This document shows, in pieces, positions 1 to 64,000 of a stretch of 64,000 nt of DNA. Each line of letters starts with the position of its first letter. Position 1 is the first letter of the stretch. Both the position numbers and the translations under genes were made by a program. The DNA lies in the NCBI GenBank assembly GCA_910574865.1, contig CAJTDN010000009.1:62001-126000 (forward strand). The letters run 5' to 3'. This DNA is from Lachnospiraceae bacterium (GTDB lineage: Bacteria > Bacillota > Clostridia > Lachnospirales > Lachnospiraceae). Below the pieces are notes generated by a model. The model worked only from the letters and a program-made list of their open reading frames with translations, was not told where the DNA came from and made no database searches.

Positions 1-2
1 GC

Positions 3-284
3 AACGTCATCGTGGGCGAGGACGGCCAGATGACGGTGGTGGACTGGGCGCATGCCACGCAGGGGAACGCCAGCGCGGACGCGGCCATGACGTATCTCTT
101 GTTCGCCTTGAAGAGCCAGGAGGCGGCCGACTTGTATATGAAGCTGTTCTGCAAAAAGAGCGACACGGCAAGGCAGTACGTGCAGAACTGGCTGCCGATC
201 GTGGCGGCGGCGCAGCTTGCGAAGAACAACGAGCTGGAAAAGGAATTCCTCATGAAGTGGATTGACGTGGTGGATTTCCAGTAA
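3..284 (+). CDS. Aminoglycoside-phosphotransferase-like protein, C-terminal part
   Basis: The gene enters from outside the window and only its last 93 or so residues are seen. The motif GNVIV followed by VVDW matches the end of the catalytic loop and the metal-binding Asp of the APH/choline kinase-like fold, which phosphorylates small molecules. The frame stays open to the first base, so the GTG at 12 is not the true start. A terminator follows directly, so the gene ends its own unit. Family inferred from a short segment; substrate unknown. Confidence 0.6.
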   Translation, partial: NVIVGEDGQMTVVDWAHATQGNASADAAMTYLLFALKSQEAADLYMKLFCKKSDTARQYVQNWLPIVAAAQLAKNNELEKEFLMKWIDVVDFQ

Positions 285-312
285 AGAGAACGGCTTACAT
301 GATTTAAGAAAG

Positions 313-356
313 AACATCCCCGGTAGGATCTGGAGATCTTATCGGGGATATTTTTG
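313..356 (+). terminator. Rho-independent terminator
   Basis: An ATCCCCGGTAGGATCT arm pairs with AGATCTTATCGGGGAT with G-T wobbles and is followed by a T-rich stretch. It separates the phosphotransferase-like gene from the regulator downstream. Confidence 0.75.
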
Positions 357-395
357 TGTAAAATATACAAGATTGGATATTGGTGGAAAATTGAA

Positions 396-424
396 TTGAC
401 AAAGAATCAGAAATATTTGATAAT
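396..424 (+). promoter_or_regulatory. Sigma-A promoter of the GntR regulator
   Basis: TTGACA at 396-401 and GATAAT at 419-424 are separated by exactly 17 bases. The start lies about 60 bases upstream of the GntR gene, and the operator candidate immediately follows the -10 box. Confidence 0.75.
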
Positions 425-432
425 GATATCAT

Positions 433-459
433 AACTTGTAATACAGCTAACAATGACAA
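433..459. promoter_or_regulatory. Candidate GntR operator 1
   Basis: CTTGTAATACAGC followed by TAACAATGACAA is nearly the same as the sequence in front of the importer operon at 1278-1304. The core is half of the CTTGTA-A-TACAAG palindrome. It lies just after the -10 box, suggesting autorepression by the adjacent regulator. Inference from shared sequence and position. Confidence 0.55.
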
Positions 460-494
460 TAGTATAGTGCATCACAAGGAAGGAGGAGAGAAGA

Positions 495-1181
495 ATGGGA
501 ATTAAACCTATTCAGAAGGTAAATGTAGGAGAGCAGGTATATGAGCAGTTAAAACGTCTCTTGATTGAGGGGGAATGGGCTCCGGGAACGAAAATCCCGT
601 CGGAAAACGAACTGGCGGACATGTTTAATGTCAGCAGAATCACTGTTCGCCAGGCTCTTCAGAAATTAAACGCGCTGGGACTCTTGGAAACAAGATTCGG
701 TGAAGGGTCTTTTGTCAGAATCGTGGATGTCGGGGAGAGCATGAACAGCCTCATTCCGGTGATGTATCTGGGAGAACAGTCCGCGCAGGAAGTCTTCGAA
801 TTCCGGATGATTATAGAGACGGAATGCGCAAGACTGGCGGCAAGACGGGCGACTGTGGAGGATATCAAAGAGCTTAAGGAAACGCTGGAACGGATGGAGG
901 AATGTGAAAATAACCGGGACTTGAAGGCGTTCGGCGTTGCTGATTTGGATTTTCATTTCAAAATTGCGAAGATTACCCGAAACGCATTAGTGATTAAGAC
1001 GATAAGCATTTTGCAGGATGTTTTGGAAAGTTCCATGGATGACGTCATTGGCAAGATGGGATGCGAAAACGGTATTTTCTATCATAAGGAAATTATACAT
1101 GCTATAGAAGAGAAAGAAGAAGTGAAAGCGGCCAACACGATGAAAGAACATATTAAAAAGAATTACGAATATTTTAAATGA
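495..1181 (+). CDS. GntR/FadR-family transcriptional regulator
   Basis: A 228-residue regulator with an N-terminal winged helix-turn-helix (about residues 10-75, SENELADMFNVSRITVRQAL) and a C-terminal FCD ligand-binding domain. The FCD metal-site residues are visible in DLDFHF, FYHKEI and MKEHI. A strong GGAGGAG site precedes the ATG. FadR-type regulators typically repress sugar-acid operons and release DNA on binding a pathway acid. It has its own promoter, and the operator candidates at 433 and 1278 point to autoregulation and control of the importer operon. Its ligand is probably an intermediate of the cluster; that is inference. Confidence 0.88.
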   Translation: MGIKPIQKVNVGEQVYEQLKRLLIEGEWAPGTKIPSENELADMFNVSRITVRQALQKLNALGLLETRFGEGSFVRIVDVGESMNSLIPVMYLGEQSAQEVFEFRMIIETECARLAARRATVEDIKELKETLERMEECENNRDLKAFGVADLDFHFKIAKITRNALVIKTISILQDVLESSMDDVIGKMGCENGIFYHKEIIHAIEEKEEVKAANTMKEHIKKNYEYFK

Positions 1182-1240
1182 TGCCATATCGTTTTTGATT
1201 GTATAAAATGCACAAAAATATAGTGATTTCCTAAACATGA

Positions 1241-1269
1241 TTGACAAACCATGGCAATCATGTTATAGT
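1241..1269 (+). promoter_or_regulatory. Sigma-A promoter of the ABC importer/catabolic operon
   Basis: TTGACA (1241-1246), a 17-base spacer and TATAGT (1264-1269). The palindromic operator begins nine bases after the -10 box, over the expected transcription start. Confidence 0.78.
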
Positions 1270-1277
1270 TTATTCAC

Positions 1278-1304
1278 ACTTGTAATACAAGTAACAACTG
1301 ACAA
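1278..1304. promoter_or_regulatory. Candidate GntR operator 2
   Basis: Contains CTTGTA-A-TACAAG (1279-1291), a perfect 13-bp palindrome, plus the trailing TAACAA..TGACAA also found at 433-459. Its position over the transcription start fits repression of the catabolic operon by the upstream GntR protein. Confidence 0.62.
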
Positions 1305-1335
1305 GACTCAACAATCAAGATCGAGGAGGATGAAA

Positions 1336-2622
1336 ATGAAAGTGAAAAAGGTATTGAGCATGATGTTGGCAGGAGCTTGTGTCTTGGGAATGCTGTCGGG
1401 ATGCGGGAACAAGGATGACGGCGGGCAACAAGCGGGAGGAACGGTCGAGAACCCGGAGGAGATTAGCGCGGAACTGACCTTGTGGGACGCGTCTTGGAAC
1501 GAGAATATCACGCCGGGATTGATAGAAAAATTCAACGAGAAGTATCCGAACATCAAAGTCAATGTTGAATTCTTCCCGAGCGACGGTATGTCGGACAAGT
1601 ATTTGACCGCCCTTACCAGCGGAAATAGTGCGGATCTCCTAAGCGTCAACAACGAGTGGGTATCCACATTTGCAGTTGCAAAAGGAATTTTGAATCTGGA
1701 CGAGTACATTAAGGCGAATGACTACGACATGAGCGATTTCTATGACGGAGCCCGCGAAGGGGTCACGGTGAACGGTTCCGTTTACGCGTTACCATATAGG
1801 GCGGAGACTCATGGCATGTTTTATAACGTGGACTTGTTCAAGGATGCCGGATATAAGGAATTACCAGATACCTGGGAAGAGTTTGTTCCGATTGCACAGG
1901 AAATTACAAAAAGAAGTAACGGCGAGATAAAAGGAATCGCGATTCCGGGCGGTGAATGGGGAAATACTTCGTACCAATTGACCAACATGATTCTTTGCAG
2001 CGGCGGCAGCATCTTGAATGAGGATCATACGGAATGTATGTTGGACTCTGAAGAGGCAATACGTGCGGCGCAGCTTTTTGTGGATCTTTATAGGAAGTAC
2101 AACGTGGTTCCCGAAAGTATTATGGAGAATGACAATGCCGCCGGACGCACCCTTTTCGGTGAGGGCAAGGTCGCGGCGTTCATGTCCGGCGCATATGACA
2201 TTTCGGCGATACAAGGCATAGATCCGGATTTGAACATGGGGACGGGCCTGGTTCCGGTATTTGAAGGGGCGGAAAGAAATACGATTTTTGCAGGTTGGAG
2301 CACCGTGATTTCGGCAAAGACGAAGAACCCGGACGCGGCATGGTTATTGGCGGAATTCCTGGCATCCCCGGAGATTTCCGTTGAGTACTCCACCACTTTT
2401 TCAGCAAGAAAATCAATGGCGGATGCTGAAAAATACGCGAACGACCCGTTGCTTATCAACCTTTCAGAGGCAATCCAGTACGGGGAGCCATTGCCGGTGA
2501 TTCCGCAGCTGTCACAAATCCGGCAGATTATGTACGAGCAAATCCAGCTTGCGCTTTCCGGGGAAATCACTGCAGAAGAGGCCATGATAGAGGCGACGGC
2601 ACAGATAAATGAGATTTTATAA
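1336..2622 (+). CDS. Sugar ABC transporter substrate-binding lipoprotein
   Basis: A 428-residue family 1 extracellular solute-binding protein. A lipoprotein signal ends at Cys23 (LSGC lipobox) and a short Gly/Gln linker follows. The body has the usual LTLWDASW start and a WLLAEFLASPE motif near the end. The ATG at 1336 is preferred over 1330 because GGAGG at 1325-1329 is six bases upstream; in-frame codons back to 1237 overlap the promoter. It binds a sugar or sugar acid outside the membrane and delivers it to the two permeases that follow. Substrate not readable from sequence. Confidence 0.88.
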   Translation: MKVKKVLSMMLAGACVLGMLSGCGNKDDGGQQAGGTVENPEEISAELTLWDASWNENITPGLIEKFNEKYPNIKVNVEFFPSDGMSDKYLTALTSGNSADLLSVNNEWVSTFAVAKGILNLDEYIKANDYDMSDFYDGAREGVTVNGSVYALPYRAETHGMFYNVDLFKDAGYKELPDTWEEFVPIAQEITKRSNGEIKGIAIPGGEWGNTSYQLTNMILCSGGSILNEDHTECMLDSEEAIRAAQLFVDLYRKYNVVPESIMENDNAAGRTLFGEGKVAAFMSGAYDISAIQGIDPDLNMGTGLVPVFEGAERNTIFAGWSTVISAKTKNPDAAWLLAEFLASPEISVEYSTTFSARKSMADAEKYANDPLLINLSEAIQYGEPLPVIPQLSQIRQIMYEQIQLALSGEITAEEAMIEATAQINEIL

Positions 2623-2711
2623 CGAGGAAGGCCGTGGTCCCGGAAAGCAAACCGGGGCCATGGCGGTTCAGAGTCTGGGCGGTCATGGCATTACGACGAA
2701 GAAGGTGGAAA

Positions 2712-3602
2712 ATGAAGATTAAAAGTAGAAAACATCTTAAAAACAGCGGAGTTTTTTTCATAATGCCTGCATTATTGGTTGTTGCAGTAGTGATGCTTTT
2801 CCCGCTGCTTTACAATATTTCATTGAGTTTTTTTGAAAAAACAATATATAATCCGGACTGGACGTTTGTAGGCTTGGAGCAGTACCAAAAACTATTGACC
2901 AGCAAAACATTTTTGAATGCTTTGAAAAATACCGTGGTCTGGACGTTTTTCAGCGTATTGTTCCAGTTTTTTATCGGATTTATCTGTGCGCTTGTCCTAT
3001 CCCAGGAACGGGTGAAGTTCCGGGGGATATGGAGATGCCTGATCATGCTTCCGTGGGTCTTGCCGGCCATCATCGGCAGCATGGTGTGGAAGTGGATGTA
3101 CCATTCGGATTTTGGCATCCTGAATGAAATCCTGGTACGCGTCGGAATCATCGACAGCGCGCTGCCGTGGACGGGGAGCAGGGATCTGGCATTGATTTCG
3201 GCCATTATCGTGAACACATGGAAGATGTTCCCGCTGGTACTCATGTACATCGAGGCATCCCTGCAATCCGTGCCGAGGAGCTTGCAGGACGCGGCGGTCG
3301 TGGACGGCGCGAACGGCTGGGAGTGCTTCAAGGTGGTGACGTGGCCGCATATCGCCCCAACCTGCAAGACAGTGGTGCTGCTATTGACAATATGGACGTT
3401 GAACGCGTTTACATTCATTTATGTATTGACGGGCGGGGGACCGGGAACTTCGTCCCAAGTGTTGTCGATGTTTATCAATAAAGAGGCGTTTACGAATTAT
3501 AATTTTGGAAACGCGGCGACGGCAAGCACGATACTGTTTATCATTGTGGCCATTTTCAGCACGATTTATATACGTTCCACGATGGGAGGTGAGGAGAAAT
3601 GA
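2712..3602 (+). CDS. Sugar ABC transporter permease (MalF/UgpA type)
   Basis: A 296-residue inner-membrane permease with about six hydrophobic segments. The EAA loop that contacts the ATPase reads DAAVVDGANGWECFKVVTWP. An upstream GTG at 2634 would add 26 basic residues, but the ATG at 2712 begins a typical MKIKSRKHLKNSG N-terminus and has an AAGGTGG site. It overlaps the next permease by four bases. No ATP-binding subunit is encoded here, as is common for Firmicutes sugar importers served by a shared MsmK-like ATPase elsewhere. Confidence 0.88.
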   Translation: MKIKSRKHLKNSGVFFIMPALLVVAVVMLFPLLYNISLSFFEKTIYNPDWTFVGLEQYQKLLTSKTFLNALKNTVVWTFFSVLFQFFIGFICALVLSQERVKFRGIWRCLIMLPWVLPAIIGSMVWKWMYHSDFGILNEILVRVGIIDSALPWTGSRDLALISAIIVNTWKMFPLVLMYIEASLQSVPRSLQDAAVVDGANGWECFKVVTWPHIAPTCKTVVLLLTIWTLNAFTFIYVLTGGGPGTSSQVLSMFINKEAFTNYNFGNAATASTILFIIVAIFSTIYIRSTMGGEEK

Positions 3603-4441
3603 TCCGTAACAAGAAAACGGAGGCCGTGAAAACGGTTTTGACGTATGTGTTTTTGACGGTCATGGTGGTCATATCCGTATTCCCGATTGTATGGATGCTC
3701 GACTCCTCATTGAAAGGAAGTTCGGAAATATATAGCTCGCCACCGACATTTACCATTCATGAAGTGACCATGGAAAATTATGTGCGCGTGTTGTTTGACA
3801 GTGGGATTCCAAGAGCGTTTTTAAACAGCGTCATCGTGTCTGTGACGGCGACTTTGACGACTCTTACGTTGGGTTGCCTTGCAGGTTACGGGTTTTCCAG
3901 ATACCGGTTTAAGGGAAGGAGAATGTTGTATGTAGGGCTCTTGTACGGACAGATGATGCCGGCGGTCGTATTGATTATCCCGGTATATCTGGTGTTTTCC
4001 AAAATCGGGTTGATAGATTCTTATTTTTCATTAATCTTGCCGGACGTGGCGATTACCGTTCCATTGGCAACGTTGATGCTGAAAAGTTTTTTTGACGGCG
4101 TTCCCGTGGAACTGGAAGACGCGGCGAGGATTGACGGGGCGTCGAAACTGGGGATTTTATGGAAGATTATCATTCCCATTGCAAAACCCGGCCTGGTGTC
4201 GGTGGCGATTTATACGTTTTTGTCCACCTGGGAGGAGTTTATTTTCGCGTTGAATTTGACAAATTCGTCAAGCATACGGACGCTGCCGATTGCGATCAAC
4301 ATGTTCAAGGGCGAGTTCATTATCGACTGGGGCGCGATTATGTCGTCCGGAGCCGTGATTTCGCTGCCGGTTATTTTGTTATTTGTACTTTGTAACAAGG
4401 CATTTGTTAAGGGACTTTCCGAAGGCGGCGTGAAAGGGTGA
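3599..4441 (+). CDS. Sugar ABC transporter permease (MalG/UgpE type)
   Basis: A 280-residue partner permease with six predicted membrane segments. Its EAA motif ELEDAARIDGASKLGILWKI lies in the cytoplasmic loop. The start overlaps the previous stop (ATGA), indicating translational coupling. With the binding protein and MalF-type permease it forms the membrane core of the importer feeding the downstream enzymes. Confidence 0.88.
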   Translation: MIRNKKTEAVKTVLTYVFLTVMVVISVFPIVWMLDSSLKGSSEIYSSPPTFTIHEVTMENYVRVLFDSGIPRAFLNSVIVSVTATLTTLTLGCLAGYGFSRYRFKGRRMLYVGLLYGQMMPAVVLIIPVYLVFSKIGLIDSYFSLILPDVAITVPLATLMLKSFFDGVPVELEDAARIDGASKLGILWKIIIPIAKPGLVSVAIYTFLSTWEEFIFALNLTNSSSIRTLPIAINMFKGEFIIDWGAIMSSGAVISLPVILLFVLCNKAFVKGLSEGGVKG

Positions 4442-4531
4442 TGGTGCCGCGTTACACTTTGAATCACCACTCTGGATGCCGGGAAGGGGTACATTGGTTT
4501 TACACTAATTTTATAGAGGAGGAATTTTAAG

Positions 4532-4966
4532 ATGATAGTGAAGGGATTGGCGCACACCGCGTTGAACGTGGCGGACATGGAGAAATCCATCGCGTTTTAT
4601 TGTGACGTTTTAGGATTTAGGAAGGCATTTGAGATGGCGGACCCGCAGACCGGAAAACCTTGGATTGTGTATCTGTACGCGGGCGGGGGCCAGTTTATCG
4701 AATTGTTTTATGGTGGCGTGAATTATACGGAGTATTCCAACGACAATATCGGGTTTTCCCACCTGTGCTTCGAGGTGTCCGACATCAACGCGATCGCGGA
4801 CAAGATTACCGGGGCGGGACTGGAACTTGACAGGCCGGTGAAATTCGGGATTGACAATAACTGGCAGTGCTGGGTACGAGATCCCGACCGCAACCGCATC
4901 GAGCTGATGCAGGTGGGGGAGGATTCTCCACAAGTCAAGTTTTTGAAGGGACTGCAAGGTGAATGA
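4532..4966 (+). CDS. VOC (glyoxalase/epimerase) family protein 1
   Basis: A 144-residue vicinal-oxygen-chelate protein made of two beta-alpha-beta-beta-beta modules. All four metal-ligand positions appear occupied: His in LAHTALNV, Glu in FIELFYGG, His in FSHLCFEV and Glu in RIELMQ. AGGAGGAA precedes the ATG. VOC enzymes catalyse isomerisation, epimerisation or ring opening at a metal-bound oxygenated carbon. It is the first enzyme after the importer, so it probably acts on an early intermediate; the reaction is unknown. Confidence 0.8.
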   Translation: MIVKGLAHTALNVADMEKSIAFYCDVLGFRKAFEMADPQTGKPWIVYLYAGGGQFIELFYGGVNYTEYSNDNIGFSHLCFEVSDINAIADKITGAGLELDRPVKFGIDNNWQCWVRDPDRNRIELMQVGEDSPQVKFLKGLQGE

Positions 4967-4967
4967 G

Positions 4968-5447
4968 ATGGAAAACAAAACCGGGAGAGACAGAATCGTA
5001 AAGATTGGCATCGTGGTGGACGACATCGAAGAGGCAGCGAAGCATTATAATGCCATTTTCGACTTGAAAGAGGAAGCGGTGGTTCGTTACCCGAATCCGG
5101 ACAGGCGGCCGGTGGCCGGGGCTTATAAGAAAATGCGGGGCGAGACGGTAAACCCGAAACTGAAATCTTTGATTGTCAATCTGGAACCCATTTATTTGGA
5201 GATCCTGGAACCGGCGGACGACGAGCCGAGCCCGTGGAGGGAGTATCTGGAAAAGTATGGTCCGGGCGTGTGCTTCATTTCGTTCTATATTGACGGGTTT
5301 GAAGAGCAGGTTGACCTGATGGAAAAAGGCGGGTATCCGATGTCGTTCGTGGAGGAAAAGATGTTTGAACGCTACGCGTATTTTGAGACGCAAGGCAAGC
5401 TGGGCGTTACCGTGGAATTCAAAGAAAGAAAGCCACGAGAGATTTGA
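4968..5447 (+). CDS. VOC family protein 2, apparently lacking two metal ligands
   Basis: A 159-residue VOC-fold protein. The ATG at 4968 is chosen over a GTG at 4959 because AAGGTG lies six bases upstream; it starts one base after the previous stop. The first His position reads KIGIVVDD and the third reads CFISFYID, so two of four usual metal ligands are missing, although Glu in YLEILEP and VEFKE remain. The strand pattern is close to VOC protein 3 (6551). It may be non-catalytic, a binding partner, or use a different metal geometry. Confidence 0.72.
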   Translation: MENKTGRDRIVKIGIVVDDIEEAAKHYNAIFDLKEEAVVRYPNPDRRPVAGAYKKMRGETVNPKLKSLIVNLEPIYLEILEPADDEPSPWREYLEKYGPGVCFISFYIDGFEEQVDLMEKGGYPMSFVEEKMFERYAYFETQGKLGVTVEFKERKPREI

Positions 5448-5566
5448 GCCGACAAGAGGCGGATGGCCGGGGCGGGTCTGGGTTGTCCGGGGGAGTGGCA
5501 AAGGCGGACTTAAGCTACTCGGAGACGGATGGCAAAGGGCGGGGCGTTTTATGCAGGAGGAGAATC

Positions 5567-6268
5567 GTGAGGATATTGATAACGGGAGCGGGGCAGGGGC
5601 TGGGCTGCCACATCGCGGCGGCCGCCCTCGCCCGTGGGAACAAGGTTTTGGCGGCGGTGCACTCTCTTCCGCGCGTTTCGGAAGAAATGCAAGGACTTCA
5701 GGGACGGTATCGGGAGAAAATCGAGGTTTTCGAAATGGATGTGTCCGATGAGGAAAGCGTGCGAAAGGCGCGAAAGATGTTACAAGGGCAGGGAAAGGCT
5801 CTGGACGGTATCGTCAATAACGCGGCAATCATGGTGGAGCGGGAAAAGACCATCGAGGACCTGGACTTGTCCGCGATGCGCTCGTCCTTTGAAGTCAACA
5901 CCATCGGGCCGATGCGGGTCGTGCAGCAGTTCCTGCCGATGCTGTATCGCGGTAATAAGCAGGTTATCGTAAATATTTCATCGGAGGCCGGAACCATCAT
6001 TAACGCGTTCGCGACCAATTATCCATACAGCATGTCGAAAACCGCGTTAAACATGTTTTCGGAGCGGCTACGGGAGCATTTGCGGGAGAAGGACATCCGG
6101 GTGTATGCGGTGCATCCCGGTTGGATGCGGACGAACATGGGAGGCGTGGACGCGCCCGCGGACCCGCGGGATATCGCGGCGGGAATAGTGGACATCTTGG
6201 AGCGGAAGAAAAAGATTTATTCGAAAATTGCCTTTATTGATTCCACGGGCAGGCCGATGCCGTTGTAG
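5567..6268 (+). CDS. Short-chain dehydrogenase/reductase
   Basis: A 233-residue SDR. The GTG at 5567 is preferred because AGGAGGA lies five bases upstream and the protein then begins MRILITGAGQGLG, with the TGxxxGxG nucleotide motif at the expected N-terminal place. NNAA follows, then an active-site Ser in NISSEAG and the YSMSK catalytic Tyr/Lys. An in-frame extension to 5444 lacks domain character. NAD(P)-dependent oxidation or reduction of a cluster intermediate is likely. The gene ends just before the 101-bp repeat array. Confidence 0.82.
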   Translation: MRILITGAGQGLGCHIAAAALARGNKVLAAVHSLPRVSEEMQGLQGRYREKIEVFEMDVSDEESVRKARKMLQGQGKALDGIVNNAAIMVEREKTIEDLDLSAMRSSFEVNTIGPMRVVQQFLPMLYRGNKQVIVNISSEAGTIINAFATNYPYSMSKTALNMFSERLREHLREKDIRVYAVHPGWMRTNMGGVDAPADPRDIAAGIVDILERKKKIYSKIAFIDSTGRPMPL

Positions 6269-6272
6269 GTAT

Positions 6273-6537
6273 AAGGAATGCGGAGTACATTCGCACGTAA
6301 GCGCCCGAAGGACAGGCGCTAAGTGCTTATAGTAAGGAAACTCCGCATGACTAGGCTCGTGGAGGACCTCGCCAAGGAATGCGGAGTACATTCGCACGTA
6401 AGCGCCCGAAGGACAGGCGCTAAGTGCTTATAGTAAGGAAACTCCGCATGACTAGGCTCGTGGAGGACCTCGCCAAGGAATGCGGAGTACATTCGCACGT
6501 AAGCGCCCAAAGGACAGGCGCTAAGTGCTTATAGTAA
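6273..6537. repeat. Tandem 101-bp structured repeat, about 2.6 copies
   Basis: Copies begin at 6273, 6374 and 6475 (AAGGAATGCGGAG); the third stops at the start of the next gene. Copies 1 and 2 look identical and copy 3 differs by CCCAAAGG instead of CCCGAAGG. Each unit holds a GCGCC...GGCGC hairpin, and ACTCCGCAT of one unit can pair with ATGCGGAGT of the next. The period is not a multiple of three, so it is not coding. It lies inside the operon, so it would be transcribed. Confidence 0.9.
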
Positions 6538-6550
6538 GGTGGAGAAGAAA

Positions 6551-7006
6551 ATGAGTGAAAAAGAGTGGTGTAAAAAACAAGCGGTACATGTAGCGGTTGT
6601 AGTTGATGACATTCAAAGTGTGTTAGAAAATTATTGCAGGCTTTTTCAGATGGAGATGCCGAAGGTCAAGATGACCGGGGCGCCCGAAGAGGCAAAGGTG
6701 ACATATCGGGGAATGCCGACGCCGGCCAGGGCGAAGCAAGGCTTTTTGCGGTTTGGAAACTTGCGGGTCGAGTTTTTGGAGCCGGATGAGAAGGACAGCA
6801 CGTGGCGGGAATATTTGGACAAGCATGGTAACATTGTCCATCATGTTGCCTTTGACGTGGAAGATATGGACGAGGCGGTATCCGTATTGGTGTCGCAAGG
6901 GATGCCGGTGGTTCAGGATGGTTCTTATAATGGCGGGAAATATGCATATGTAGAAAGTGAAAACAAACTGGGAGTCATGCTGGAATTACTCCAAAATGAT
7001 AAGTAG
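6551..7006 (+). CDS. VOC family protein 3 (methylmalonyl-CoA epimerase-like)
   Basis: A 151-residue VOC protein. The ATG at 6551 is preferred over GTG 6539 because GGTGGAG at 6538-6544 acts as its ribosome site. All four ligand positions are filled: His in AVHVAVVV, Glu in VEFLEP, His in VHHVAFDV and Glu in MLELLQ. The WREYL(D/E)K(H/Y)G stretch is shared with VOC protein 2, so these two are paralogues. The ribosome site starts where the 101-bp repeat ends, so the array forms its 5' flank. Reaction unknown; an epimerase or isomerase of a keto-sugar acid is plausible. Confidence 0.8.
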   Translation: MSEKEWCKKQAVHVAVVVDDIQSVLENYCRLFQMEMPKVKMTGAPEEAKVTYRGMPTPARAKQGFLRFGNLRVEFLEPDEKDSTWREYLDKHGNIVHHVAFDVEDMDEAVSVLVSQGMPVVQDGSYNGGKYAYVESENKLGVMLELLQNDK

Positions 7007-7075
7007 CAGAACAAGAAAGGTTGCCATGAGCGTTCCATGGGAACGAATAGTGACCGGGAAGAGGGCGTTGGAAGG

Positions 7076-8260
7076 ATGAAAAGAACAAAAATCGGCCTGA
7101 TAGGTTGCGGAGTGATTGCGAATACGTATGCCAGAAACTTCGGGAAATTTTATCAGAAGCTGGATTTGGCGGCTTGCGCGGACATGTTACCCCAAAAGGC
7201 AGAGCAGTTTGCCAAAGACTACCATATCGCGCGGGTATGTACGGTGGAAGAATTGTTTGAGGATTCGGAGATAGAAATCGTTTTGAACCTGACGATTCCG
7301 AGAGCGCATTATGAACTGAACAAGAAAGCGATTTTAAACGGGAAACACGTATACTGCGAGAAGCCGCTGGCATTGTCCGTAAGGGAGGCAGTAGAGCTGC
7401 AGCGGTTGGCGGAAGAGCGCCATGTGATGGTTGGTTGTGCGCCGGACACGTTTTTGGGTTCCGCGCTTCAGACTTGCCGAAAGCTGATAGATGATGGCTG
7501 GATTGGAAAGCCGGTGGGGGCAACCGCCAATATGATGAACCATGGGGCGGAAACATGGCATCCGAATCCGGACTTTTATTATTTGTCAGGCGGCGGTCCG
7601 CTTTTGGACATGGGGCCGTATTACATTACCGCGCTGGTATCTTTGCTGGGACCGGTAAAAGAGAGCGTTTGTCTGCGGACAATGGGTATGGAAGAGAGAC
7701 CGATTTACAGTATGCCGAGGCGCGGGGAGCGGATGAAGGTGGAGGTTCCCACCCATTATGCGGGGGCGCTGCGGTTCGAAAACGGTACGGTGGCCAATAT
7801 GAATATGAGCTTTGACACATGGCTTTCCGGACTGCCCAAGTTAGAGATTTATGGAACGGAAGGGACGATGATTGTTCCCGACCCGAACAAATTCGGCGGG
7901 GAAGTGCGGGTAATCAGAAGCGAGTCTTTGATTGACGAGATTGACGGGCTTCCGAATTCAGAGGCGGTAGGGCGGCTTAGCAGGCCCCAGATGTGGGAGA
8001 AATGTATGGTGATGCCGCACATGTTCCGCCAGCCGGACATGAATATGAGGGGAATCGGGCTTTTGGACATGGCATGTGCCATTGAAAACCAATGTGAAAA
8101 CCGCGCCGGCGTAAAGATGGCATGCCATGTGACCGAGGTCATGGAGGCGATGCATGTGGGCGAGGGACTCATGAAAATGCAGACGAGCTGCGAAAGACCG
8201 CGACCGTTGCCGGCAGGGTTCGCGTATACCTCGACGGACGCGGAGCGTTCGCCGGCGTGA
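7076..8260 (+). CDS. Gfo/Idh/MocA family oxidoreductase
   Basis: A 394-residue NAD(P)-dependent sugar dehydrogenase. The Rossmann start IGLIGCGVIANTY follows an ATG at 7076; a longer in-frame start at 7037 would add 13 residues of no domain character. The EKPLAL motif supplies the conserved active-site Lys, and the C-terminal half is the beta-sheet substrate domain. Such enzymes oxidise ring hydroxyls of sugars, often at C3, or inositol-like substrates. Between VOC protein 3 and the dehydratase, it probably prepares a keto intermediate. Confidence 0.85.
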   Translation: MKRTKIGLIGCGVIANTYARNFGKFYQKLDLAACADMLPQKAEQFAKDYHIARVCTVEELFEDSEIEIVLNLTIPRAHYELNKKAILNGKHVYCEKPLALSVREAVELQRLAEERHVMVGCAPDTFLGSALQTCRKLIDDGWIGKPVGATANMMNHGAETWHPNPDFYYLSGGGPLLDMGPYYITALVSLLGPVKESVCLRTMGMEERPIYSMPRRGERMKVEVPTHYAGALRFENGTVANMNMSFDTWLSGLPKLEIYGTEGTMIVPDPNKFGGEVRVIRSESLIDEIDGLPNSEAVGRLSRPQMWEKCMVMPHMFRQPDMNMRGIGLLDMACAIENQCENRAGVKMACHVTEVMEAMHVGEGLMKMQTSCERPRPLPAGFAYTSTDAERSPA

Positions 8261-8273
8261 TGAGGAAAAATGT

Positions 8274-9659
8274 ATGGAGAAGATAGAACAAGTTTATGAC
8301 AATGTCAATACGTTTTCGTCACCTTCCGGATTGCGAATCACGGACATGAAAATATGTAAGGTCAATGTTCCGCCGTGGGGAAGCCATCTTGTGAAAATAG
8401 AGACAAACCAGGGCCTGGTTGGTTACGGGGAGATGCGGGACGGGGCGAGCCCTACGTACGTCAAGCTTTTGAAAAGCCGGATTCTTTCGGAAAACCCCTG
8501 CAACGTAGAACGCATTTTCCGAAAAATCGCCCAGTTTGGCGGGATGGCGAGACAGTCGGCCGGAGTTGCCGCGATTGAAATTGCCCTTTGGGATTTGGTG
8601 GGGAAGGCATATCAGATCCCGGTGTACCAGTTATTGGGCGGAAAACAGAGAGAACGGATTCGCTTGTACGCAGATACGCATATCGAGAGCGGGCGTTTTA
8701 CCGGAGATGTGATGGAGCCGGAGGCCGTGGGAAATATTCTGTTGGGACATATGAAATCTGGTTTTTGCGCCCTGAAGATTTTGAGCGTGGAGCTTTTGAT
8801 GTACCGGAAAGGAAATGTGTCCGGCGCGACGGACTGGTTGGAAGAATATTGGAACATGGAACGGCAGGCGAGGGAGGATGGAAGGAAGAGCAGCGTAGAA
8901 GAAAAGGCGGTAATCAATGGCAAATTGTATGACTATAATAATCTGGCCCATCCGTTTACGAATCTCCATGTCACGAATCAAGGGCTGGATTGTTTGGATG
9001 AGTATATAGGGAGAATCCGCAGAACGATCGGATATGAGATTCCGTTGGCCATTGACCATTTCGGCCATTTTCCTTTAATTGACATGGTAAAAATTGCAAA
9101 AAGATTGGAAAAATATAATCTTCTATGGTTGGAGGACATGCTTCCATGGTATTTGACGAACCAGTATAAAGATTTGGCAAAGAAAACAGAGGCGCCTCTG
9201 GCAACGGGTGAGGATATCTATTTGGCGGAGAATTTCGAACCATTATTAAAAACCGGGGCGCTTGCCATGGTGCATCCGGATCTTTTGACGGTAGGAGGAA
9301 TTCTGGAAACGAAAAAGTTGAGTTCGATGGCGGCGAAATATGGTGCATCCATGGCGATTCATATGTGTGAAAGTCCGGTTGCCTGTCTGGCAGGGGCACA
9401 TGCGGCCATTGCCAGCGAAAACTTTTTCGCCTTGGAATACGACGCGCTGGACATGCCGTGGTGGGAAGATTTGCTGGAGACTTCGGCATCGCCACTGGGA
9501 GCGGGCGGACATATCGTGTTGTCTGACTCGCCAGGGCTTGGAATTCAAAGTCTAAATGAAGAGGTAATCCGGGAACACGCGGATTTGGCAGGCGGTGAAC
9601 TTTGGATGTCCACGGATGACTGGAATTGTGAGACATCTCTGGATCGCGTCTGGAGCTAA
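8274..9659 (+). CDS. Mandelate racemase/muconate lactonizing enzyme family (acid-sugar dehydratase-like)
   Basis: A 461-residue enolase-superfamily enzyme, somewhat longer than the usual 370-420. The capping domain includes ALWDLVGKA; the barrel carries Asp in AIDHFGHF, Glu in WLEDML, Glu in TGEDIY and a general-base His in AIHMCESP. That arrangement is typical of the mandelate-racemase subgroup dehydratases for galactonate, glucarate and related acids. An insertion after the capping domain (about residues 180-230) explains the length. It likely abstracts the alpha proton of a sugar acid and eliminates water; the exact acid is unknown. Confidence 0.82.
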   Translation: MEKIEQVYDNVNTFSSPSGLRITDMKICKVNVPPWGSHLVKIETNQGLVGYGEMRDGASPTYVKLLKSRILSENPCNVERIFRKIAQFGGMARQSAGVAAIEIALWDLVGKAYQIPVYQLLGGKQRERIRLYADTHIESGRFTGDVMEPEAVGNILLGHMKSGFCALKILSVELLMYRKGNVSGATDWLEEYWNMERQAREDGRKSSVEEKAVINGKLYDYNNLAHPFTNLHVTNQGLDCLDEYIGRIRRTIGYEIPLAIDHFGHFPLIDMVKIAKRLEKYNLLWLEDMLPWYLTNQYKDLAKKTEAPLATGEDIYLAENFEPLLKTGALAMVHPDLLTVGGILETKKLSSMAAKYGASMAIHMCESPVACLAGAHAAIASENFFALEYDALDMPWWEDLLETSASPLGAGGHIVLSDSPGLGIQSLNEEVIREHADLAGGELWMSTDDWNCETSLDRVWS

Positions 9660-9755
9660 AAGTGGGAGGTGAATCAGAAGACTGGATTTGCAGACTGGAT
9701 TGTAGGACAACTGACAGATTACAGAAAGACTATAAAATAGCAAGGAGTTGAAATC

Positions 9756-10580
9756 ATGGGACACAACAAGGAACTGATTGAGGATTTGGAAAAAAAGGCA
9801 AAGCAACTGCGGCGGGATGTTGTAATCAGTATTGGCGTGGGCGTGGCGGGACACATCGGGGGTTCCAATTCCGCGGCCGACATCGTGACGGCGCTCTATT
9901 TTTATAAAATGAAGCATGACCCGAAGAACCCGCATATGGAAGACCGTGACCGTTTTCTTTTGAGCAAGGGGCATGTGGCGATTTTGCAGTATGCGGCTTT
10001 GGCGGAAGCGGGATATTTTCCGGTGGAGGATTTAAAGAAGACGAAAGACATCGGTTCTTATCTTCAAGGTCATCCGGATGTTATCAAGACCCCGGGAATT
10101 GAAGCGGGAACCGGCTCGCTAGGACAAGGGCTTTCCATCGGACTCGGCATGGCACTGGGACTTGAAACGAATAAAATTGACCGGAAGGTGTACGTGCTGT
10201 TAGGCGACGGGGAGCTTGCGGAGGGCCAGGTCTGGGAGGCCGCCATGGCGGCGGGAGCCTATAAGGCGGAGAACCTGGTGGCAATCGTAGATAAAAATAA
10301 TTTGCAGGCGCAGGGAAAGATTGTGGAACGTATGGATTCGAATCCGATTATCCCGAAGTGGGAAAGCTTCGGCTGGAGGGTAATTGAGTGTGACGGCCAT
10401 GACATGGAGGCAATTCTGACGGCGCTGGACGCGGCGGACGAAAAAACCGGAAAACCGACGGTCATCATCGCCAATACCGTAAAGGGCAAGGGAGTAAGCT
10501 TTGCGGAGAACGCCGTGGGATATCACAACGGGGCCTTGACGGAGGAAACCTACCGGCAGGCCTTGGAAGAACTGGAATAG
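9756..10580 (+). CDS. Transketolase, N-terminal subunit
   Basis: A 274-residue thiamine-diphosphate-binding half transketolase. It has SKGHVAILQY, TGSLGQGLSIG and the ThDP/metal motif GDGELAEGQ...NN. The second half is encoded separately 13 bases downstream, so the active enzyme is a two-subunit complex as in many anaerobic Firmicutes. It transfers two-carbon ketol units. In this cluster it is the only clear carbon-carbon bond cleaving enzyme. AAGGAG precedes the ATG. Confidence 0.9.
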   Translation: MGHNKELIEDLEKKAKQLRRDVVISIGVGVAGHIGGSNSAADIVTALYFYKMKHDPKNPHMEDRDRFLLSKGHVAILQYAALAEAGYFPVEDLKKTKDIGSYLQGHPDVIKTPGIEAGTGSLGQGLSIGLGMALGLETNKIDRKVYVLLGDGELAEGQVWEAAMAAGAYKAENLVAIVDKNNLQAQGKIVERMDSNPIIPKWESFGWRVIECDGHDMEAILTALDAADEKTGKPTVIIANTVKGKGVSFAENAVGYHNGALTEETYRQALEELE

Positions 10581-10593
10581 GAGGCTGATAAAT

Positions 10594-11520
10594 ATGAGTT
10601 ACACGAACCAGAGAGTTGCTTATGGAAACACGTTGGTGGAACTTGGCAGAGAAAACCCGGATATCGTGGTGCTGGATGCGGATTTGGGAGGTTCTACCAT
10701 GGGTAAAATGTTTGAGCAGGCATATCCCAAGCGTCATTATGAGATGGGAATCGCCGAGGCGAACATGACATCGGTGGCGGCGGGGCTTGCGCAGACCGGA
10801 AAGATTCCGTTTACCAATTCATTTGCCGTGTTCGCCGGGGGAAGGGCGTATGACCAGATCCGGCAGACAATCGCGATTGGCAAACTGAATGTTAAAATTT
10901 GCGGGTCATCGGCAGGCTTGTCTGATTTTGGCGACGGCGCGACCCACCAGTCGGTAGAGGACATGGCGATTATGAGGGCAATTCCGAACATGACGGTGCT
11001 TTGTCCGGCGGATGCCAATGAAACCGTGGAGGCGGTAAAGGCGATGGTGGAGATGGACGGCCCCTGTTATATCAGGCTAAACAGAAACGACTATCCGAAC
11101 GTGACAGAAGAGGGAAGAAAATTTCAAGTCGGGGAACCGACCCTGATGAAGGAAGGTACGGACGTCGCCGTGTTCGCGACGGGGTACATGGTAAACCTGG
11201 CCATGCGGGCGGCGGAAGAATTGGAGGGTGAGATTTCCGTGAAAGTGGTAAATGTCAGCACGATTAAGCCGATGAACACGGAGGCGATTCTCGAACTTGT
11301 GAAGGACTGCAAGGCGGTCGTCACGGCGGAGGAACACAGTGTTGTCGGCGGACTGGGGAGCGCGATTTCCGAAGTGCTGAGAAAAGAATGCAAGCCGATT
11401 GAATATGTGGGCGTGAATGACACGTTTGGTTGCAGCGCACATAATTATCAGGATGTATTGAACTATCATGGATTGACAAAAGAACATATCGTAGAGACGA
11501 TCAGGGAAATGAATCGATAA
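10594..11520 (+). CDS. Transketolase, C-terminal subunit
   Basis: A 308-residue pyrimidine-binding plus C-terminal transketolase half. Glu55 in MGIAEANM is the expected cofactor-activating residue. The protein aligns by eye with residues beyond about 300 of full-length transketolase and closes with the transketolase C domain (TAEEHSVVGGLG). Paired with the gene before it. A pathway-specific pair next to a reductase and isomerase suggests a dedicated sugar substrate rather than a general pentose phosphate role. Confidence 0.9.
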   Translation: MSYTNQRVAYGNTLVELGRENPDIVVLDADLGGSTMGKMFEQAYPKRHYEMGIAEANMTSVAAGLAQTGKIPFTNSFAVFAGGRAYDQIRQTIAIGKLNVKICGSSAGLSDFGDGATHQSVEDMAIMRAIPNMTVLCPADANETVEAVKAMVEMDGPCYIRLNRNDYPNVTEEGRKFQVGEPTLMKEGTDVAVFATGYMVNLAMRAAEELEGEISVKVVNVSTIKPMNTEAILELVKDCKAVVTAEEHSVVGGLGSAISEVLRKECKPIEYVGVNDTFGCSAHNYQDVLNYHGLTKEHIVETIREMNR

Positions 11521-11572
11521 AGGCGTGTATGACAGAGAGCCGGAGAAATAAAACATCAGGAGGAAATGAACA

Positions 11573-12466
11573 ATGAAACTAGGATTTATCGGGCTTGGCA
11601 TTATGGGAAAGCCGATGGTAAAGAATTTATTAAAAGCAGGATATGAAGTCGTGGTTTATGATATTATAAAGGAAAACGTGGACTTGATGGTGGAGGCGGG
11701 TGCCGCTGCCGTGGGTTCCGCCAAGGAAGTGGCGAAGGACTGTAAAACGATTATCACCATGCTTCCCAACTCCCCGCATGTGAAAGCGGTGGTCATGGGA
11801 GAGAACGGGGTATTGGAGGGGGCGCAAGAGGGAAGCGTCCTGATTGACATGAGTTCGATTGCCCCGCTCGCGTCAAAAGAAATCAGTGAGGCGTGTGCGA
11901 AAAAAGGGGTAAAAATGATAGACGCGCCGGTATCCGGAGGGGAACCCAAGGCGATTGACGGTTCGCTGTCCATCATGGTGGGCGGCCCGGAAGAAGTGTT
12001 CCATGAGGTGTACGACATTTTAATGGTCATGGGCGGAAGTGCCGTACATTGCGGGGCGATTGGCGCGGGAAATACGACGAAGCTGGCCAACCAGGTAATC
12101 GTGGCCTTGAATATCGCCGCGGTTTCCGAGGCGTTCATGCTGAGTACCAAGGCGGGGGTAGACCCGAACAAGGTATTTGCGGCCATCAAGGGAGGGCTGG
12201 CAGGTTCCACGGTCATGAACGCGAAGGTTCCGATGATTACCGCCGGGAACTTCAAGCCAGGGTTTAAAATCGACCTTCATATCAAGGATCTGAACAATGC
12301 GTTGGAAACCGGACACGGCGTGGGCGCGCCCCTGCCGCTGACCGCAGGCGTGATGGAAATCTTACAAAATCTCCACATGGACGGGTGTGGGCAGGATGAC
12401 CACAGCGCGATTGCCAAGTATTATGAAAAACTGGCAGGATGCCAGATTCGCTGCGAGGAGGAATAG
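11573..12466 (+). CDS. garR: 2-hydroxy-3-oxopropionate (tartronate semialdehyde) reductase
   Basis: A 297-residue beta-hydroxyacid dehydrogenase. It has GFIGLGIMGKPM at the N-terminus, the substrate loop DAPVSGGEPKAIDGSL, the catalytic Lys in NTTKLANQ, and a run close to GarR of enteric bacteria through NFKPGFKIDLHIKDL. GarR reduces tartronate semialdehyde with NAD(P)H to D-glycerate at the end of glucarate/galactarate pathways. The related sulfolactaldehyde and hydroxyisobutyrate reductases are alternatives, but the signatures favour GarR. No matching aldolase (GarL) or glycerate kinase is in the cluster. Confidence 0.87.
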   Translation: MKLGFIGLGIMGKPMVKNLLKAGYEVVVYDIIKENVDLMVEAGAAAVGSAKEVAKDCKTIITMLPNSPHVKAVVMGENGVLEGAQEGSVLIDMSSIAPLASKEISEACAKKGVKMIDAPVSGGEPKAIDGSLSIMVGGPEEVFHEVYDILMVMGGSAVHCGAIGAGNTTKLANQVIVALNIAAVSEAFMLSTKAGVDPNKVFAAIKGGLAGSTVMNAKVPMITAGNFKPGFKIDLHIKDLNNALETGHGVGAPLPLTAGVMEILQNLHMDGCGQDDHSAIAKYYEKLAGCQIRCEEE

Positions 12467-12469
12467 ACA

Positions 12470-13279
12470 ATGTCAGTGGCCGAGAATTTGCAAAAGATGT
12501 TCTCATTGGAAGAAAAGGTGGTCTTATTTACGGGTGCCGCCGGCGGCATCGGGAGTGCGATTGCGGCCGGAATGGCGGAGGCCGGTGGGAAAATTGCCCT
12601 ATGCGACATCAACAAAGAGCAGTTGGAAAAGGTGCGTCTGGAAATTGAAGCCGCTGGCGGGGACGCCTCCTGCCACGTGATGAATGTCATGGACAAGGGG
12701 AGTATCTCCGGATGCGTAAAGGAAATCGGGGAAAAATACGGCCATATCGACGTGTTGGTAAATTGTGCCGGAATCAATAAACGGGAAGGCTTTATGGATG
12801 TTACGGAAGAAACATATGACCGTATCATGGCAATCAATTTGAAAGGGGTCTTTTTGGTTACACAAGCGGTCGCGCCATATATGAAGGAGCAAAATGGCGG
12901 CAGCATCATTAATATTGGTTCCCACAACACGGGAAGTATTCTGGGAGGATGTTCCGTGTACGGGGCGACGAAATGTGGGATATTGTCCTTTACGAGGTCG
13001 ATGGCGGTGGAGTGGGCAAAATATAATGTCCGTGCAAACTGCGTGAGTCCGGGGCACATTCAGACGGCGCTCACGGTTCCGACCTGGGAGCACCCGGTCC
13101 GTTCACAATATCTGCTGGATCGAATCGCGTTAAATAGGCCGGGATACCCGAAAGATATTGTAGGCATCTGCATTTTGCTGGCGTCAGACGCGTCGGCATA
13201 CATTTCAGGAACGGAAATCCGGGTGGATGGTGGCTGCATCGCGGGCGGCCAGCCGTGGCCATATGATACGGAGTTTTGA
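12470..13279 (+). CDS. SDR family oxidoreductase (gluconate 5-dehydrogenase-like)
   Basis: A 269-residue classical SDR with TGAAGGIG, NCAGINKR, an active-site Ser in NIGSHNTG and YGATK, then the SPGHIQT cofactor loop and a typical DGG C-terminus. It starts three bases after garR. Close types reduce 5-keto-gluconate or 2-deoxy-3-keto-gluconate, so a keto-acid sugar reductase is a reasonable reading. Within the operon it would interconvert hydroxy and keto forms of the substrate acid. Confidence 0.85.
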   Translation: MSVAENLQKMFSLEEKVVLFTGAAGGIGSAIAAGMAEAGGKIALCDINKEQLEKVRLEIEAAGGDASCHVMNVMDKGSISGCVKEIGEKYGHIDVLVNCAGINKREGFMDVTEETYDRIMAINLKGVFLVTQAVAPYMKEQNGGSIINIGSHNTGSILGGCSVYGATKCGILSFTRSMAVEWAKYNVRANCVSPGHIQTALTVPTWEHPVRSQYLLDRIALNRPGYPKDIVGICILLASDASAYISGTEIRVDGGCIAGGQPWPYDTEF

Positions 13280-13284
13280 CCGAA

Positions 13285-13395
13285 AGCGACTTAATGAAAG
13301 CGAGCCGTAAGCGAAGCTTGAATTTAGTGCGAGGTCGTTCTTTGGGATTGGCGAGACCGAAGGTCGAGCTTAGCGAAAAGAACTTCCTTATGGAT
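13285..13395. repeat. Structured intercistronic element
   Basis: Holds a GTTCTTT...AAAAGAAC outer stem around GACC-GAA-GGTC, with short GAAGC/GAGC motifs. Its CGAAGG loop resembles the hairpin in the 101-bp repeats. It lies between two operon genes and ends before a ribosome site, so it may be an RNA processing or stability element. Family membership is inference. Confidence 0.5.
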
Positions 13396-13415
13396 ATAAT
13401 CAGGAGGACAAATTT

Positions 13416-14252
13416 TTGAGATTAGGAATTTCAACAAACCTCGGGAAAACGGACGCGGCGGAATGGGCAAAGGCAATTCGTGAGGCGGGATGCGGCAGTG
13501 TCGTATTCCCGCTGGATTATACGGCGCCCGAGGAAAAAATACAATCCTTTGTCAAAGCGGCAAGAGGGCAGGACCTGGTGATTGCCGAGGTCGGGGCATG
13601 GTGTAATCCCATCGCCCAGAATCCGACGGAGCGGGACGCCGCCCTCAAAAGGACGAAGGAGCAGCTTCGGCTGGCGGATAAAATCGGTGCGAATTGCTGT
13701 GCCAACGTGGCCGGTTCCGCCGGGGAAAAATGGGCAGGGGCGTATCGGGAGAATTTTACGAAGGAAACATGGGATTTGACCGTAAAAACGATACAAGAGA
13801 TTATAGACGATGTGAGGCCGCAAAACACTTATTATACCATAGAACCCATGCCTTATATGTATCCGATGGACGTAAATCAGTATTTACACCTGATGGAGGA
13901 CGTGAATCGGGAGCGGTTCGCGGTGCACATGGATTTTTTTAACTGGCTGAATACGCCGGATAAATATTTTCATCATGAAGAATACATGGAGGAATGCTTT
14001 GAGAAGTTGGGGCCATGGATTAAAAGCTGTCACCTGAAAGACGTCCTGTTACTGCAAGAGCTGACTTGCATGCTAAAAGAAGTGCCGTGCTGCCTGGGAG
14101 GAATCAATCTGGAGAAATATATTTTACTGGCAGAACGGTATAATCCGGAAATGCCGATGATTATGGAGCACCTGAAATCGCAGGAGGAGTATCTGGACGG
14201 CATCGCGCGTGTAAAGGAGCGGCTGAAAGGGAGCAAAGTTACTTTTATATAA
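13416..14252 (+). CDS. Sugar phosphate isomerase/epimerase-like TIM-barrel protein
   Basis: A 278-residue xylose-isomerase-like (AP endonuclease family 2) barrel. The start is TTG, seven bases after AGGAGGA. Metal-site acidic and histidine positions are seen in TIEPMP, HMDFFNW, SCHLKD and IMEHL. Members include hydroxypyruvate isomerase, tagatose/psicose epimerases and keto-sugar lyases. Beside GarR, a hydroxypyruvate/tartronate-semialdehyde isomerase role is attractive, but the sequence alone does not settle it. Confidence 0.78.
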   Translation: MRLGISTNLGKTDAAEWAKAIREAGCGSVVFPLDYTAPEEKIQSFVKAARGQDLVIAEVGAWCNPIAQNPTERDAALKRTKEQLRLADKIGANCCANVAGSAGEKWAGAYRENFTKETWDLTVKTIQEIIDDVRPQNTYYTIEPMPYMYPMDVNQYLHLMEDVNRERFAVHMDFFNWLNTPDKYFHHEEYMEECFEKLGPWIKSCHLKDVLLLQELTCMLKEVPCCLGGINLEKYILLAERYNPEMPMIMEHLKSQEEYLDGIARVKERLKGSKVTFI

Positions 14253-14257
14253 TGACG

Positions 14258-14290
14258 CTGGCGTCGGTGTGTTTTATGCACCGGCGTCAG
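14258..14290 (+). terminator. Intercistronic hairpin before GH3 gene
   Basis: CTGGCGTCGGTG can pair with CACCGGCGTCAG around a GTTTTAT loop. No strong T-tract follows, so it may be an attenuator or processing site rather than a full terminator. Confidence 0.4.
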
Positions 14291-14333
14291 GCCTTTATGG
14301 AATATGAACGGGTTTCGTGGAATGGAGGAAGTA

Positions 14334-16436
14334 ATGGATTTTGAAAAAGAAGCAAAAGAACTGGTAGGAAAAATGACGTTGGAAGAAAAAGCGTTATTAC
14401 TCCGTTTTGATTCCCCGCCGGTTGAACGTTTGAAAATCCCCAGGTACCACTGGTGGAACGAGGCGCTGCACGGGGTCGCGAGGGCGGGATGTGCGACGAT
14501 GTTTCCACAGGCGATTGCCATGGCCGCGATGTTTGACGAAGAGGGGATGAGAAAGATTGGCGACATCATCTCGACGGAGGCCCGGGCAAAATATAATGCG
14601 AGCGTCGCGTTAGGGGATAGGGATATTTACAAGGGATTGACGCTCTGGTCGCCCAATATCAATATTTTCCGTGACCCCAGGTGGGGACGGGGCCATGAAA
14701 CTTATGGGGAAGATCCATATCTTACGAGCAGGCTGGGCGTTTCGTTTATCAAAGGAATCCAGGGTGATGGAAAGTATTTGAAAGCGGCGGCATGTGCCAA
14801 GCATTTCGCGGTGCACAGCGGGCCGGAGGAATTGCGGCACGAGTTTGACGCGGAGGTATCGGAGAAAGATTTGTGGGAAACTTATTTGCCCGCATTTGAA
14901 GCATGCGTGACAGAGGCGAACGTGGAGGGCGTGATGGGGGCTTATAACCGCGTGAACGGGGAGGCATGCTGCGCCAGCAAGACGTTAATGCAAGACATCT
15001 TGCGGGGGAAATGGGGATTTGACGGGTATTACACGTCCGACTGCTGGGCAATCAAGGATCTCCATGAAAATCACGGAATCACGAATACGGCTACGGAGTC
15101 GGCGGCGCTGGCTTTGAAAGCGGGATGCGACATCAATTGCGGGAATATTTACCTCAGGATATTACAAGCGTGTCAGGAAGGCCTGGTGACGGAGGAGGAC
15201 ATTACCGCCTCGGCGGAGCATGTGATGCGAACGAGGCTTCGGTTGGGGTTATTTGCGGAAGACTGTGAGTATGACGAGATTCCCTATGACGTGGTGGCTT
15301 GCAAGGAACACCGGCGCGCGGCGGTCGAGGCGGCGGAAAAGGGAGTGGTCCTTTTAAAGAATGACGGCATTCTGCCGTTTGACAAGAAACGGAAGGCGCT
15401 TGCCGTCATCGGACCGAACGCGGACAGCAGGTGGCCTCTGATTGCCAATTATCACGGAACCGCGCCGCGATATGTCACCGTGCTGGAAGGAATCGAAGAA
15501 CTGGTGGGAGATTGCGTCCGCATTTATTATTCAGAAGGATGCCATACCGTAAAAGACCGTGTTGAAAAACTGGCGCTTCCCGATGACCGCCTGTCCGAGG
15601 CGGTGACGGTTGCGAAGCTGGCGGGTGCGGCGGTGGTCTGTGTGGGACTGGATGAACGCTATGAAGGGGAGCAGCAGGATATCGGAAATCGTTTCGATGA
15701 AAAAGGGAGCGTCGCGGACAAGGAAACCACGAAGCTTCCGAACAGCCAGACACGCCTGTTACAAGCGTTGATTGAAACCGGCGTGGAATTGGTAATCGTC
15801 AATATGACGGGAAGCGCCGTGGATTTGAAATGGCTGGATGACACGGAGAACGTAAAAGCCATTCTGCAAGGCTGGTATCCGGGCGCGGAGGGCGGAACGG
15901 CAATCGCCAGGGTCTTGTTCGGGGACGTGAACCCGTCCGGAAAGCTTCCCGTCACGTTTTATAAGGATGCGGAAGGACTCCCGTCAATCACGGATTATGC
16001 CATGAAGAACCGTACCTATCGATATATGACGTGTGAACCCTTATATCCGTTTGGATATGGCTTGAGCTATACGCGTTATGCGTATTCCGATGCGGAAATC
16101 GTGAACCAGGGGACGTGGACGGTCGCGGTTTCCGTCACGAATACGGGAGACATGGAGGGTGAGGAAATCGTGGAGGTGTATATCAAGTGCCTGGACTCTC
16201 CGAACGCCGTCTTGAACCATAGCTTGTGCGCGTTCAAAAGAGTCCGTTTGAAACCGGGCGAGACAAAACGGGTGGGGCTTCCTGTCAGGGAAAAGGCGTT
16301 CATGGTCGTGGATGGAAACGGGGAGTATAAAATGGAAGGAAGACACTTTGAAATCTATGTGGGAGGCAGCCAGCCGGATAGGAAAAGCCGTGAGTTGTCA
16401 GGGCAAGGGCCGGTAACGCTTCATTTGAAGCTTTGA
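14334..16436 (+). CDS. GH3 glycoside hydrolase (beta-xylosidase/beta-glucosidase type)
   Basis: A 700-residue GH3 enzyme. The ATG at 14334 follows GGAGGAA. It has the N-terminal barrel (YHWWNEALHGVAR, typical of the xylosidase/arabinosidase branch), the nucleophile Asp in YYTSDCW, the alpha/beta sandwich domain (WYPGAEGGTA, FGDVNPSGKLP) and a C-terminal fibronectin III-like domain (PFGYGLSYT). There is no signal peptide, so it acts in the cytoplasm on an imported glycoside. It probably frees the sugar or acid that the upstream enzymes consume. Last gene of the cluster. Confidence 0.88.
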   Translation: MDFEKEAKELVGKMTLEEKALLLRFDSPPVERLKIPRYHWWNEALHGVARAGCATMFPQAIAMAAMFDEEGMRKIGDIISTEARAKYNASVALGDRDIYKGLTLWSPNINIFRDPRWGRGHETYGEDPYLTSRLGVSFIKGIQGDGKYLKAAACAKHFAVHSGPEELRHEFDAEVSEKDLWETYLPAFEACVTEANVEGVMGAYNRVNGEACCASKTLMQDILRGKWGFDGYYTSDCWAIKDLHENHGITNTATESAALALKAGCDINCGNIYLRILQACQEGLVTEEDITASAEHVMRTRLRLGLFAEDCEYDEIPYDVVACKEHRRAAVEAAEKGVVLLKNDGILPFDKKRKALAVIGPNADSRWPLIANYHGTAPRYVTVLEGIEELVGDCVRIYYSEGCHTVKDRVEKLALPDDRLSEAVTVAKLAGAAVVCVGLDERYEGEQQDIGNRFDEKGSVADKETTKLPNSQTRLLQALIETGVELVIVNMTGSAVDLKWLDDTENVKAILQGWYPGAEGGTAIARVLFGDVNPSGKLPVTFYKDAEGLPSITDYAMKNRTYRYMTCEPLYPFGYGLSYTRYAYSDAEIVNQGTWTVAVSVTNTGDMEGEEIVEVYIKCLDSPNAVLNHSLCAFKRVRLKPGETKRVGLPVREKAFMVVDGNGEYKMEGRHFEIYVGGSQPDRKSRELSGQGPVTLHLKL

Positions 16437-16444
16437 AATGCTGA

Positions 16445-16477
16445 GAAAAAGCTGGTTGGTGGCAACCGGCTTTTTGT
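16445..16477 (+). terminator. Terminator of the catabolic operon
   Basis: AAAAAGCTGGTTG and GCAACCGGCTTTTT form a short-loop stem with flanking A and T runs just after the GH3 stop. Confidence 0.85.
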
Positions 16478-16517
16478 GAATACGACATCAGGCATCAAGT
16501 CTTTAAATAAGAACAAA

Positions 16518-16616
16518 GGGGCTGTCGGGTAACGCAGAAAACCTACAATATATGGTGGCAAATCCAGATGCGCCACGGCATATATTGTAGGCCTGCAGTC
16601 ATTACCCGGCAGCCCC
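16518..16616. repeat. Nested ~100-bp inverted repeat between convergent genes
   Basis: Outer arms GGGGCTGTCGGGTAA/TTACCCGGCAGCCCC differ at one base, middle arms CCTACAATATATG/CATATATTGTAGG are perfect, and an inner GTGGC/GCCAC closes the loop. It sits six bases from the stop of the minus-strand hydrolase. It could be a bidirectional terminator or a small mobile (MITE-like) hairpin. Confidence 0.7.
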
Positions 16617-16622
16617 TAAATC

Positions 16623-17819
16623 TTACCAGGACTGGAAGAATATGTTGTTTCCAATGTTGACACCCTGCCGGTTAGTCGCGCCCGCGTACAAGAAGAAGTA
16701 GCAGTCCGCCACGTCAGAGTGTCTGGCGCCGTTCAGCGCGTCCCGGGCCACCTGGTAGGAAAGGGCGCTCGGCCCGCGTGACAGCACGGCGTTCAGGCGG
16801 CCGGTCCATACCGGTTCGAACTGGTTGGGGGCGTAGATGACACCGCGGATGGTGTTGTCAAAAAGCGGGCTTGACACGCGGTTCATGATGACCGTGGCTA
16901 CGGCCAGCAGGCAGTCATAATTCTGGTAGGCCTCACATTCTAAGATGGCGGCAAACAAGTCGAGGTCGCTCGAGGTCGCCGGGCTCTGCCCGCCGCTGTT
17001 GCCGGAGTTGCCGCCGCTGTTACCGGGATTGCCGGAATTGCCGGAATTTCCGCCGCCGTTATCGGAGTTGCCGCCGTTGTCCCCGTTGCCGCCGGAGTTT
17101 CCGTCGCTGTCCCCGCTGTTTCCGGAGTTTCCGTCGTTGTCCCCGTTGCCGCCGGGGGAATAAGTCCCCGTCTGGTTGCTCGCGTTGATAATCGCGGCGG
17201 CTTCCTGCGCGCGTATTTGCTCGAGCTGCATGTTGTAAGTAAACAAGTCGGTGGAAGTGGCGCGCGCCTTGTCAAATAGTTCGTTGTACTTCTGGCTGAG
17301 GCTGTCCTGCAATTCCTGCAAGGATTCTTTTTGGGATGTTAAAGTCTCCTGTTGCATGACGAGGGCTTCGCGTGCCTGGCGCAATTCTTCCAGCATCTCC
17401 TGGTCGCAACTGTTAAAAATCTGGATGAAGTCGGCGGCGTTTAAAAAGTCCGCCAGGTTTTTTGATGAAAACAGCATTTCCAGCATGCTGACGTTGCCGG
17501 TCTCATAAATGTACTTGATGCGGACGGACATTTTCTCATATTGTTCTTCTTCCGCAAGCCGCGCTTGCATGATGGACTCTTCGGTTCTGAGGATTTCGCC
17601 GTTCGTAATCTCAATCTGCATCTCGGTGGTCGAGATTTCGTTGCTGATTGCAAGCATGTCCTGATTGATGGCGCTCAGTTGGTTTTGCAAGGTGGAAGTG
17701 GCGCCTTCCAACCGATCCTTCTCCTCGTCCGCCCGCGCGGAAACCGCGCAGAGCATGAGCGCGAAGGAACTTAGGAGGGCGACAAAAGCCTGCAGCTTAC
17801 GTTTCATCGGCCATTTCAT
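16623..17819 (-). CDS. Secreted cell-wall hydrolase with coiled-coil and SleB-type domain
   Basis: A 398-residue exported protein. The ATG at 17819 follows AAAGGA; a start 11 codons earlier lacks a site. Residues 1-30 form a signal peptide ending near ARADE. Residues 30-215 are a PcsB/CwlO-like coiled coil. A Gly/Asn/Ser/Asp linker at about 215-285 is a tandem low-complexity stretch. The C-terminus is a SleB/CwlJ hydrolase_2 domain (LECEAYQNYDCLLAVATVIMNR, with the Glu in the usual place). It probably cleaves peptidoglycan in division or sporulation. Confidence 0.85.
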   Translation of the reverse strand: MKWPMKRKLQAFVALLSSFALMLCAVSARADEEKDRLEGATSTLQNQLSAINQDMLAISNEISTTEMQIEITNGEILRTEESIMQARLAEEEQYEKMSVRIKYIYETGNVSMLEMLFSSKNLADFLNAADFIQIFNSCDQEMLEELRQAREALVMQQETLTSQKESLQELQDSLSQKYNELFDKARATSTDLFTYNMQLEQIRAQEAAAIINASNQTGTYSPGGNGDNDGNSGNSGDSDGNSGGNGDNGGNSDNGGGNSGNSGNPGNSGGNSGNSGGQSPATSSDLDLFAAILECEAYQNYDCLLAVATVIMNRVSSPLFDNTIRGVIYAPNQFEPVWTGRLNAVLSRGPSALSYQVARDALNGARHSDVADCYFFLYAGATNRQGVNIGNNIFFQSW

Positions 17820-17857
17820 AAGCAATATCCTTTCTTGAAAAAATAAATTCATTTTTG

Positions 17858-17886
17858 ATTATACTATAAATTGCGTAAATAAGCAA
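17858..17886 (-). promoter_or_regulatory. Promoter of the cell-wall hydrolase
   Basis: On the minus strand, TTGCTT, a 17-base spacer and TATAAT, with transcription starting about 35 bases before the ATG. Confidence 0.65.
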
Positions 17887-17924
17887 ATTTTGTTACAATA
17901 AATTATGAAAAATTTAGATTAGGC

Positions 17925-18058
17925 GTTACTATCACGGCCTGAGGCCGCGATAGTAAGCGCATTTGGCCATTTAAAACCGCTTACGGCGATGGCCGAAATA
18001 CCCAATCGGCATCATCACTTGGCCGTGCGGCGGGGCGCACAGCTCCGTGAATCGTAAC
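17925..18058. repeat. GTTAC dispersed structured element, copy 1
   Basis: Begins GTTACTATCACGGCC with a hairpin closing at GCGATAGTAA, continues with a GCTTACGGCGAT central stem, and ends GCACAGCTCCGTGAATCGTAAC. The layout and end motifs match copies at 20981, 28450 and 31693. Confidence 0.7.
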
Positions 18059-18147
18059 GATCAGGTTACTTTTTGCGGCTTGAGGGCGGTTGTCCGTGAA
18101 AAGTGATAGGTGTAATGGGAAAGAATTATGCGATAGGAAGGAACATT

Positions 18148-18981
18148 ATGGAAAAGATTAAGATGATAGGGCTGGACTTGGACGGAACCCTTCTTGACAG
18201 CAGGAAGAAGTTGACGAGGCACACGAGGCGCGTGCTGTGCGAGGCCATCGGCCGAGGCGTGGTCGTCCTGGCGGCGACGGGAAGGCCGTACTCGGGAATC
18301 CCGCCGGAGGTACGTTCGATTCCCGGCATGCATTATGCGCTGACCGCGAACGGGGCCCGAATCATGGACACGAGGACGCAAAAAGTGTTGGTGGAACATC
18401 TTTTACCGATGGAAAGTGCAAAAAGGGCATTGGAAATTATGGGAAAATATGATACTCTACTAGAGGTGTACTTTGACGGCGTGGGTTATGCGAACGAGGA
18501 CAGGCTGGCCCAAATCAAAAAATACCATCATAATCCGTACATGTGGGAATATGTTTTAAAGACCAGGAAACCGGTGCCGGACATTTACGGGGTGATGGAG
18601 CGCGAAAACCGGGCGATGGACAAGGCGCAGGGGCTGTTTGCCGACATGGGGGAGCGCGGGCGGGCCTGGGAGGAGCTGGAAGCGGTTGGCGGCCTGGCAC
18701 TTGTCGGTTCCCTGGGATACAATATCGAGATTAACGCGGCCGGCGTGAACAAGGGAAGGGGCCTGCTCGAACTTGGCGTTCTTTTGGGAATCCGGCGCGA
18801 GGAAATCATGGTTTGCGGGGACGGGGACAACGACGTGTCGATGCTTGAGGAGGCCGGGTTTGGCGTGGCCATGGGAAACGCCGAGGAACAGGTCAAGGCG
18901 GTTGCCGATTACATAACATGTTCGAATGACGACGAGGGCGTGGCAAGGGCGATAGAGAAATTCGTGCTGGGCCGCCGATGA
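18148..18981 (+). CDS. Cof-type HAD-IIB family hydrolase
   Basis: A 277-residue haloacid dehalogenase-like phosphatase. ATG 18148 follows AGGAAGGA; an in-frame ATG at 18103 has no site. Motif I is DLDGTLLD, motif II ATGRPYS, a Lys lies in AAGVNKGRG and motif III/IV is GDGDNDVSM. These Mg-dependent enzymes remove phosphate from sugar phosphates or flavin intermediates. Substrate cannot be told. It stands alone between a dispersed repeat and uppP. Confidence 0.85.
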   Translation: MEKIKMIGLDLDGTLLDSRKKLTRHTRRVLCEAIGRGVVVLAATGRPYSGIPPEVRSIPGMHYALTANGARIMDTRTQKVLVEHLLPMESAKRALEIMGKYDTLLEVYFDGVGYANEDRLAQIKKYHHNPYMWEYVLKTRKPVPDIYGVMERENRAMDKAQGLFADMGERGRAWEELEAVGGLALVGSLGYNIEINAAGVNKGRGLLELGVLLGIRREEIMVCGDGDNDVSMLEEAGFGVAMGNAEEQVKAVADYITCSNDDEGVARAIEKFVLGRR

Positions 18982-19086
18982 CGGCGGGAACGTGCGAGGC
19001 AGGAGCTTTTAAAGGGACGGGAATGAAAAAGGGCAGGAACCTTTAATAGGAACTTTTAAAATAGAAGAAAAAGAGGCAGGAGGAGA

Positions 19087-19944
19087 ATGAACATGTTGGA
19101 GGCATTGAAGGTATTACTTTTGGGAATCGTGGAGGGTATCACGGAATGGCTGCCTATCAGCAGCACGGGACACCTGATTTTGGTGGAGGAGTTTGTCAAG
19201 CTCGACCTTGACCCCGGCTTTGTGGAGATGTTCAACGTGGTCATCCAGCTGGGGGCGATATTGGCGGTCGTGGTGATTTATTTCCACAAGCTGAACCCGT
19301 TTTCGCCCAAAAAGTCGGAGAAGCAGAAAATGTTGACCATACAGCTTTGGGTCAAGGTCGTCATAGCGGCGGTTCCGGCGGCCGTCATCGGGCTCTTGTT
19401 TGACGACTTCATCGACAGCCACTTCATGAACGCGTATGTCGTGGCGGCGACGTTGATTATTTACGGCATCTTGTTCATCGTGGTTGAAAACCGTAACAAA
19501 GGCGAGACCCCGCAGGTGACGAAGCTGTCCCGCTTGTCTATCAGGCAGGTGCTGGCCATCGGCGTGTTCCAGGTGCTGGCGTTGGTTCCCGGAACCTCCC
19601 GTTCCGGCGCGACGATCATCGGCGGGCTGCTCGTGGGAACGTCCCGGAGCGTGGCGGCGGAATTCACGTTTTTCCTGGGGATTCCCGTCATGTTCGGGGC
19701 GAGCTTTTTGAAGGTGGCCAAATACGTCATTGAGTCCGGGTTCGCTTTCGGCGGGCAGGAAATCGGCCTGCTCCTGCTCGGGTGCCTGGTGTCGTTTGGC
19801 GTGTCAATCTTGGCCATAAGGTTCTTGATGCAGTACATCAAGAACAATGATTTCAAGGTGTTCGGATATTACCGCATCGTGCTCGGCGCGATCGTGCTGG
19901 CATATTTTGGCATAAAGGCGTTGACGGCGGGAGCCGCTGCCTGA
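19087..19944 (+). CDS. uppP: Undecaprenyl-diphosphatase
   Basis: A 285-residue membrane enzyme with about eight hydrophobic segments. The signatures EGITEWLPISSTGH near the N-terminus and VPGTSRSGATI in the middle are diagnostic of BacA/UppP. It dephosphorylates C55-PP to recycle the lipid carrier of cell-wall synthesis and gives bacitracin tolerance. AGGAGGA lies upstream of ATG 19087, with another ATG at 19093 slightly better spaced. It overlaps no neighbour. Confidence 0.93.
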   Translation: MNMLEALKVLLLGIVEGITEWLPISSTGHLILVEEFVKLDLDPGFVEMFNVVIQLGAILAVVVIYFHKLNPFSPKKSEKQKMLTIQLWVKVVIAAVPAAVIGLLFDDFIDSHFMNAYVVAATLIIYGILFIVVENRNKGETPQVTKLSRLSIRQVLAIGVFQVLALVPGTSRSGATIIGGLLVGTSRSVAAEFTFFLGIPVMFGASFLKVAKYVIESGFAFGGQEIGLLLLGCLVSFGVSILAIRFLMQYIKNNDFKVFGYYRIVLGAIVLAYFGIKALTAGAAA

Positions 19945-19990
19945 CGGCGTGCCGGCTTTTCACGGTCGGTTTTCACCGCATGGGTAAAAA

Positions 19991-20024
19991 GGGGCGGGAG
20001 CGCACGGCTCCGCGAACAGTAACT
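19991..20024. repeat. Partial GTTAC element
   Basis: GGGCGGGAGCGCACGGCTCCGCGAACAGTAAC resembles the right-end hairpin of the dispersed element (for example 18030-18058); the rest of the element is absent. Confidence 0.5.
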
Positions 20025-20062
20025 TTGTGGGGGTGTTTTTTGTATATTTTTTCAAAAAAGGA

Positions 20063-20091
20063 TTGTATTTCTGTATAAATGCTGATAAAAT
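20063..20091 (+). promoter_or_regulatory. Promoter of the amino-acid ABC transporter
   Basis: TTGTAT (20063-20068), a 17-base spacer and TAAAAT (20086-20091). The expected start is about 20098, just before the ArgR-like box. Confidence 0.6.
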
Positions 20092-20102
20092 CAAAAAGGA
20101 TG

Positions 20103-20116
20103 TGCATTTTTATACA
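20103..20116. promoter_or_regulatory. ArgR-like operator
   Basis: TGCATTTTTATACA fits the ArgR half-site symmetry TGNAT-N4-ATNCA and lies over the first transcribed bases. A weaker match (TGTATATTTTTTCA) is at 20041-20054. Both suggest arginine-dependent repression. Inference from pattern only. Confidence 0.45.
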
Positions 20117-20165
20117 TGTACAAGTCACTTTAGATGTTATCGGACATGGTAAGGAGGAAAATGGC

Positions 20166-20957
20166 ATGAAAAAAAGAATGTTAAGTATCTTGTTGGCGGC
20201 GGTTTGCGTGTTTGCCCTGGCCGCATGTGGCGGGGATGGCGGAAGCTCCGACGACGCGAAGGGCGATGGCAAGGACGACGCGAAGAAAGAGGAGAGGCAA
20301 GTTCTCGTCATGGCGACGAACGCGGAATTCCCTCCCTATGAGTATTATGAGGGAAAGGAGGTCGTGGGTATCGATGTGGACATATGCAAGGCGATTGCCG
20401 ACGAGCTGGGCATGGAGCTGGAAATCGAGGACATGGCCTTTGATTCCATCGTGGCCGCCGTATCGAGCGGAAAGGCCGACTTTGGCGCGGCGGGCATGAC
20501 CGTGGATCCGGACCGCGCGGAGCAGGTGAATTTTACTGACACGTACGCGCACTCCAGCCAGGTCGTCATCGTGAAGAAGGGAAGCGACATCGCGACTCCC
20601 GACGACCTGGAGGGGAAGGGCATCGGCGTGCAGCTTGGCACGACGGGCGACTCGTTCGCGGACGATATCGAGGGCGCGACGGTGGAGCGTTATAATAAGG
20701 GCTTCGAAGCGGTGCAGGCATTGTCCCAGGACAAGATTGACGCGGTCATCATCGACAGGGAGCCGGCCAAGGAATTTATCAAGGAGGCGGAAGACCTTGT
20801 CATTCTTGACGAGTCCTATACGGAGGAAGATTACGCGATGATTGTGGCCAAGGACAATGACGAACTGTTGGAGAAAATCAACGGGGCATTGAAGAACTTG
20901 AAGGATTCCGGCAAGCTGGATGAAATCATCGGAAAATATATCAATTCGGAAGAGTAA
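20166..20957 (+). CDS. Amino-acid ABC transporter substrate-binding lipoprotein
   Basis: A 263-residue polar amino-acid binding protein (family 3). The lipoprotein signal ends at Cys21 (LAAC), then an Asp/Lys/Ser linker. The ligand pocket signature ATNAEFPPYEYY and GIDVDICKAIA are typical, as is the hinge GVQLGTTGD. AAGGAGG is eight bases from ATG 20166. It captures an amino acid outside the membrane for the permease/ATPase pair at 21189-22614. The ArgR-like box hints at arginine or another basic amino acid. Confidence 0.9.
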   Translation: MKKRMLSILLAAVCVFALAACGGDGGSSDDAKGDGKDDAKKEERQVLVMATNAEFPPYEYYEGKEVVGIDVDICKAIADELGMELEIEDMAFDSIVAAVSSGKADFGAAGMTVDPDRAEQVNFTDTYAHSSQVVIVKKGSDIATPDDLEGKGIGVQLGTTGDSFADDIEGATVERYNKGFEAVQALSQDKIDAVIIDREPAKEFIKEAEDLVILDESYTEEDYAMIVAKDNDELLEKINGALKNLKDSGKLDEIIGKYINSEE

Positions 20958-20980
20958 AGATTGGTTTTTGTTTAGTCCGG

Positions 20981-21118
20981 GGCCGGTCACCACGCTGACC
21001 GGCTCGGAGGATACACGTAAATCCAGCCAATGCATCACCCGCTTTGCCGAAGGCAAATCAAAAATGCGGTGATGCCCGTTACAATTCAGCCCGCGCTGGC
21101 GCGGCGCTGAATTGTAAC
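20981..21118. repeat. GTTAC dispersed structured element, copy 2
   Basis: This copy runs in reverse relative to copy 4 at 31693. It shares the central GCATCACCCGCTTTGCCG stretch, the ACACGTAAATC stretch and the terminal GTTACAATTC...GAATTGTAAC hairpin. It lies within the ABC operon between binding protein and permease. Confidence 0.8.
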
Positions 21119-21188
21119 AAAGATTGCATGTGACGGCGCACCCCGGAATCGGGCGCGCCGCGGCACTAGATAGGACAAGGTAGGAGAA

Positions 21189-21881
21189 ATGTTGGAAGCC
21201 TTTCAAAATCGTTTTTATTTGAATTTTATCAAGGACGACCGTTGGCAATATATTTGGGACGGCCTGGGCGTGACGCTTAAGGTGACGTTTTTTGCCGTGC
21301 TGCTGGGAATCCTGCTGGGATTTCTGGTGGCGGTGGTGCGCTCGACGAATGAAAAGACCGGGAAGCTGAAATTTTTAAACTTCTTGGCCAAGGTTTACCT
21401 GACGGTCATCCGCGGCACCCCGGTGGTCGTGCAGCTTTTGATTATTTATTTCGTCATTTTTGGCAGCGTGAAGATTGACAAGGTGTTCGTGGCAGTGTTG
21501 GCGTTCGGGCTCAATTCCGGCGCTTACGTGGCGGAGATTTTCCGTTCCGGCATCATGTCAATAGACAACGGGCAGTTCGAGGCAGGGAGGAGCCTTGGCT
21601 TCAACTACGTGCAGACGATGTACCACATCATCATGCCGCAGGCGTTCAAGAACGTCCTGCCGGCACTGGGCAACGAGTTCATCGTGCTGCTCAAGGAGAC
21701 TTCGGTGTCGGGTTACATCGCCATGCAGGACTTGACGAAGGGCGGGGACATCATCCGCAGCCAGACGTATGACGCGTTCATGCCACTTTTAGCGGTGGCC
21801 GCCATTTATCTCGTGATGGTCATGATTTTCACAAAACTCGTGGGCATCCTGGAAAGGAGGCTGAGAAGCAGTGACCATTAA
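21189..21881 (+). CDS. Amino-acid ABC transporter permease (HisM/GlnP type)
   Basis: A 230-residue permease with about five hydrophobic helices. The polar amino-acid permease signature is visible as [10 protein letters not shown] and the EAA loop as [26 protein letters not shown] precedes the ATG. It overlaps the ATPase gene by 11 bases. The gap to the binding protein is filled by a structured repeat that may lower expression of the membrane genes relative to the binding protein. Confidence 0.9.
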
Positions 21882-22614
21882 CGGACGGACATTGATCAAG
21901 GTGGAGAACCTCTATAAGACCTACGACGATTTCCACGCCCTGGCGGGGATTTCGGAGGAGATTTGCGAGGGGGAAGTGGTGGTCGTCGTCGGGCCGTCAG
22001 GATCAGGGAAATCGACGTTTTTACGCTCCTTGAATCTCCTCGAGGTTCCGACGGAAGGGAAGATTTATTTTGACGGGACGGACATCACCGACCAGAGGGT
22101 GGACATCAACAAGCACCGGCAGAAGATGGGGATGGTGTTCCAGCATTTTAACTTGTTCCCGCATAAGACCATTATGCAAAATATCACGCTGGCGCCCATC
22201 AAGCTTTTGAAGAAGGGGAAGGCCGAGGCGGAGGAGGAGGCGATGCGGCTTTTACGCCAGGTGGGGCTGGAGGCCAAGGCAGACGCCTATCCGTCGCAGC
22301 TGTCCGGAGGCCAGAAGCAGCGGATTGCCATCGTGCGGTCGTTGGCGATGCAGCCGGAAGTGATGTTGTTTGACGAGCCGACGAGCGCGCTCGACCCGGA
22401 GATGGTGGGCGAGGTGCTGGAATTGATGAAGCGATTGGCGCATGACGGCATGACGATGGTCGTGGTCACGCACGAGATGGGATTTGCCAAGGAAGTGGCC
22501 ACGCGCGTGATGTTCATGGATGCCGGACGAATCAAGGAGCAGGGAATCCCGGAAGAATTCTTCAATAACCCGAAGGACGAGCGGTTGCGGGAGTTCTTGT
22601 CGAAGATTTTATGA
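21871..22614 (+). CDS. Amino-acid ABC transporter ATP-binding protein
   Basis: A 247-residue ATPase starting at GTG 21871 after GGAAAGGAGG inside the permease gene. Walker A is GPSGSGKST, the Q-loop VFQHFNLFP, the signature LSGGQKQR, Walker [15 protein letters not shown] and the switch His in VVTHEMGFA. It is a GlnQ/HisP-type subunit powering import with the two preceding genes. A terminator follows. Confidence 0.93.
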
Positions 22615-22673
22615 CGCCCCGGAATTGCGGGGAGCCGGCACGGAACAATTCGTGTGTCAAATAATGGAAAATG

Positions 22674-22719
22674 GAGAATCGAAAAGACGCTTCGCGGCCG
22701 TTTTTAGATTCTCTTTTTT
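22674..22719 (+). terminator. Terminator after the ABC operon
   Basis: GAGAATCGAAAA pairs with TTTTTAGATTCTC around a GC-rich loop, followed by TTTTTT. Confidence 0.8.
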
Positions 22720-22743
22720 GATTGTCTTTTTTGAAAGCATCTA

Positions 22744-22772
22744 TTGAAAACCGGCGACATTACTGGTAGAAT
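22744..22772 (+). promoter_or_regulatory. Promoter of the hemerythrin-REC gene
   Basis: TTGAAA, a 17-base spacer and TAGAAT; the start falls about 50 bases before the gene. Confidence 0.7.
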
Positions 22773-22827
22773 AGCATTATGTGAAAAAATATACACATCA
22801 ATGTGACAGAGATAGGAGGAGTTTCAA

Positions 22828-24195
22828 ATGGATACCCAGTTTGTATGGCAGGAAGATTATAGAATCGGGGTAGATGTCATTGACAAGGAGCACCAACGAC
22901 TGTTTAAAATCATCAACAAGCTTTTTACGCTCAAGGAGGAGGAAAACAACGGCCAGTGGGCATGCCAGGAGGGGATTAAGTTTTTTAAGGGACACGCGAT
23001 GAAACATTTCAAGGACGAGGAGGACTATATGGCCTCCATCGGCTACGAGGGGTTAGAACAGCATAGGCGCATACATAGGAGCTTTCGTGAGAACACGCTT
23101 CCGACACTTGAACAGGAACTTGAGCAGACGGAGTATTCCACGGATGCGGTGGATCATTTTCTGGGGGTTTGTGCGGGCTGGCTGATTGGGCACACGTTGA
23201 CGGAGGACCTTTCCATTACCGGAAAGCATACGAGGAAGTGGGAGAACCTTTTGCCGGAGGATGAGCTGGCGGCCATGAAGAAGGTCGTCGTCCAGCTCGT
23301 GTTCGACATGTTCCATTTGGAGTCGCAGCTGGTTAGTGACGCTTATAGCGGGGAGAAGTTTGGCACCGGGGTATATTACCGCCTGTCTTATGGAAATGAG
23401 GCGGATGAGAAAAGGCAGGAAATTCTCCTGGTTTTCGAGGAGCAATTATTGGTCAACACGGTCGGGAAGGTGATGGGGCTTTCAACGAACAGGCTGGATG
23501 CCAAGCTGATTCATGCTTCCAGGTATACGGCACAGCAGTTTGCGGGGCGCATCCTGGAATGTTTTCCAAACATGGAGACATATGAACTGAAGGAAGAAAA
23601 CCTTTTGAATTACGAGCAGTTCCAGAAAATATTCGAGAGGGAAAAGGTGCAGGTCAGCTTGCTGTTTGATACGGGGGCGGGGTATTTCTCTTTCTGCGTC
23701 ATCGCTCCGCACCTTTTGGAGGAAGGGGTCGGGATTCCCATCGAGGCGGAAAACGCCTTGGCCGAGGTGGAAGAGTACCTTATGAAGAGGGAAAAGGATG
23801 AAAAGGAAGAACAAGCGCACCCCAAGCCGAAGATACTCGTGGTGGACGACTCCGCGACGATTCGTCAGGGCATGAGGGACTTGCTTGGCGAGGATTACGA
23901 GGTGGCGTTGGCTGAATCCGGCATTGCCGCGATTCGGACGATGACCCTGAACCAGCCGGACCTGGTTTTGCTCGATTATGAGATGCCGGTTTGTGACGGA
24001 AAGCAGACGTTGGAAATGTTGCGTTCCGCGAAAGAGTTTGCAAATATCCCGGTCATTTTCCTGACAGGAAGGAGCGACCCCGCGACCGTCAAGGGGGTCA
24101 TGTCTTTGAAGCCGGCGGGATATTTGCTGAAATATTTGAAACCGGCGGAGATCAAGCAAAAGATTGACGCTATTTTTGAAAGGCAGAAGGCTTGA
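22828..24195 (+). CDS. Hemerythrin-like protein fused to a response-regulator receiver domain
   Basis: A 455-residue three-part protein. Residues 1-135 are a bacteriohemerythrin with the di-iron ligand pattern (DKEHQRLF, HAMKHFKDEEDYM, EQHRRIH, IGHTLTED). Residues 150-310 form an alpha/beta segment ending VSLLFDTGAGYFSFCV that may be a CheX/CheC-like domain. Residues 330-450 are a receiver domain (VVDDSA, phosphoacceptor Asp in LLDYEMP, Lys in YLLKYLKP). No kinase is adjacent. It probably senses O2 or another diatomic ligand and links it to phosphorelay or chemotaxis-type signalling. Confidence 0.82.
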   Translation: MDTQFVWQEDYRIGVDVIDKEHQRLFKIINKLFTLKEEENNGQWACQEGIKFFKGHAMKHFKDEEDYMASIGYEGLEQHRRIHRSFRENTLPTLEQELEQTEYSTDAVDHFLGVCAGWLIGHTLTEDLSITGKHTRKWENLLPEDELAAMKKVVVQLVFDMFHLESQLVSDAYSGEKFGTGVYYRLSYGNEADEKRQEILLVFEEQLLVNTVGKVMGLSTNRLDAKLIHASRYTAQQFAGRILECFPNMETYELKEENLLNYEQFQKIFEREKVQVSLLFDTGAGYFSFCVIAPHLLEEGVGIPIEAENALAEVEEYLMKREKDEKEEQAHPKPKILVVDDSATIRQGMRDLLGEDYEVALAESGIAAIRTMTLNQPDLVLLDYEMPVCDGKQTLEMLRSAKEFANIPVIFLTGRSDPATVKGVMSLKPAGYLLKYLKPAEIKQKIDAIFERQKA

Positions 24196-25319
24196 GCGGT
24201 CGCGGCAAGGGCGTTTTGGCCGGAAGCGGGGCGACGGAAGGGGAACGCGACCACGAAGTCTTGCTTTCGGCGGTGCGGCCATTGACGGAATGGTACCGAA
24301 AAAATAAAAGGGACCTTCCGTGGAGGAACCAGGCGGACGCCTACCATATATGGGTTTCGGAAATCATGTTGCAGCAAACCCGCGTGGAGGCCGTGAAATC
24401 GTACTATGCCCGTTTTTTAAAGGAGTTGCCGAACGTGAAGGCTCTGGCCGAGGTGGACGAGGAGCAGCTGTTGAAATTGTGGGAAGGGCTCGGCTATTAT
24501 AACCGGGTGCGGAACATGCAGAAGGCCGCCCGCCAAATCATGGACGTGCATCACGGGGAGTTTCCTTGTACATATGAGGAAATCCGCGCGCTGGCCGGCA
24601 TCGGCAACTATACGGCGGGAGCCGTCGCGTCGTTTGCTTTTGGCATTCCAAAGCCGGCGGTGGACGGAAACGTGCTCCGCGTCGTGTCGCGCCTTTTATG
24701 CAGCGAGGAGGACGTGATGAAGGCGGGGGTGCGCAAAAGGTTCGAGCGGGAAATCGAGGCGGTGATTCCAAGCGAAGCGGCATCGGACTTCAACCAGGGG
24801 CTGATTGAGCTTGGCGCGCTCGTCTGTGTTCCGAACGGCGCGCCGAAATGCGGGGAATGCCCCCTTGCCGGGACGTGCCTGGCGAGGGAGACGGGCTGCC
24901 AGGGGCAACTGCCGGTAAAGAAAAAGGCGAAAGAGCGCAGGATAGAAAAACGGACGGTCTTCATTTTCCGGGACGGCCGCGCGGTGGCGATAAAAAAGCG
25001 TCCGGCGAAGGGGCTGCTGGCGGGGCTTTATGAATTGCCGAACGTTTTCGGCCATCTGGACGGGGAGGCGGCAATCGCCTACAGCAAGTCCATAGGCCTG
25101 ACACCCGTGCGGGTGAAGGAACTGGAGGCGGCGAAACACGTTTTCAGCCATGTGGAGTGGCACATGATTGGATATGAGATGCTGGTTGATGAATTGGAAA
25201 AGAACTGTAGCGATTGGATGGTTTTTGCCGACGGCGGGGAGTTGGAGGACAAATATCCGATTCCGACCGCGTTTTCGGCGTATACAGATATAGCAAAGGG
25301 GAATGGACGAAGTTCATGA
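24192..25319 (+). CDS. mutY: A/G-specific adenine DNA glycosylase
   Basis: A 375-residue MutY. It starts at TTG 24192, overlapping the previous stop; no better ATG exists, though a GTG near 24270 is possible. PWR and EIMLQQTRV contain the catalytic Glu, GIGNYTAGAV is the helix-hairpin-helix, and VDGNV supplies the catalytic Asp. The iron-sulfur Cys pattern reads C-X7-C-X2-C-X5-C rather than the usual X6 first gap. The C-terminal part is the NUDIX-like 8-oxoG recognition domain. It removes A mispaired with 8-oxoG. Confidence 0.92.
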   Translation: MSGRGKGVLAGSGATEGERDHEVLLSAVRPLTEWYRKNKRDLPWRNQADAYHIWVSEIMLQQTRVEAVKSYYARFLKELPNVKALAEVDEEQLLKLWEGLGYYNRVRNMQKAARQIMDVHHGEFPCTYEEIRALAGIGNYTAGAVASFAFGIPKPAVDGNVLRVVSRLLCSEEDVMKAGVRKRFEREIEAVIPSEAASDFNQGLIELGALVCVPNGAPKCGECPLAGTCLARETGCQGQLPVKKKAKERRIEKRTVFIFRDGRAVAIKKRPAKGLLAGLYELPNVFGHLDGEAAIAYSKSIGLTPVRVKELEAAKHVFSHVEWHMIGYEMLVDELEKNCSDWMVFADGGELEDKYPIPTAFSAYTDIAKGNGRSS

Positions 25320-25921
25320 ATGGTGTCAAGGAGGAGCCGAAGAGGCAACAGCAGAAGTCGAAGGAGACGAAGGAACGTATTTTTCGGGCCGCCAAGCGGA
25401 TTTTGAAGAAGAAGGGCTACGAGGAGCTTTCCATAAAAAACATCTGTGAGGAGGCGGGGGTTTCCAACGGCAGTTTTTATCATCATTTTAAGACGAAGGA
25501 TGACTTGTTGTCCTATTATATCGAGGAGCAGCCTAGCATAAGGCCGGAGCTTTTGGAATTGCCGAAGGACGCGGCCGAGGCGAAGGCGGCGATTGTCCAG
25601 GTATACCTTAATTACGTGAGATATTGCCGCGAGCTGGGGGTCGAGTTCATGGCGGGGTATTACAACCCGAAGAACCAGGCGCTCAATGCGGTGATAAGGA
25701 CAAAGCGACCCTACCCGATCATGACGGTCCAGGCTTATGTCGAGAAGGCGCTCGCGGCGGGGCGGATTGGCTTGAACGTGGAAATCGAGGCATTTACCAC
25801 GGATGTCCGCATGATCGTGATAGGAAATGTTTTTGAGTGGTGCCTGCGGGACGGGCAGACGGATTTTGAGGGAAACATGACCCGTTCATTGGGAAAGTAT
25901 CTGGACGGCGTGGTGGAATGA
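25316..25921 (+). CDS. TetR/AcrR family transcriptional regulator
   Basis: A 201-residue TetR regulator. The ATG at 25316 overlaps the mutY stop (ATGA). The N-terminal helix-turn-helix reads NICEEAGVSNGSFYHHFKTKDDLL, the hallmark of the family. The C-terminal helical domain is unassigned. It is followed 33 bases later by a lipid kinase and may control it or a distant target. Ligand unknown. Confidence 0.87.
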   Translation: MNGVKEEPKRQQQKSKETKERIFRAAKRILKKKGYEELSIKNICEEAGVSNGSFYHHFKTKDDLLSYYIEEQPSIRPELLELPKDAAEAKAAIVQVYLNYVRYCRELGVEFMAGYYNPKNQALNAVIRTKRPYPIMTVQAYVEKALAAGRIGLNVEIEAFTTDVRMIVIGNVFEWCLRDGQTDFEGNMTRSLGKYLDGVVE

Positions 25922-25954
25922 GGACACGGGACGATAATACCCGGAGGTGGGGCG

Positions 25955-26881
25955 ATGAAGTACACGTTTATTGTGAACCCGAAGTCGAGTTCGGGCAACG
26001 GGGCAATGATTTGGAAAAGGATTGAGCCGGAGTTGATGAAGCGGCGCGTGGAATACGAGGTACGTTTTACGAGGTATGCCCGCCATGCGGTGGAAATCGC
26101 GGCGGAGGCTACCGCGGACGGCGAAGAGCGTGTCCTTGTCGTGCTTGGCGGGGACGGTACGATGAATGAGGTGGTGAGCGGCATTTCCGACAGCGGGAAG
26201 GTGATTCTGGGAAGCATCCCGACCGGGTCGGGGAACGATTTTTCCCGTGCGCCAGGACTGCCAAAGGATCCGCTGCGCGCGCTGGAAGTCATACTGGACC
26301 AAGAACGGCTGGTGCCCATGGACATCGGCACGATGCGTTGTAAAGATAGGGAGTACCGTTTCGCGGTCAGCACTGGCATAGGTTTTGACGCGGCGGTCTG
26401 TCATTGCGTGGCAAAATCCGGCCTCAAGGTGTTGTTGAACAAGTTTGGCCTGGGCAGGCTTTCCTATTTGATAATCGCCATTCAGAGGCTATTGGGCGAC
26501 AAGCGGGTGCCATGCAAGTTATGGTTGGACGACGGGCCGCCCATCGCGTTCGAGGGCATTTATTTTGCGGCCGTGATGAACCATCCATACGAGGGCGGCG
26601 GGTTTTTCTTTTGCCCGAAGGCCGAGATAGGCGACGGGTATCTTGACGTGATCGTGGTGTCGGACATTCCGACATGGAAAATCTTTCTTTTGCTTCCGAC
26701 GGCGTTCTGGGGAGGCCACGTGAAGTACCACGGGATAGACGTTTTCCGTTGCAGGAGGGCGAGGTTGGAGTGCGGGGAGGCTTTGCCGGTACATACGGAC
26801 GGCGAGCCGATTCCGGCGGAAATGTCGCTGGAGGCGGGGCTGTGCGAGAACCAGGTACGTTTAATCGTGCCCGCCGGATAA
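25955..26881 (+). CDS. Diacylglycerol kinase-like lipid kinase (YegS/DagK family)
   Basis: A 308-residue lipid kinase. GGDGTMNEV and PTGSGNDFSR are the ATP-binding signatures of the DAGK catalytic domain; the C-terminal beta-sandwich contains GYLDVIVV and HTDGEPI. Such enzymes phosphorylate diacylglycerol or related lipids, recycling membrane lipid during lipoteichoic-acid synthesis. GGAGG precedes the ATG. It probably shares transcription with the TetR gene just upstream. Confidence 0.88.
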   Translation: MKYTFIVNPKSSSGNGAMIWKRIEPELMKRRVEYEVRFTRYARHAVEIAAEATADGEERVLVVLGGDGTMNEVVSGISDSGKVILGSIPTGSGNDFSRAPGLPKDPLRALEVILDQERLVPMDIGTMRCKDREYRFAVSTGIGFDAAVCHCVAKSGLKVLLNKFGLGRLSYLIIAIQRLLGDKRVPCKLWLDDGPPIAFEGIYFAAVMNHPYEGGGFFFCPKAEIGDGYLDVIVVSDIPTWKIFLLLPTAFWGGHVKYHGIDVFRCRRARLECGEALPVHTDGEPIPAEMSLEAGLCENQVRLIVPAG

Positions 26882-26998
26882 GGACGGGCCTTTACAAATC
26901 ATACCGCGCCGGCTCGAATTGTCGGTGCGCCCGGCAGGAGCCATGGCGGAAGGAAATAAACGGGCAGGGAAAAAGTAGGAGCAGGAGGTAGGAAGAAG

Positions 26999-28087
26999 AT
27001 GGGAAAAATTATTTTGACGGGGGACAGGCCGACGGGAAGACTGCACGTGGGCCACTATGTCGGCTCTTTAAAGCGGCGCGTGGAGTTGCAGAATGCCGGC
27101 GGTTTTGACGAGATGTTCATCATGATCGCGGACGCGCAGGCACTGACGGACAACGCGGACAACCCGGAGAAGGTGCGGCAGAACATCATAGAGGTGGCGT
27201 TGGACTACCTGGCTTGCGGGCTTGACCCGGAGAAGGTGACGTTGTTCATCCAGTCCCAGGTGCCGCAGTTGTGCGAGCTGTCGTTTTACTATATGAACCT
27301 GGTGACGGTGTCCAGGCTGCAGCGCAACCCCACCGTGAAGGCGGAGATTCAGATGCGTAATTTTGAGGCGAGCATCCCGGTCGGCTTTTTTACTTATCCA
27401 ATCAGCCAGGCGGCGGACATCACGGCCTTCCGGGCGACGACCGTCCCCGTGGGGGAGGACCAGCTTCCGATGCTGGAGCAGACGAAGGAAATCGTCCGGA
27501 AATTCAACTCAGTATATGGCGACACGCTTGTCGAGCCGGAGGCCCAGCTTCCAGGCAACGCGGCCTGCCTGCGGCTCCCGGGAATCGACGGGAAGGCGAA
27601 GATGAGCAAGTCGCTTGGCAATTGTATTTACTTGTCGGAGGAGCCGGACGAGATTCAGAAGAAGGTGTTTAGCATGTTCACCGACCCGACCCACATCCGC
27701 GTCGACGATCCGGGGAAACTGGAAGGCAACACGGTGTTTACCTACCTGGACGCGTTTTGCCGGCAGGAGCATTTCGCGGAATTTTTGCCGGAGTATGCGG
27801 GGCTGGACGAGTTGAAGGCACATTACCAGCGCGGCGGCCTGGGCGACATGAAGGTAAAGCGGTTCTTGAACAACGTGCTGCAGGCGGAACTCGAACCGGT
27901 CCGGGCGCGCAGGAAGGAGTACCAGAAGGACATCCCGTACGTTTACGAGATTCTTAAGAAAGGTAGCGAAAAGGCGGAGCGCGCGGCGGCAGGGACGCTT
28001 GCGGACGTGAAGGCGGCCATGAGGATTAATTATTTTGACGACGCGGAGTTGATACAAAGCCAGGTGGAACGTTTCCGAGAGGAATGA
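26999..28087 (+). CDS. trpS: Tryptophan--tRNA ligase
   Basis: A 362-residue class I synthetase. The HIGH motif appears as HVGHY, KMSKS is exact ([10 protein letters not shown]), and GEDQ and the adenine-binding region are in place. It charges tRNA-Trp. No T-box stem-loop or anticodon-box sequence is visible in the 117 bases upstream, so it may be constitutive. A slightly extended C-terminal tail is present compared with the roughly 330-residue forms. Confidence 0.95.
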
Positions 28088-28123
28088 GAAAGAGGAACTT
28101 TTGTGATAACCCCCTTTTGTGGC

Positions 28124-28193
28124 GCCGGTGTGCGGACATGCGCTATCCATACACCGGCATCATGCCGTGGGGAACGAAAACTCTCGTGGCATG
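28124..28193 (+). terminator. Two hairpins after trpS
   Basis: GCCGGTGT/ACACCGGC (28124-28158) and CATGCC...GGCATG (28161-28193) stand in tandem. Neither has a strong T-run, so termination is plausible but unproven. Confidence 0.4.
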
Positions 28194-28278
28194 GAAACAT
28201 GCATGAAAAAACATGTCAAAAGAAACCAATGACATGAAAAAAAATAAGCCCGACATGAAAAATCATGCGGGCATGAAA

Positions 28279-28352
28279 CGTGCGATAGAGGATTCGAACC
28301 CCCGACCTTCTGGTCCGTAGCCAGACGCTCTATCCAGCTGAGCTAATCGCAC
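28279..28352 (-). tRNA. tRNA-Arg(ACG)
   Basis: On the minus strand the cloverleaf has a 7-bp acceptor GTGCGAT/ATCGCAC, D-arm GCTC...GAGC, anticodon stem TCTGG/CCAGA with loop CTACGGA (anticodon ACG) and T-loop TTCGAAT. No CCA is encoded. Confidence 0.95.
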
Positions 28353-28383
28353 ACGCTTGAACAAGTCGTTCACAACAAATAAT

Positions 28384-28412
28384 AGTATATTCTATTGGAA
28401 CTACTTTGTCAA
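28384..28412 (-). promoter_or_regulatory. Promoter of tRNA-Arg
   Basis: Minus-strand TTGACA, a 17-base spacer and TATACT, about 30 bases before the tRNA. Confidence 0.8.
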
Positions 28413-28449
28413 GAACTTTTGCAAAAAAATATAAATATAATGGTTGGGC

Positions 28450-28597
28450 GTTACAATTCACGGCCTAACCGGCCGTGGATTGTAACGGCATCCAGCCATC
28501 TAAAATTGCCTCCGGCAATGGGCTGGATGCCCACTGGCACCATCACTTTATCGGACGGTGGCTGTGCGGCGGGGCGCACAGCCCCGTGAATAGTAAC
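28450..28597. repeat. GTTAC dispersed structured element, copy 3
   Basis: GTTACAATTCACGGCC...GGATTGTAAC hairpin, central GCCTCCGGCAAT stem, then a GGCTGTGCGGCGGGGCGCACAGCC hairpin ending in GTAAC. The layout equals copy 1. It fills the gap between the tRNA promoter and the phosphofructokinase terminator. Confidence 0.75.
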
Positions 28598-28631
28598 GGT
28601 TGGGCTGCGGTTCCAACATATGTTCCCGTTG

Positions 28632-28676
28632 AAGTACGGCTGACCGTGGAGGAAATCTCCACACAGCCGTACTTTT
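28632..28676 (-). terminator. Bidirectional terminator after phosphofructokinase
   Basis: AAGTACGGCTG and CAGCCGTACTT form an 11-bp stem with a further TGGAG/CTCCA pairing in the loop. It lies just beyond the minus-strand stop. Confidence 0.7.
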
Positions 28677-28681
28677 CCACG

Positions 28682-29914
28682 TCACATTGGACGGAACAAG
28701 TGCCTCGGGATGCCGTCCACCATGACCGGGGAGACGTCTCCCTGGATTAAGGGGCGGATGTAGCTGACAAATTCCTCCGTGACGTAAGTGCCGTCCGGGG
28801 TCACCCAATCCCTCGGGACGACCTTTTCGTCATTGGCAATCTTGTGCACGTCTTTTACTTCGGTTCCGCACTGGTATGGGTCGTCGGACAACCTCTGCAG
28901 CACGACCATCTTGCCTGTGTCGCCTTCGTCCGCCGCCTTGACCGCGGCGCCGCCGACCTGGTAAGCTTCCAGGATGTCCACGCGGGAAGCGCAGTGCGAC
29001 GCGGAACGCTGCAGGGAACTCAACTCGATGGAGCGGGACTTGCAGCCGCATTCACCGGCGATGTAGCTTGCCAGGTAATTGGCGGTTCCGGAGAGCTGCT
29101 TGTGTCCGAACGCGTCAACGAAATCAATGCTCTGTCCCAATTCGCAAACGTAGCGGCCATCGTCGAGACGGATGCCTTCGGATACCACGACGACGACGGA
29201 AGATTTCTTTTCCAAGAGCTTCTTCACGTTGTTGCCAAAAGCCTCGATGTCGAATGGGAGTTCTGGCAGGTAAATCAAGTCCGGCCCGCTGCAGTCCTCG
29301 CCCTTGGCAAGGGCGGCCGCCCCGGTCAGCCAACCGGCGTTACGTCCCATGATTTCCACGATGGTCACGATGCCCTTGGAATACTCAAGGCAGAAACTGT
29401 CACGGATGATTTCCTTTACCGAAGTCCCGATGTACTTGGCCGCGCTTCCGTAGCCGGGCGTGTGGTCCGTCAGTGCCAGGTCGTTGTCGATAGTCTTCGG
29501 GCAACCGATGAAGCGGGTCGGGAAGCCGGTCACGATGGCATAGTCGGAAAGCTTCTTGATCGTGTCCATGGAGTCGTTGCCGCCAATGTAAATGAATGCC
29601 TCGATGTCCAGTTTCTGTAAGATTTCAAAAATCTTGTCGTACACCTCGCGGCTTTCAAAAATCTCGGGCAGCTTGTAGCGGCACGAGCCAAGGAAAGCGG
29701 CAGGGGTGCGCTTTAACAATTCCGTGTCCAGCTCGTTCGTGATGTATTCCGACAAGTCTATATATCTCTCCTGCAATAAGCCTTGAATCCCGTGCAGCAT
29801 GCCGTAGACCTTCTTGGCCCCCCGGTCTTTCGCCGTGCGGTAAACGCCGGCGAGGCTTGAGTTGATGGCTGCGGTTGGTCCGCCGGATTGTCCGACGATT
29901 ACGTTTCCTTTCAT
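28682..29914 (-). CDS. pfp: 6-phosphofructokinase, probably pyrophosphate-dependent
   Basis: A 410-residue PFK-A family enzyme. GQSGGPTAAIN opens the nucleotide site. GGNDSMDT replaces the ATP-type GGDGS, and with PKTIDND this is the usual sign of PPi use. MGRNAGWL binds fructose 6-phosphate. The length fits the 400-residue PPi-PFK clade. It interconverts fructose 6-phosphate and fructose 1,6-bisphosphate in glycolysis. GGAGG precedes the ATG. Single-gene unit with its own leader hairpin and terminator. Confidence 0.9.
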   Translation of the reverse strand: MKGNVIVGQSGGPTAAINSSLAGVYRTAKDRGAKKVYGMLHGIQGLLQERYIDLSEYITNELDTELLKRTPAAFLGSCRYKLPEIFESREVYDKIFEILQKLDIEAFIYIGGNDSMDTIKKLSDYAIVTGFPTRFIGCPKTIDNDLALTDHTPGYGSAAKYIGTSVKEIIRDSFCLEYSKGIVTIVEIMGRNAGWLTGAAALAKGEDCSGPDLIYLPELPFDIEAFGNNVKKLLEKKSSVVVVVSEGIRLDDGRYVCELGQSIDFVDAFGHKQLSGTANYLASYIAGECGCKSRSIELSSLQRSASHCASRVDILEAYQVGGAAVKAADEGDTGKMVVLQRLSDDPYQCGTEVKDVHKIANDEKVVPRDWVTPDGTYVTEEFVSYIRPLIQGDVSPVMVDGIPRHLFRPM

Positions 29915-29946
29915 GTTTGATACCTCCGCGTTGAAATTCGCTTTTG

Positions 29947-29970
29947 CGTTTTGGGTCTTTTCCCAAAACG
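29947..29970 (-). promoter_or_regulatory. Leader hairpin upstream of pfp
   Basis: CGTTTTGGG-N6-CCCAAAACG is a perfect 9-bp inverted repeat 33 bases before the pfp start. A degenerate second copy (TTTGGGGG...CCAAAACG) lies just upstream. It could be an operator or an RNA hairpin. Confidence 0.5.
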
Positions 29971-30273
29971 CTCACAATTCATGTTCTGGCATTTGGGGGT
30001 TATTCTCCAAAACGCCTACGCTATATAGTTTAGTGCATTTTGACCAGTTTGTAAACGAAAAAATGAAAAAAATGCAAAAAATCGCCAAATTATTGTCAGA
30101 ATACGATTTTGGTTATCATTTGACCCGTGTTCCGTCAGGGGAGAGGCCTTGCGAGCCTGGTAAAATGTACCATTCCAGGCATTTTGCATGGAACGTGTTT
30201 CGCGCGGATGGGCGCCATGGAACCGATAACAGTGTACAAAGTATACAAAAATCGGCAATCAAGAAAAAAGTGG
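29971..30273. other. Intergenic region without recognised gene
   Basis: AT-rich spacer between divergent pfp and the pseudokinase-like gene. Reading frames through it have no plausible ribosome site or family features. Confidence 0.5.
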
Positions 30274-30315
30274 TTGCATTTTCGAGAAAAGTCGAGTATC
30301 ATTACAATCACTCGA
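30274..30315 (+). promoter_or_regulatory. Promoter with inverted repeat before the pseudokinase-like gene
   Basis: TTGCAT, a 17-base spacer and TATCAT (30297-30302). TCGAGT...ACTCGA (30292-30315) is a perfect 6-bp inverted repeat spanning the -10 box and start, a possible operator. The leader to the gene is about 180 bases. Confidence 0.5.
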
Positions 30316-30489
30316 AAGACAAGTTCTAATGTTCTGGCGTAGCGTCGAAAGCCACATGGGGCAAGGATGGGCGCCATCTGTACATCGTGCTGTCAATGAT
30401 GCGGTGCATCGGTTCGGAAATCTGAACATATTTCAAGTTGAAAGGAATGCGGAAAGGAGAGGATATTTATAGGAGCGGAAAAGACATAC

Positions 30490-31578
30490 ATGAGAAAGAC
30501 GTACGGGGAAAAACCGCATGTTGAAAGGAATTATGAAGAAAGGACATACGAGGTGATTCGTTTCGTCAGGAGCCAGAACCGTTGCCATCCGGCGATGGAC
30601 TGCGTTTCCGGGCAGCTGTTGATATATCATGTCCAGCAGTGTCCGGAGATGGAGAAGGGCGAGCTGTTTGAGTGGGTGCAAAAGCTGGCCGAGCAGTTGG
30701 AATTGTACCATTTATGTAAAAATGACCAGCCGTATCGTTTCTTCAACCCATACAGCGTGCTTGTGACGAGGGACGGGGATGTCGCGTTGTTGGATTTGGA
30801 GGCACAAAGTAATGAATTCGTCCTGCGTAACATGCAGAAGCAGGCCATGCGAAACCACTTTGTGAGGCCGATTGTGCATATAAAGGAGAACAAGAGACAA
30901 TTTTTGGATTTGTACGGTTATGGGAAGACCGTTCAGTTCATACTGGCAAACGTAAAGGCGCGGCCGGCACTGACGAGGGGAGAGGAACGCCGTCTGGCCC
31001 GGGTGGTTGAAAAGTGTACGAGTGAAAATCCCAAAAGGCAGTTTGAGGAATTGGGGCAAGTGAAAAAGGAACTTCCGGTGGCTGGGGGACAAGACCTCTC
31101 CATATGGAAAAAGAGGATTTTCCACATGGCGGCACCGGCTTTGCTCTTGTTGCTGTCCGTAGTCTTGGGAGCGCGGATGAAAGTTGCCGAGGACGGTCGA
31201 AAAAGCACCATGAAGTGGTTGCAAGTCCAGACGGAGGAGAACGAGACGTTGCGCGAGTCGAACGAAAGGCTCCAGGCAGAGAACCAGGCGCTTTTGGAAG
31301 AGAACCAGGCGTTTCAGGTGGAAAAGCAGGAGGCACAGGAGGAGAAGCTGAAATTACAAGAGGAGGCGCAGAAGCTCAGGGAGGAGGCGCAAGGCCTGCG
31401 GGAGGAGAACCAAAGGCTGCAGGAAGGCGAGACGACCGTCGGGGAGGCGCAAGATTCGCAGGAAGGCGACGCGACCGTCGGGGAGGCGCAAGATTCGCAG
31501 GAAGGCGACGCGACCGTCGGGGAGGCGCAAGATTCGCAGGAAGGCGACATGGTCGTCGGGGAGACGCAAACCCCATGA
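30490..31578 (+). CDS. Pseudokinase-like membrane protein with coiled coil and repeats
   Basis: A 362-residue protein not matched to a named family. Residues 1-200 recall a degraded protein-kinase C-lobe (NPYSVLVTRDGDVALLDLEA, then DLYGYGKTVQFIL); the catalytic His-Arg-Asp motif is not seen, so activity is unlikely. One membrane helix lies at about 215-232, then a Glu/Gln-rich coiled coil (about 240-305) and a tail of 13-residue repeats VGEAQDSQEGDAT. The order pseudokinase, helix, outer coiled coil resembles EssB-type proteins only in outline. No strong ribosome site stands at ATG 30490, so the start is uncertain. Confidence 0.6.
   Translation: MRKTYGEKPHVERNYEERTYEVIRFVRSQNRCHPAMDCVSGQLLIYHVQQCPEMEKGELFEWVQKLAEQLELYHLCKNDQPYRFFNPYSVLVTRDGDVALLDLEAQSNEFVLRNMQKQAMRNHFVRPIVHIKENKRQFLDLYGYGKTVQFILANVKARPALTRGEERRLARVVEKCTSENPKRQFEELGQVKKELPVAGGQDLSIWKKRIFHMAAPALLLLLSVVLGARMKVAEDGRKSTMKWLQVQTEENETLRESNERLQAENQALLEENQAFQVEKQEAQEEKLKLQEEAQKLREEAQGLREENQRLQEGETTVGEAQDSQEGDATVGEAQDSQEGDATVGEAQDSQEGDMVVGETQTP
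31423..31567 (+). repeat. 39-bp tandem repeat inside the pseudokinase-like gene
   Basis: Units begin at 31423, 31462, 31501 and 31540 (GAAGGCGA). The second and third are identical; the fourth is partial. The period is 13 codons, so copy changes keep the frame. Confidence 0.92.
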
Positions 31579-31692
31579 GACGTGTTTTGGGCCTATGATA
31601 CCCATGAATTGCCATGCGTTTTGCGTTTCCGCAATTCTGGTGGTGCCGGTATGCAGAAGGCGTGCTTCCATCTGTACACCGATGCTTTCATC

Positions 31693-31849
31693 GTTACAAT
31701 TCAGCCCCGCGCCAGCGCGGGTCCGAATTGTAACGGGCATCACCCGCATTTTTAGTTTGCCTACGGCAAAGCGGGTGATGCATCGGCCAGATTTACGTGC
31801 ATCCTCTCGGCCAATCAGCGTGGTGATTGGCCGGGGACTGAACTGTAAC
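31693..31849. repeat. GTTAC dispersed structured element, copy 4
   Basis: GTTACAATTC...GAATTGTAAC hairpin with a CGCGCCAGCGCGGG stem, central GCATCACCCGC...GCGGGTGATGC stem, GGCCAATCA...TGATTGGCC stem, ending CTGTAAC. Its reverse complement matches copy 2 at 20981 over nearly the whole length. Confidence 0.85.
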
Positions 31850-31886
31850 CTTTCATCAATTTAGAAAAACTTTAAGGTCATTTTAC

Positions 31887-31915
31887 TTGGAAAGAAAATC
31901 GGAATGTGGTATCCT
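31887..31915 (+). promoter_or_regulatory. Promoter of the DUF1700 gene
   Basis: TTGGAA, a 17-base spacer and TATCCT, start about 40 bases upstream of the gene. Confidence 0.5.
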
Positions 31916-31959
31916 TAAAGAAGTCTGCAATTGTTAGAATTTGTCAGGGAGGATTGGAA

Positions 31960-32430
31960 ATGAACAAGGAAGAATTTCTTGCCCAGCTGAAACTTGCGCT
32001 GGGTGGCAACATTGATGGCGCGCTCGTGCAGGAAAACCTGGACTATTATGCCCATTATATAATGGAAGAGGTGCAGAAGGGAAAGAGCGAGCGGGAAGTC
32101 ATGGAGACGCTTGGCGATCCGTGGATTTTGGCGCGGACAATCATAGACGCCTATGACGGGACGAATCGGGAGACGGTATACGAGGCTGGCGGTGACACGA
32201 GTTCGTATGGAAATGGGGGCGGCCGGGAAGGAGGAACACGGGATGGCATCGCGGACTTTTTGCGGATGGATACCTGGTGGAAAAAGTTGCTGGCGGTTTT
32301 GGTGGTCGTGATGGTGGTGATGTTGGTCGTTTCCATTATTACCGGGCTGGTGCGCTTGTTGCTGCCGTTGTTTATACCGTTGCTCGCCATCGCGTTGCTC
32401 GTGCGGCTGATTGGGGGACGGAAATCTTGA
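31960..32430 (+). CDS. DUF1700 / HAAS-domain membrane protein
   Basis: A 156-residue protein; ATG 31960 follows AGGGAGG. The N-terminal 70 residues form the HAAS helical domain (EEFLAQLKLAL... LDYYAHYIMEEVQKGKSEREVMETLGDPWILA, typical of DUF1700). A Gly-rich linker and two C-terminal membrane helices (about 108-130 and 133-150) follow. Such proteins are often partnered with a PadR regulator, but none is adjacent here. Role probably membrane-associated regulation. Confidence 0.78.
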   Translation: MNKEEFLAQLKLALGGNIDGALVQENLDYYAHYIMEEVQKGKSEREVMETLGDPWILARTIIDAYDGTNRETVYEAGGDTSSYGNGGGREGGTRDGIADFLRMDTWWKKLLAVLVVVMVVMLVVSIITGLVRLLLPLFIPLLAIALLVRLIGGRKS

Positions 32431-32515
32431 AGAAGTACGTTTGAAGGCGGGGAACCGTATGGGTGGGATGCTTCCATCCATACGGCGGCTTTGCGGCGTG
32501 CCCGGGACGCAAAGT

Positions 32516-32546
32516 AAAAGACCGATGGGGGAGCCATCGGTCTTTT
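32516..32546 (+). terminator. Rho-independent terminator
   Basis: AAAAGACCGATGG and CCATCGGTCTTTT form a 13-bp stem with a short loop. A perfect TTGTAGAAA/TTTCTACAA hairpin follows at 32575-32595; the AT-rich stretch to 32700 holds no recognisable gene. Confidence 0.88.
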
Positions 32547-32716
32547 GAGGGGAGTATAAATAATTAATAAGGGGTTGTAGAAATATTTTCTACAAGGACT
32601 AGTATAATATAAGAAATTGGAAAAAGCAAGAAAAAAATAAAAAAAATTTAAAAAAGTTGGAAAAAGTTGGGAAAAACTGGTTTTGGGGACTGATTCTAAA
32701 ATCTTTTGAAAAGGAT

Positions 32717-32746
32717 GCATAAGATTTCGCGCAAACTGACACAATA
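32717..32746 (+). promoter_or_regulatory. Candidate sigma-G type sporulation promoter
   Basis: GCATA (32717-32721), an 18-base spacer and CACAATA (32740-32746) fit the forespore pattern GHATR-N18-CATWHTA with one mismatch. The start falls about 15 bases before the ribosome site of the Asn-rich protein. No good sigma-A promoter is correctly placed. Confidence 0.42.
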
Positions 32747-32778
32747 AAAGCGTACCATAAAATTTAGGAGGTTTTATC

Positions 32779-32979
32779 ATGGCAAACAATTATAGCAGCT
32801 CTAACAAGAATGGCACGAACAGTAACGCGCAGTCTTACGCGGACGAGCAGAACAAGAATTCGAACAAGAACACGACGTCTCAGAACAAGAACGCTTCTAA
32901 CAGCCAGAGCAAAAACAGCAACAAGAATTGCGGACACAACCAGAACAAGAACGCTTCTGACGAGAGCAACCGCAACTAA
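32779..32979 (+). CDS. Small Asn/Ser/Lys-rich protein
   Basis: A 66-residue low-complexity protein: roughly a third Asn, with repeated QNKN and NSNKN units and one Cys. AGGAGG is well placed before the ATG and a strong terminator follows, so it is a genuine single-gene unit. It has no membrane segment. The composition recalls small acid-soluble spore proteins and spore coat proteins, and the upstream sporulation-like promoter agrees, but no known SASP motif is seen. Function unknown. Confidence 0.7.
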   Translation: MANNYSSSNKNGTNSNAQSYADEQNKNSNKNTTSQNKNASNSQSKNSNKNCGHNQNKNASDESNRN

Positions 32980-33059
32980 CGGCGGACACGTTTGGGACAA
33001 GCCTGGTGTCATGTGCGGCCGGAAGGGCCGTACATGGCACTTGAAAAAAGAATGGCAAC

Positions 33060-33096
33060 GGCGGAGTAAAGTTAAACTTTACTCCGCCGTTTATTT
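33060..33096 (+). terminator. Strong terminator
   Basis: CGGCGGAGTAAAG and CTTTACTCCGCCG pair perfectly over 13 bp with a TTAAA loop and a T-rich tail. Confidence 0.93.
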
Positions 33097-33185
33097 ATAG
33101 TATGATATAGGTATGCTTGCGGTTGGCGCGCGTGGCCGGTTCGTGGCCATGCGTCGCGACATGTTTAGAAGAATCGGAGGAATAC

Positions 33186-34343
33186 ATGAGAACGATAGAG
33201 TTAATTGCGCCATGCCATTTTGGCTTGGAGGCCGTCTTGAAGCGGGAAATCATCGACCTTGGATATGAGGTGTCGGCGGTGGAGGATGGAAGGGTAACCT
33301 TCATCGGGGACTGGGAGGCCGTCTGCCGGGCGAACGTCTTCTTGCGGACGGCGGAGAGGGTGCTTCTGAAGGTGGGGGAATTTAGGGCCTCCAGCTTTGA
33401 CGAGTTGTTTGAAGGGACGAAGAAGATTCCGTGGGAGGAGTACGTGCCGGTTGATGGGAAGTTCTGGGTGGCAAAGGCCGCCTCGGTGAAAAGCGCGTTG
33501 TTTAGTCCTTCCGACATCCAGTCCATCATGAAGAAGGCGATGGTGGAACGGATGAAGGCCCGTTACCATAAGGAATGGTTCGAGGAAAGCGGCGCGTCTT
33601 ATCCCGTGCGCGTGTTTTTGATGAAGGATGTCGTGACGGTGGGGATTGACGCTTCGGGGGTGTCCCTTCACAAGCGGGGATATCGGCATTTGTCCGGCAA
33701 GGCACCGATTACGGAGACGCTGGCGGCGGCGTTGATCATGTTGACTCCTTGGAAAAAGGACAGAGTGTTGGTCGACCCGTTTTGCGGCAGCGGAACGTTT
33801 CCCATAGAGGCGGCCATGATGGCGGCCAACATCGCGCCGGGAATGGACAGGGAGTTCACGGCGGAAGGATGGACGAACCTGATTCCCCGCAAGACATGGT
33901 ACGAGGCGGTGGACGAGGCCGGGGAGCTGGCCGATTATAATGTGGAGGTGGACATCCAGGGATATGACGTTGACCCGGAAGTGATAAAGGTCGCGCGGAA
34001 AAACGCGGAGGACGCGGGCGTGTCCAGCCTGATACATTTGCAGCAGCGGCCGGTCAGCGAACTGCGCCATCCCAAGAAGTACGGGTTCGTCATAACGAAT
34101 CCACCATATGGGGAACGCCTGGAGGAGAAGGAGGCGCTGCCCGGGCTTTATAGGGAATTCGGCGAGGCGTTTCGGGGGCTTTCCGACTGGTCGGCGTACA
34201 TGATTACGAGTTATGAGGACGCGGAGCGTTATTTCGGGCGCAGGGCGGACAAGAACCGCAAGATATACAATGGAATGATCAAGGCTTATTTTTACCAGTT
34301 CATGGGTCCAAAGCCCCCGCGGCGTTCGCAAAATGCCGGGTGA
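33186..34343 (+). CDS. THUMP-domain class I SAM-dependent RNA methyltransferase (RlmL/YpsC family)
   Basis: A 385-residue methyltransferase. ATG 33186 follows CGGAGG. The N-terminal ferredoxin-like and THUMP domains occupy residues 1-160. The SAM-binding fold follows with DPFCGSGTFPIEAA and the catalytic NPPY. Relatives methylate N2 of a guanine in 23S rRNA. It is followed by rdgB in a likely operon. Confidence 0.9.
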   Translation: MRTIELIAPCHFGLEAVLKREIIDLGYEVSAVEDGRVTFIGDWEAVCRANVFLRTAERVLLKVGEFRASSFDELFEGTKKIPWEEYVPVDGKFWVAKAASVKSALFSPSDIQSIMKKAMVERMKARYHKEWFEESGASYPVRVFLMKDVVTVGIDASGVSLHKRGYRHLSGKAPITETLAAALIMLTPWKKDRVLVDPFCGSGTFPIEAAMMAANIAPGMDREFTAEGWTNLIPRKTWYEAVDEAGELADYNVEVDIQGYDVDPEVIKVARKNAEDAGVSSLIHLQQRPVSELRHPKKYGFVITNPPYGERLEEKEALPGLYREFGEAFRGLSDWSAYMITSYEDAERYFGRRADKNRKIYNGMIKAYFYQFMGPKPPRRSQNAG

Positions 34344-34453
34344 TTGCGGTGGCGGGGCCATTGATTGGGCGAATGCCGGGTGGCTGCGGGGAACTGGTGG
34401 ATGGCCGGGAAATTAGATGGAAGAAAAATCACGGAAGAGAATGGAGAGCGGAC

Positions 34454-35080
34454 ATGGAAAGAAGGATTATATTTGCCACGGGAAATGAAAACAAGATGGA
34501 AGAGATACGGATGATTCTGGAAGATTTGCCGATGCCGGTACATTCGATGAAAGAGGCAGGCGTGGAGGCGGACATCGTCGAGGACGGGATGACCTTTGAG
34601 GAAAATGCCGAAATCAAGGCGCGCGCCGTGTCCAGGCTGTTGCCAAACGACATCGTGCTGGCGGATGATTCGGGGCTGGAGATTGATTACCTGGACAAGG
34701 CTCCGGGAATCTATTCCGCGCGGTTTGCCGGGGAAGACACTTCCTATGACATCAAGAACCGCATTTTGCTTGACAAGTTGGAGGGCGTGCCGGAGGAAGA
34801 GCGGACGGCGCGGTTCGTCTGCGCGGTGGCGGCGGTGTTTCCTGACGGGGAAGTGAAGACGGTGCGGGGGACGATTGAAGGACGCGTTGCCCATGAAATC
34901 ATAGGGGAAAATGGATTCGGGTACGACCCTATTTTCTATTATCCGGAGACGGACTGCACGACGGCGGAAATGTCGCCGGAGCAGAAAAACGAACTGAGCC
35001 ACCGGGGGAACGCGCTTCGCGCGATGCGGAAAATCCTGGAGCGGTACGTGGAAGAGGCAGAACGCGCGGAAGAAGGGTAA
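34454..35080 (+). CDS. rdgB: dITP/XTP pyrophosphatase (RdgB/HAM1 family)
   Basis: A 208-residue non-canonical purine NTP pyrophosphatase. ATG 34454 follows GGAGAG and gives IIFATGNENKMEEI, the family start. ADDSGLEID holds catalytic acids, GFGYDPIF is the base-recognition motif and SHRGNALRAM closes the domain. It hydrolyses dITP and XTP to monophosphates, keeping them out of DNA and RNA. An upstream extension to 34340 is rejected for lack of homology-like sequence. Confidence 0.93.
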   Translation: MERRIIFATGNENKMEEIRMILEDLPMPVHSMKEAGVEADIVEDGMTFEENAEIKARAVSRLLPNDIVLADDSGLEIDYLDKAPGIYSARFAGEDTSYDIKNRILLDKLEGVPEEERTARFVCAVAAVFPDGEVKTVRGTIEGRVAHEIIGENGFGYDPIFYYPETDCTTAEMSPEQKNELSHRGNALRAMRKILERYVEEAERAEEG

Positions 35081-35193
35081 ATAAGCGGATGAGAGTGGCA
35101 CATGGGTGAGAGGCGGTTTGCGCAACGGCCGCGAGGAGCGGGCAAGGCGGCAGGAAAAGGTACAAGAGGACGATTTGGGGAATGGTGCGACGG

Positions 35194-35676
35194 ATGAAGG
35201 TATTGATTGTAAGTGACACACATGGCAGACATGGTAATTATAGGAAGGCCTTGGAGGAAAGCGGCGGGTTCGACGTGTTAATCCATCTCGGCGACGTGGA
35301 GGGCGGGGAGGATTACATCATGGCGAGCGTAAATTGCGAGAAGCACGTCATCAAGGGAAACAATGATTTTTATTCGAAGCTGCCGAAAGAGGACGTGTTC
35401 TATTTGAATGGTAAAAAGATATTTATCACGCACGGGCATGATTATCACGTGGCATTTGAAACGGAGCGGATTGAACGGGCGGGACGGGAACGTGGCGCGG
35501 ATGTGGTAATGTTCGGACACACGCACCGCCCGTATCTGGACGTGGGGGACGACGTCGTCCTGCTCAATCCGGGCAGTCTTTCCTATCCCAGACAAGACGG
35601 GCGTAAGGGCAGTTACATGATGATGGAGATTGACGGAGAGGGGAAGATGACGTTTGAGCAGCGATACGTGGATTAA
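35194..35676 (+). CDS. Metallophosphoesterase (YfcE/MJ0936 family)
   Basis: A 160-residue phosphodiesterase of the kind usually following rdgB. ATG 35194 begins MKVLIVSDTHG; an ATG four codons upstream is equally open. Metal ligands lie in SDTHG, HLGDVEGG, GNND, THGHDY and GHTHRP. It needs divalent metal and hydrolyses phosphodiesters; the natural substrate is unclear. Confidence 0.9.
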   Translation: MKVLIVSDTHGRHGNYRKALEESGGFDVLIHLGDVEGGEDYIMASVNCEKHVIKGNNDFYSKLPKEDVFYLNGKKIFITHGHDYHVAFETERIERAGRERGADVVMFGHTHRPYLDVGDDVVLLNPGSLSYPRQDGRKGSYMMMEIDGEGKMTFEQRYVD

Positions 35677-35823
35677 GGTTAACAAGGGTGCGGGTGGGAG
35701 CCTGGATGGGGTGTGTGGAGCGGGCTAGGAAGGCATTTTTCAAGGGTTGTTTGTTTTTGGCATGAAAAAATGTCTAAAAAATGAAAAAAACAAAACAAAA
35801 TGGGAAAAACCTGAAAAAAGTAG

Positions 35824-35852
35824 TTGACATTGCCAAACGCGTATTATATAAT
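35824..35852 (+). promoter_or_regulatory. Promoter of the tRNA operon
   Basis: Exact consensus TTGACA-N17-TATAAT, 40 bases before tRNA-Pro; drives all six tRNAs. Confidence 0.92.
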
Positions 35853-35892
35853 AGTCCATGCGTCATGGTTGAGACGCACTTTAGAGCAGTGA

Positions 35893-35967
<75 letters not shown>

Positions 35968-35977
35968 TTGCGATTGT

Positions 35978-36048
35978 GCGGGTGTGGTTCAATGGTAGAA
36001 CACCAGCCTTCCAAGCTGGATACGTGGGTTCGATTCCCATCACCCGCT
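35978..36048 (+). tRNA. tRNA-Gly(TCC)
   Basis: Acceptor GCGGGTG/CACCCGC, anticodon loop CTTCCAA (TCC), T-loop TTCGATT; 71 bases. Confidence 0.96.
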
Positions 36049-36132
36049 TTCGCGGCAGAGAGCCGCGAGGCATATATATAAAGAGAGTCCGGTTGCCGCG
36101 ACTTCGAAGCGGCGGATGGGGAGATTACTTGT

Positions 36133-36206
36133 GAGTCTGTAGCTCAGCTGGATAGAGCAACGGCCTTCTAAGCCGTAGGTCGAGGGTTCGAATCCCCCCA
36201 GGCTCG
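36133..36206 (+). tRNA. tRNA-Arg(TCT)
   Basis: Acceptor GAGTCTG/CAGGCTC with one G-T pair, anticodon loop CTTCTAA (TCT), T-loop TTCGAAT. Confidence 0.96.
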
Positions 36207-36210
36207 TTAT

Positions 36211-36285
36211 GGTGGGTATGGTGCAGTTGGTTAGCGCGCCAGATTGTGGTTCTGGATGTCGTGGGTTCGAGTCCCACTACCCACC
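36211..36285 (+). tRNA. tRNA-His(GTG)
   Basis: Eight-pair acceptor GGTGGGTA/TACCCACC including the extra 5' G typical of tRNA-His, anticodon loop TTGTGGT (GTG). Confidence 0.96.
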
Positions 36286-36400
36286 TTTTTCTTATATGGA
36301 CGTGGCACATGCCTTATACGTGGACATGGCCATGTTCTTGTTAAGAAAAGCATAGGAAAATGGAGCACCAGCGTGAAGTGGTGTCAGTGCAAGTCTTTGA

Positions 36401-36472
36401 TGGGCTATCGCCAAGCGGTAAGGCACAGGACTTTGACTCCTGCAGTCGCTGGTTCGAATCCAGCTAGCCCAG
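36401..36472 (+). tRNA. tRNA-Gln(TTG)
   Basis: Acceptor TGGGCTA/TAGCCCA, anticodon loop CTTTGAC (TTG), T-loop TTCGAAT. Confidence 0.95.
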
Positions 36473-36498
36473 TTTTCCGGTTTTGCCGGAGCAGACAC

Positions 36499-36571
36499 GG
36501 GCGTGTAGCTCAGGTGGTAGAGCACTTGACTTTTAATCAAGTTGTCCGGGGTTCGAATCCCCGCACGCTCA
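36499..36571 (+). tRNA. tRNA-Lys(TTT)
   Basis: Acceptor GGGCGTG/CACGCTC with one G-T pair, anticodon loop CTTTTAA (TTT), T-loop TTCGAAT. It is the last tRNA before the ICE integrase and so the probable integration site. Confidence 0.96.
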
Positions 36572-36576
36572 TGAAG

Positions 36577-36622
36577 GAAAAAGAGCCGTAATCCTTGGAA
36601 AGAGAGGGTTGCGGCTCTTTTT
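36577..36622 (+). terminator. Terminator of the tRNA operon
   Basis: AAAAAGAGCCG and CGGCTCTTTTT form an 11-bp stem with A and T runs. Confidence 0.88.
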
Positions 36623-36659
36623 CCGCGCCATTCCGTTATGTATCATTTCCACCCGTATA

Positions 36660-36707
36660 TTATAGCATTCTTATAGCTTTTCGGGGATGCCATAGCAGAA
36701 TTATAGC
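36660..36707. repeat. TTATAGC repeats at the ICE left end
   Basis: TTATAGC occurs at 36660, 36671 and 36701, with CATAGCAG at 36691, between tRNA-Lys and the integrase stop. Short direct repeats near a tyrosine integrase are typical arm-type binding sites. Assignment is inference. Confidence 0.45.
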
Positions 36708-36722
36708 AGGTGGCGGTCGTGT

Positions 36723-37832
36723 TCATAACGTTATCGCGATGTTTATCTTTTCCTGCACGGCCTCTTTTTTTTCGTCCAGGTGCGCGTATACTTCCATGAT
36801 CATCTTGATGTCGGAATGCCCCATCAGTTCCACGGCCTTTTTCTGGCTGATGCCGGAATAGTAGAGCATGGTGCAGTAGTTATGCCGGAAAAGGTGTGCC
36901 GTCAGCCCGGTGATGGGTTGCGCCCCGGTAATTTTTTCTTGCTTCGTCGTGACGGCATCGTTCATCTTTTTGACAATATTCTGCCACATGTATACATACT
37001 GCGTTTTGGAGAGTGTTTCCGTGTGCTTTCCCGGAAAGAGGTAAAAAGTGTCGGTGGACGACAGATAATCCTTCAAGAAGGCCTCCGCATCCTTCGGAAT
37101 GGGCAACGTGCGGTTTCCGGCGTCACTTTTGGCACCGGACTTTATGACGGGGTTGTTTACGTTGAACACGACGGTCTTGTTCACGGTCAACGTCTTTTTC
37201 CGCAGGTCGACATCCGGTTTTGCCAGGGCCAGTGTCTCACCGCGCCGCAGGCCGAAATAGAACAGGAACATGACAAACGCGTGTTCCGTCCGGGTGAGGT
37301 CGGCCTTTTTGAGTGCCTCCTTTTCAAGGTCCGTCAGCGCGCGCTTGTCAGGTTTGTGCCTTTTGGGCAGCGTGACCTTTTTGGCCACGTTTTCATAAAT
37401 CAGCTTGTCATCCACCGCGCTGTTCAGAATCTGGTTCATGGTCATCTTTATGATTTCGCAGGTTCTGGGGTGGTCTTGGTTGTTGTTGATTAACCGTTGC
37501 ACGTCCGAACGCATGATTCTGTCGAGCGGGAGATGCCCAAGTTCGGGCTTTATGTGCGTGTTAATGGCGTTGCTGTACATCGCCATGGTATTTAGTTCCA
37601 CGGTGGCCTTGTAAGTGTCGAGCCAGAGGCTCGCGTAGTCTGCCAAAAGGGTGCCGGACTGCCGAAAAGTCTTGCCCGTCTTAACCTTCATTTTTAATTC
37701 GGCAATCTTGTCGCGCAATCCTTTTTCGGTCTTGGCGGCCAGAAACACGTTGTTCGGCCTGCCGTCTGCCTTGTAGCCGACCATCACCGTGGTCGCGTAC
37801 CGCCCGTCCTTCCTTTTCTTGTACTTTGCCAT
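36723..37832 (-). CDS. int: Tyrosine site-specific integrase of the ICE
   Basis: A 369-residue tyrosine recombinase. ATG 37832 is fixed by GGAGGAGG just upstream; the longer frame to 37922 lacks a site. The N-terminal arm-binding domain (KKRKDGRYATTVMVG), SAM-like core-binding domain and catalytic domain are in order. Catalytic residues are visible in FGLRRGE, HLFRHNY, MGHSD and the Tyr of YAHL. It faces tRNA-Lys, which lies 150 bases beyond its stop, and would integrate and excise the element. Base composition is lower in GC than the host genes. Confidence 0.93.
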   Translation of the reverse strand: MAKYKKRKDGRYATTVMVGYKADGRPNNVFLAAKTEKGLRDKIAELKMKVKTGKTFRQSGTLLADYASLWLDTYKATVELNTMAMYSNAINTHIKPELGHLPLDRIMRSDVQRLINNNQDHPRTCEIIKMTMNQILNSAVDDKLIYENVAKKVTLPKRHKPDKRALTDLEKEALKKADLTRTEHAFVMFLFYFGLRRGETLALAKPDVDLRKKTLTVNKTVVFNVNNPVIKSGAKSDAGNRTLPIPKDAEAFLKDYLSSTDTFYLFPGKHTETLSKTQYVYMWQNIVKKMNDAVTTKQEKITGAQPITGLTAHLFRHNYCTMLYYSGISQKKAVELMGHSDIKMIMEVYAHLDEKKEAVQEKINIAITL

Positions 37833-37867
37833 GGTATCCTCCTCCTTAAAATTGGGTATAAAAATAA

Positions 37868-37952
37868 CATCCAGACAAAAACTGATGTTCTGGTTGACTG
37901 GATGCCCCCGAAGATGATACAATGGTTTCGTGGTCGTGCATCACCTTCGGGG
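37868..37952. promoter_or_regulatory. Two hairpins upstream of int
   Basis: CATCCAG...CTGGATG (37868-37904) and CCCCGAAG...CTTCGGGG (37906-37952) stand in tandem in front of the integrase. They may act as a leader attenuator or block read-through into int. Confidence 0.45.
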
Positions 37953-38007
37953 ATGTATCAAAAGCCGTTCGGTGCTGGTTACACCGGGCGGTTTTTCAAA
38001 TTAGGAC

Positions 38008-38036
38008 TTGAAAAATCCATTCGCCTGACATATAAT
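38008..38036 (+). promoter_or_regulatory. Promoter of candidate antitoxin RNA 1
   Basis: TTGAAA-N17-TATAAT pointing toward the 3' end of the minus-strand small toxin gene. The -10 region is part of an inverted repeat whose partner (38269-38303) overlaps the toxin promoter. Confidence 0.65.
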
Positions 38037-38042
38037 ATGCTT

Positions 38043-38141
38043 GACAAGGTAGCCGACACGATAGCTTACACCTATCCGTTTCCGGCGTGAATAAGATAAA
38101 AAATGGCACCTTTACTTTGCCAGAGCGGGGGTGCTATTTTT
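38043..38141 (+). ncRNA. Candidate antitoxin RNA 1
   Basis: A transcript from the promoter at 38008-38036 would run about 100 bases and stop at the GCACC...GGTGC hairpin (38105-38135) with flanking A/T runs. It overlaps the last codons and terminator of the convergent 28-residue ORF, so it would be antisense to that mRNA's 3' end. No ribosome site for a real ORF is present. Type I antitoxin role is inference. Confidence 0.5.
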
Positions 38142-38220
38142 TATGGTTGACATATTCCAGAAGTTCGATTACAAATACTCCCAAAGTGAGCAATATTATG
38201 AATTCCTCGTATGTACTCAT
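38134..38220 (-). CDS. Holin-like small toxin (28 residues), candidate type I toxin 1
   Basis: The ORF reads MSTYEEF, then a hydrophobic helix IILLTLGVFVIELLEYV and a basic end NHKK. This is the layout of the putative holin-like toxin family of Firmicutes. AAGGAGG is eight bases from the ATG, and a -10 TATAAT at 38291-38296 on the minus strand gives a leader of about 64 bases. The mRNA ends in a hairpin shared with the opposing RNA. It would insert in the membrane when unrepressed. The chromosomal flank is an ICE, so a maintenance role fits. Confidence 0.65.
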   Translation of the reverse strand: MSTYEEFIILLTLGVFVIELLEYVNHKK

Positions 38221-38398
38221 AGAAAACGCCTCCTTCCTCCAAGGCCCGGAACGGAGGTATTCACACCCTGTCAGCTACCTGGTCAGGCATATTATATTGT
38301 CAGAGTTCGTTAGCGTGTAAACAGATAAATGTTTTATAATGTAAAGTATTTTGATTTTCGTTTATATTTCTGCTATGCCAATGTGGTTTAAAATGATG

Positions 38399-39028
38399 TC
38401 AAAAACTTTTAGCTCTTAATTCAACAACTTTTCCTAAAATGCTTACAGGCGTGCTTTCGATTTCTTCGTTTGTAAAAAACATTGGGTCATAAGACGGATT
38501 GATGGGGATTAATTCTATTCCGTCTCGGTATTTTTTTAATCTTTTACATGTTGCGTCGGTTCCGTTTACTGCTGCAATGACGATATCACCGGTTTCTGCG
38601 GTGGGTTGTCTTCTCACGATAACAATATCCCCTTCAACCATTCTTGGTTCCATACTATGTCCGTGAATTTGCAACCCGAAAAATTCTCCTCTTGAGGCCA
38701 TTTCTTCAGTAATTTCTTCTGTGTCAACGATGTCTTCTATAGCTTCGATTGGAATACCAGCGGCAACACGTCCTAAAACATTGATGGTGGTCACTTTTCT
38801 GTTTCTGTTGTTTTTCTCTTCGACTAAATCGGACTTTTCAATGCCGAAATAATTTGCCATAAGTTCAATTTTGTCTATTCGTGGATAGGAATTTCCTTTT
38901 ACCCAATCTGTAAAGGTGGTGTATTTTACTCCTAAGGCATCACACATCTCCAATCGGGTTTTCCCATGTTTGTCCATATAATATTGTATGTTTTTAGACA
39001 TTATCTCTTTGTTTCCCAAATCACTCAC
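38399..39028 (-). CDS. LexA/CI-like repressor (XRE HTH plus S24 peptidase)
   Basis: A 209-residue repressor starting at GTG 39028, seven bases after GGAGG. Residues 10-65 are an XRE helix-turn-helix (YYMDKHGKTRLEMCDALGV). The S24 domain has the self-cleavage Ala-Gly in RVAAGIPIE, Ser in GHSMEP and Lys in TCKRLKK. It should be inactivated by RecA filaments and so couple ICE excision to DNA damage. It faces the XRE gene at 39166 across a nested operator. Confidence 0.92.
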   Translation of the reverse strand: MSDLGNKEIMSKNIQYYMDKHGKTRLEMCDALGVKYTTFTDWVKGNSYPRIDKIELMANYFGIEKSDLVEEKNNRNRKVTTINVLGRVAAGIPIEAIEDIVDTEEITEEMASRGEFFGLQIHGHSMEPRMVEGDIVIVRRQPTAETGDIVIAAVNGTDATCKRLKKYRDGIELIPINPSYDPMFFTNEEIESTPVSILGKVVELRAKSF

Positions 39029-39048
39029 ATCCTCACCTCCGTACTCAT

Positions 39049-39077
39049 AGTATATGATTAATCCGTAAAAAAATCAA
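39049..39077 (-). promoter_or_regulatory. Repressor promoter
   Basis: Minus-strand TTGATT-N17-TATACT upstream of the GTG start. Confidence 0.65.
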
Positions 39078-39091
39078 GAAGAATTTAAATA

Positions 39092-39133
39092 ATTACGAAA
39101 AAACCGTTGACATTACGGTTAAATCGTAGTAAT
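39092..39133. promoter_or_regulatory. Nested palindromic operator between repressor and XRE gene
   Basis: AACCGT-N7-ACGGTT (39102-39120) is a perfect inverted repeat over the -35 box. Outer arms ATTACGA and TCGTAGTAAT extend the symmetry. A further ATCCGTAA half-site lies in the repressor promoter at 39061. This is the expected binding site of the LexA/CI-like repressor. Confidence 0.7.
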
Positions 39134-39135
39134 AT
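39107..39135 (+). promoter_or_regulatory. Rightward ICE promoter
   Basis: TTGACA (39107-39112), a 17-base spacer and TAATAT (39130-39135), overlapped by the nested operator. Drives the XRE and excisionase-like genes. Confidence 0.78.
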
Positions 39136-39165
39136 GTGAAGCATAATAGAAAGGAGGTAAGGATT

Positions 39166-39402
39166 TTGCAGGAATTAAAAACAAGATTCACACTAAAAAC
39201 AGCAAGGGAACTGCGGAAAATGACACAAGAAGAAGCCGCAAGAAAGATAGGGATAAGCGTAGATACGTTAGGAAACTATGAAAGAGGAAGAAGTTATCCA
39301 GATATACCCATTCTTCGAAAGATAGAAGATACTTATGGTATTCCCTATGAACGACTTATTTTTTTACCCTTGGATTACGATAAAACCGTAAATATAATAT
39401 GA
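39166..39402 (+). CDS. XRE-family helix-turn-helix regulator
   Basis: A 78-residue Cro-like protein starting at TTG 39166, eight bases after AAGGAGG; the promoter places the transcript start after any earlier codon. The HTH reads MTQEEAARKIGISVDTLGNYERGRSYPD, then a short C-terminal tail. Opposite to the LexA-like repressor, it probably plays the Cro role in an excision/maintenance switch. Confidence 0.85.
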   Translation: MQELKTRFTLKTARELRKMTQEEAARKIGISVDTLGNYERGRSYPDIPILRKIEDTYGIPYERLIFLPLDYDKTVNII

Positions 39403-39424
39403 GAGCAGTCTTGGAGGTGACAGT

Positions 39425-39613
39425 ATGAGGTACCCAAGAAAGATAATGAAGACGACGGAGCTGATGAACGAATGTGGATTTACATATCGGTATTTAATGA
39501 AGATGGCGCACATTCCGGATCAGAAGTATGCCAGAAAGCTTCCCGGAGGGAGACATTTCTACTGGGATACGGAAAAGTTTGAGCGGGCGCAGGAAAGGTA
39601 TGCCGCAAGGTAA
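39425..39613 (+). CDS. Excisionase-like small DNA-binding protein
   Basis: A 62-residue basic protein with a MerR/Xis-like helix-turn-helix (MKTTELMNECGFTYRYLMKMAH) and a wing (GGRHFYWDTEKF). GGAGGTGA precedes the ATG, 22 bases after the XRE gene. Size and place suggest a recombination directionality factor that bends att DNA for the integrase. Exact family not certain. Confidence 0.6.
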   Translation: MRYPRKIMKTTELMNECGFTYRYLMKMAHIPDQKYARKLPGGRHFYWDTEKFERAQERYAAR

Positions 39614-39679
39614 TAGACGGGGGTATGGATAAGGTGATGGGAGCCAAGGTGCTCATTTGAAGGACGAAAGAGGTGGAAC

Positions 39680-39970
39680 ATGGAGAAACAGTGTCGCAGT
39701 GAAAGCGAATTGCGTGAAGGGATTATAGGAAGGTTTTGTGTCGGGGAGAAGGTATGGGTGGACTCGGCGGCTCTGGGATGGCGGGTCGCCACGGAGCGGA
39801 GGCAGCTGCTTCGGATTGTTTCCTTCCATCCGTACTTCGTCACGATGCGGGCGGAGGCGGGGTTCCTTTGCTCGTTGCAATATGATGACATGGAAAATTA
39901 CGCGGAACCGTTCGATGTGCCTTCCGGGTTTGGCCGGAAAGGCAGGCGGGGAAAATCGGTGCATAGATGA
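39680..39970 (+). CDS. Hypothetical ICE protein, 96 residues
   Basis: Not recognised. Soluble, mixed alpha/beta character, with a beta-rich middle (VGEKVWVDSAALGWRVA) and a basic end GRKGRRGKSVHR. GAGGTGG lies before the ATG. Expressed with the preceding ICE genes or alone; no membrane or catalytic motif seen. Confidence 0.55.
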   Translation: MEKQCRSESELREGIIGRFCVGEKVWVDSAALGWRVATERRQLLRIVSFHPYFVTMRAEAGFLCSLQYDDMENYAEPFDVPSGFGRKGRRGKSVHR

Positions 39971-40122
39971 AAGTTTTTTATCGGTGAAGGGAGGAATGCG
40001 CGAAAATAAGGACAAATAGTATGCTGAAACTTTGTCGTCACGAGAAGATTGTGGCACATTTGTACCTTGACAAGTTCATATTGGTTAGTAGTTTGTAGAT
40101 GGAAAATGCTGGATATTTGGGA

Positions 40123-40151
40123 TTGCCATAAGGTATCAGGAGTGTTAAAAT
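40123..40151 (+). promoter_or_regulatory. Promoter of candidate toxin mRNA 2
   Basis: TTGCCA-N17-TAAAAT. The transcript starts near 40158 in GGCATTACC, one arm of an inverted repeat mirrored at 40426-40434. Confidence 0.62.
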
Positions 40152-40267
40152 ATCGGTAGGCATTACCTGAAACGGTAGGCGGTTAGTCCCTCCATGAGGG
40201 ATCATGCCCCTCTAAAGTTCATGGAAATCTTCCGCAAGGGGAAATCTGGGAAAGGAGGGCCAAGCGA

Positions 40268-40402
40268 ATGAGTGATTTCGAAATACTTTATTTAGTATTG
40301 ATGATTCTTGGAATCGTCGTGTCGCTTATGATGGCGTACATAGAAAGCACAAAAAAAGTAACCGCCCTCGGCCAGAGAATACGGTTACCTTTTTGTGACT
40401 AA
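40268..40402 (+). CDS. Holin-like small toxin (44 residues), candidate type I toxin 2
   Basis: MSDFEILYLVLMILGIVVSLMM is a short acidic head and one membrane helix, followed by YIESTKK and a tail read through the terminator hairpin. AAGGAGG precedes the ATG. The leader of about 110 bases has internal pairing (TCCCTCCATGAGGGA) that may hide the start. It belongs by layout to the same holin-like toxin group as the ORF at 38134. A convergent promoter lies downstream. Confidence 0.62.
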   Translation: MSDFEILYLVLMILGIVVSLMMAYIESTKKVTALGQRIRLPFCD

Positions 40403-40440
40403 GTTTTTTGGACTAACCGCTTATCGGTAATGCCTTTACA
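40345..40440 (-). ncRNA. Candidate antitoxin RNA 2
   Basis: From the minus-strand promoter at 40447-40475 a transcript would begin near 40440, pass GGCATTACC and GCGGTTAGTCC, and end at the shared hairpin. It is antisense to the last codons and terminator of toxin mRNA 2. No coding capacity is evident. Role is inference from arrangement. Confidence 0.5.
40353..40395. terminator. Bidirectional terminator shared by toxin and antitoxin 2
   Basis: AAAAAGTAACCG and CGGTTACCTTTTT pair with A and T tracts on the proper side for both strands. Confidence 0.8.
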
Positions 40441-40446
40441 TCCATT

Positions 40447-40475
40447 ATAATAACAAAATGAGGATGAAATGTCAA
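40447..40475 (-). promoter_or_regulatory. Promoter of candidate antitoxin RNA 2
   Basis: Minus-strand TTGACA-N17-TATTAT (an overlapping TATAAT is also present). Confidence 0.7.
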
Positions 40476-40511
40476 CTTTTTAATTTTATCTGTCAGAAGG
40501 GAGAGGGTATC

Positions 40512-41462
40512 ATGAAGAAATGGTTTGACAAGATGGATAAGGGTAAGAAAGGGCTCGTGGGAGCGGGAGTTGCCGTTGCACTCGTTTTACTACTGACTTT
40601 GGGCGCGTGGGGCGTGCACGCGGTCACGGCGAAGCCGCAGGACACCGTGGCGAAGAACGATACCGTGGATGCCAGGGAAACCGGGCAGAAGAAGTCCGAA
40701 ACCAAGAAGGATGATAAGAAGTCATCTGATCAGAAGAGCCAGGATAAGGCCGAGACGGGTAAGGACGGGGAAGAAAAGGGAGAGGACAAGGACGTGGCGG
40801 GTTCTGACGCGAAGGAGAAGGGACCGGCAGAGGCCGCGGGGAATGCCAACGCGGCACCGCAGGGAAATGGAAATACCGCGCCGTCCAGTCTGATGAGCAA
40901 TACAACGCCGCAGGGGAACAAAAATTCCAACCAGGCGAACAACGCAGCGTCGCAGGGAAATAGGAATTCCAACCAAACGGCTCCGGCGCAGACACAGAAC
41001 AATACCGCGCAGACGCAGAAGAACCAGCAACCGAGCCAGCCGCAAAACCAGCAACAGAATCAGCAAAATCCGGCATCGTCGACCCCGGCTCAGGGTACGA
41101 CGACTCCGGCACCAGCAGAGCAGCCGAAACAAGAGGAAAAGCCGGCAGAGCAGCCAAAGCCGGAGGAGAAGCAACCGGTGTGGCATGACCCGGAGTACGA
41201 CCATAAGTGGATTGTGGATCAGGCGGCGTGGGATGAAACAGTGAACACGCCTATATATGAAGAGCGCGAATTATCAATCTGTAATCAATGTGGTGCAGAT
41301 ATTACTAATAATATAGATGCCCACTTTAAGGCTAATTGGGATTGTAGCGGTTACCATTCCGATTGGAAGACCGTTCAGGTTGGAACTGATACCAGCACCC
41401 TCCATCATGAGGAAGTTGGACACTGGGAGGATGTCTTGGTGAAGGACGGTTACTGGGAGTGA
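40512..41462 (+). CDS. Membrane-anchored protein with long linker and C-terminal zinc-ribbon-like domain
   Basis: A 316-residue protein; ATG 40512 follows GGGAGAGGG. A Lys-rich head (1-17) precedes one membrane helix (about 18-38). Residues 40-235 are a flexible linker of Lys/Asp/Glu then Gln/Asn/Pro repeats. The end domain (about 240-316) has CNQCGADI and a later His and Cys in HFKANWDCSGYH, a likely metal site, with several Trp/Tyr. It is probably displayed outside the cell; the partner is unknown. Confidence 0.7.
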   Translation: MKKWFDKMDKGKKGLVGAGVAVALVLLLTLGAWGVHAVTAKPQDTVAKNDTVDARETGQKKSETKKDDKKSSDQKSQDKAETGKDGEEKGEDKDVAGSDAKEKGPAEAAGNANAAPQGNGNTAPSSLMSNTTPQGNKNSNQANNAASQGNRNSNQTAPAQTQNNTAQTQKNQQPSQPQNQQQNQQNPASSTPAQGTTTPAPAEQPKQEEKPAEQPKPEEKQPVWHDPEYDHKWIVDQAAWDETVNTPIYEERELSICNQCGADITNNIDAHFKANWDCSGYHSDWKTVQVGTDTSTLHHEEVGHWEDVLVKDGYWE

Positions 41463-41569
41463 CGGTATCATGAAGAAGGGGTAAGAAATAAAGCGAATCG
41501 TGGAAGCCATGCCCGTCAGTGTCTGGATTTGTTGACGCGGTAGGACGGGATGAAAACAGAACAACAAGA

Positions 41570-41606
41570 AAAAACTACTGACCGATTGTGGGCGGTAGTT
41601 TTTTTG
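41570..41606 (+). terminator. Rho-independent terminator
   Basis: AAAAAACTAC and GGTAGTTTTTTT enclose a small loop. Confidence 0.82.
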
Positions 41607-41715
41607 TTACTTAAAATCAGGCCGATAGGTGGAAAAAGCTGTCCGGGACGGGCGGTGTCGGCAGAATGGTGGGCAGGTTGTCGCCATTGGTTTAAGGCAT
41701 GAAAGGAGAGAACAC

Positions 41716-41904
41716 ATGTATAGGCAGCATGAAGATCCAAGAGCATTGGAAAAGCGATTGAAAGAACTTAAAGAGGAATACAAGGTTTTGTCAGAGCAGA
41801 GCGCGGATGAAGATACGCTGGTTAGCATGGCCATGGATATCGAAGAGTTGGAAGAAAGGGTTAACTTCGCGTGGCAGGATGAAGAACACGATGAAGAATA
41901 TTGA
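41716..41904 (+). CDS. Small acidic coiled-coil protein
   Basis: A 62-residue charged helical protein (ALEKRLKELKEEYKVLSEQ), ATG 41716 after AAGGAGA. Sequence upstream in frame to 41629 lacks a start site. Acidic end DEEHDEEY. Similar small helical proteins are common in ICE maintenance operons. Function unknown. Confidence 0.6.
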   Translation: MYRQHEDPRALEKRLKELKEEYKVLSEQSADEDTLVSMAMDIEELEERVNFAWQDEEHDEEY

Positions 41905-41943
41905 CCCCGCCCCAGGCGGGCAATGCAGGGAGGAGGACACGAA

Positions 41944-42033
41944 ATGAAGAGTTTCGAGCAGAGGGTCGCGGAAGCGGTGAATGAAAAGATGGACGACGGC
42001 ACGGTGGAAAGGCCGGAGTGGTCGCTTGGCTGA
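41944..42033 (+). CDS. Short ORF, 29 residues
   Basis: MKSFEQRVAEAVNEKMDDGTVE matches the typical N-terminus of longer helical ICE/phage proteins, then ends after seven unrelated residues. GGAGGACACG precedes the ATG. It may be a truncated gene or a genuine small protein. Confidence 0.4.
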   Translation: MKSFEQRVAEAVNEKMDDGTVERPEWSLG

Positions 42034-42122
42034 CGCGCGAAAAGCACGTGAAAGGAGGTGGTGCAGGGCTGGGTACGTGGGTGAGCACGACTTTATAACG
42101 AGGGAAGTTAGGAGCAGGAATT

Positions 42123-42725
42123 ATGGACAGGACGAAGATTGATGAAGAATTCGTGAAGGAGGTTCTCGGAAACCACGGGGGGCTTTTGCAGGACATACAC
42201 AAGCGGGTTCTGCTGCTTTACGAGGAACTGTCGGATACCGGCTCCCTCATCCAAGCGGCGGCAATCAAGAAGATGGAGCTTGGAAAAATCGGGGGAGGGT
42301 CCCGCAACGTGCGTGACCTGACGGACGTGATGCTGGTACACCAGCGTCTGGTCAAGGACCGGGAACGGGAGGTCTACGCGGGGCTCATGAGCCTTATGGA
42401 CGAGGAGGAGGCGGTCAACCGCGTGTGGTGCTGCTTCAACTCCTTGCCAGACAAGGAGCGCGGGTATCTGGAGCGGCTGTACGTCATCGGCGAGCCGTAC
42501 AAGGCGGTAGAGCGTTCGAGCGGCGTGAGCCACCGGGCGTTCGAGCAGGCCAGGGCCAGGGCGATGGGGGAAATCATGAGGACGTATGACAGCGACCTGG
42601 CGAACGTCGAGATCATCGCCCGGGGCAGGACGAGCCCGGGAAACCGTGGCAGGAACGGGAAGGGAAAGAAGAGAAACAAAGGAGACGATGACGGGACCTA
42701 TAGGCAGTTGGAGCTGAACTTGTAA
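42123..42725 (+). CDS. Sigma-70 region-4-like ICE regulator
   Basis: A 200-residue protein with a helical N-terminal half and a sigma region 4/ArpU-like HTH at about 110-160 (LPDKERGYLERLYVIGEPYKAVERSSGVSHRAFEQ). The tail is basic and Gly-rich (RGRTSPGNRGRNGKGKKRNK). AGGAGCAGG precedes the ATG. Such proteins control late gene transcription in phages and ICEs. It is 47 bases ahead of ssb. Confidence 0.65.
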   Translation: MDRTKIDEEFVKEVLGNHGGLLQDIHKRVLLLYEELSDTGSLIQAAAIKKMELGKIGGGSRNVRDLTDVMLVHQRLVKDREREVYAGLMSLMDEEEAVNRVWCCFNSLPDKERGYLERLYVIGEPYKAVERSSGVSHRAFEQARARAMGEIMRTYDSDLANVEIIARGRTSPGNRGRNGKGKKRNKGDDDGTYRQLELNL

Positions 42726-42772
42726 AGGAAAGGTTCCGTGTCCGGCCGGTAACCGGAGGAAAGGAGAAGAGG

Positions 42773-43195
42773 ATGAACAAGGTGGTATTGGTGGGGAGGC
42801 TCACGAGGGAGCCGGAAGTGCGCTACTCGCAAGGGGAGAGGCAGACGGCGGTCGGCAGGTACACGCTGGCCGTGGACCGAAGGCTCAAGAGGGAAGGCGG
42901 GCAGGAGGTGGACTTCATCCCATGCGTGACGTTCGGGAAAATGGCGGAGTTTGCCGAGAAATATTTCCGCAAGGGGATGCGCGTGTCGGTGTCCGGGCGC
43001 ATCCAGACGGGGAGCTACACGAACAAGGATGGCATCAAGGTGTACACGACGGACGTGTTCGTGGAGGAGCAGGAGTTCGCCGAGAGCAGGGGTGAGCGTC
43101 AGGGAGCGGGAGGGAACGCCCCGGAGGGTGCGGACGCGGAACCCCCGTGGATGGACGTGCCGGAAGGGCTTGACGACGACCTGCCGTTTCATTGA
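42773..43195 (+). CDS. ssb: Single-stranded DNA-binding protein
   Basis: A 140-residue SSB. The OB-fold reads MNKVVLVGRLTREPEVRY, then FIPCVTFGKMAEFAEKYFRKGMRVSVSGRIQT. The acidic tip is DDDLPFH, one residue past the usual DDIPF. AAAGGAGAAGAGG lies upstream. It probably protects single strands during ICE transfer and plasmid-like replication. Confidence 0.95.
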   Translation: MNKVVLVGRLTREPEVRYSQGERQTAVGRYTLAVDRRLKREGGQEVDFIPCVTFGKMAEFAEKYFRKGMRVSVSGRIQTGSYTNKDGIKVYTTDVFVEEQEFAESRGERQGAGGNAPEGADAEPPWMDVPEGLDDDLPFH

Positions 43196-43252
43196 CATCT
43201 GTCGGAAGGGGGCGTGGCGGGAACGCCTGGCGCGAGGCCGGCAGGAGTTTAC

Positions 43253-43440
43253 CAGGATAAATCAGGACTGGTCAGAGTTTATCAGAGTTGGTCAGAGCAA
43301 ATCCGAGCTGGTCAGAGTTGGTCAGAACAAATCCGAACTGGTCAGAGTTTATCAGAGCAAGTCCGAGTTCGTCAGAGTTAGCCAGAGCAAATCCGGGCTG
43401 GTCAGGGTTTGCCGAATCTGACCAGGCTTGCCAGGACGAA
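43253..43440. repeat. 10-bp phased repeat array, about 18 units
   Basis: Units of the form NNNGTCAGAG or CAAATCCGAG follow each other every 10 bases from ACTGGTCAGAG to about 43420, degenerating at the right end. The spacing is close to one DNA turn. It lies between ssb and the winged-helix/TubZ pair. The array is an open frame in one phase, but without start site. Most likely a protein-binding site such as a centromere. Confidence 0.8.
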
Positions 43441-43580
43441 TCCGGGTCGGGGTTGTAAGGATGGCCGTGGGATTGCGGGAAAAGGGCGGGCGTGCAGGAG
43501 GCCGGAAGGGCTTTGCCGGGATTTGCAAGGAAAGGTCACGGTTCGGTCAGGTCCGCGCGAAAACGTGACGAGGAAGGACG

Positions 43581-43859
43581 GTGGGGGTTTTGAAGCCGGG
43601 AATCAACAGGCTGGGCTTCCTCATCCTCTCAATCCTCCGGGGTAGCGGGGCGACGGGGCGGTTGTCGTCGATGACCGTCCGCGAGATCGCCTCGGCCGAG
43701 GATTGCGGGATGAAGGAAAACACGATATTCAAGAAAATAAGGGAGTTCGAGCGTTCTGGCCACGTGGGCCGGGGGCTGAAGGAAGGCCACGCCGACACGT
43801 TCTTCATCACGGCGGACGGTCTCGGGCTTCTGGAAGAGGAAAGGGGCAAGGAATCATGA
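43581..43859 (+). CDS. Winged-helix protein, TubR-like partition adaptor candidate
   Basis: A 92-residue protein that starts at GTG 43581 after GAGGAAGGA (a TTG at 43590 is possible). It has a helix-turn-helix with recognition helix KENTIFKKIREFERSGHV and a wing (GLKEGHADTFFITADGLGLL). The stop overlaps the TubZ-like start. TubR is likewise a small winged-helix protein encoded directly upstream of TubZ. Here the role is inferred from position and fold; sequence identity to TubR is not evident by eye. Confidence 0.6.
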   Translation: MGVLKPGINRLGFLILSILRGSGATGRLSSMTVREIASAEDCGMKENTIFKKIREFERSGHVGRGLKEGHADTFFITADGLGLLEEERGKES

Positions 43860-44890
43860 GGAACAAGATATCGTTCGTGGCGGTCGGGCAGGCCGCCGGA
43901 AACATCGGGAGGCTGCTTGAGCGGAAAGGGTACGCGGTGCTTTACGTGAACACCTCGCGGGAGGACCTGGACACGCTGGAGGACGCGAAGTTCAAGTACC
44001 ACATCCCGCACGGGGAGGGGTGCAACAAGGACCGCAGGAAGGCGAAGCGGCTCGTCATCGACGACTTCGACAGCATCGCCGCCGAGATTGACTCGAAGGT
44101 CAGGGCGGAAATGCTCTTCGTCATTTTCGCCAGCGGGGGCGGGACCGGCTCGGGGGCCGGGCCGATGCTCACGGATCTGCTGGTGGACGAGGGCAGGAGC
44201 GTGGGGGTCATCACGATCCTCCCGGCGCGGGGCGAGAGCGTGAAGTCGCACATCAATTCCTACGAGTGCTTCACGGAGCTGACCGCCATCGCGGGGACCG
44301 GCGCGTGCTTCGTCATTGACAACGAGAACGGGAACAAGATGGAATTAAACGGCACGTTCGTCAATTCCCTGGCGGCGTTCCTGGAAATCCCTGAAAAGCA
44401 CAAGAGCGTGAAGGGGAACGTTGACAAGGCGGAAATCATGGAGACGCTGCGGGCGCACGGCATGGCCGTCGTCGTGCGCGGCAGGGGGAAGGAAAGCGCG
44501 GGGGTCATCCAGGCGGCGGGGCACGGCGCGCTGGCCGCCCCGGAACCCGACCGGGCGGTGAAGTACATCACGGCCTCCCTGGCCGGGAACGTGAAAATGG
44601 CGGACCTGGAAAAGGCGTTCGGCACGCCGATTGACAACTTCCAGACGTTCAACGACGAGGAGACGGTCTGCTGCGTATCGGGGCTTTCCTACCCGCAGTC
44701 CCGCCTGGACGAGGTTTACCGCAAGGTGGAGGAGAACAAGGAGCTCATCAAGCGGAACCTGGCGGCCACGCGGGAGACCGGGCTGAAGGGAGGCGTGAAC
44801 TTCCTGGAGGAAATGGAGGAACCCCGGAAGGAAAAGACGGAGGCGAAACCGAAATCAAAGCGGGACATCATGAGCAAGTACCTGGTGTGA
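43856..44890 (+). CDS. FtsZ/TubZ-like tubulin-family GTPase
   Basis: A 344-residue tubulin superfamily GTPase. The nucleotide loop T1 reads GQAAGN (11-16), the tubulin signature is GGGTGSGAGP (94-103) and the T7 synergy loop is NVDKAE (188-193), where FtsZ has NxDxxD, so Glu replaces the catalytic Asp. The C-terminal tail is basic (KSKRDIMSKYLV). ATGA overlap with the winged-helix gene indicates coupling. It lacks the FtsZ C-terminal peptide, and its size matches short TubZ proteins of plasmids and phages. It probably forms dynamic filaments that segregate ICE copies. Confidence 0.82.
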   Translation: MRNKISFVAVGQAAGNIGRLLERKGYAVLYVNTSREDLDTLEDAKFKYHIPHGEGCNKDRRKAKRLVIDDFDSIAAEIDSKVRAEMLFVIFASGGGTGSGAGPMLTDLLVDEGRSVGVITILPARGESVKSHINSYECFTELTAIAGTGACFVIDNENGNKMELNGTFVNSLAAFLEIPEKHKSVKGNVDKAEIMETLRAHGMAVVVRGRGKESAGVIQAAGHGALAAPEPDRAVKYITASLAGNVKMADLEKAFGTPIDNFQTFNDEETVCCVSGLSYPQSRLDEVYRKVEENKELIKRNLAATRETGLKGGVNFLEEMEEPRKEKTEAKPKSKRDIMSKYLV

Positions 44891-45096
44891 GGCCGCCCGG
44901 ACGGGAAAAAGGACCAGGACGGGAGGTCTCACGGGCAAGGAAAGCGCGGGCGGGACGTGCCGAACGGGGACTAAAACGCCACGGGTGGAAAAGGAACGGG
45001 AATAAGGATTGAGAATAAGAACCGGAAACCCGAATTGGAAATAAGGATTGGCATAAGGCCGGAAGAAATCCGGTTTCAGGAAAGGAGGCGTTGCCG

Positions 45097-45339
45097 ATGG
45101 GCGACATGAAGAGGCGCGGGAACCGTCGCGGGGAGGACGGCGGGGACGCGGGAAGGAAGGGAATCGGCAGGGGGACGCGGGCACGGCTTTACAAGCTCGT
45201 GCTGCTGCTCTTGCTGGTCGCGCTGTACAAGGGGGTGGCGTACCTGTTCACCACGGCGTTCTGGGTACTGCATGCCAGGATCGTGCTGCTGGCGGTCATA
45301 ATCGCGCTGCTTTTGAACCTTTTGTTCCCGGCGAAGTAA
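45097..45339 (+). CDS. Small membrane protein
   Basis: 80 residues: a very basic head (KRRGNRRGEDGG...RGTRARLYK) and two hydrophobic helices (about 35-55 and 57-77). AAGGAGG is eight bases before ATG 45097. Unknown; possible membrane partner of the maintenance or transfer machinery. Confidence 0.6.
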   Translation: MGDMKRRGNRRGEDGGDAGRKGIGRGTRARLYKLVLLLLLVALYKGVAYLFTTAFWVLHARIVLLAVIIALLLNLLFPAK

Positions 45340-45389
45340 GGGCCGGGCGGGGGAAGGGAAAAGCGGGAGAGTGAAAAGAAGGAAGGGAC

Positions 45390-45707
45390 GTGCCATGGGT
45401 GGCGTGCGTGGACCGGAACGGGAACCGCTATGAAAGCCGGGAGGCGTGGAATCGTGACCTGCGGGAGGATGTCAAGGTGTTGCGGAAGCAGTTGTCGGCT
45501 CCGTGGACGTTCTTGTGCGGGCAATGGGACGATTACAAGGCGTCACCGCATGTCCGGCCGGGGAACCTTTCCATGAGGGACGAGCTGGCCAGGCTGTCGG
45601 AGGCGAGTGACAAGGTGGCCGGGGAGCTGGAGCCGGTCATGGCCATGATGGTAAGGAAACGGGAAAGGGTGCCGGAGAAAAGGAAGGAGCTGGCCCCGTC
45701 GCTGTGA
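45390..45707 (+). CDS. Hypothetical ICE protein, 105 residues
   Basis: Starts at GTG 45390 after GAAGGAAGG. A Trp/Arg-rich N-terminal part (WVACVDRNGNRYESREAWNRDLREDVKVLRKQL) is followed by a helical end. No family recognised. Overlaps the next gene by four bases, so they are coupled. Confidence 0.5.
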   Translation: MPWVACVDRNGNRYESREAWNRDLREDVKVLRKQLSAPWTFLCGQWDDYKASPHVRPGNLSMRDELARLSEASDKVAGELEPVMAMMVRKRERVPEKRKELAPSL

Positions 45708-45907
45708 CGGACGGGGCGTGGCATTACCGGGACACGGCGCACGGGAGGCGGGCCGGGGAACTTTTGGAAGCCAGGCTGGTGAACCTGGCGGAGTACCGGG
45801 AGAAACATCCGGAACTGGAGGTGCGGGGGCATTCCGGCTCCCTCGTGGGAACCCGGATACCGTACGCGTGGAAACCAAAGGGCCTGGTCGTGGGCGAGAT
45901 AGAATGA
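45704..45907 (+). CDS. Hypothetical ICE protein, 67 residues
   Basis: Starts at GTG in a GTGA overlap with the preceding stop. Soluble protein, AWHYRDTAHGRRAGELLEARLVNLAEYREKHPELEV. Not recognised; part of the same operon. Confidence 0.45.
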   Translation: MTDGAWHYRDTAHGRRAGELLEARLVNLAEYREKHPELEVRGHSGSLVGTRIPYAWKPKGLVVGEIE

Positions 45908-45942
45908 GACCCGTGTGGTGCGGGAGGAAGGGAGGAATTAAA

Positions 45943-46533
45943 ATGGCAGAGAGGCAGTCGGAACAGATGCGGAGATTGCAGGACAAGATAAAACTGCTGC
46001 AGGGGGACTTGGAACTGTCCCAGGGCATTTCGGACGAATTGGAAAAACGGGTGCAGGAAATGTCGGAGCGGGCGGAGGACTCCTTCCTGAACAGCCCGAC
46101 CTACCGGCAGATGCGGATGAAGATGGAGTTTCTGGAGGCGTCCATGAAACGGAAGGAGGAACACTTGAAGGCCATGGAAGGGCTGCGTTTCCGGACGGCG
46201 GATGCCGCCAGACGGTTAATCGGGGACAACCAGGGGCCGGCGGGGGCCGCGGGGAATGCTTTGGAACCGGCCGGCACGGAACTGGGAACGCGCGGCGCGG
46301 AAAATCCGGGCAACGGGACCAATCTCGCGGAGGAGCTGGCGAGGGCGCGGGAGGAGGCTGCCGACCTGGAGGGGCGGCTGGCGGCCGCGGACATGCTGCT
46401 GGCGGAGCGCGACGGGGAAATTGAAAGGCTGCGGGGAACCGTGGCCGGGCTGGAGGCGAGACTGCGGGAAGAGCCCGGAAAGACATCGGGGAAGGCACGG
46501 CGGGTCGAGGCGGTGACGGGAAGGGCCAGGTAG
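45943..46533 (+). CDS. Coiled-coil protein
   Basis: A 196-residue protein; ATG 45943 after GGGAGGAA. Heptad-rich N-terminal (QMRRLQDKIKLLQGDLELSQGISDELEKR) and C-terminal (AEELARAREEAADLEGRLAAADMLLAERDGEIERLRGTVAGLEARL) coiled coils are joined by a Gly/Pro linker. Probably a dimeric scaffold; its partner may be the TubZ-like protein or the surface genes. No enzymatic motif. Confidence 0.6.
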   Translation: MAERQSEQMRRLQDKIKLLQGDLELSQGISDELEKRVQEMSERAEDSFLNSPTYRQMRMKMEFLEASMKRKEEHLKAMEGLRFRTADAARRLIGDNQGPAGAAGNALEPAGTELGTRGAENPGNGTNLAEELARAREEAADLEGRLAAADMLLAERDGEIERLRGTVAGLEARLREEPGKTSGKARRVEAVTGRAR

Positions 46534-46536
46534 GGA

Positions 46537-47031
46537 ATGATGCGGGATGGACGGGTGCCGTGGGAGAAAACGGAAAGCGGCTGGAAACGGAAGATGAACA
46601 TAACGGTATCGCTGGCATTGGGAGGCCTGGTGGCCGCGTTGGTGGTGATGGCCGTGCCGGAACCGTGCAAGGGTCTGGTGGAAATCTGCGTTCGCGGCGT
46701 TTCCTGTGTCGTGGTTCGGGATATGGTGGAAGGGCGCGGGTCGATGGCGGAAGGGGAGATTGTCATTGTCGACACCGTGAAGTACGAAGGTGTCGTGATT
46801 GGCCGGGAATATGTGGTGGAAGGTGTGCTGGTGGATAAGAACACCAACGAGGAAATTCTCTTAAACGGAAAGCGGGTGACGGCGGAAACGAGGTTCGTCC
46901 CGGAGACGAGGGACGGAACCGTGGAGATTCGGTTCACACTTGACGCGGGTGCCTTGAAAGGACGGGACTATGTGATACGCACGAGCCTATATGTGGAGGA
47001 TGCGGGATGTCGAAATGATGAAGGACGGTAA
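46537..47031 (+). CDS. Membrane-anchored single VaFE-repeat protein
   Basis: A 164-residue protein with one N-terminal membrane helix (about 20-40) and one complete VaFE-type module (IVDTVKYEGVVIGREYVVEGVLVD...TRFVPETRDGTVEIRFTLDAGAL). The module is clearly related to the six in the adhesin at 50465. It has no sortase signal. ATG 46537 has a weak ribosome site, and MNITVSL at 46594 is an alternative start. Confidence 0.65.
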   Translation: MMRDGRVPWEKTESGWKRKMNITVSLALGGLVAALVVMAVPEPCKGLVEICVRGVSCVVVRDMVEGRGSMAEGEIVIVDTVKYEGVVIGREYVVEGVLVDKNTNEEILLNGKRVTAETRFVPETRDGTVEIRFTLDAGALKGRDYVIRTSLYVEDAGCRNDEGR

Positions 47032-47134
47032 TAGGGACATATTCGAGGGATATTTGTGGGAAAACGAAATGGATGAAAAAGGCGTGTCGCGGATACTGGC
47101 ACGCGGGAGGTGGAAAAGGATTGGAAAGATGTAA
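47000..47134 (+). CDS. Short charged ORF, 44 residues
   Basis: MRDVEMMKDGNRDIFEGYLWENEMDEKGVSRILARGRWKR overlaps the ends of both neighbours, as in coupled small ICE genes. The ribosome site is poor. Low support. Confidence 0.35.
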   Translation: MRDVEMMKDGNRDIFEGYLWENEMDEKGVSRILARGRWKRIGKM

Positions 47135-47331
47135 GATACATATTTCGGACGCTCGCACATGCAATGGTGGACGCGCTGCTTGCGACGCTGGTGCCGGCAA
47201 TTCCGCTTACGTGCCTGGTGGCCATGGCATATCAAGATGACGTAATCTGCCTGTGCTTTATGGGGTCTTGCGTTGTTGTCTGGGCAAGCGCGACTGTCAC
47301 GGCGATGGGGAGAAGGCTTGGCTGGTGGTAA
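47110..47331 (+). CDS. Small membrane protein with two helices
   Basis: 73 residues, GTG start after GCGGGAGG. Hydrophobic segments at about 19-40 and 45-66 with several Cys. Not recognised. Located between the VaFE protein and a Cys-rich gene. Confidence 0.5.
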   Translation: MEKDWKDVRYIFRTLAHAMVDALLATLVPAIPLTCLVAMAYQDDVICLCFMGSCVVVWASATVTAMGRRLGWW

Positions 47332-47349
47332 GAAGGGAGGAAGGAAAGC

Positions 47350-47640
47350 ATGGCGAGGAAGGTCAGGTGCGTGGAATGCGCGAACACGAATCACTGGGCG
47401 TTGCCGGAGCGTGTCACGGAGGAGAACTATAGGTACGCGCAATGGTGCCACGCGCTTGCGGGGTGCAGCGTCGTGTGCGACGTGACGATGCGGACGAAGA
47501 AGACGGAACACGAGCAGTATTGTAAGAGGTATGTCCGCAAGGGGGAGCGTGACAGGATATTTGATGACTTGTATGAAAAGGAAGTCCTGGAGCTGGAGGC
47601 CAAGATCAGGGACTTTGAAAGGATGAAACCGGACGATTAA
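47350..47640 (+). CDS. Cys-rich zinc-ribbon-like protein
   Basis: A 96-residue protein with CVECANTNHW, WCHALAGC and VVCDVTM cysteines that could bind a metal, and an acidic helical tail. GGGAGGAAGGA precedes the ATG. Immediately before repA, so it may act with the initiator. Function unknown. Confidence 0.55.
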   Translation: MARKVRCVECANTNHWALPERVTEENYRYAQWCHALAGCSVVCDVTMRTKKTEHEQYCKRYVRKGERDRIFDDLYEKEVLELEAKIRDFERMKPDD

Positions 47641-47656
47641 GAAGGGGAAGGGCGAC

Positions 47657-48988
47657 ATGGCAGATTTTTCTTATTATTATGGTGACGACGCGGAACAATT
47701 CAACTACTTTCGCCTGCCGAAGCTGCTGGTGAGGGACAAGCGGTTCGAAGGGCTGTCGAGCGAGGCGAAGATACTGTACGGGGTGCTGCTTGACAGGATG
47801 GCACTCTCGGCGCAGAACGGGTGGCTGGACGACGACAACCGGATCTACATAATATACACGACGCGGGAGGTCATGCGGGAGTTTGGCTGCAGCGAGCGCA
47901 AGGCCATCACGCTGATGGGCGAGCTGGACACGAGAAAGGGCATCGGTCTCATTGAGAAGAGACGGCAGGGATTGGGGAAGCCGAACATCATCTATGTCAA
48001 GAATTTCAATTCCGTCATCCGGGATGATGCCGGGGGTGGCACGTCCGGGGAGACGGGGGCGCGTGGTGGCGGGAGCATGGGTGCCGGATTAGGTTCGGGA
48101 AACGACGCGCTTCGGGAAACCCGCGTTGCCGGTGACGGCTCCGGGCAGGAACGGCGGGGGCATGGTGACTGGCCGGAACAAGGATGGCGGTGTGCCGGGG
48201 ACGGGACATTCCGGAAACCGGACGCGTGCCGGGTGATACCGGGCCTGCCGGATGCGGGCGTGGTGGCCATGGAGGGCATGGACGTGGAGACGGGTCTGCC
48301 GAATCCGCCGTGGCCGGACGCCGCCCTGCGGGAAAGGATGCCGGAGGAAACCGTCAAAAAAGAGGGCGAAAAGGGGGAGGGGGAACCCTGCGGTTTCCAG
48401 ACATGCAAGAATCTGCAGGTCAAGACATGCAAGAACGTGCAGGTCAAGACATGCAAAAACGTGCAGGTCAGTAATGAGACTGATAATAATGAGACTGACA
48501 TAAAATATAATATATCTATCAATCCATCCAATCAGGATATACAAGGTGACGATGAAGGAGGGATGGACAGAAGCTCCGTGCTGGAGGGGTTCAAGGAGAA
48601 ACTGGGATACGACGCCCTGGTCTGCGACTCGCCGGGTGACAAGCACCTGGTTGACGACTTGTTCCAGATACTGGCCGACGCTTACTGCCATGGCGGCAGG
48701 AGCCAGCGTGTCGGCGGCGGGGACGTGCCGACGGCAGACGTGCGGGAACGTCTCTCACGGCTGACGGCGGGGCACGTGAGGTACGTCCTGGCGGCCTTGA
48801 AGGACAACACGACGAAGGTCAGGAACATCAGGACGTACGTGCTGACAAGCCTATACAACGCGCCCGTGACGATGGGGCTGTACTACCACAACGCGGTGGC
48901 GCACGACATGGCCGCCGGGGCATGGAGGGAGGAAGAAGGTGAGAACAATAAAATTATCTGTAATAAAAGTGATATTGGGTGGTTATAG
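47657..48988 (+). CDS. repA: RepA_N-family replication initiator
   Basis: A 443-residue initiator. The N-terminal RepA_N winged-helix domain (YFRLPKLLVRDKRFEGLSSEAKILYGVLLDRM... REVMREFGCSERKA) is followed by a variable linker with 24-bp repeats (CKNVQVKT units, residues 249-271). The C-terminal DnaD-like domain reads VRYVLAALKDNTTKVRNIRTYVLTSLYNAPVTM. Such proteins start theta replication of Firmicutes plasmids and many ICEs. GAAGGGG precedes the ATG. The presence of an initiator suggests the excised ICE replicates. Confidence 0.9.
   Translation: MADFSYYYGDDAEQFNYFRLPKLLVRDKRFEGLSSEAKILYGVLLDRMALSAQNGWLDDDNRIYIIYTTREVMREFGCSERKAITLMGELDTRKGIGLIEKRRQGLGKPNIIYVKNFNSVIRDDAGGGTSGETGARGGGSMGAGLGSGNDALRETRVAGDGSGQERRGHGDWPEQGWRCAGDGTFRKPDACRVIPGLPDAGVVAMEGMDVETGLPNPPWPDAALRERMPEETVKKEGEKGEGEPCGFQTCKNLQVKTCKNVQVKTCKNVQVSNETDNNETDIKYNISINPSNQDIQGDDEGGMDRSSVLEGFKEKLGYDALVCDSPGDKHLVDDLFQILADAYCHGGRSQRVGGGDVPTADVRERLSRLTAGHVRYVLAALKDNTTKVRNIRTYVLTSLYNAPVTMGLYYHNAVAHDMAAGAWREEEGENNKIICNKSDIGWL
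48401..48470. repeat. 24-bp tandem repeat inside repA, candidate origin iterons
   Basis: ACATGCAAGAA..TGCAGGTCAAG units begin at 48401, 48425 and 48449. RepA_N replicons commonly have their origin in this central part of repA, so these are candidate initiator-binding sites. An AT-rich stretch follows at 48476-48545. Confidence 0.7.
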
Positions 48989-49065
48989 GTGTATGGTGTA
49001 TCGCGTAACTTGAAATAACAAGATAATGCTTGAAATCAGAAAGACCAGACCACGGGGCAACGGTT

Positions 49066-49086
49066 CCTATACGGTGCTTGTATAGG
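49066..49086. terminator. Hairpin downstream of repA
   Basis: CCTATAC-GGTGCTT-GTATAGG, a perfect 7-bp stem; no T-tract. Confidence 0.4.
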
Positions 49087-49160
49087 TGACGGGCAGCGTG
49101 GGCGTTGTCGGTGAAAAACTATTGACAAAATATATTGTCGTGGAAAAGAAAAAATAAATC

Positions 49161-49189
49161 TTGTTAGTTGGAACATTTTCTGATATGAT
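49161..49189 (+). promoter_or_regulatory. Promoter of small membrane ORF 3
   Basis: TTGTTA-N17-TATGAT, start near 49196 in the inverted-repeat arm AATAAATGATGGCGGC. Confidence 0.5.
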
Positions 49190-49229
49190 TAATAAATGAT
49201 GGCGGCATTACTTCCGAAAGGAGTTAAAG

Positions 49230-49379
49230 ATGGACGTAATCATTGCATTAGTGATATCGGTAATAGGGTGTTCATGTTGCAACTTTGACTGGGGCACTTT
49301 ATATACATTTGTCAGTGTTGCTATTTCCCTATATGAAATCTGGATTGACTATGCCAATGATAAAACTGCCAAACGGTAG
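49230..49379 (+). CDS. Small membrane protein (49 residues), candidate type I toxin 3
   Basis: MDVIIALVISVIGCSCC then a second hydrophobic part LYTFVSVAISLYEIWI and a charged end NDKTAKR. AAAGGAG precedes the ATG. It is not as clearly holin-like as the ORFs at 38134 and 40268, but is enclosed by the same arrangement: convergent promoters with mirrored start regions (49191-49206 and 49474-49489). The minus-strand -10 TATAAT is at 49487-49492. Confidence 0.5.
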   Translation: MDVIIALVISVIGCSCCNFDWGTLYTFVSVAISLYEIWIDYANDKTAKR

Positions 49380-49588
49380 TGACAATACGAGGGATAATCG
49401 TTGCTGTTGGTAACGAGCAAAAAACCGAAGATACTTCAGTACACAAAAGATTCCTAAGTATAATCTATCAATAGCCGCCGTCATTTATTATATACGAGGT
49501 GGGTATTATCTACAATATTTTTATATTATATATGTTATATATGTTTTTACAAGATTCGACACCTTACCAAGGTGACTCTGGATGCATA

Positions 49589-49709
49589 TTCTTGACGTGG
49601 TATGATAGAATTGTCAGAAAAGGAAAGATATGGGAGGACGTAAGCCGGGACGGCGAACCGGGAGGATTCGAACCGTGGGCGAGCGAGCTTCCTTTTTTGC
49701 ACCCTTTTC
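49589..49709. repeat. Direct repeat A of a ~120-bp pair
   Basis: TTCTTGACGTGGTATGATAGAATTG, a GGATTCGAACC stretch like a reversed tRNA T-arm, and CTTCCTTTTTTGCACCC. Nearly identical to repeat B. TGGTATGAT could be an extended -10 promoter. The surrounding open frame has no ribosome site. Confidence 0.85.
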
Positions 49710-49875
49710 CGGCAGGGCATGACGGGTGACAGTCCGGCCAAGGCCGGGTCAGGACGGTGGCGGGAACCGGCGGCGCAAGGGTACGAAGACGGAAACAGTG
49801 CCGATTTCCAGATTCTGGATAACATGTTAGCCAAAAGGGTATCCTAAAGTAACCTAAAGTAACCTTGATTGCACG

Positions 49876-49984
49876 TTCTTGACGTGGTATGATAGAATTG
49901 TCAGAAAAGGAAAGGCGTGGCCGGACGGCGAACCGGGAGGATTCGAACCGTGGGCGAGCGTGCTTCCTTTTTTGCACCCTTTTC
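49876..49984. repeat. Direct repeat B
   Basis: Same sequence as repeat A with about 11 bases deleted in the middle and few substitutions. The two copies start 287 bases apart. Confidence 0.85.
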
Positions 49985-50193
49985 TGACCGGGAACTGACA
50001 TGGGACGCATGAGGCCTGGAGAGGAGGTGGTCGCGGGACGGAAAGTGGAAAGGAAGAAAGGAGGTGATGGAAAGGCATGACGGACGGAAAGGAGGCGATG
50101 CCAGGAAACGGGCCGGGAAGCCCGGATAACGGGGAACGCAAGCCCCGGGAAAGGAGGAAGGAAAAGCATCATACATCATAAGGAAGAAAGACG
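49985..50193. other. Purine-rich spacer without recognised gene
   Basis: Several GGAGGTG/AAGGAGG-like stretches follow one another with only very short frames behind them. No family features. Confidence 0.4.
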
Positions 50194-50344
50194 ACCGCAA
50201 ACCGAAAGGTGGGCGGTTTTTTTGTGCCATGGGGAAGGACGTTTCCCATGGCACAAAAACCCTCCGGGGGACGCGCCAGGGCGCGAAAGGAAACATGTCG
50301 CTGAAGCGACCGCGCCTGGCTCGTGAGTTTCGCAAGCGAAACTC
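50194..50344 (+). promoter_or_regulatory. Four-hairpin leader upstream of the adhesin
   Basis: ACCGC...GCGGTTTTTTT (50194-50224) is a terminator; GTGCCATGGG...CCCATGGCAC (50224-50254) is a perfect 10-bp repeat; GTCGC-TGAA-GCGAC (50298-50311) and GAGTTTCGC-AA-GCGAAACTC (50325-50344) follow. They could terminate upstream transcription and regulate the adhesin. Confidence 0.6.
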
Positions 50345-50464
50345 ATTTTATATCACAAACACGGCACGCGGGGCGGGACAAGGATTCCGGCATGCGGGGC
50401 CGCGAGGACGGACGTGCCACGTTTCGGCACGTCCCAAGGAGTCGGAAAGACAAGGAGGAAATCA

Positions 50465-53400
50465 ATGAGAAGATATAAGAAGCTGACGGCATTCCTGCTG
50501 GCGCTTTCGCTGGCGGCGTGCTCGTTTTTGCAGCCCGCGGTGTCGTTCGCGGCCGAGGGCAAAACGGAACGGGCGGCGCGGGAGGTCGAGGACGCGGGTT
50601 CCTGGGACGAGGGCGCGTCACAAGTGATAGGGGCGGCCGGGCAGGAAGAAACGAAACAAGACGGCGCGAACCAAAATGACATGAAACAGGACAACGTGAA
50701 ACAAGAAAGCACCGGGCAGGGAGAGGCCGACGCGGAAAGCGCGGGACAAGGAACCGGCCAGGACGGCGCGAAGACGGGCCAGGAAGCGGACACACCGAAC
50801 CAGGCGGGTGTCGGAACGGACAGTGACAACGGGAACCGGGACACGGAAAGCCGTGGGACGGCGCGAACGTCCGGAAACGGAACCGGGACTGAAAACGCGA
50901 CCGGGAACGAGGCAGGAACGGAACCGGGCGCGGGTGAAAGCGCGGAAACGTTACCCGCCCCGGCGACGGAGGGCGAGGACAACTTAGACCCCGGCGAGGA
51001 CACCGGGTTCGCCGGGACGCCGGGCGAGCTGGAAACGTACGGGCCGGGACTCGCGTCGTCCATGGCAACCCTGGGGCTTCGGCTGCTGGGCAGGGCCAGG
51101 GGCTGGGATCCCGGAAGCCTGGGGCTTACGGGCACGGTGTACGCCAGGGCCTACAACGAGGGCGGTTCCACGCTGGAGGACGCGTTCGGCTTCAAGAAGT
51201 CCGACCTGCTGGCGTGGATGCACGAACAGGCGACCACGGGGTACTACCTCGGCACCGTTTATGACGGCGGCGACAACCGCAACCCGAACGGTGACGCGAG
51301 CTACAACGGGCGTGACGTGAGGCCGGGGCAGGTCGGCCTGAACTGCACGGGCTTCGTGTGGCACATGCTGATGAAGGCCGGGGCGCGTGTCACCGGCGAG
51401 AGCGACGGGAGGAACACGGACTTCGTGGGCAACACCGACGCGCTGCTGGCGGCGGGAGCCAACGTGGACAACTCGGGGGCGAACCCGACGGTGCCGGGCG
51501 AGTCCGGCTGGGTGGCGTTCCTTTCGGGCTCCAACGTGGAGTACAAGACCTACGTGTCCGACAGCTGGGAGGACATGGTGAAGGTGCTGGTGGCCGACGA
51601 CTACTGGGACGCGGGTGACGTCATCTGGACGTGGGACCTGAAAAACCCGCTGGTTTCCGGCTCGGGCGGCAACAACGGCAAGTTCCCGAACGCGGACGTG
51701 GCGCAGAGGCTGTTCTTCACGGAAGGGATGTACGGGCATCCGGCATCGGGACTTAGCTGGGGCAACAGCGCGCACAACCACATCCTGCTTTACTGCGGGA
51801 CGGACTTCGCGAGGTACTGCGACTCGGCGACGAACAACTACGCGCAGTATGTGAGCGGCGTGAGCGACCAGCTGGTGTGGCACTCTTCGGACGTGCACTT
51901 CAATTACCAGACGTGGCAGCCGGACGGTTCCACGCCGTGGAACCAGATCACGAGCATTTTCCCGAAGGAGAATGGCGGGCCTTACGCGGTGACAATTGTA
52001 AAGACCGGAGGGCCGACGGGAAGCCTGAACCTGAAGAAGACGTCGTCCAATAGGACGCTGACCGACGGGAATAGCTGCTATTCCCTCGAGGGCGCGACCT
52101 ACCTGGTATTTCGCTCGGAGGCGGACGCGAGGAACGGCGCGGAGGGTCTGGCGGTGGCGACGCTCGTGACCGACGGGGACGGGAACAGCAACACGGTGGA
52201 AATGGAGCCGGGAACCTACTACGTGAAGGAGACGAAGGCGTCCAAGGGCTACGCGCTGGACAGGACCATCCACCAGGTGACGGTGGAGAGCGGCCAGACC
52301 GCGACCGTGCAGTCGGTGGAAAAGCCACAAAGTGACCCAGTACGTGTTTTGTTAGGAAAGGTAGACCGGGAAACGAACCGAAACAAGCCACAAGGGAGCG
52401 CAAGCCTCGCGGGGGCGGAATTCACCGTGAAATATTATGGTGGATTGTACGATATCGACCCTGCAACGCAGGGGCAGACATCGGTTAGGCAATGGATAAT
52501 CAGGACGGATGAAGATGGATATTGCAGGCTTAGTGATGGATATAAGGTATCTGGGGATGCGTTTTATTATCAATCTAACGGAGATACTACACTTCCCCTT
52601 GGAACCATTACCATTCAAGAAACCAAGGCTCCGACGGGCTATCTTATTAATAACGAGGTATTCGTCCGTAAGATTACGTCGGAAGGAAATGTGGAAGGTG
52701 TCAACACCTACAACCAGCCAATCATCCCGGAGACCCCGCAGAAGTTACGCATCCGCCTGAAAAAGGTGGACGCGGAAACCGGGAAAGGCGAGGCGCAGGG
52801 AACGGGGACGCTTTCCGGGGCGGTGTACGGTGTGTACGACGCATCCGGGACGCAGGTGGACGAGCTGACGACCGACGCGAAGGGAGAGGCGGTCTCGAAG
52901 GAACTGCCGCTCGGCAACTACACGGTGAAGGAGACGAAAGCCCCGACGGGTTACCTGATTAACGGCACGACCCACAAGGTGGACGGTGCGGTGCCGAAGG
53001 ACACGACGACGCGGGTGTTCGAGTACGGCGTGACGAGCGGGGAAGTGCCGCAGAAGGTGAAAATCAACCTGAAAAAGGTGGACGCGGAGACCGGGAAGGG
53101 CGAGCCGCAGGGAACGGCCACGCTCGCGGGCGCGGTGTACGGCGTGTACGACGCATCCGGGACGCAGGTGGACGAGCTGACGACCGATGCGCGGGGCGAG
53201 GCGAGTTCCAGGGAGCTGCCGCTCGGCAATTACACGGTAAAGGAGACGAAAGCCTCCAACGGTTATTTAATTGACGGCACGACCCACAAGGTGGACGGGG
53301 CGGTCCCGAAGGACACGACGACGCGGGTGTTCGAGTACGGCGTGACGAGCGGGGAAGTGCCGCAGAAGGTGAAAATCAACCTGAAAAAGACGGACGCGGA

Positions 53401-56400
53401 AACCGGGAAGGGTGAACCGCAAGGTGCGGCCAAGCTTGAGGGCGCGGTGTACGGTGTGTACGACGCATCCGGGACGCAGGTGGACGAGCTGACGACCGAC
53501 GCGAAGGGCGAGGCGGTCTCGAAGGAGCTGCCGCTCGGCAATTACACAGTGAAAGAGACGAGAGCCTCAAACGGTTACCTGGTTGACCAGGCGGCGCACG
53601 CGGTGAACGGCGCGAAACCGAAGGACACGACGACGCGGGTGTTCGAGTACAAGGTGGGAAGCGGCGAGGACGTGATCCGCGGTGACGTGGAAATCGTCAA
53701 GTTCATCGAGAACCTGGACGCGGACGACGACACCATCCAGGGGCTCGCGGGAATCGAGTTCACGTTCACGTCCAAGACGACTGGCGAGAAAGTGCTGGTA
53801 ATCAGGACGGACAAGAACGGGTTCGCGACGACGGCCTCGAAGGAAAACCCGAGGGGGACGCTGGTGTTCGACACCTACCGGGTGGAGGAGACGAAGCACC
53901 CGGAGAACGTGAAGGCCATCAAGCCGTTCGACGTGACCGTTTCCGAAGAGGGCGTGACGCTCAAGGGCATTTACAAGGAAGACAAGCTGATCGTCAGCCC
54001 GGTGACGGTCGTGAAGAAGGACAAAAGCTCCGGAAAGACAATCCCGGCGGCGAACGTGACGTTCCGGCTGCTGGACGAAAACAAGGAGCCGGTCACGATG
54101 ACGACGCGCTACCCGGACAAGGTGGTGCATGAGACGTTCAAGACGAATGATGATGGGCAGTTCACGTTCCCGGACGTGCTGACCTATGGCACGTACTACC
54201 TGGAGGAGCTGGACGCGCCGGAAGGGTACCTGAAAGGGGAACTCCTGGAATTCAAGGTGACGGAAGGCTCGACGTGGGAGGAACCGCTCATCGTGGAATA
54301 CGCGGACGAGAACGCCATGGGCAGGATCCGCGTCACGAAGACGGATTCCGAGACCGGGGAACCGGTCGGCGGCGCGACGTTCGAGATTGTCGCGGCAGAG
54401 GACGTGGTGACGCCGGAAGGCACGACGCGCGTGGAAAAAGGCGGCGTGGCAGGAACCATGACGACGGGAAAGGACGGGAAGGCGGAGTCGGACGACCTCT
54501 TCCTCGGAAAGTACGTCGTGCGCGAGACAAGGCAGCCGGACGGATTCATCCTGGACGGGACGGAGCACGGGGTGGAGCTTTCCTACGCGGGGCAGGACGT
54601 ACCCGTGGTATACGAGTCCGTGAAAGCGGAAAATAAGCCGGCGCGGCTCTTCATTTTCAAGATGGACGGGGAGACAAAGGAACCGCTGGCCGGCGTGGAA
54701 TTCGAAATCTGGAACAAGGACATGTGGCCGGACGGCACCGGCAACGGGGACGGCGCGGACGGCGACGAAGGTACGGATGAAGCTGACGCGGCTGATGACG
54801 GCGCGGTTGACCCGGGCATGGCGGTCTTCCCGAGGTTCGTGACCGACGAGAACGGGCGCATCGAGGTTTCCTACCTCGCGCCGGGGACGTACTTGGTCCG
54901 CGAGGTGGAGACGCTACCGGGATACGTGCTGGACGAGACCGTGCACGAGTTCACGGTGGACGAGGACGGCCTGATTGACGGCAAGGACGTGGGCATCCGG
55001 GTAATCGAAAACACGAGGACGAAGCTCATCGGCACGACCGCCGTGTCGGCGGACACCGGCACGCACGAGGGCGTCCCGGGCGAGGAAGTGACCATCATCG
55101 ACACGGTGGCGTTCGAAGACCTGCAGCCGGGCGAGGAATACACGGTGCGCGGCAGGCTGATGGACGCGCGGACGGGCGAGCCGTTCCTGGTAAACGGTGA
55201 GGAAGTGACGGCGGAGACGAAATTCGTGCCAAAGGAAGGCAGTGGAAGCGTCGACGTCGTTTTCACGTTTGACGGGAGGGAGTTGCTGGACAAGAAAATC
55301 GTGGTGTTCGAGAAGGCGTACGTGCGGGGTGTGGAAATCCTCTCGCACGAGGACACCGGGGACGAGGACCAGACGGTGGAATTCCCCAGGCCGGAAATCG
55401 GCACGACGGCGGCGGACGCGGAGACCGGGAGCCATGAGGCCGTGGCGGCGGGCGAGGTGACCATCGTCGACACCGTGAAATACGAGGGGCTGGTCATCGG
55501 CCAGGAGTACACGGTGAAAGGCACGCTGATGGACAAGGCGACGGGAGAAAAACTGCTCGTTGACGGAAAGGAAGTGATGTCGGAGGCGAAGTTCGTGCCG
55601 GAAGAGAAGGACGGAAGCGTGGACATCACGTTCACGTTCGACGCAAGCGGGCTTGCGGGCCACAAGGTGGTCGCGTTCGAGAGCGTTTCCGTGAAGGGCG
55701 TGGAGGTGGCCGTGCACGCGGACATCGAGGACGGCGACCAGACGGTCGAGTTCCCGGAGCCTGAAATCAGGACGACGGCGACGGACGCGGAGACCGGGAG
55801 CCACGAGGCCGTGGCGGCGGGCGAGGTGACCATCGTCGACACCGTGAGGTATGAAAACCTGGTCACCAGCCACGAGTACACGGTGAAGGGAGTCCTGATG
55901 GACAAGGCGACGGGCGAAAAACTGCTCGTTGACGGAAAGGAAGTGACGTCGGAGGCGAAGTTCGTGCCGGAAGAGAAGGACGGAAGCGTGGACATCACGT
56001 TCACGTTCGACGCAAGCGGGCTTGCGGGCCACAAGGTGGTCGCGTTCGAGAGCGTTTCCGTGAAAGGCGTGGAAGTGGCCGTGCACGCGGACATCGAGGA
56101 CGACGGCCAGACGGTCAGGTTCCCGGAGCCGGAAATCGGGACGACGGCGGTGAACGCGGAGACGGGGACGCACGAGGCGGCGGCCACGCGGGAAGTGACC
56201 ATCGTCGACACCGTGAGGTATGAAAACCTGGTCACCGGCCACGAGTACACGGTGAAGGGAGTCCTGATGGACAAGGCGACGGGCGAAAAGCTGCTCGTTG
56301 ACGGAAAGGAAGTGACATCGGAGGCGAGGTTCACGCCGGAAGAGAAGGACGGGAGCGTGGACGTCACGTTCACGTTCGACGCGAGGGGGCTTGAAGGGAC

Positions 56401-57460
56401 GAAGGTGGTCGCCTTTGAAAGCCTGCACGTGAAGGACGTGGAGGTGGCCGTACACGCGGACATCGAGGACGAGGATCAGACGGTCGAGTTCCCCGAGCCG
56501 GAAATCGGCACGACGGCGGTGAACGCGGAGACGGGGACGCACGAGGCGGCGGCCACGAAGGAAGTGGCCATCGTCGACACCGTGAAGTATAAGAACCTGG
56601 TCATCGGCCACGAGTACACGGTGAAGGGCACGCTGATGGACAAGTCGACGGGCGAAAAACTGCTCGTTGACGGCAAGGAAGTGACATCGGAGGCGAGGTT
56701 CACACCGGAAGAGAAGGACGGAAGCGTGGACGTCACGTTCACGTTCGACGCGAGGGGGCTTGAAGGGACGAAGGTGGTCGCCTTTGAAAGCCTGCACGTG
56801 AAGGACGTGGAGGTGGCCGTGCACGCGGACATCGAGGATGATGACCAGACGGTGGAATTCCCCGAACCGGAAATCGGCACGACGGCGGTGGACAAGGAGA
56901 CGAAGACGCACGAGGCCGTGGCGGCAAGGAAGGTGACCATCGTGGACACGGTGGCGTACAAGAACTTAGTCGTCGGCCAGGAATACACGGTGAAGGGTGT
57001 CCTGATGGATAAGGCGACCGGCAGGGAGTTGTTCGTCGGCGGCAGGAAAGTGACATCGGAAGCGAGCTTCACACCGAAAGAAAAGGACGGGAGCGTGACG
57101 GTGGAATTCACGTTCGACGCGAGAGGTCTTGCAGGCCACAAGGTGGTCGCCTTTGAAAGCCTGTACGTGAAAGACGACGAGGTGGCCGTGCACGCGGACA
57201 TCGAGGATGACGGTCAGACGGTGGAAATCAAGGAACCCGAGAAACCGCCCGTCCCGAAAACGGGGGACGAAGGAAACGCTCTGCCGTTCGCGGCGGCGTT
57301 GATGGCGGGCTCTCTCGCGGCACTGGCCGGCGGGGCTTACGCGTGGAAACGCGGGAGGAAAGGAGGGAAGCCGGGAAACCCGGAGACGGAAAACACGCCC
57401 GACGGGAAAAACGACAAGGACGGCGCGGCCGGTGAAAACGGGGCCGGCGGGACAAAGTGA
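50465..57460 (+). CDS. Giant sortase-anchored surface protein with NlpC/P60-like, Cna-B and VaFE domains
   Basis: A 2331-residue surface protein; ATG 50465 follows AAGGAGG. A signal peptide (1-33) and an acidic Gln/Gly/Thr linker (to about 200) precede an NlpC/P60-like domain with Cys in GLNCTGFVW (about 293) and His in SAHNHILLY (about 438). Cna-B/SpaA collagen-adhesin folds follow, including three near-identical 104-residue units from about 760 to 1065. Six VaFE modules (about 123 residues each, 1522-2258) precede the sorting signal VPKTG (about 2262), a membrane helix and a hydrophilic tail. Cna-B and VaFE folds typically carry internal covalent bonds. It probably promotes mating contact or adhesion by ICE-bearing cells. 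Confidence 0.9.
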   Translation: MRRYKKLTAFLLALSLAACSFLQPAVSFAAEGKTERAAREVEDAGSWDEGASQVIGAAGQEETKQDGANQNDMKQDNVKQESTGQGEADAESAGQGTGQDGAKTGQEADTPNQAGVGTDSDNGNRDTESRGTARTSGNGTGTENATGNEAGTEPGAGESAETLPAPATEGEDNLDPGEDTGFAGTPGELETYGPGLASSMATLGLRLLGRARGWDPGSLGLTGTVYARAYNEGGSTLEDAFGFKKSDLLAWMHEQATTGYYLGTVYDGGDNRNPNGDASYNGRDVRPGQVGLNCTGFVWHMLMKAGARVTGESDGRNTDFVGNTDALLAAGANVDNSGANPTVPGESGWVAFLSGSNVEYKTYVSDSWEDMVKVLVADDYWDAGDVIWTWDLKNPLVSGSGGNNGKFPNADVAQRLFFTEGMYGHPASGLSWGNSAHNHILLYCGTDFARYCDSATNNYAQYVSGVSDQLVWHSSDVHFNYQTWQPDGSTPWNQITSIFPKENGGPYAVTIVKTGGPTGSLNLKKTSSNRTLTDGNSCYSLEGATYLVFRSEADARNGAEGLAVATLVTDGDGNSNTVEMEPGTYYVKETKASKGYALDRTIHQVTVESGQTATVQSVEKPQSDPVRVLLGKVDRETNRNKPQGSASLAGAEFTVKYYGGLYDIDPATQGQTSVRQWIIRTDEDGYCRLSDGYKVSGDAFYYQSNGDTTLPLGTITIQETKAPTGYLINNEVFVRKITSEGNVEGVNTYNQPIIPETPQKLRIRLKKVDAETGKGEAQGTGTLSGAVYGVYDASGTQVDELTTDAKGEAVSKELPLGNYTVKETKAPTGYLINGTTHKVDGAVPKDTTTRVFEYGVTSGEVPQKVKINLKKVDAETGKGEPQGTATLAGAVYGVYDASGTQVDELTTDARGEASSRELPLGNYTVKETKASNGYLIDGTTHKVDGAVPKDTTTRVFEYGVTSGEVPQKVKINLKKTDAETGKGEPQGAAKLEGAVYGVYDASGTQVDELTTDAKGEAVSKELPLGNYTVKETRASNGYLVDQAAHAVNGAKPKDTTTRVFEYKVGSGEDVIRGDVEIVKFIENLDADDDTIQGLAGIEFTFTSKTTGEKVLVIRTDKNGFATTASKENPRGTLVFDTYRVEETKHPENVKAIKPFDVTVSEEGVTLKGIYKEDKLIVSPVTVVKKDKSSGKTIPAANVTFRLLDENKEPVTMTTRYPDKVVHETFKTNDDGQFTFPDVLTYGTYYLEELDAPEGYLKGELLEFKVTEGSTWEEPLIVEYADENAMGRIRVTKTDSETGEPVGGATFEIVAAEDVVTPEGTTRVEKGGVAGTMTTGKDGKAESDDLFLGKYVVRETRQPDGFILDGTEHGVELSYAGQDVPVVYESVKAENKPARLFIFKMDGETKEPLAGVEFEIWNKDMWPDGTGNGDGADGDEGTDEADAADDGAVDPGMAVFPRFVTDENGRIEVSYLAPGTYLVREVETLPGYVLDETVHEFTVDEDGLIDGKDVGIRVIENTRTKLIGTTAVSADTGTHEGVPGEEVTIIDTVAFEDLQPGEEYTVRGRLMDARTGEPFLVNGEEVTAETKFVPKEGSGSVDVVFTFDGRELLDKKIVVFEKAYVRGVEILSHEDTGDEDQTVEFPRPEIGTTAADAETGSHEAVAAGEVTIVDTVKYEGLVIGQEYTVKGTLMDKATGEKLLVDGKEVMSEAKFVPEEKDGSVDITFTFDASGLAGHKVVAFESVSVKGVEVAVHADIEDGDQTVEFPEPEIRTTATDAETGSHEAVAAGEVTIVDTVRYENLVTSHEYTVKGVLMDKATGEKLLVDGKEVTSEAKFVPEEKDGSVDITFTFDASGLAGHKVVAFESVSVKGVEVAVHADIEDDGQTVRFPEPEIGTTAVNAETGTHEAAATREVTIVDTVRYENLVTGHEYTVKGVLMDKATGEKLLVDGKEVTSEARFTPEEKDGSVDVTFTFDARGLEGTKVVAFESLHVKDVEVAVHADIEDEDQTVEFPEPEIGTTAVNAETGTHEAAATKEVAIVDTVKYKNLVIGHEYTVKGTLMDKSTGEKLLVDGKEVTSEARFTPEEKDGSVDVTFTFDARGLEGTKVVAFESLHVKDVEVAVHADIEDDDQTVEFPEPEIGTTAVDKETKTHEAVAARKVTIVDTVAYKNLVVGQEYTVKGVLMDKATGRELFVGGRKVTSEASFTPKEKDGSVTVEFTFDARGLAGHKVVAFESLYVKDDEVAVHADIEDDGQTVEIKEPEKPPVPKTGDEGNALPFAAALMAGSLAALAGGAYAWKRGRKGGKPGNPETENTPDGKNDKDGAAGENGAGGTK

Positions 57461-57681
57461 CGGCGCGGGCGCGCAGGACGCAGAAGCGTCGCCGCACGGA
57501 ACGCAAGAAGAAGCGGGGGGCTGCCGCCCACGGGGGCGCACGCCCCGCCGCGAGGCCGCCGCCCGGCGAGGCGGCGGACGGACATGAAGGATGGGGGGAG
57601 CCGCGTGGCGGCTTCCCCGTATCATACGGAATCTAGTGGGACGGAAGTACGACCAAGACAACCAAGAAGACAAGGAGGACG
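57461..57681. other. GC-rich intergenic region
   Basis: Very GC-rich with GCCGCC...GGCGGC (57555-57575) pairing that may slow or stop transcription after the adhesin. No gene seen. Confidence 0.4.
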
Positions 57682-57888
57682 ATGGAAATGAGAAGAAGCA
57701 ACTGGAAGACGAAGGTGCTGGTGGTGCTGGCGGTGGCACTGGGCGTCGCGGCCGGCGTGCTGGTGAGGACAATCGCGCTGGGGGCAATCGGGGCGTACGC
57801 GACCCCGCTGGCGTTCCTGGCGGGCGGGCTCGTGGCCCTGGCGGCGGTGTACGTCGGCGCGGGGGTGCTAAGGATCGGGGGCGACTGA
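57682..57888 (+). CDS. Small membrane protein of the transfer operon
   Basis: 68 residues: a basic head and two hydrophobic helices (about 10-30, 40-62). GGAGGACG precedes ATG 57682; the next ATG at 57688 is also possible. It starts the transfer block. Could be a pilin-like or accessory subunit. Confidence 0.6.
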   Translation: MEMRRSNWKTKVLVVLAVALGVAAGVLVRTIALGAIGAYATPLAFLAGGLVALAAVYVGAGVLRIGGD

Positions 57889-57889
57889 C

Positions 57890-58333
57890 ATGGCTTTCGG
57901 GATGAAAAAAGGGAATAAGACAAAAAAGGAAAGGACGGACAGATGCATGGTAAAAGGACAAGGGAAAACCAAGGAAAGAAGGACATGGGACGGAAAGGGC
58001 AAGGCAAGGGCGGGAAGCGGCTGGCGCGACATGTGGAAGGCCGCGCTGGTGACGGCCATGATGACCCCGCTTCTCGTCTGCATGCCGGTGAACGCGACGG
58101 ACATCGTGACGAACGGGTTCAACGTGATATACGACATCATTTCGGCCATCGTGCAGTCGGTGGGCGCGTTGCTGCTTTTGTGGGGGCTGTTCGAGTGGGC
58201 GCAGGCGTTGAACACGCAGGACGGCGGCTCGCAGTCGATGGCGTTCAAGCGGGTGGCGAGCGGGCTGGTGGCGATTATCGCCCCGCAGCTGATCCCGCTG
58301 ATCCGTAACGCCGTGGCGGGTGGCGCGGGATGA
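57890..58333 (+). CDS. Maff2-like / VirB2-like conjugation membrane protein
   Basis: A 147-residue protein with a long basic cytoplasmic head (1-45), a hydrophobic helix ending near residue 66, then IVTNGFNVIYDIISAIVQSVGALLLLWGLFEWAQAL, the Maff2 family pattern of Firmicute ICEs, and a final helix. Its place before the TrbL-like gene supports a pilin/core channel role. Start at ATG 57890 is uncertain. Overlaps the next gene by four bases. Confidence 0.72.
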   Translation: MAFGMKKGNKTKKERTDRCMVKGQGKTKERRTWDGKGKARAGSGWRDMWKAALVTAMMTPLLVCMPVNATDIVTNGFNVIYDIISAIVQSVGALLLLWGLFEWAQALNTQDGGSQSMAFKRVASGLVAIIAPQLIPLIRNAVAGGAG

Positions 58334-59157
58334 CGGGGGACGTGCTCTCCTTCATCAGCGACCTATTCTACGGGCCGTTCTTCTCCATGGCGGAATGGGT
58401 GTGGAACTGGATCATGGGGCTGTGCACGGGCATCATCACGCAGACCCCGCAGGGGTTCTCGCCCGAGACGTGGGAGTTCGTGACGGAAACCTTGTACCCG
58501 TGGGTTTTGGGAATCGGCGTGCTGCTCGTGAACCTGTCGTTTCTAATCGGCATGTGCCGGTCGGTGACGAACCTAAGGGAGCAGGTCACGCTGGAGGCGT
58601 GCGTGGAGACGCTCATCCGCCTGGTGGCGGTGAACGTCCTGATGCAGGCGGGGCTGGAACTGATGCAGACGTTCTTCACCATGGCGGGCGGGCTGGCCGG
58701 GAGGGCGCTCACCTTCCAGGCACCGGCGTTCTACACGTCCGACGCGGACATCGGGTCGCACCTCTTCTGGTGGATCCTGGGGCTCGGCTACTTCGTGGTG
58801 GCCGTGGTGTGCGCCGTCATGATATTCCTGACGCTCTACGGGCGGTACGTGAAGCTCTACCTGCTGGTGCTGTTCTACCCCATCGCGATGCCGCTCATCG
58901 TCGGCGGGCGGGAGCTGGAACACAACGGGTACGCGTGGGTCAGGACGTTTTTGTCCAACGTGTTCGAAATCGTGGCCATCGCGCTGGTGATGTCCATCAC
59001 GGGACGGCTGGTGGCGGGCGTCAGCCTCCCGGCGGGGCCGGTCACGCAGTATTTCGACGGGTTCGTCCAGGCGATGCACTCGCTCGTCTACATGATACTG
59101 ATGACGTCATCGGTGAAGGGCGCGTCGGCACTGATGAACCGGGCGTTCGGGCTGTGA
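58330..59157 (+). CDS. VirB6/TrbL-like polytopic transfer protein
   Basis: A 275-residue membrane protein with about six helices and an ATGA overlap with the previous gene. The arrangement LSFLIGMCRSVTNLREQVTLEACVETLIRLVAVN is typical of CD0411/TrbL-like ICE proteins. It probably forms the inner-membrane channel of the type IV secretion system next to PrgI and VirB4. Confidence 0.78.
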   Translation: MTGDVLSFISDLFYGPFFSMAEWVWNWIMGLCTGIITQTPQGFSPETWEFVTETLYPWVLGIGVLLVNLSFLIGMCRSVTNLREQVTLEACVETLIRLVAVNVLMQAGLELMQTFFTMAGGLAGRALTFQAPAFYTSDADIGSHLFWWILGLGYFVVAVVCAVMIFLTLYGRYVKLYLLVLFYPIAMPLIVGGRELEHNGYAWVRTFLSNVFEIVAIALVMSITGRLVAGVSLPAGPVTQYFDGFVQAMHSLVYMILMTSSVKGASALMNRAFGL

Positions 59158-59200
59158 CGCGGGAAACGGGCAAAACAAAACGGAAGGGAGGTGACAGCGA

Positions 59201-59575
59201 ATGAAACTAGACATGAACAAGGATTTCGAGACGGCGTACAAGCCGACCCTGTTTTTCGGTCTGACGGCCAGGGAATGCGCGTACGCGGCGGCGGCCTTCG
59301 CGGCTGCCGCGCTGGCGGCATACGCGACATGGAAAGTGACGGGCCTGCCGCCCGGGAAGTGCGTGTACGCGGGACTCCCGGTGATGATTCCCGTCGTCGC
59401 GCTCGGGGTTGCCAAGTTCCAGGGGATGAACCTGAAGGAGGCGGCGAAGGAAATGGCTTACACGCTGAGGACGGGAAGGCTCGGGTTCGAGGCCGGGGAA
59501 CGGAAGGGGGAACGAAGGACGTTCACCACGAGATCGGCGGGAAGGAACCGCCGGGGGAAGAACAAGGGAAGATGA
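59201..59575 (+). CDS. PrgI-family conjugation protein
   Basis: A 124-residue protein with two hydrophobic segments (about 25-45 and 55-75) and a basic tail. The start MKLDMNKDFETAYKPTLFFGLTAREC is like PrgI/VirB3-like proteins, which always lie just before VirB4. GGAGGTGA precedes the ATG. Confidence 0.8.
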   Translation: MKLDMNKDFETAYKPTLFFGLTARECAYAAAAFAAAALAAYATWKVTGLPPGKCVYAGLPVMIPVVALGVAKFQGMNLKEAAKEMAYTLRTGRLGFEAGERKGERRTFTTRSAGRNRRGKNKGR

Positions 59576-59661
59576 AAAAACGACGCCGGATGAAAAAAAG
59601 CGGCATCGAATGACGAGAAGCAAGGGAAAGACGACAAGAATGAAAGAAAGCGAGGTATGAA

Positions 59662-62079
59662 ATGGCAGTATTCAACGGGAACCAGGCGTTCGCCGCGAGG
59701 CGGAAGAAGACGCAGTCAATCTGCAGGCTGCCGCGCAACGTGCGGGAGGCACTGAATGTTGACAGGGCGTACAAGAACGGGACGTTCAAGATCGAGCCGA
59801 AGGGCAGACAGGCGGTATACGACAGGTGCTACGTGTTCGAGGATGTCAACTACGCCAACAAGAACGAGGGGGAGAAGCGGAAGTTTTTAACGGAGCTGAT
59901 GACGTTTTTAAATTCCATGGACACGGAGTTCAAGATCACGCTGGCGAACCAGTACCAGGACACGGGCGAGTTCCTGGCATCCATCCGGAATGAGAGGAAC
60001 GGGGAAGAATACCCGGAAATCGCGGAGGGAATCCGCAGGTGGCAGGAGGACAACCTGGAGGACGCGAACCCCGGGGTGCGTATCATGCGTTACCTGACGG
60101 TCACATGCCGGGCGGACTCGGAGACGGACGCGCGGGTGTACTTCAACGCGCTGGAGGGGAACCTGGCGTACGCGTTCGAGGGATGGGGGAGCGAGATCCG
60201 ACGCATGGACGCGGCGGAACGCCTCGGGACGCTGCAGTCCGTCATCCAGCCGGGAAGGGAGGCGGAGCAGGAATTCCTCCACGGCCCGGAGGACGGGCGC
60301 GGGAACTGGAAAAACGACGTGATGCCGAGGAGCATCCGCACGTACAAGAACTTCATGGTCATGGGCGACACGCACGTGTCCGTCCTCTACGCGTCCAAGT
60401 ACCGAAAGACGATTGACTCGGACAGCGTGATCCGGAGCCTTTCCGGCACGTCGTACCCGTCGCTGGTGACGATGGACCTGGCACCGGTGGAGGCGGAGGT
60501 CGTCGGCGACAAGTTGTCCGCCGTGGAAATGAATAACGAGCGGGAAATCGCGGAGGAAATGGAGAAGAAGCAGAAGGCGGGCATCCCGGCCATGCAGCCC
60601 TCGCCGACGAAGCTGAAGCGCAAGAAGGAAATCGGGGACTACATCCGGAACGTGGACTCGAACGACGAGAGCGGGTACTTCATGAACCTGCTCGTGGTGG
60701 TCACCGCACCGGACGAGGACACGCTGGCCGCAAGGGTCGGCGAGGCGGTGGCGGCCGGGCGCAAGGAGGGGGTCATCCTGGAGACCTGCGACTACCGGCA
60801 GCTGAAGGCGTGGAACACCGCGCTCCCCATCGGCGGGCGGCACGTGGACTGCATGCGCTTCCTGCTCACCTCGTCGCTGGTCGCGTTCCAGCCGTACCAC
60901 GCGCAGGACGTGACCGAGCCCGGCGGGCAGATGCTGGGGATGAACCGGACGACGTGGCGGTTCATCGTCGCGGACCGGAAGCGGCTCCCGAACCCGCACG
61001 GCCTCGTCGTGGGGCATACCGGGAGCGGGAAGTCGATGTACATCAAGCTGACGGAACTGTCCCAGACGCTGGTGGCGACGGACGACGACATCTTCGTCAT
61101 CGACCCGCAGAACGAGTTCCAGGACGTGATTGGGCAGTTCGGCGGGGCGTATTTCGACCTGACCCCGAAGAGCGGGACGTACCTGAACGGTTTCGAGGTG
61201 CCGCCGGAGGTGTGGAAGGGGACGGCCACCGTGTGGCGGGAGTTCGTGGCGAGGCAGACGGAATACGCGAAGACCCTCTGCGCCGCGTCGATGAAAAACA
61301 TCCGCGTGACGCAGGAGCATGACGCGGTGGTCAGCCGCTGCACGGAGCGGATGTTCTCGGAGGCCGCGCGGCGAAAGGGGGGCGGGCGGCAACCGACGCT
61401 TTCGTGGCTTAGGGAAGAGGTGAAAAAGGAACTTTCCAAGGTGGACAACACGCACGACGAGGAAATCGTGCGGGCCATTTACAACTGCCTGGAGGAATAC
61501 ACGGAAGGGAGCTGCGACATGCTCTCGAGGCCGTCGAACATCCGCACGGACCGGCGGCTGGTGGGCATCGGGATGGCGAACGTGCCGGAAAACAACTGGG
61601 AGGCCATCATGGTGACGTTCCTGCATTACCTTTCGCAGAGGATGGACTACAACAAGCAGTTCCAGCGGGCGACGCACCTCATCGTGGACGAGGGGCAGGT
61701 CGTCTCGGAAAAGCCGGGGAGCGCGAGGCAGCTCTATGACGCGGTCATGACGTTCAGGAAGTTCGGCGGGATCGTGACCATCGCCATGCAGAACGTGGCG
61801 GCGGCATTGCGGAGTCCGACGCTCGTGGATTTGTTTTCCAACTGCTCGTACAAGTGCTTCCTCGACCAGGGCGGCGTGGACGCGCAGAGCCTGGCGGCCA
61901 TCCAGGAATTTTCCGACAAGGAGTTCCGGGCACTCTCGTCGGGAAGGCCGGGCGAGGGGGTCATGGTGTGGAACAAGAAGGTGCTTTTGTTTGACGCGAA
62001 GATTCGAAGGGACAACCCGCTTTACGGGGCGTTCACCACGAACTTCCACGAGGAGGCACGGGAAGGGGGGACGTCATGA
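59662..62079 (+). CDS. VirB4-family conjugation ATPase
   Basis: An 805-residue ATPase powering type IV secretion. Walker A GHTGSGKS is at about 451-458, Walker B with acidic pair in HLIVDEGQV at about 672-680, and the following QNVAAALRS arm is typical. The N-terminal half binds neighbours in the channel. It starts 86 bases after prgI and overlaps the CHAP gene by four bases. Part of the mating machine of this ICE. Confidence 0.93.
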   Translation: MAVFNGNQAFAARRKKTQSICRLPRNVREALNVDRAYKNGTFKIEPKGRQAVYDRCYVFEDVNYANKNEGEKRKFLTELMTFLNSMDTEFKITLANQYQDTGEFLASIRNERNGEEYPEIAEGIRRWQEDNLEDANPGVRIMRYLTVTCRADSETDARVYFNALEGNLAYAFEGWGSEIRRMDAAERLGTLQSVIQPGREAEQEFLHGPEDGRGNWKNDVMPRSIRTYKNFMVMGDTHVSVLYASKYRKTIDSDSVIRSLSGTSYPSLVTMDLAPVEAEVVGDKLSAVEMNNEREIAEEMEKKQKAGIPAMQPSPTKLKRKKEIGDYIRNVDSNDESGYFMNLLVVVTAPDEDTLAARVGEAVAAGRKEGVILETCDYRQLKAWNTALPIGGRHVDCMRFLLTSSLVAFQPYHAQDVTEPGGQMLGMNRTTWRFIVADRKRLPNPHGLVVGHTGSGKSMYIKLTELSQTLVATDDDIFVIDPQNEFQDVIGQFGGAYFDLTPKSGTYLNGFEVPPEVWKGTATVWREFVARQTEYAKTLCAASMKNIRVTQEHDAVVSRCTERMFSEAARRKGGGRQPTLSWLREEVKKELSKVDNTHDEEIVRAIYNCLEEYTEGSCDMLSRPSNIRTDRRLVGIGMANVPENNWEAIMVTFLHYLSQRMDYNKQFQRATHLIVDEGQVVSEKPGSARQLYDAVMTFRKFGGIVTIAMQNVAAALRSPTLVDLFSNCSYKCFLDQGGVDAQSLAAIQEFSDKEFRALSSGRPGEGVMVWNKKVLLFDAKIRRDNPLYGAFTTNFHEEAREGGTS

Positions 62080-63722
62080 GGATCAGGGAGACGAGGAGAT
62101 GGCTCTCCACCGCGAGGGGAAGTGCGTTCCGGGAATCCGGGCGGGAAATCCGGGAGTCCGGGCAGGGAATCCGGGAATCCAGGACCCGCATGGGGACGGC
62201 CACCGCCGAAAACGACGGCACGGGGAGGGCGGGAAGGCGCGGGGAACCAGCGCGCGCCGACCCGGCGGACTTCCTGGACGGTGACGAACGCCGGGCATGG
62301 GAGGCACTGCCAGAACAGGAACGGGAGGAGTACCTGCGGCGCGGGATGGAAGAAGCCGAATTCGACATATCAGAAACCGACCCGGAAGATGCCTGGAACC
62401 TGGAACCGGACGAAGGGAGCCTGGTGTTTTCTGGTGGCGGGGGCACAAACGTTTACGGGAATGCCGGAAACCGACCGGGTGACATGGAAGGGCTACAAGG
62501 CGAATGGTGGGACGACCCGCACGGGGAGGACGGCGAAGGGTACGCGAAAGGATGCCGGAGCGGCGTGCGTTCCGGGACATACGGGTTCCGGGGAAACGGG
62601 GGATATCACGGGACGGACGGAAGCGGGGAAACCGGGGCGGATGTTTGTGGCGGGAACGGCACGGAAGGGTACGTAGGAAGCGGCGGCCCCACGGGCGGGC
62701 AGGGGATTCCGGATTCCGGCATCGGGCAGACGGCGGCACGGACACAAGGCGGCCTGGCGGAAGGAACCGCGCAAGGGGCGCGGGCGGCGGGGGACGCGGC
62801 ATCGGGCGGCGCGAGCCTGGGGATACGTGCCGCGAGAAAGGCGGCGGAGGCGTTCCGGGAATCGCTGGAATCCGGCGGGGACGAAGGCGGCCGGGAGGGA
62901 ACGTGGAACAAGGCCGCAGGGGGGACGGGCAAGGCGCCCGTGGGTTCCTTGGGAAAAGCCGTGTCCATGGCGGCCTCCATGGTGGGCGGGATGTTCGCAG
63001 CCGCAGCCGTGGCGTTTTTCCAGGCGGCGGTGTCGATGGTGTCCTCGCTGATTGCCATCCTGACACCGGTCATCGTGGCCGTCACCACCATCGCGACCAT
63101 CGTGGGCGTCATCGTGGCGGCGGTGACCACGCCGGTGACGACCGCAGGGGGCGGGGGCGCGGGGCTGGTGGAAACGGCGGTCAGCCAGGAGGGGAACACC
63201 GACGGGAGCCGCTACTGGGCCTACACGATGGGAAGCCGGTTCGTGGACGGGGCGTCCACGCCGTGGTGCGCGTGCTTCGTCTCATGGTGCGCGAACGAGC
63301 GGGGATACATTGACGAGGGGATTTTCCCGAAGTCCGGGTCGGTCGCCGCCTATAGGAACTTCTACCAGTCGAGGGGGCTGTTCCGGGACGCGGCCGGGTA
63401 CGTGCCGAGGCAGGGCGACCTGATCGTCTTCGGGAACGACTCGCACATCGGCATCGTCCAGTACGTGGAGGGCGGCAGGGTCATAACGATAGAGGGCAAC
63501 GCCTCGAACGCGGTGCACACGAGGAGCTACACGCTGTCGAACCCGCGCATCAGGGGCTACTGCACGCCGGACTACCCGCCGGAGGAGACGGAGGACGGGA
63601 ATCAGACGGAGACGGAACCGGAAGGGAACAACTCGGGAGCCGGTGAGGAAACCGCGCGGGACGAAGCCGGGGGCGAGACCGGCGGGACAAGGAGGAGACA
63701 TGAAGGAAACCAAATTTATTGA
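62076..63722 (+). CDS. Transfer-associated CHAP-domain peptidoglycan hydrolase
   Basis: A 548-residue protein, start in an ATGA overlap with virB4. A repetitive Arg/Glu/Ser N-terminus (RESGREIRESGQGIRES), a long Gly-rich stretch and a hydrophobic pair (about 295-360) precede a CHAP domain with Cys in PWCACFVSWC (about 397) and His in DSHIGIVQY (about 454). VirB1/CD1107-like hydrolases open the wall for the channel. The acidic end may lie outside the cell. Confidence 0.85.
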   Translation: MRIRETRRWLSTARGSAFRESGREIRESGQGIRESRTRMGTATAENDGTGRAGRRGEPARADPADFLDGDERRAWEALPEQEREEYLRRGMEEAEFDISETDPEDAWNLEPDEGSLVFSGGGGTNVYGNAGNRPGDMEGLQGEWWDDPHGEDGEGYAKGCRSGVRSGTYGFRGNGGYHGTDGSGETGADVCGGNGTEGYVGSGGPTGGQGIPDSGIGQTAARTQGGLAEGTAQGARAAGDAASGGASLGIRAARKAAEAFRESLESGGDEGGREGTWNKAAGGTGKAPVGSLGKAVSMAASMVGGMFAAAAVAFFQAAVSMVSSLIAILTPVIVAVTTIATIVGVIVAAVTTPVTTAGGGGAGLVETAVSQEGNTDGSRYWAYTMGSRFVDGASTPWCACFVSWCANERGYIDEGIFPKSGSVAAYRNFYQSRGLFRDAAGYVPRQGDLIVFGNDSHIGIVQYVEGGRVITIEGNASNAVHTRSYTLSNPRIRGYCTPDYPPEETEDGNQTETEPEGNNSGAGEETARDEAGGETGGTRRRHEGNQIY

Positions 63723-63748
63723 AAAGGCAAGGAAGGAGGAAGATTCAC

Positions 63749-64000
63749 ATGGAAGGTGACAAGAGGTTGAAGAGGTTCGCGCTCGCGTGCGCCGTCCTGA
63801 TACTGCTGGCCGTCGCGTGCGGGACGGCGTGGTCGTGCCAGGCATCCCCGGCGAACGCAGGACGCGGGGGACAGGAAACGGACGTCCCGGAAGACGACGG
63901 GGAAGCGCGGGAAGCGCAGGGCGGGGAAGAACCGGGAACAAGGCCGCCGGCCGAAAGCGGGGAAGGAGACGGTTCGGCGGGCGAAACAAAAAAGGATTCG
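63749..64000 (+). CDS. Exported ICE protein, N-terminal part
   Basis: Starts at ATG 63749 after AAGGAGGA and runs off the window. Residues 1-30 are a basic start and a hydrophobic signal with two Cys; an acidic Glu/Gly/Pro linker follows. Similar proteins follow the CHAP gene in many Firmicute ICEs. Family cannot be settled without the rest. Confidence 0.6.
   Translation, partial: MEGDKRLKRFALACAVLILLAVACGTAWSCQASPANAGRGGQETDVPEDDGEAREAQGGEEPGTRPPAESGEGDGSAGETKKDS

Follow-up and report, generated by a model that had tools for sequence, protein, structure and literature searches.

The window, i.e. the whole stretch of 64,000 nucleotides analysed here, carries at 43581–44890 the overlapping gene pair tubR-tubZ, preceded at 43250–43409 by 16 consecutive 10-bp repeats. 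The pair resides on a conjugative element inserted in the chromosome (ICE), which extends beyond the window onto the continued contig (L032). The relevant features are:

36527–36622, plus strand: attL, 96-bp exact repeat overlapping the 3′ end of a tRNA-Lys gene (36499–36571)
36723–37922, minus strand: tyrosine integrase of the ICE (PF00589, E 3.1e-20)
42123–42725, plus strand: conserved ICE gene with weak sigma-like matches (NCBIfam, E 0.005 and 0.025)
42773–43195, plus strand: SSB (PF00436, E 2e-29)
43250–43409, plus strand: array 1, putative centromere (tubC-like), 16 units of 10 bp
43581–43859, plus strand: tubR, 92-residue winged-helix protein (PDB 6tey, E 7.5e-5; predicted fold; orthologues)
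43856–44890, plus strand: tubZ, 344-residue tubulin-like GTPase (T7 Glu193; basic C-terminal tip RDIMSKYL)
47657–48988, plus strand: RepA_N/DUF6017 replication initiator (PF06970, E 4.9e-28; PF19481, E 6.2e-25)
59662–62079, plus strand: VirB4-type conjugation ATPase (PF19044 P-loop_TraG, E 4e-7)
62076–63722, plus strand: CHAP-domain protein (PF05257, E 7e-10)
67776–67863 (L032:3776–3863 on the continued contig, beyond the window): array 2, 9 cores in the same orientation as array 1

The ICE measures 40.2 kb between the 96-bp exact repeats at 36527–36622 and 76750–76845 (L032:12750–12845) and is inserted at tRNA-Lys, the 3′ end of which is spanned by the att repeat. It is flanked on the left by tRNAs and housekeeping genes and on the right by a predicted tRNA-Leu and a transporter-like ORF, the latter recognised by eye. 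The att repeats, the integrase, a relaxase (PF03432, E 1.8e-33), a coupling protein (PF02534, E 2e-55) and VirB4 are all present, and the element is, as judged from its sequence, a complete-looking ICE, which also encodes a LexA-like repressor, MobC and ArdC. The CHAP-domain protein is probably a VirB1-like wall hydrolase of the transfer module. The genes of interest are arranged in the order 42123–42725, SSB, array 1, tubR, tubZ, several small genes and RepA_N. A weak 13-bp repeat lies immediately 3′ of tubZ (45001–45051). Elsewhere in the ICE, the gene of a 2348-residue surface protein (adhesin; 50414–57460) with 9 SpaA and 6 T-Q ester stretches contains 369-bp and 312-bp tandem repeats, and a separate tandem array at 64988–65286 (L032:988–1286) consists of 44-, 20- and 24-bp units around AATACGGAACGTGACACGGC. 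The latter precedes mobC and an 80-residue ORF (L032:1412–1654), which is ribbon-helix-helix-like by eye and has no PHROG match, and is possibly an oriT, iterons or another control site. Outside the ICE, a 101-bp tandem repeat with 2.6 copies and 99% matches is found at 6273–6539.

The loops GQAAGN, GGGTGSGAGP and NVDKAE, on which a previous sequence-only reading of this DNA had based its assignment to the tubulin/FtsZ family, are all present in TubZ. The protein exceeds the curated cut-offs of PF00091 (47.2 bits, cut-off 33) and of the TubZ_C_3 family PF22340 (50 bits, cut-off 27). Among PDB sequences, TubZ of phage c-st (4xcq, E 4.5e-31) has an E value 22 orders of magnitude below that of the next match, the best FtsZ reaching 3e-8. 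The structure model, of modest confidence (mean pLDDT 65.9), has the TubZ fold with c-st TubZ as the nearest solved structure; the identity amounts to about 24% in the structural alignment, and to 26.6% with pBM400 TubZ. An identity as PhuZ was rejected on the basis of the weaker match to phrog_4733 (PhuZ, E 4.4e-11, versus 9.4e-31 for phrog_17961) and of the fold comparison, where Goslar PhuZ occupies rank 42, behind c-st TubZ. An identity as cell-division FtsZ was likewise rejected, the equivalog model TIGR00065 scoring 22.9 bits against a cut-off of 295.2; a grouping with cell-division FtsZ lacking a DNA partner, which the sequence-only reading had named as fatal to its proposal, was checked for and not found. 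A divergent FtsZ acting on host division, for instance by delaying it during transfer, might be suggested by the GTPase domain of the FtsZ/tubulin superfamily and by the host FtsZ being encoded elsewhere, but the equivalog score, the rank of c-st TubZ and the presence of a presumably DNA-binding partner and of repeats leave this reading hardly credible.

The catalytic acid of the T7 loop NVDKAE is Glu193. The motif N[IV]DxAE recurs in 49 of 50 rows of the TubZ clade, including a group of only about 30% identity, the exception being L160 with just 33 residues readable before a stop. Moreover, Glu193 is aligned with E200 of c-st TubZ (sequence alignment to the PDB entry), and the catalytic-loop mutant of the latter described in the accessible text of PMC5322520 is E200A. 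Glu193 is therefore the expected catalytic residue, and the earlier claim that a Glu in place of Asp would affect GTP hydrolysis has to be abandoned, since lowered hydrolysis does not follow from a residue that is normal for the clade. The C-terminal tip RDIMSKYL is invariant across 11 aligned close relatives and follows a variable linker. Compared with six relatives, pN values of 0.11–0.15, with synonymous sites near saturation, indicate strong purifying selection on TubZ, whose loops are intact; the same constraint on amino-acid change led to the rejection of a non-coding reading of the ORFs.

The 92-residue winged-helix gene joined to tubZ by an ATGA overlap was found as previously described, with a GTG start and the overlap at 43856–43859. 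Its product matches C. botulinum TubR (6tey) by sequence, and 6tey and pBM400 TubR (4asn) are the two best structures for its predicted fold; the fold predictions proposed earlier as a check thus lead to known TubZ and TubR structures for both proteins. TubR is 61–71% identical to 7 aligned orthologues. Most aligned relatives begin near residue 8 of the 92-residue reading and the true start may therefore lie a few codons downstream of the GTG. A TubR-like ORF accompanies tubZ in 48 of 49 loci, immediately upstream in 45 and one gene further up in 3, while the 49th (L140) is cut off by a contig end; divergent TubR-like ORFs were recognised by eye and in alignment A3, from which L169 was left out. 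On three viral contigs (L143, L144 and L149) a gene of 165–167 residues, with an N-terminal hydrophobic stretch by eye, is inserted between tubR and tubZ. TubY consists of a MerR-type HTH plus a coiled coil. No MerR-type domain was detected by Pfam in 29 ORFs of the ICE, a scan above the size of the smaller ORFs and one that a divergent TubY could escape.

Array 1 keeps a fixed 10-bp register, and all 16 units share a C at position 4 as well as a G at position 6. The phased array formerly delimited as 43253–43440 is thus real, but was drawn slightly too long as it decays beyond 43410. When TCMGRR cores chained at 10-bp steps were sought in runs of at least four, exactly two arrays emerged in the real 144 kb of contig, both inside the ICE, compared to 0 in 20 shuffles of these 144 kb (letters shuffled within 2-kb blocks). 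Array 2 is located about 24 kb downstream of array 1, flanked by the relaxase gene and a DUF5688 gene, and may constitute a second centromere or a TubR-controlled promoter. The units of array 2 and of the relatives conform to a consensus of approximately WATCAGAGTW, the core columns of which are biased towards the core used for gathering them; array 1 is GC-drifted from it, chiefly at positions 1, 2 and 9.

In 10 whole genomes holding close relatives, a three-unit pattern produced 54 hits forming 13 arrays, whereas the same pattern read backwards gave 0 hits in all 10. Twelve of the 13 arrays sit directly upstream of a tubRZ pair, the thirteenth being array 2 of the ICE itself, and all 12 close tubRZ loci of these genomes possess an array. 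Because the genomes were chosen for holding TubZ and the pattern was derived from such arrays, these counts demonstrate conserved placement and specificity rather than a discovery from nothing. An upstream periodicity with z of at least 4, always of 10 or 20 bp, was recorded in 32 of 48 loci, a count that leaves out the cut-off L140 and L172 and treats near-identical loci (e.g. L009 and L136) separately. The 16 loci without clear periodicity within the upstream stretch examined comprise L143, L144 and L149, where this stretch ends short of the region above the extra gene and contains no array, L159 and L161, where periodicity is weak or absent, and 11 rows of about 30% identity. In L157, L158 and L160 the motif is altered and the 10-bp step retained, a pattern to be expected were TubR to co-evolve with its site and to sit on one helix face. 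As a conserved sequence feature, an iterated candidate centromere is present upstream of tubR. Directly 5′ of the array, many relatives (L009, L011, L016 and others) carry a small ORF whose CxxC pairs suggest a zinc ribbon by eye and whose PHROG matches are weak; this ORF was not seen in the ICE.

The position of array 2 in front of the DUF5688 gene and the repression of tubRZ by TubR in known systems (PMC5016525, accessible part) might point to a mainly regulatory module, in which TubR and the repeats control ICE genes (their own operon and, via array 2, the DUF5688 gene), with TubZ persisting as a relic. The purifying selection on TubZ, its intact loops and the steady association of a TubR-like ORF with tubZ speak against this scenario, which we regard as very improbable.

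Besides the ICE copy, 11 close tubRZ loci were found in nine genomes, with TubZ identities of 68–78%. Five of them are accompanied by a terminase (L008 with L089, L009, L011 with L095, L015 and L016), four of these also by portal genes; three (L012, L013 and L014) have a phage-type serine integrase and a replisome organiser and one (G425:C272) a replisome organiser alone, while the context of L010 and G008:C3 was unreadable owing to contig ends or short contigs. The models of the ICE coupling protein, VirB4 and relaxase gave no match in these stretches. The supposition that the close relatives are other ICEs was rejected, the readable contexts being prophages. A search for att repeats of two prophages gave no convincing pair. 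Viral contigs contributed 39 related loci, and among L135–L155 (49–78% identical) a replisome organiser adjoins tubZ in 18 of 21. One genome with two close copies (G008) additionally has a distant TubZ (L205 on C78; 32%) with its own TubR-like ORF.

The GTPase phylogeny, also advised by the sequence-only reading, places TubZ of the ICE in a clade of 14 together with 8 viral and 5 chromosomal rows (100/100). The 54-row tree omits L160 and, like the survey of the T7 motif, L021, L026 and L030, in which no GGGTGSG-type motif was found, as well as the near-copies L012, L144, L164–L168, L170 and L173. Nearest to the ICE protein is L148 (92/97, not starred; long branch), whose locus contains both the large and the small terminase subunit. 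The composition of the clade and the terminases of L148 imply that the ICE TubZ is nested among phage copies, and a temperate phage is most likely the donor of the module. GC3 of tubZ is 0.90 in the ICE versus 0.51–0.62 in six relatives; this difference in codon use together with the constrained amino-acid change argues for a gene that is in use and was probably not captured recently.

A sibling ICE (G340:C29) was detected via the coupling protein; the RepA_N anchor gave mostly other ICE families. Compared with the window ICE, identities are 53% for the coupling protein (T4CP), 58% for VirB4 and 47% for the relaxase. In the sibling, a homologue of 42123–42725 (33% identical) directly precedes parA and is followed by ParA (AAA_31, E 6.5e-33), ParB (ParB_N, E 9.9e-8), a small RepA_N-like ORF and RepA_N. 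No ParA motif occurs anywhere in the window ICE. Among 15 other RepA_N loci, whose neighbourhoods were taken from 21 other matches, 12 exhibit a ParA motif 1.6–2.1 kb upstream of RepA_N, including another RepA_N locus of the window's own genome (L120); L121 and L133 are without the motif, L134 has one 6.7 kb off, and ParA plus ParB were Pfam-checked for L131 only. No 10-bp array was found in the coupling-protein relatives L180–L184 or in G340:C29, within the stretches examined; those of two further relatives, G332 and G395, end before the partition slot. The presence of ParAB in the sibling slot and of ParA before most RepA_N genes implies that a type I partition module has apparently been exchanged for a type III module; the exchange is read from one syntenic sibling, which does not prove its direction, although ParAB is the common state.

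Matches to PF22340 were obtained in 13 of 392 genomes of the order, and the surroundings were read at 11 loci. Seven of these, which belong to a single genus of another family (six genomes), have TubZ beside a RepA_N-type gene, with a coupling protein within the stretch in three and VirB4 signals in four; Pfam checks were performed in G139 and, for VirB4, on a piece in G289. A TubR-like ORF precedes tubZ in all seven (by eye). Six of these TubZ proteins are 33–38% identical to that of the window and branch apart from the ICE/phage clade (97/93). No 10-bp array was found in this lineage, where AT-rich repeats of other periods occur instead. As the single contig G289:C1 spans 2.0 Mb and continues past RepA_N with housekeeping-like genes, its element resides in the chromosome; att repeats were sought in G289 and no convincing pair was seen. 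Elsewhere, the TubZ locus of G405:C45 is associated with a terminase and a serine integrase, tubZ of G079:C17 is split over two frames, and the loci of G405:C70 and G207 could not be placed in an element type. The separate branch and the context of RepA_N and coupling protein argue for tubulin-type modules in at least two lineages of conjugative elements.

An integrated element needs no partition. A partition system is thus unexpected on an ICE, which while integrated is inherited passively with the chromosome, and the module would come into play only once the ICE is excised, an argument made for SXT/R391 in the accessible text of PMC4489591. We consider it probable that the locus represents a type III (TubZRC-type) partition module serving the excised, RepA_N-replicated circular form of the 40.2-kb ICE. 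Its core, a type III partition locus on an ICE, was already proposed in the sequence-only reading and is supported by family and fold of both proteins, by the repeats kept in place, by the ICE borders and transfer genes and by ParAB in the equivalent slot of the sibling. The sequence elements for a TubZRC-type action (cf. PMC7762940, in part) are present, including the C-terminal tip RDIMSKYL. Mechanistically, TubR would coat the helically phased 10-bp repeats with one unit per DNA turn, thereby repressing tubRZ and forming the segrosome. TubZ would assemble into GTP-driven filaments which grip the TubR-DNA complex, probably via the conserved C-terminal tail, and carry the ICE copies apart, so that the excised ICE would not be lost at division before reintegration. 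The occurrence of a phage/plasmid-type filament machine in the slot of an unrelated partition machine suggests that it probably helps the ICE to persist when off the chromosome.

Alternatively, the filaments might position the excised ICE (or a replicating phage genome) at the membrane or mid-cell for replication or transfer instead of partitioning it, by analogy to AlpAC of prophage CGP3 or PhuZ of jumbo phages. In most relatives read, tubRZ stands just 5′ of phage replication genes, array 2 lies downstream of the relaxase gene, and AlpAC supports replication of the circular CGP3 form (PMC4446434, accessible text); however, the module fills the ParAB slot near RepA_N, the second lineage also has TubZ beside RepA_N, and sequence and fold are those of TubZ/TubR and not of PhuZ, which renders pure positioning unlikely for the ICE. 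In the close relatives, mostly integrated prophages, the module could act in DNA handling during lytic growth instead of in partition, and its use may differ there and be nearer to that of AlpAC as portrayed in PMC4446434. For the ICE, partition of the excised circle remains our preferred assignment. A more speculative and rather doubtful extension holds that temperate phages and conjugative elements exchange tubulin-type modules as interchangeable parts, at least two separate lineages of the latter having TubRZ near RepA_N and one having it in the ParAB slot, and that the two ICE arrays let the filaments act on the excised circle; via the distant, co-oriented arrays they could act at two points, for segregation or for delivery to the transfer machinery.

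TubZ is well known in phages and plasmids. The closest system is TubZRC of c-st (TubZ 4xcq/3v3t, TubR 6tey), the best sequence and fold match for both ICE proteins, which shares the winged-helix partner and the Glu at the catalytic T7 position. While c-st is a prophage replicating as a plasmid-like entity (PMC4446434, accessible text), the ICE module is found on a conjugative element in the chromosome, has no detected TubY and displays 10-bp phased repeats plus a distant second array. The plasmids pBtoxis, pBM400 and pBsph of Bacillus/Priestia have the same order of centromere, tubR and tubZ, although their carriers are plasmids and the TubZ rows of pBM400 and B. pumilus, unlike that of the ICE, are without N[IV]DxAE; their centromere repeats can be split into two or three blocks (PMC5016525, in part). 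An ICE partition locus likewise exists with srpMRC of SXT/R391, which is, however, actin-type (type II) and gammaproteobacterial; it cuts the loss of these ICEs and is called, in the accessible text of PMC4489591, the first reported system stabilising a family of ICEs. ParA-ParB of the sibling ICE occupies the same slot, but is based on a Walker ATPase (type I) and not on a tubulin-like GTPase. Finally, AlpAC-alpS of C. glutamicum prophage CGP3 also combines a filament protein, an adaptor and a repeat array on an integrated element; it is actin-like, has 24 promoter repeats and acts after excision (PMC4446434, accessible text).

A type III partition system on an ICE was not found in the published literature searched, which covered few subscription journals and thus gives weak evidence of novelty. 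In one of the papers found, tubZ serves to mark the replicon of a plasmid. New, in this sense, are the repeats kept upstream of tubR in the relatives (mostly prophages) and the second array of the ICE, the nesting of the ICE TubZ among phage TubZ, ParA-ParB in the slot of the sibling, and a separate TubZ lineage beside RepA_N in another genus. If the assignment is true, ICEs use partition machines of types I, II and III, and use them exchangeably, and phages share a common pool of modules with conjugative elements. TubRZ of the ICE would offer a direct test of the dependence of an excised ICE on active segregation.
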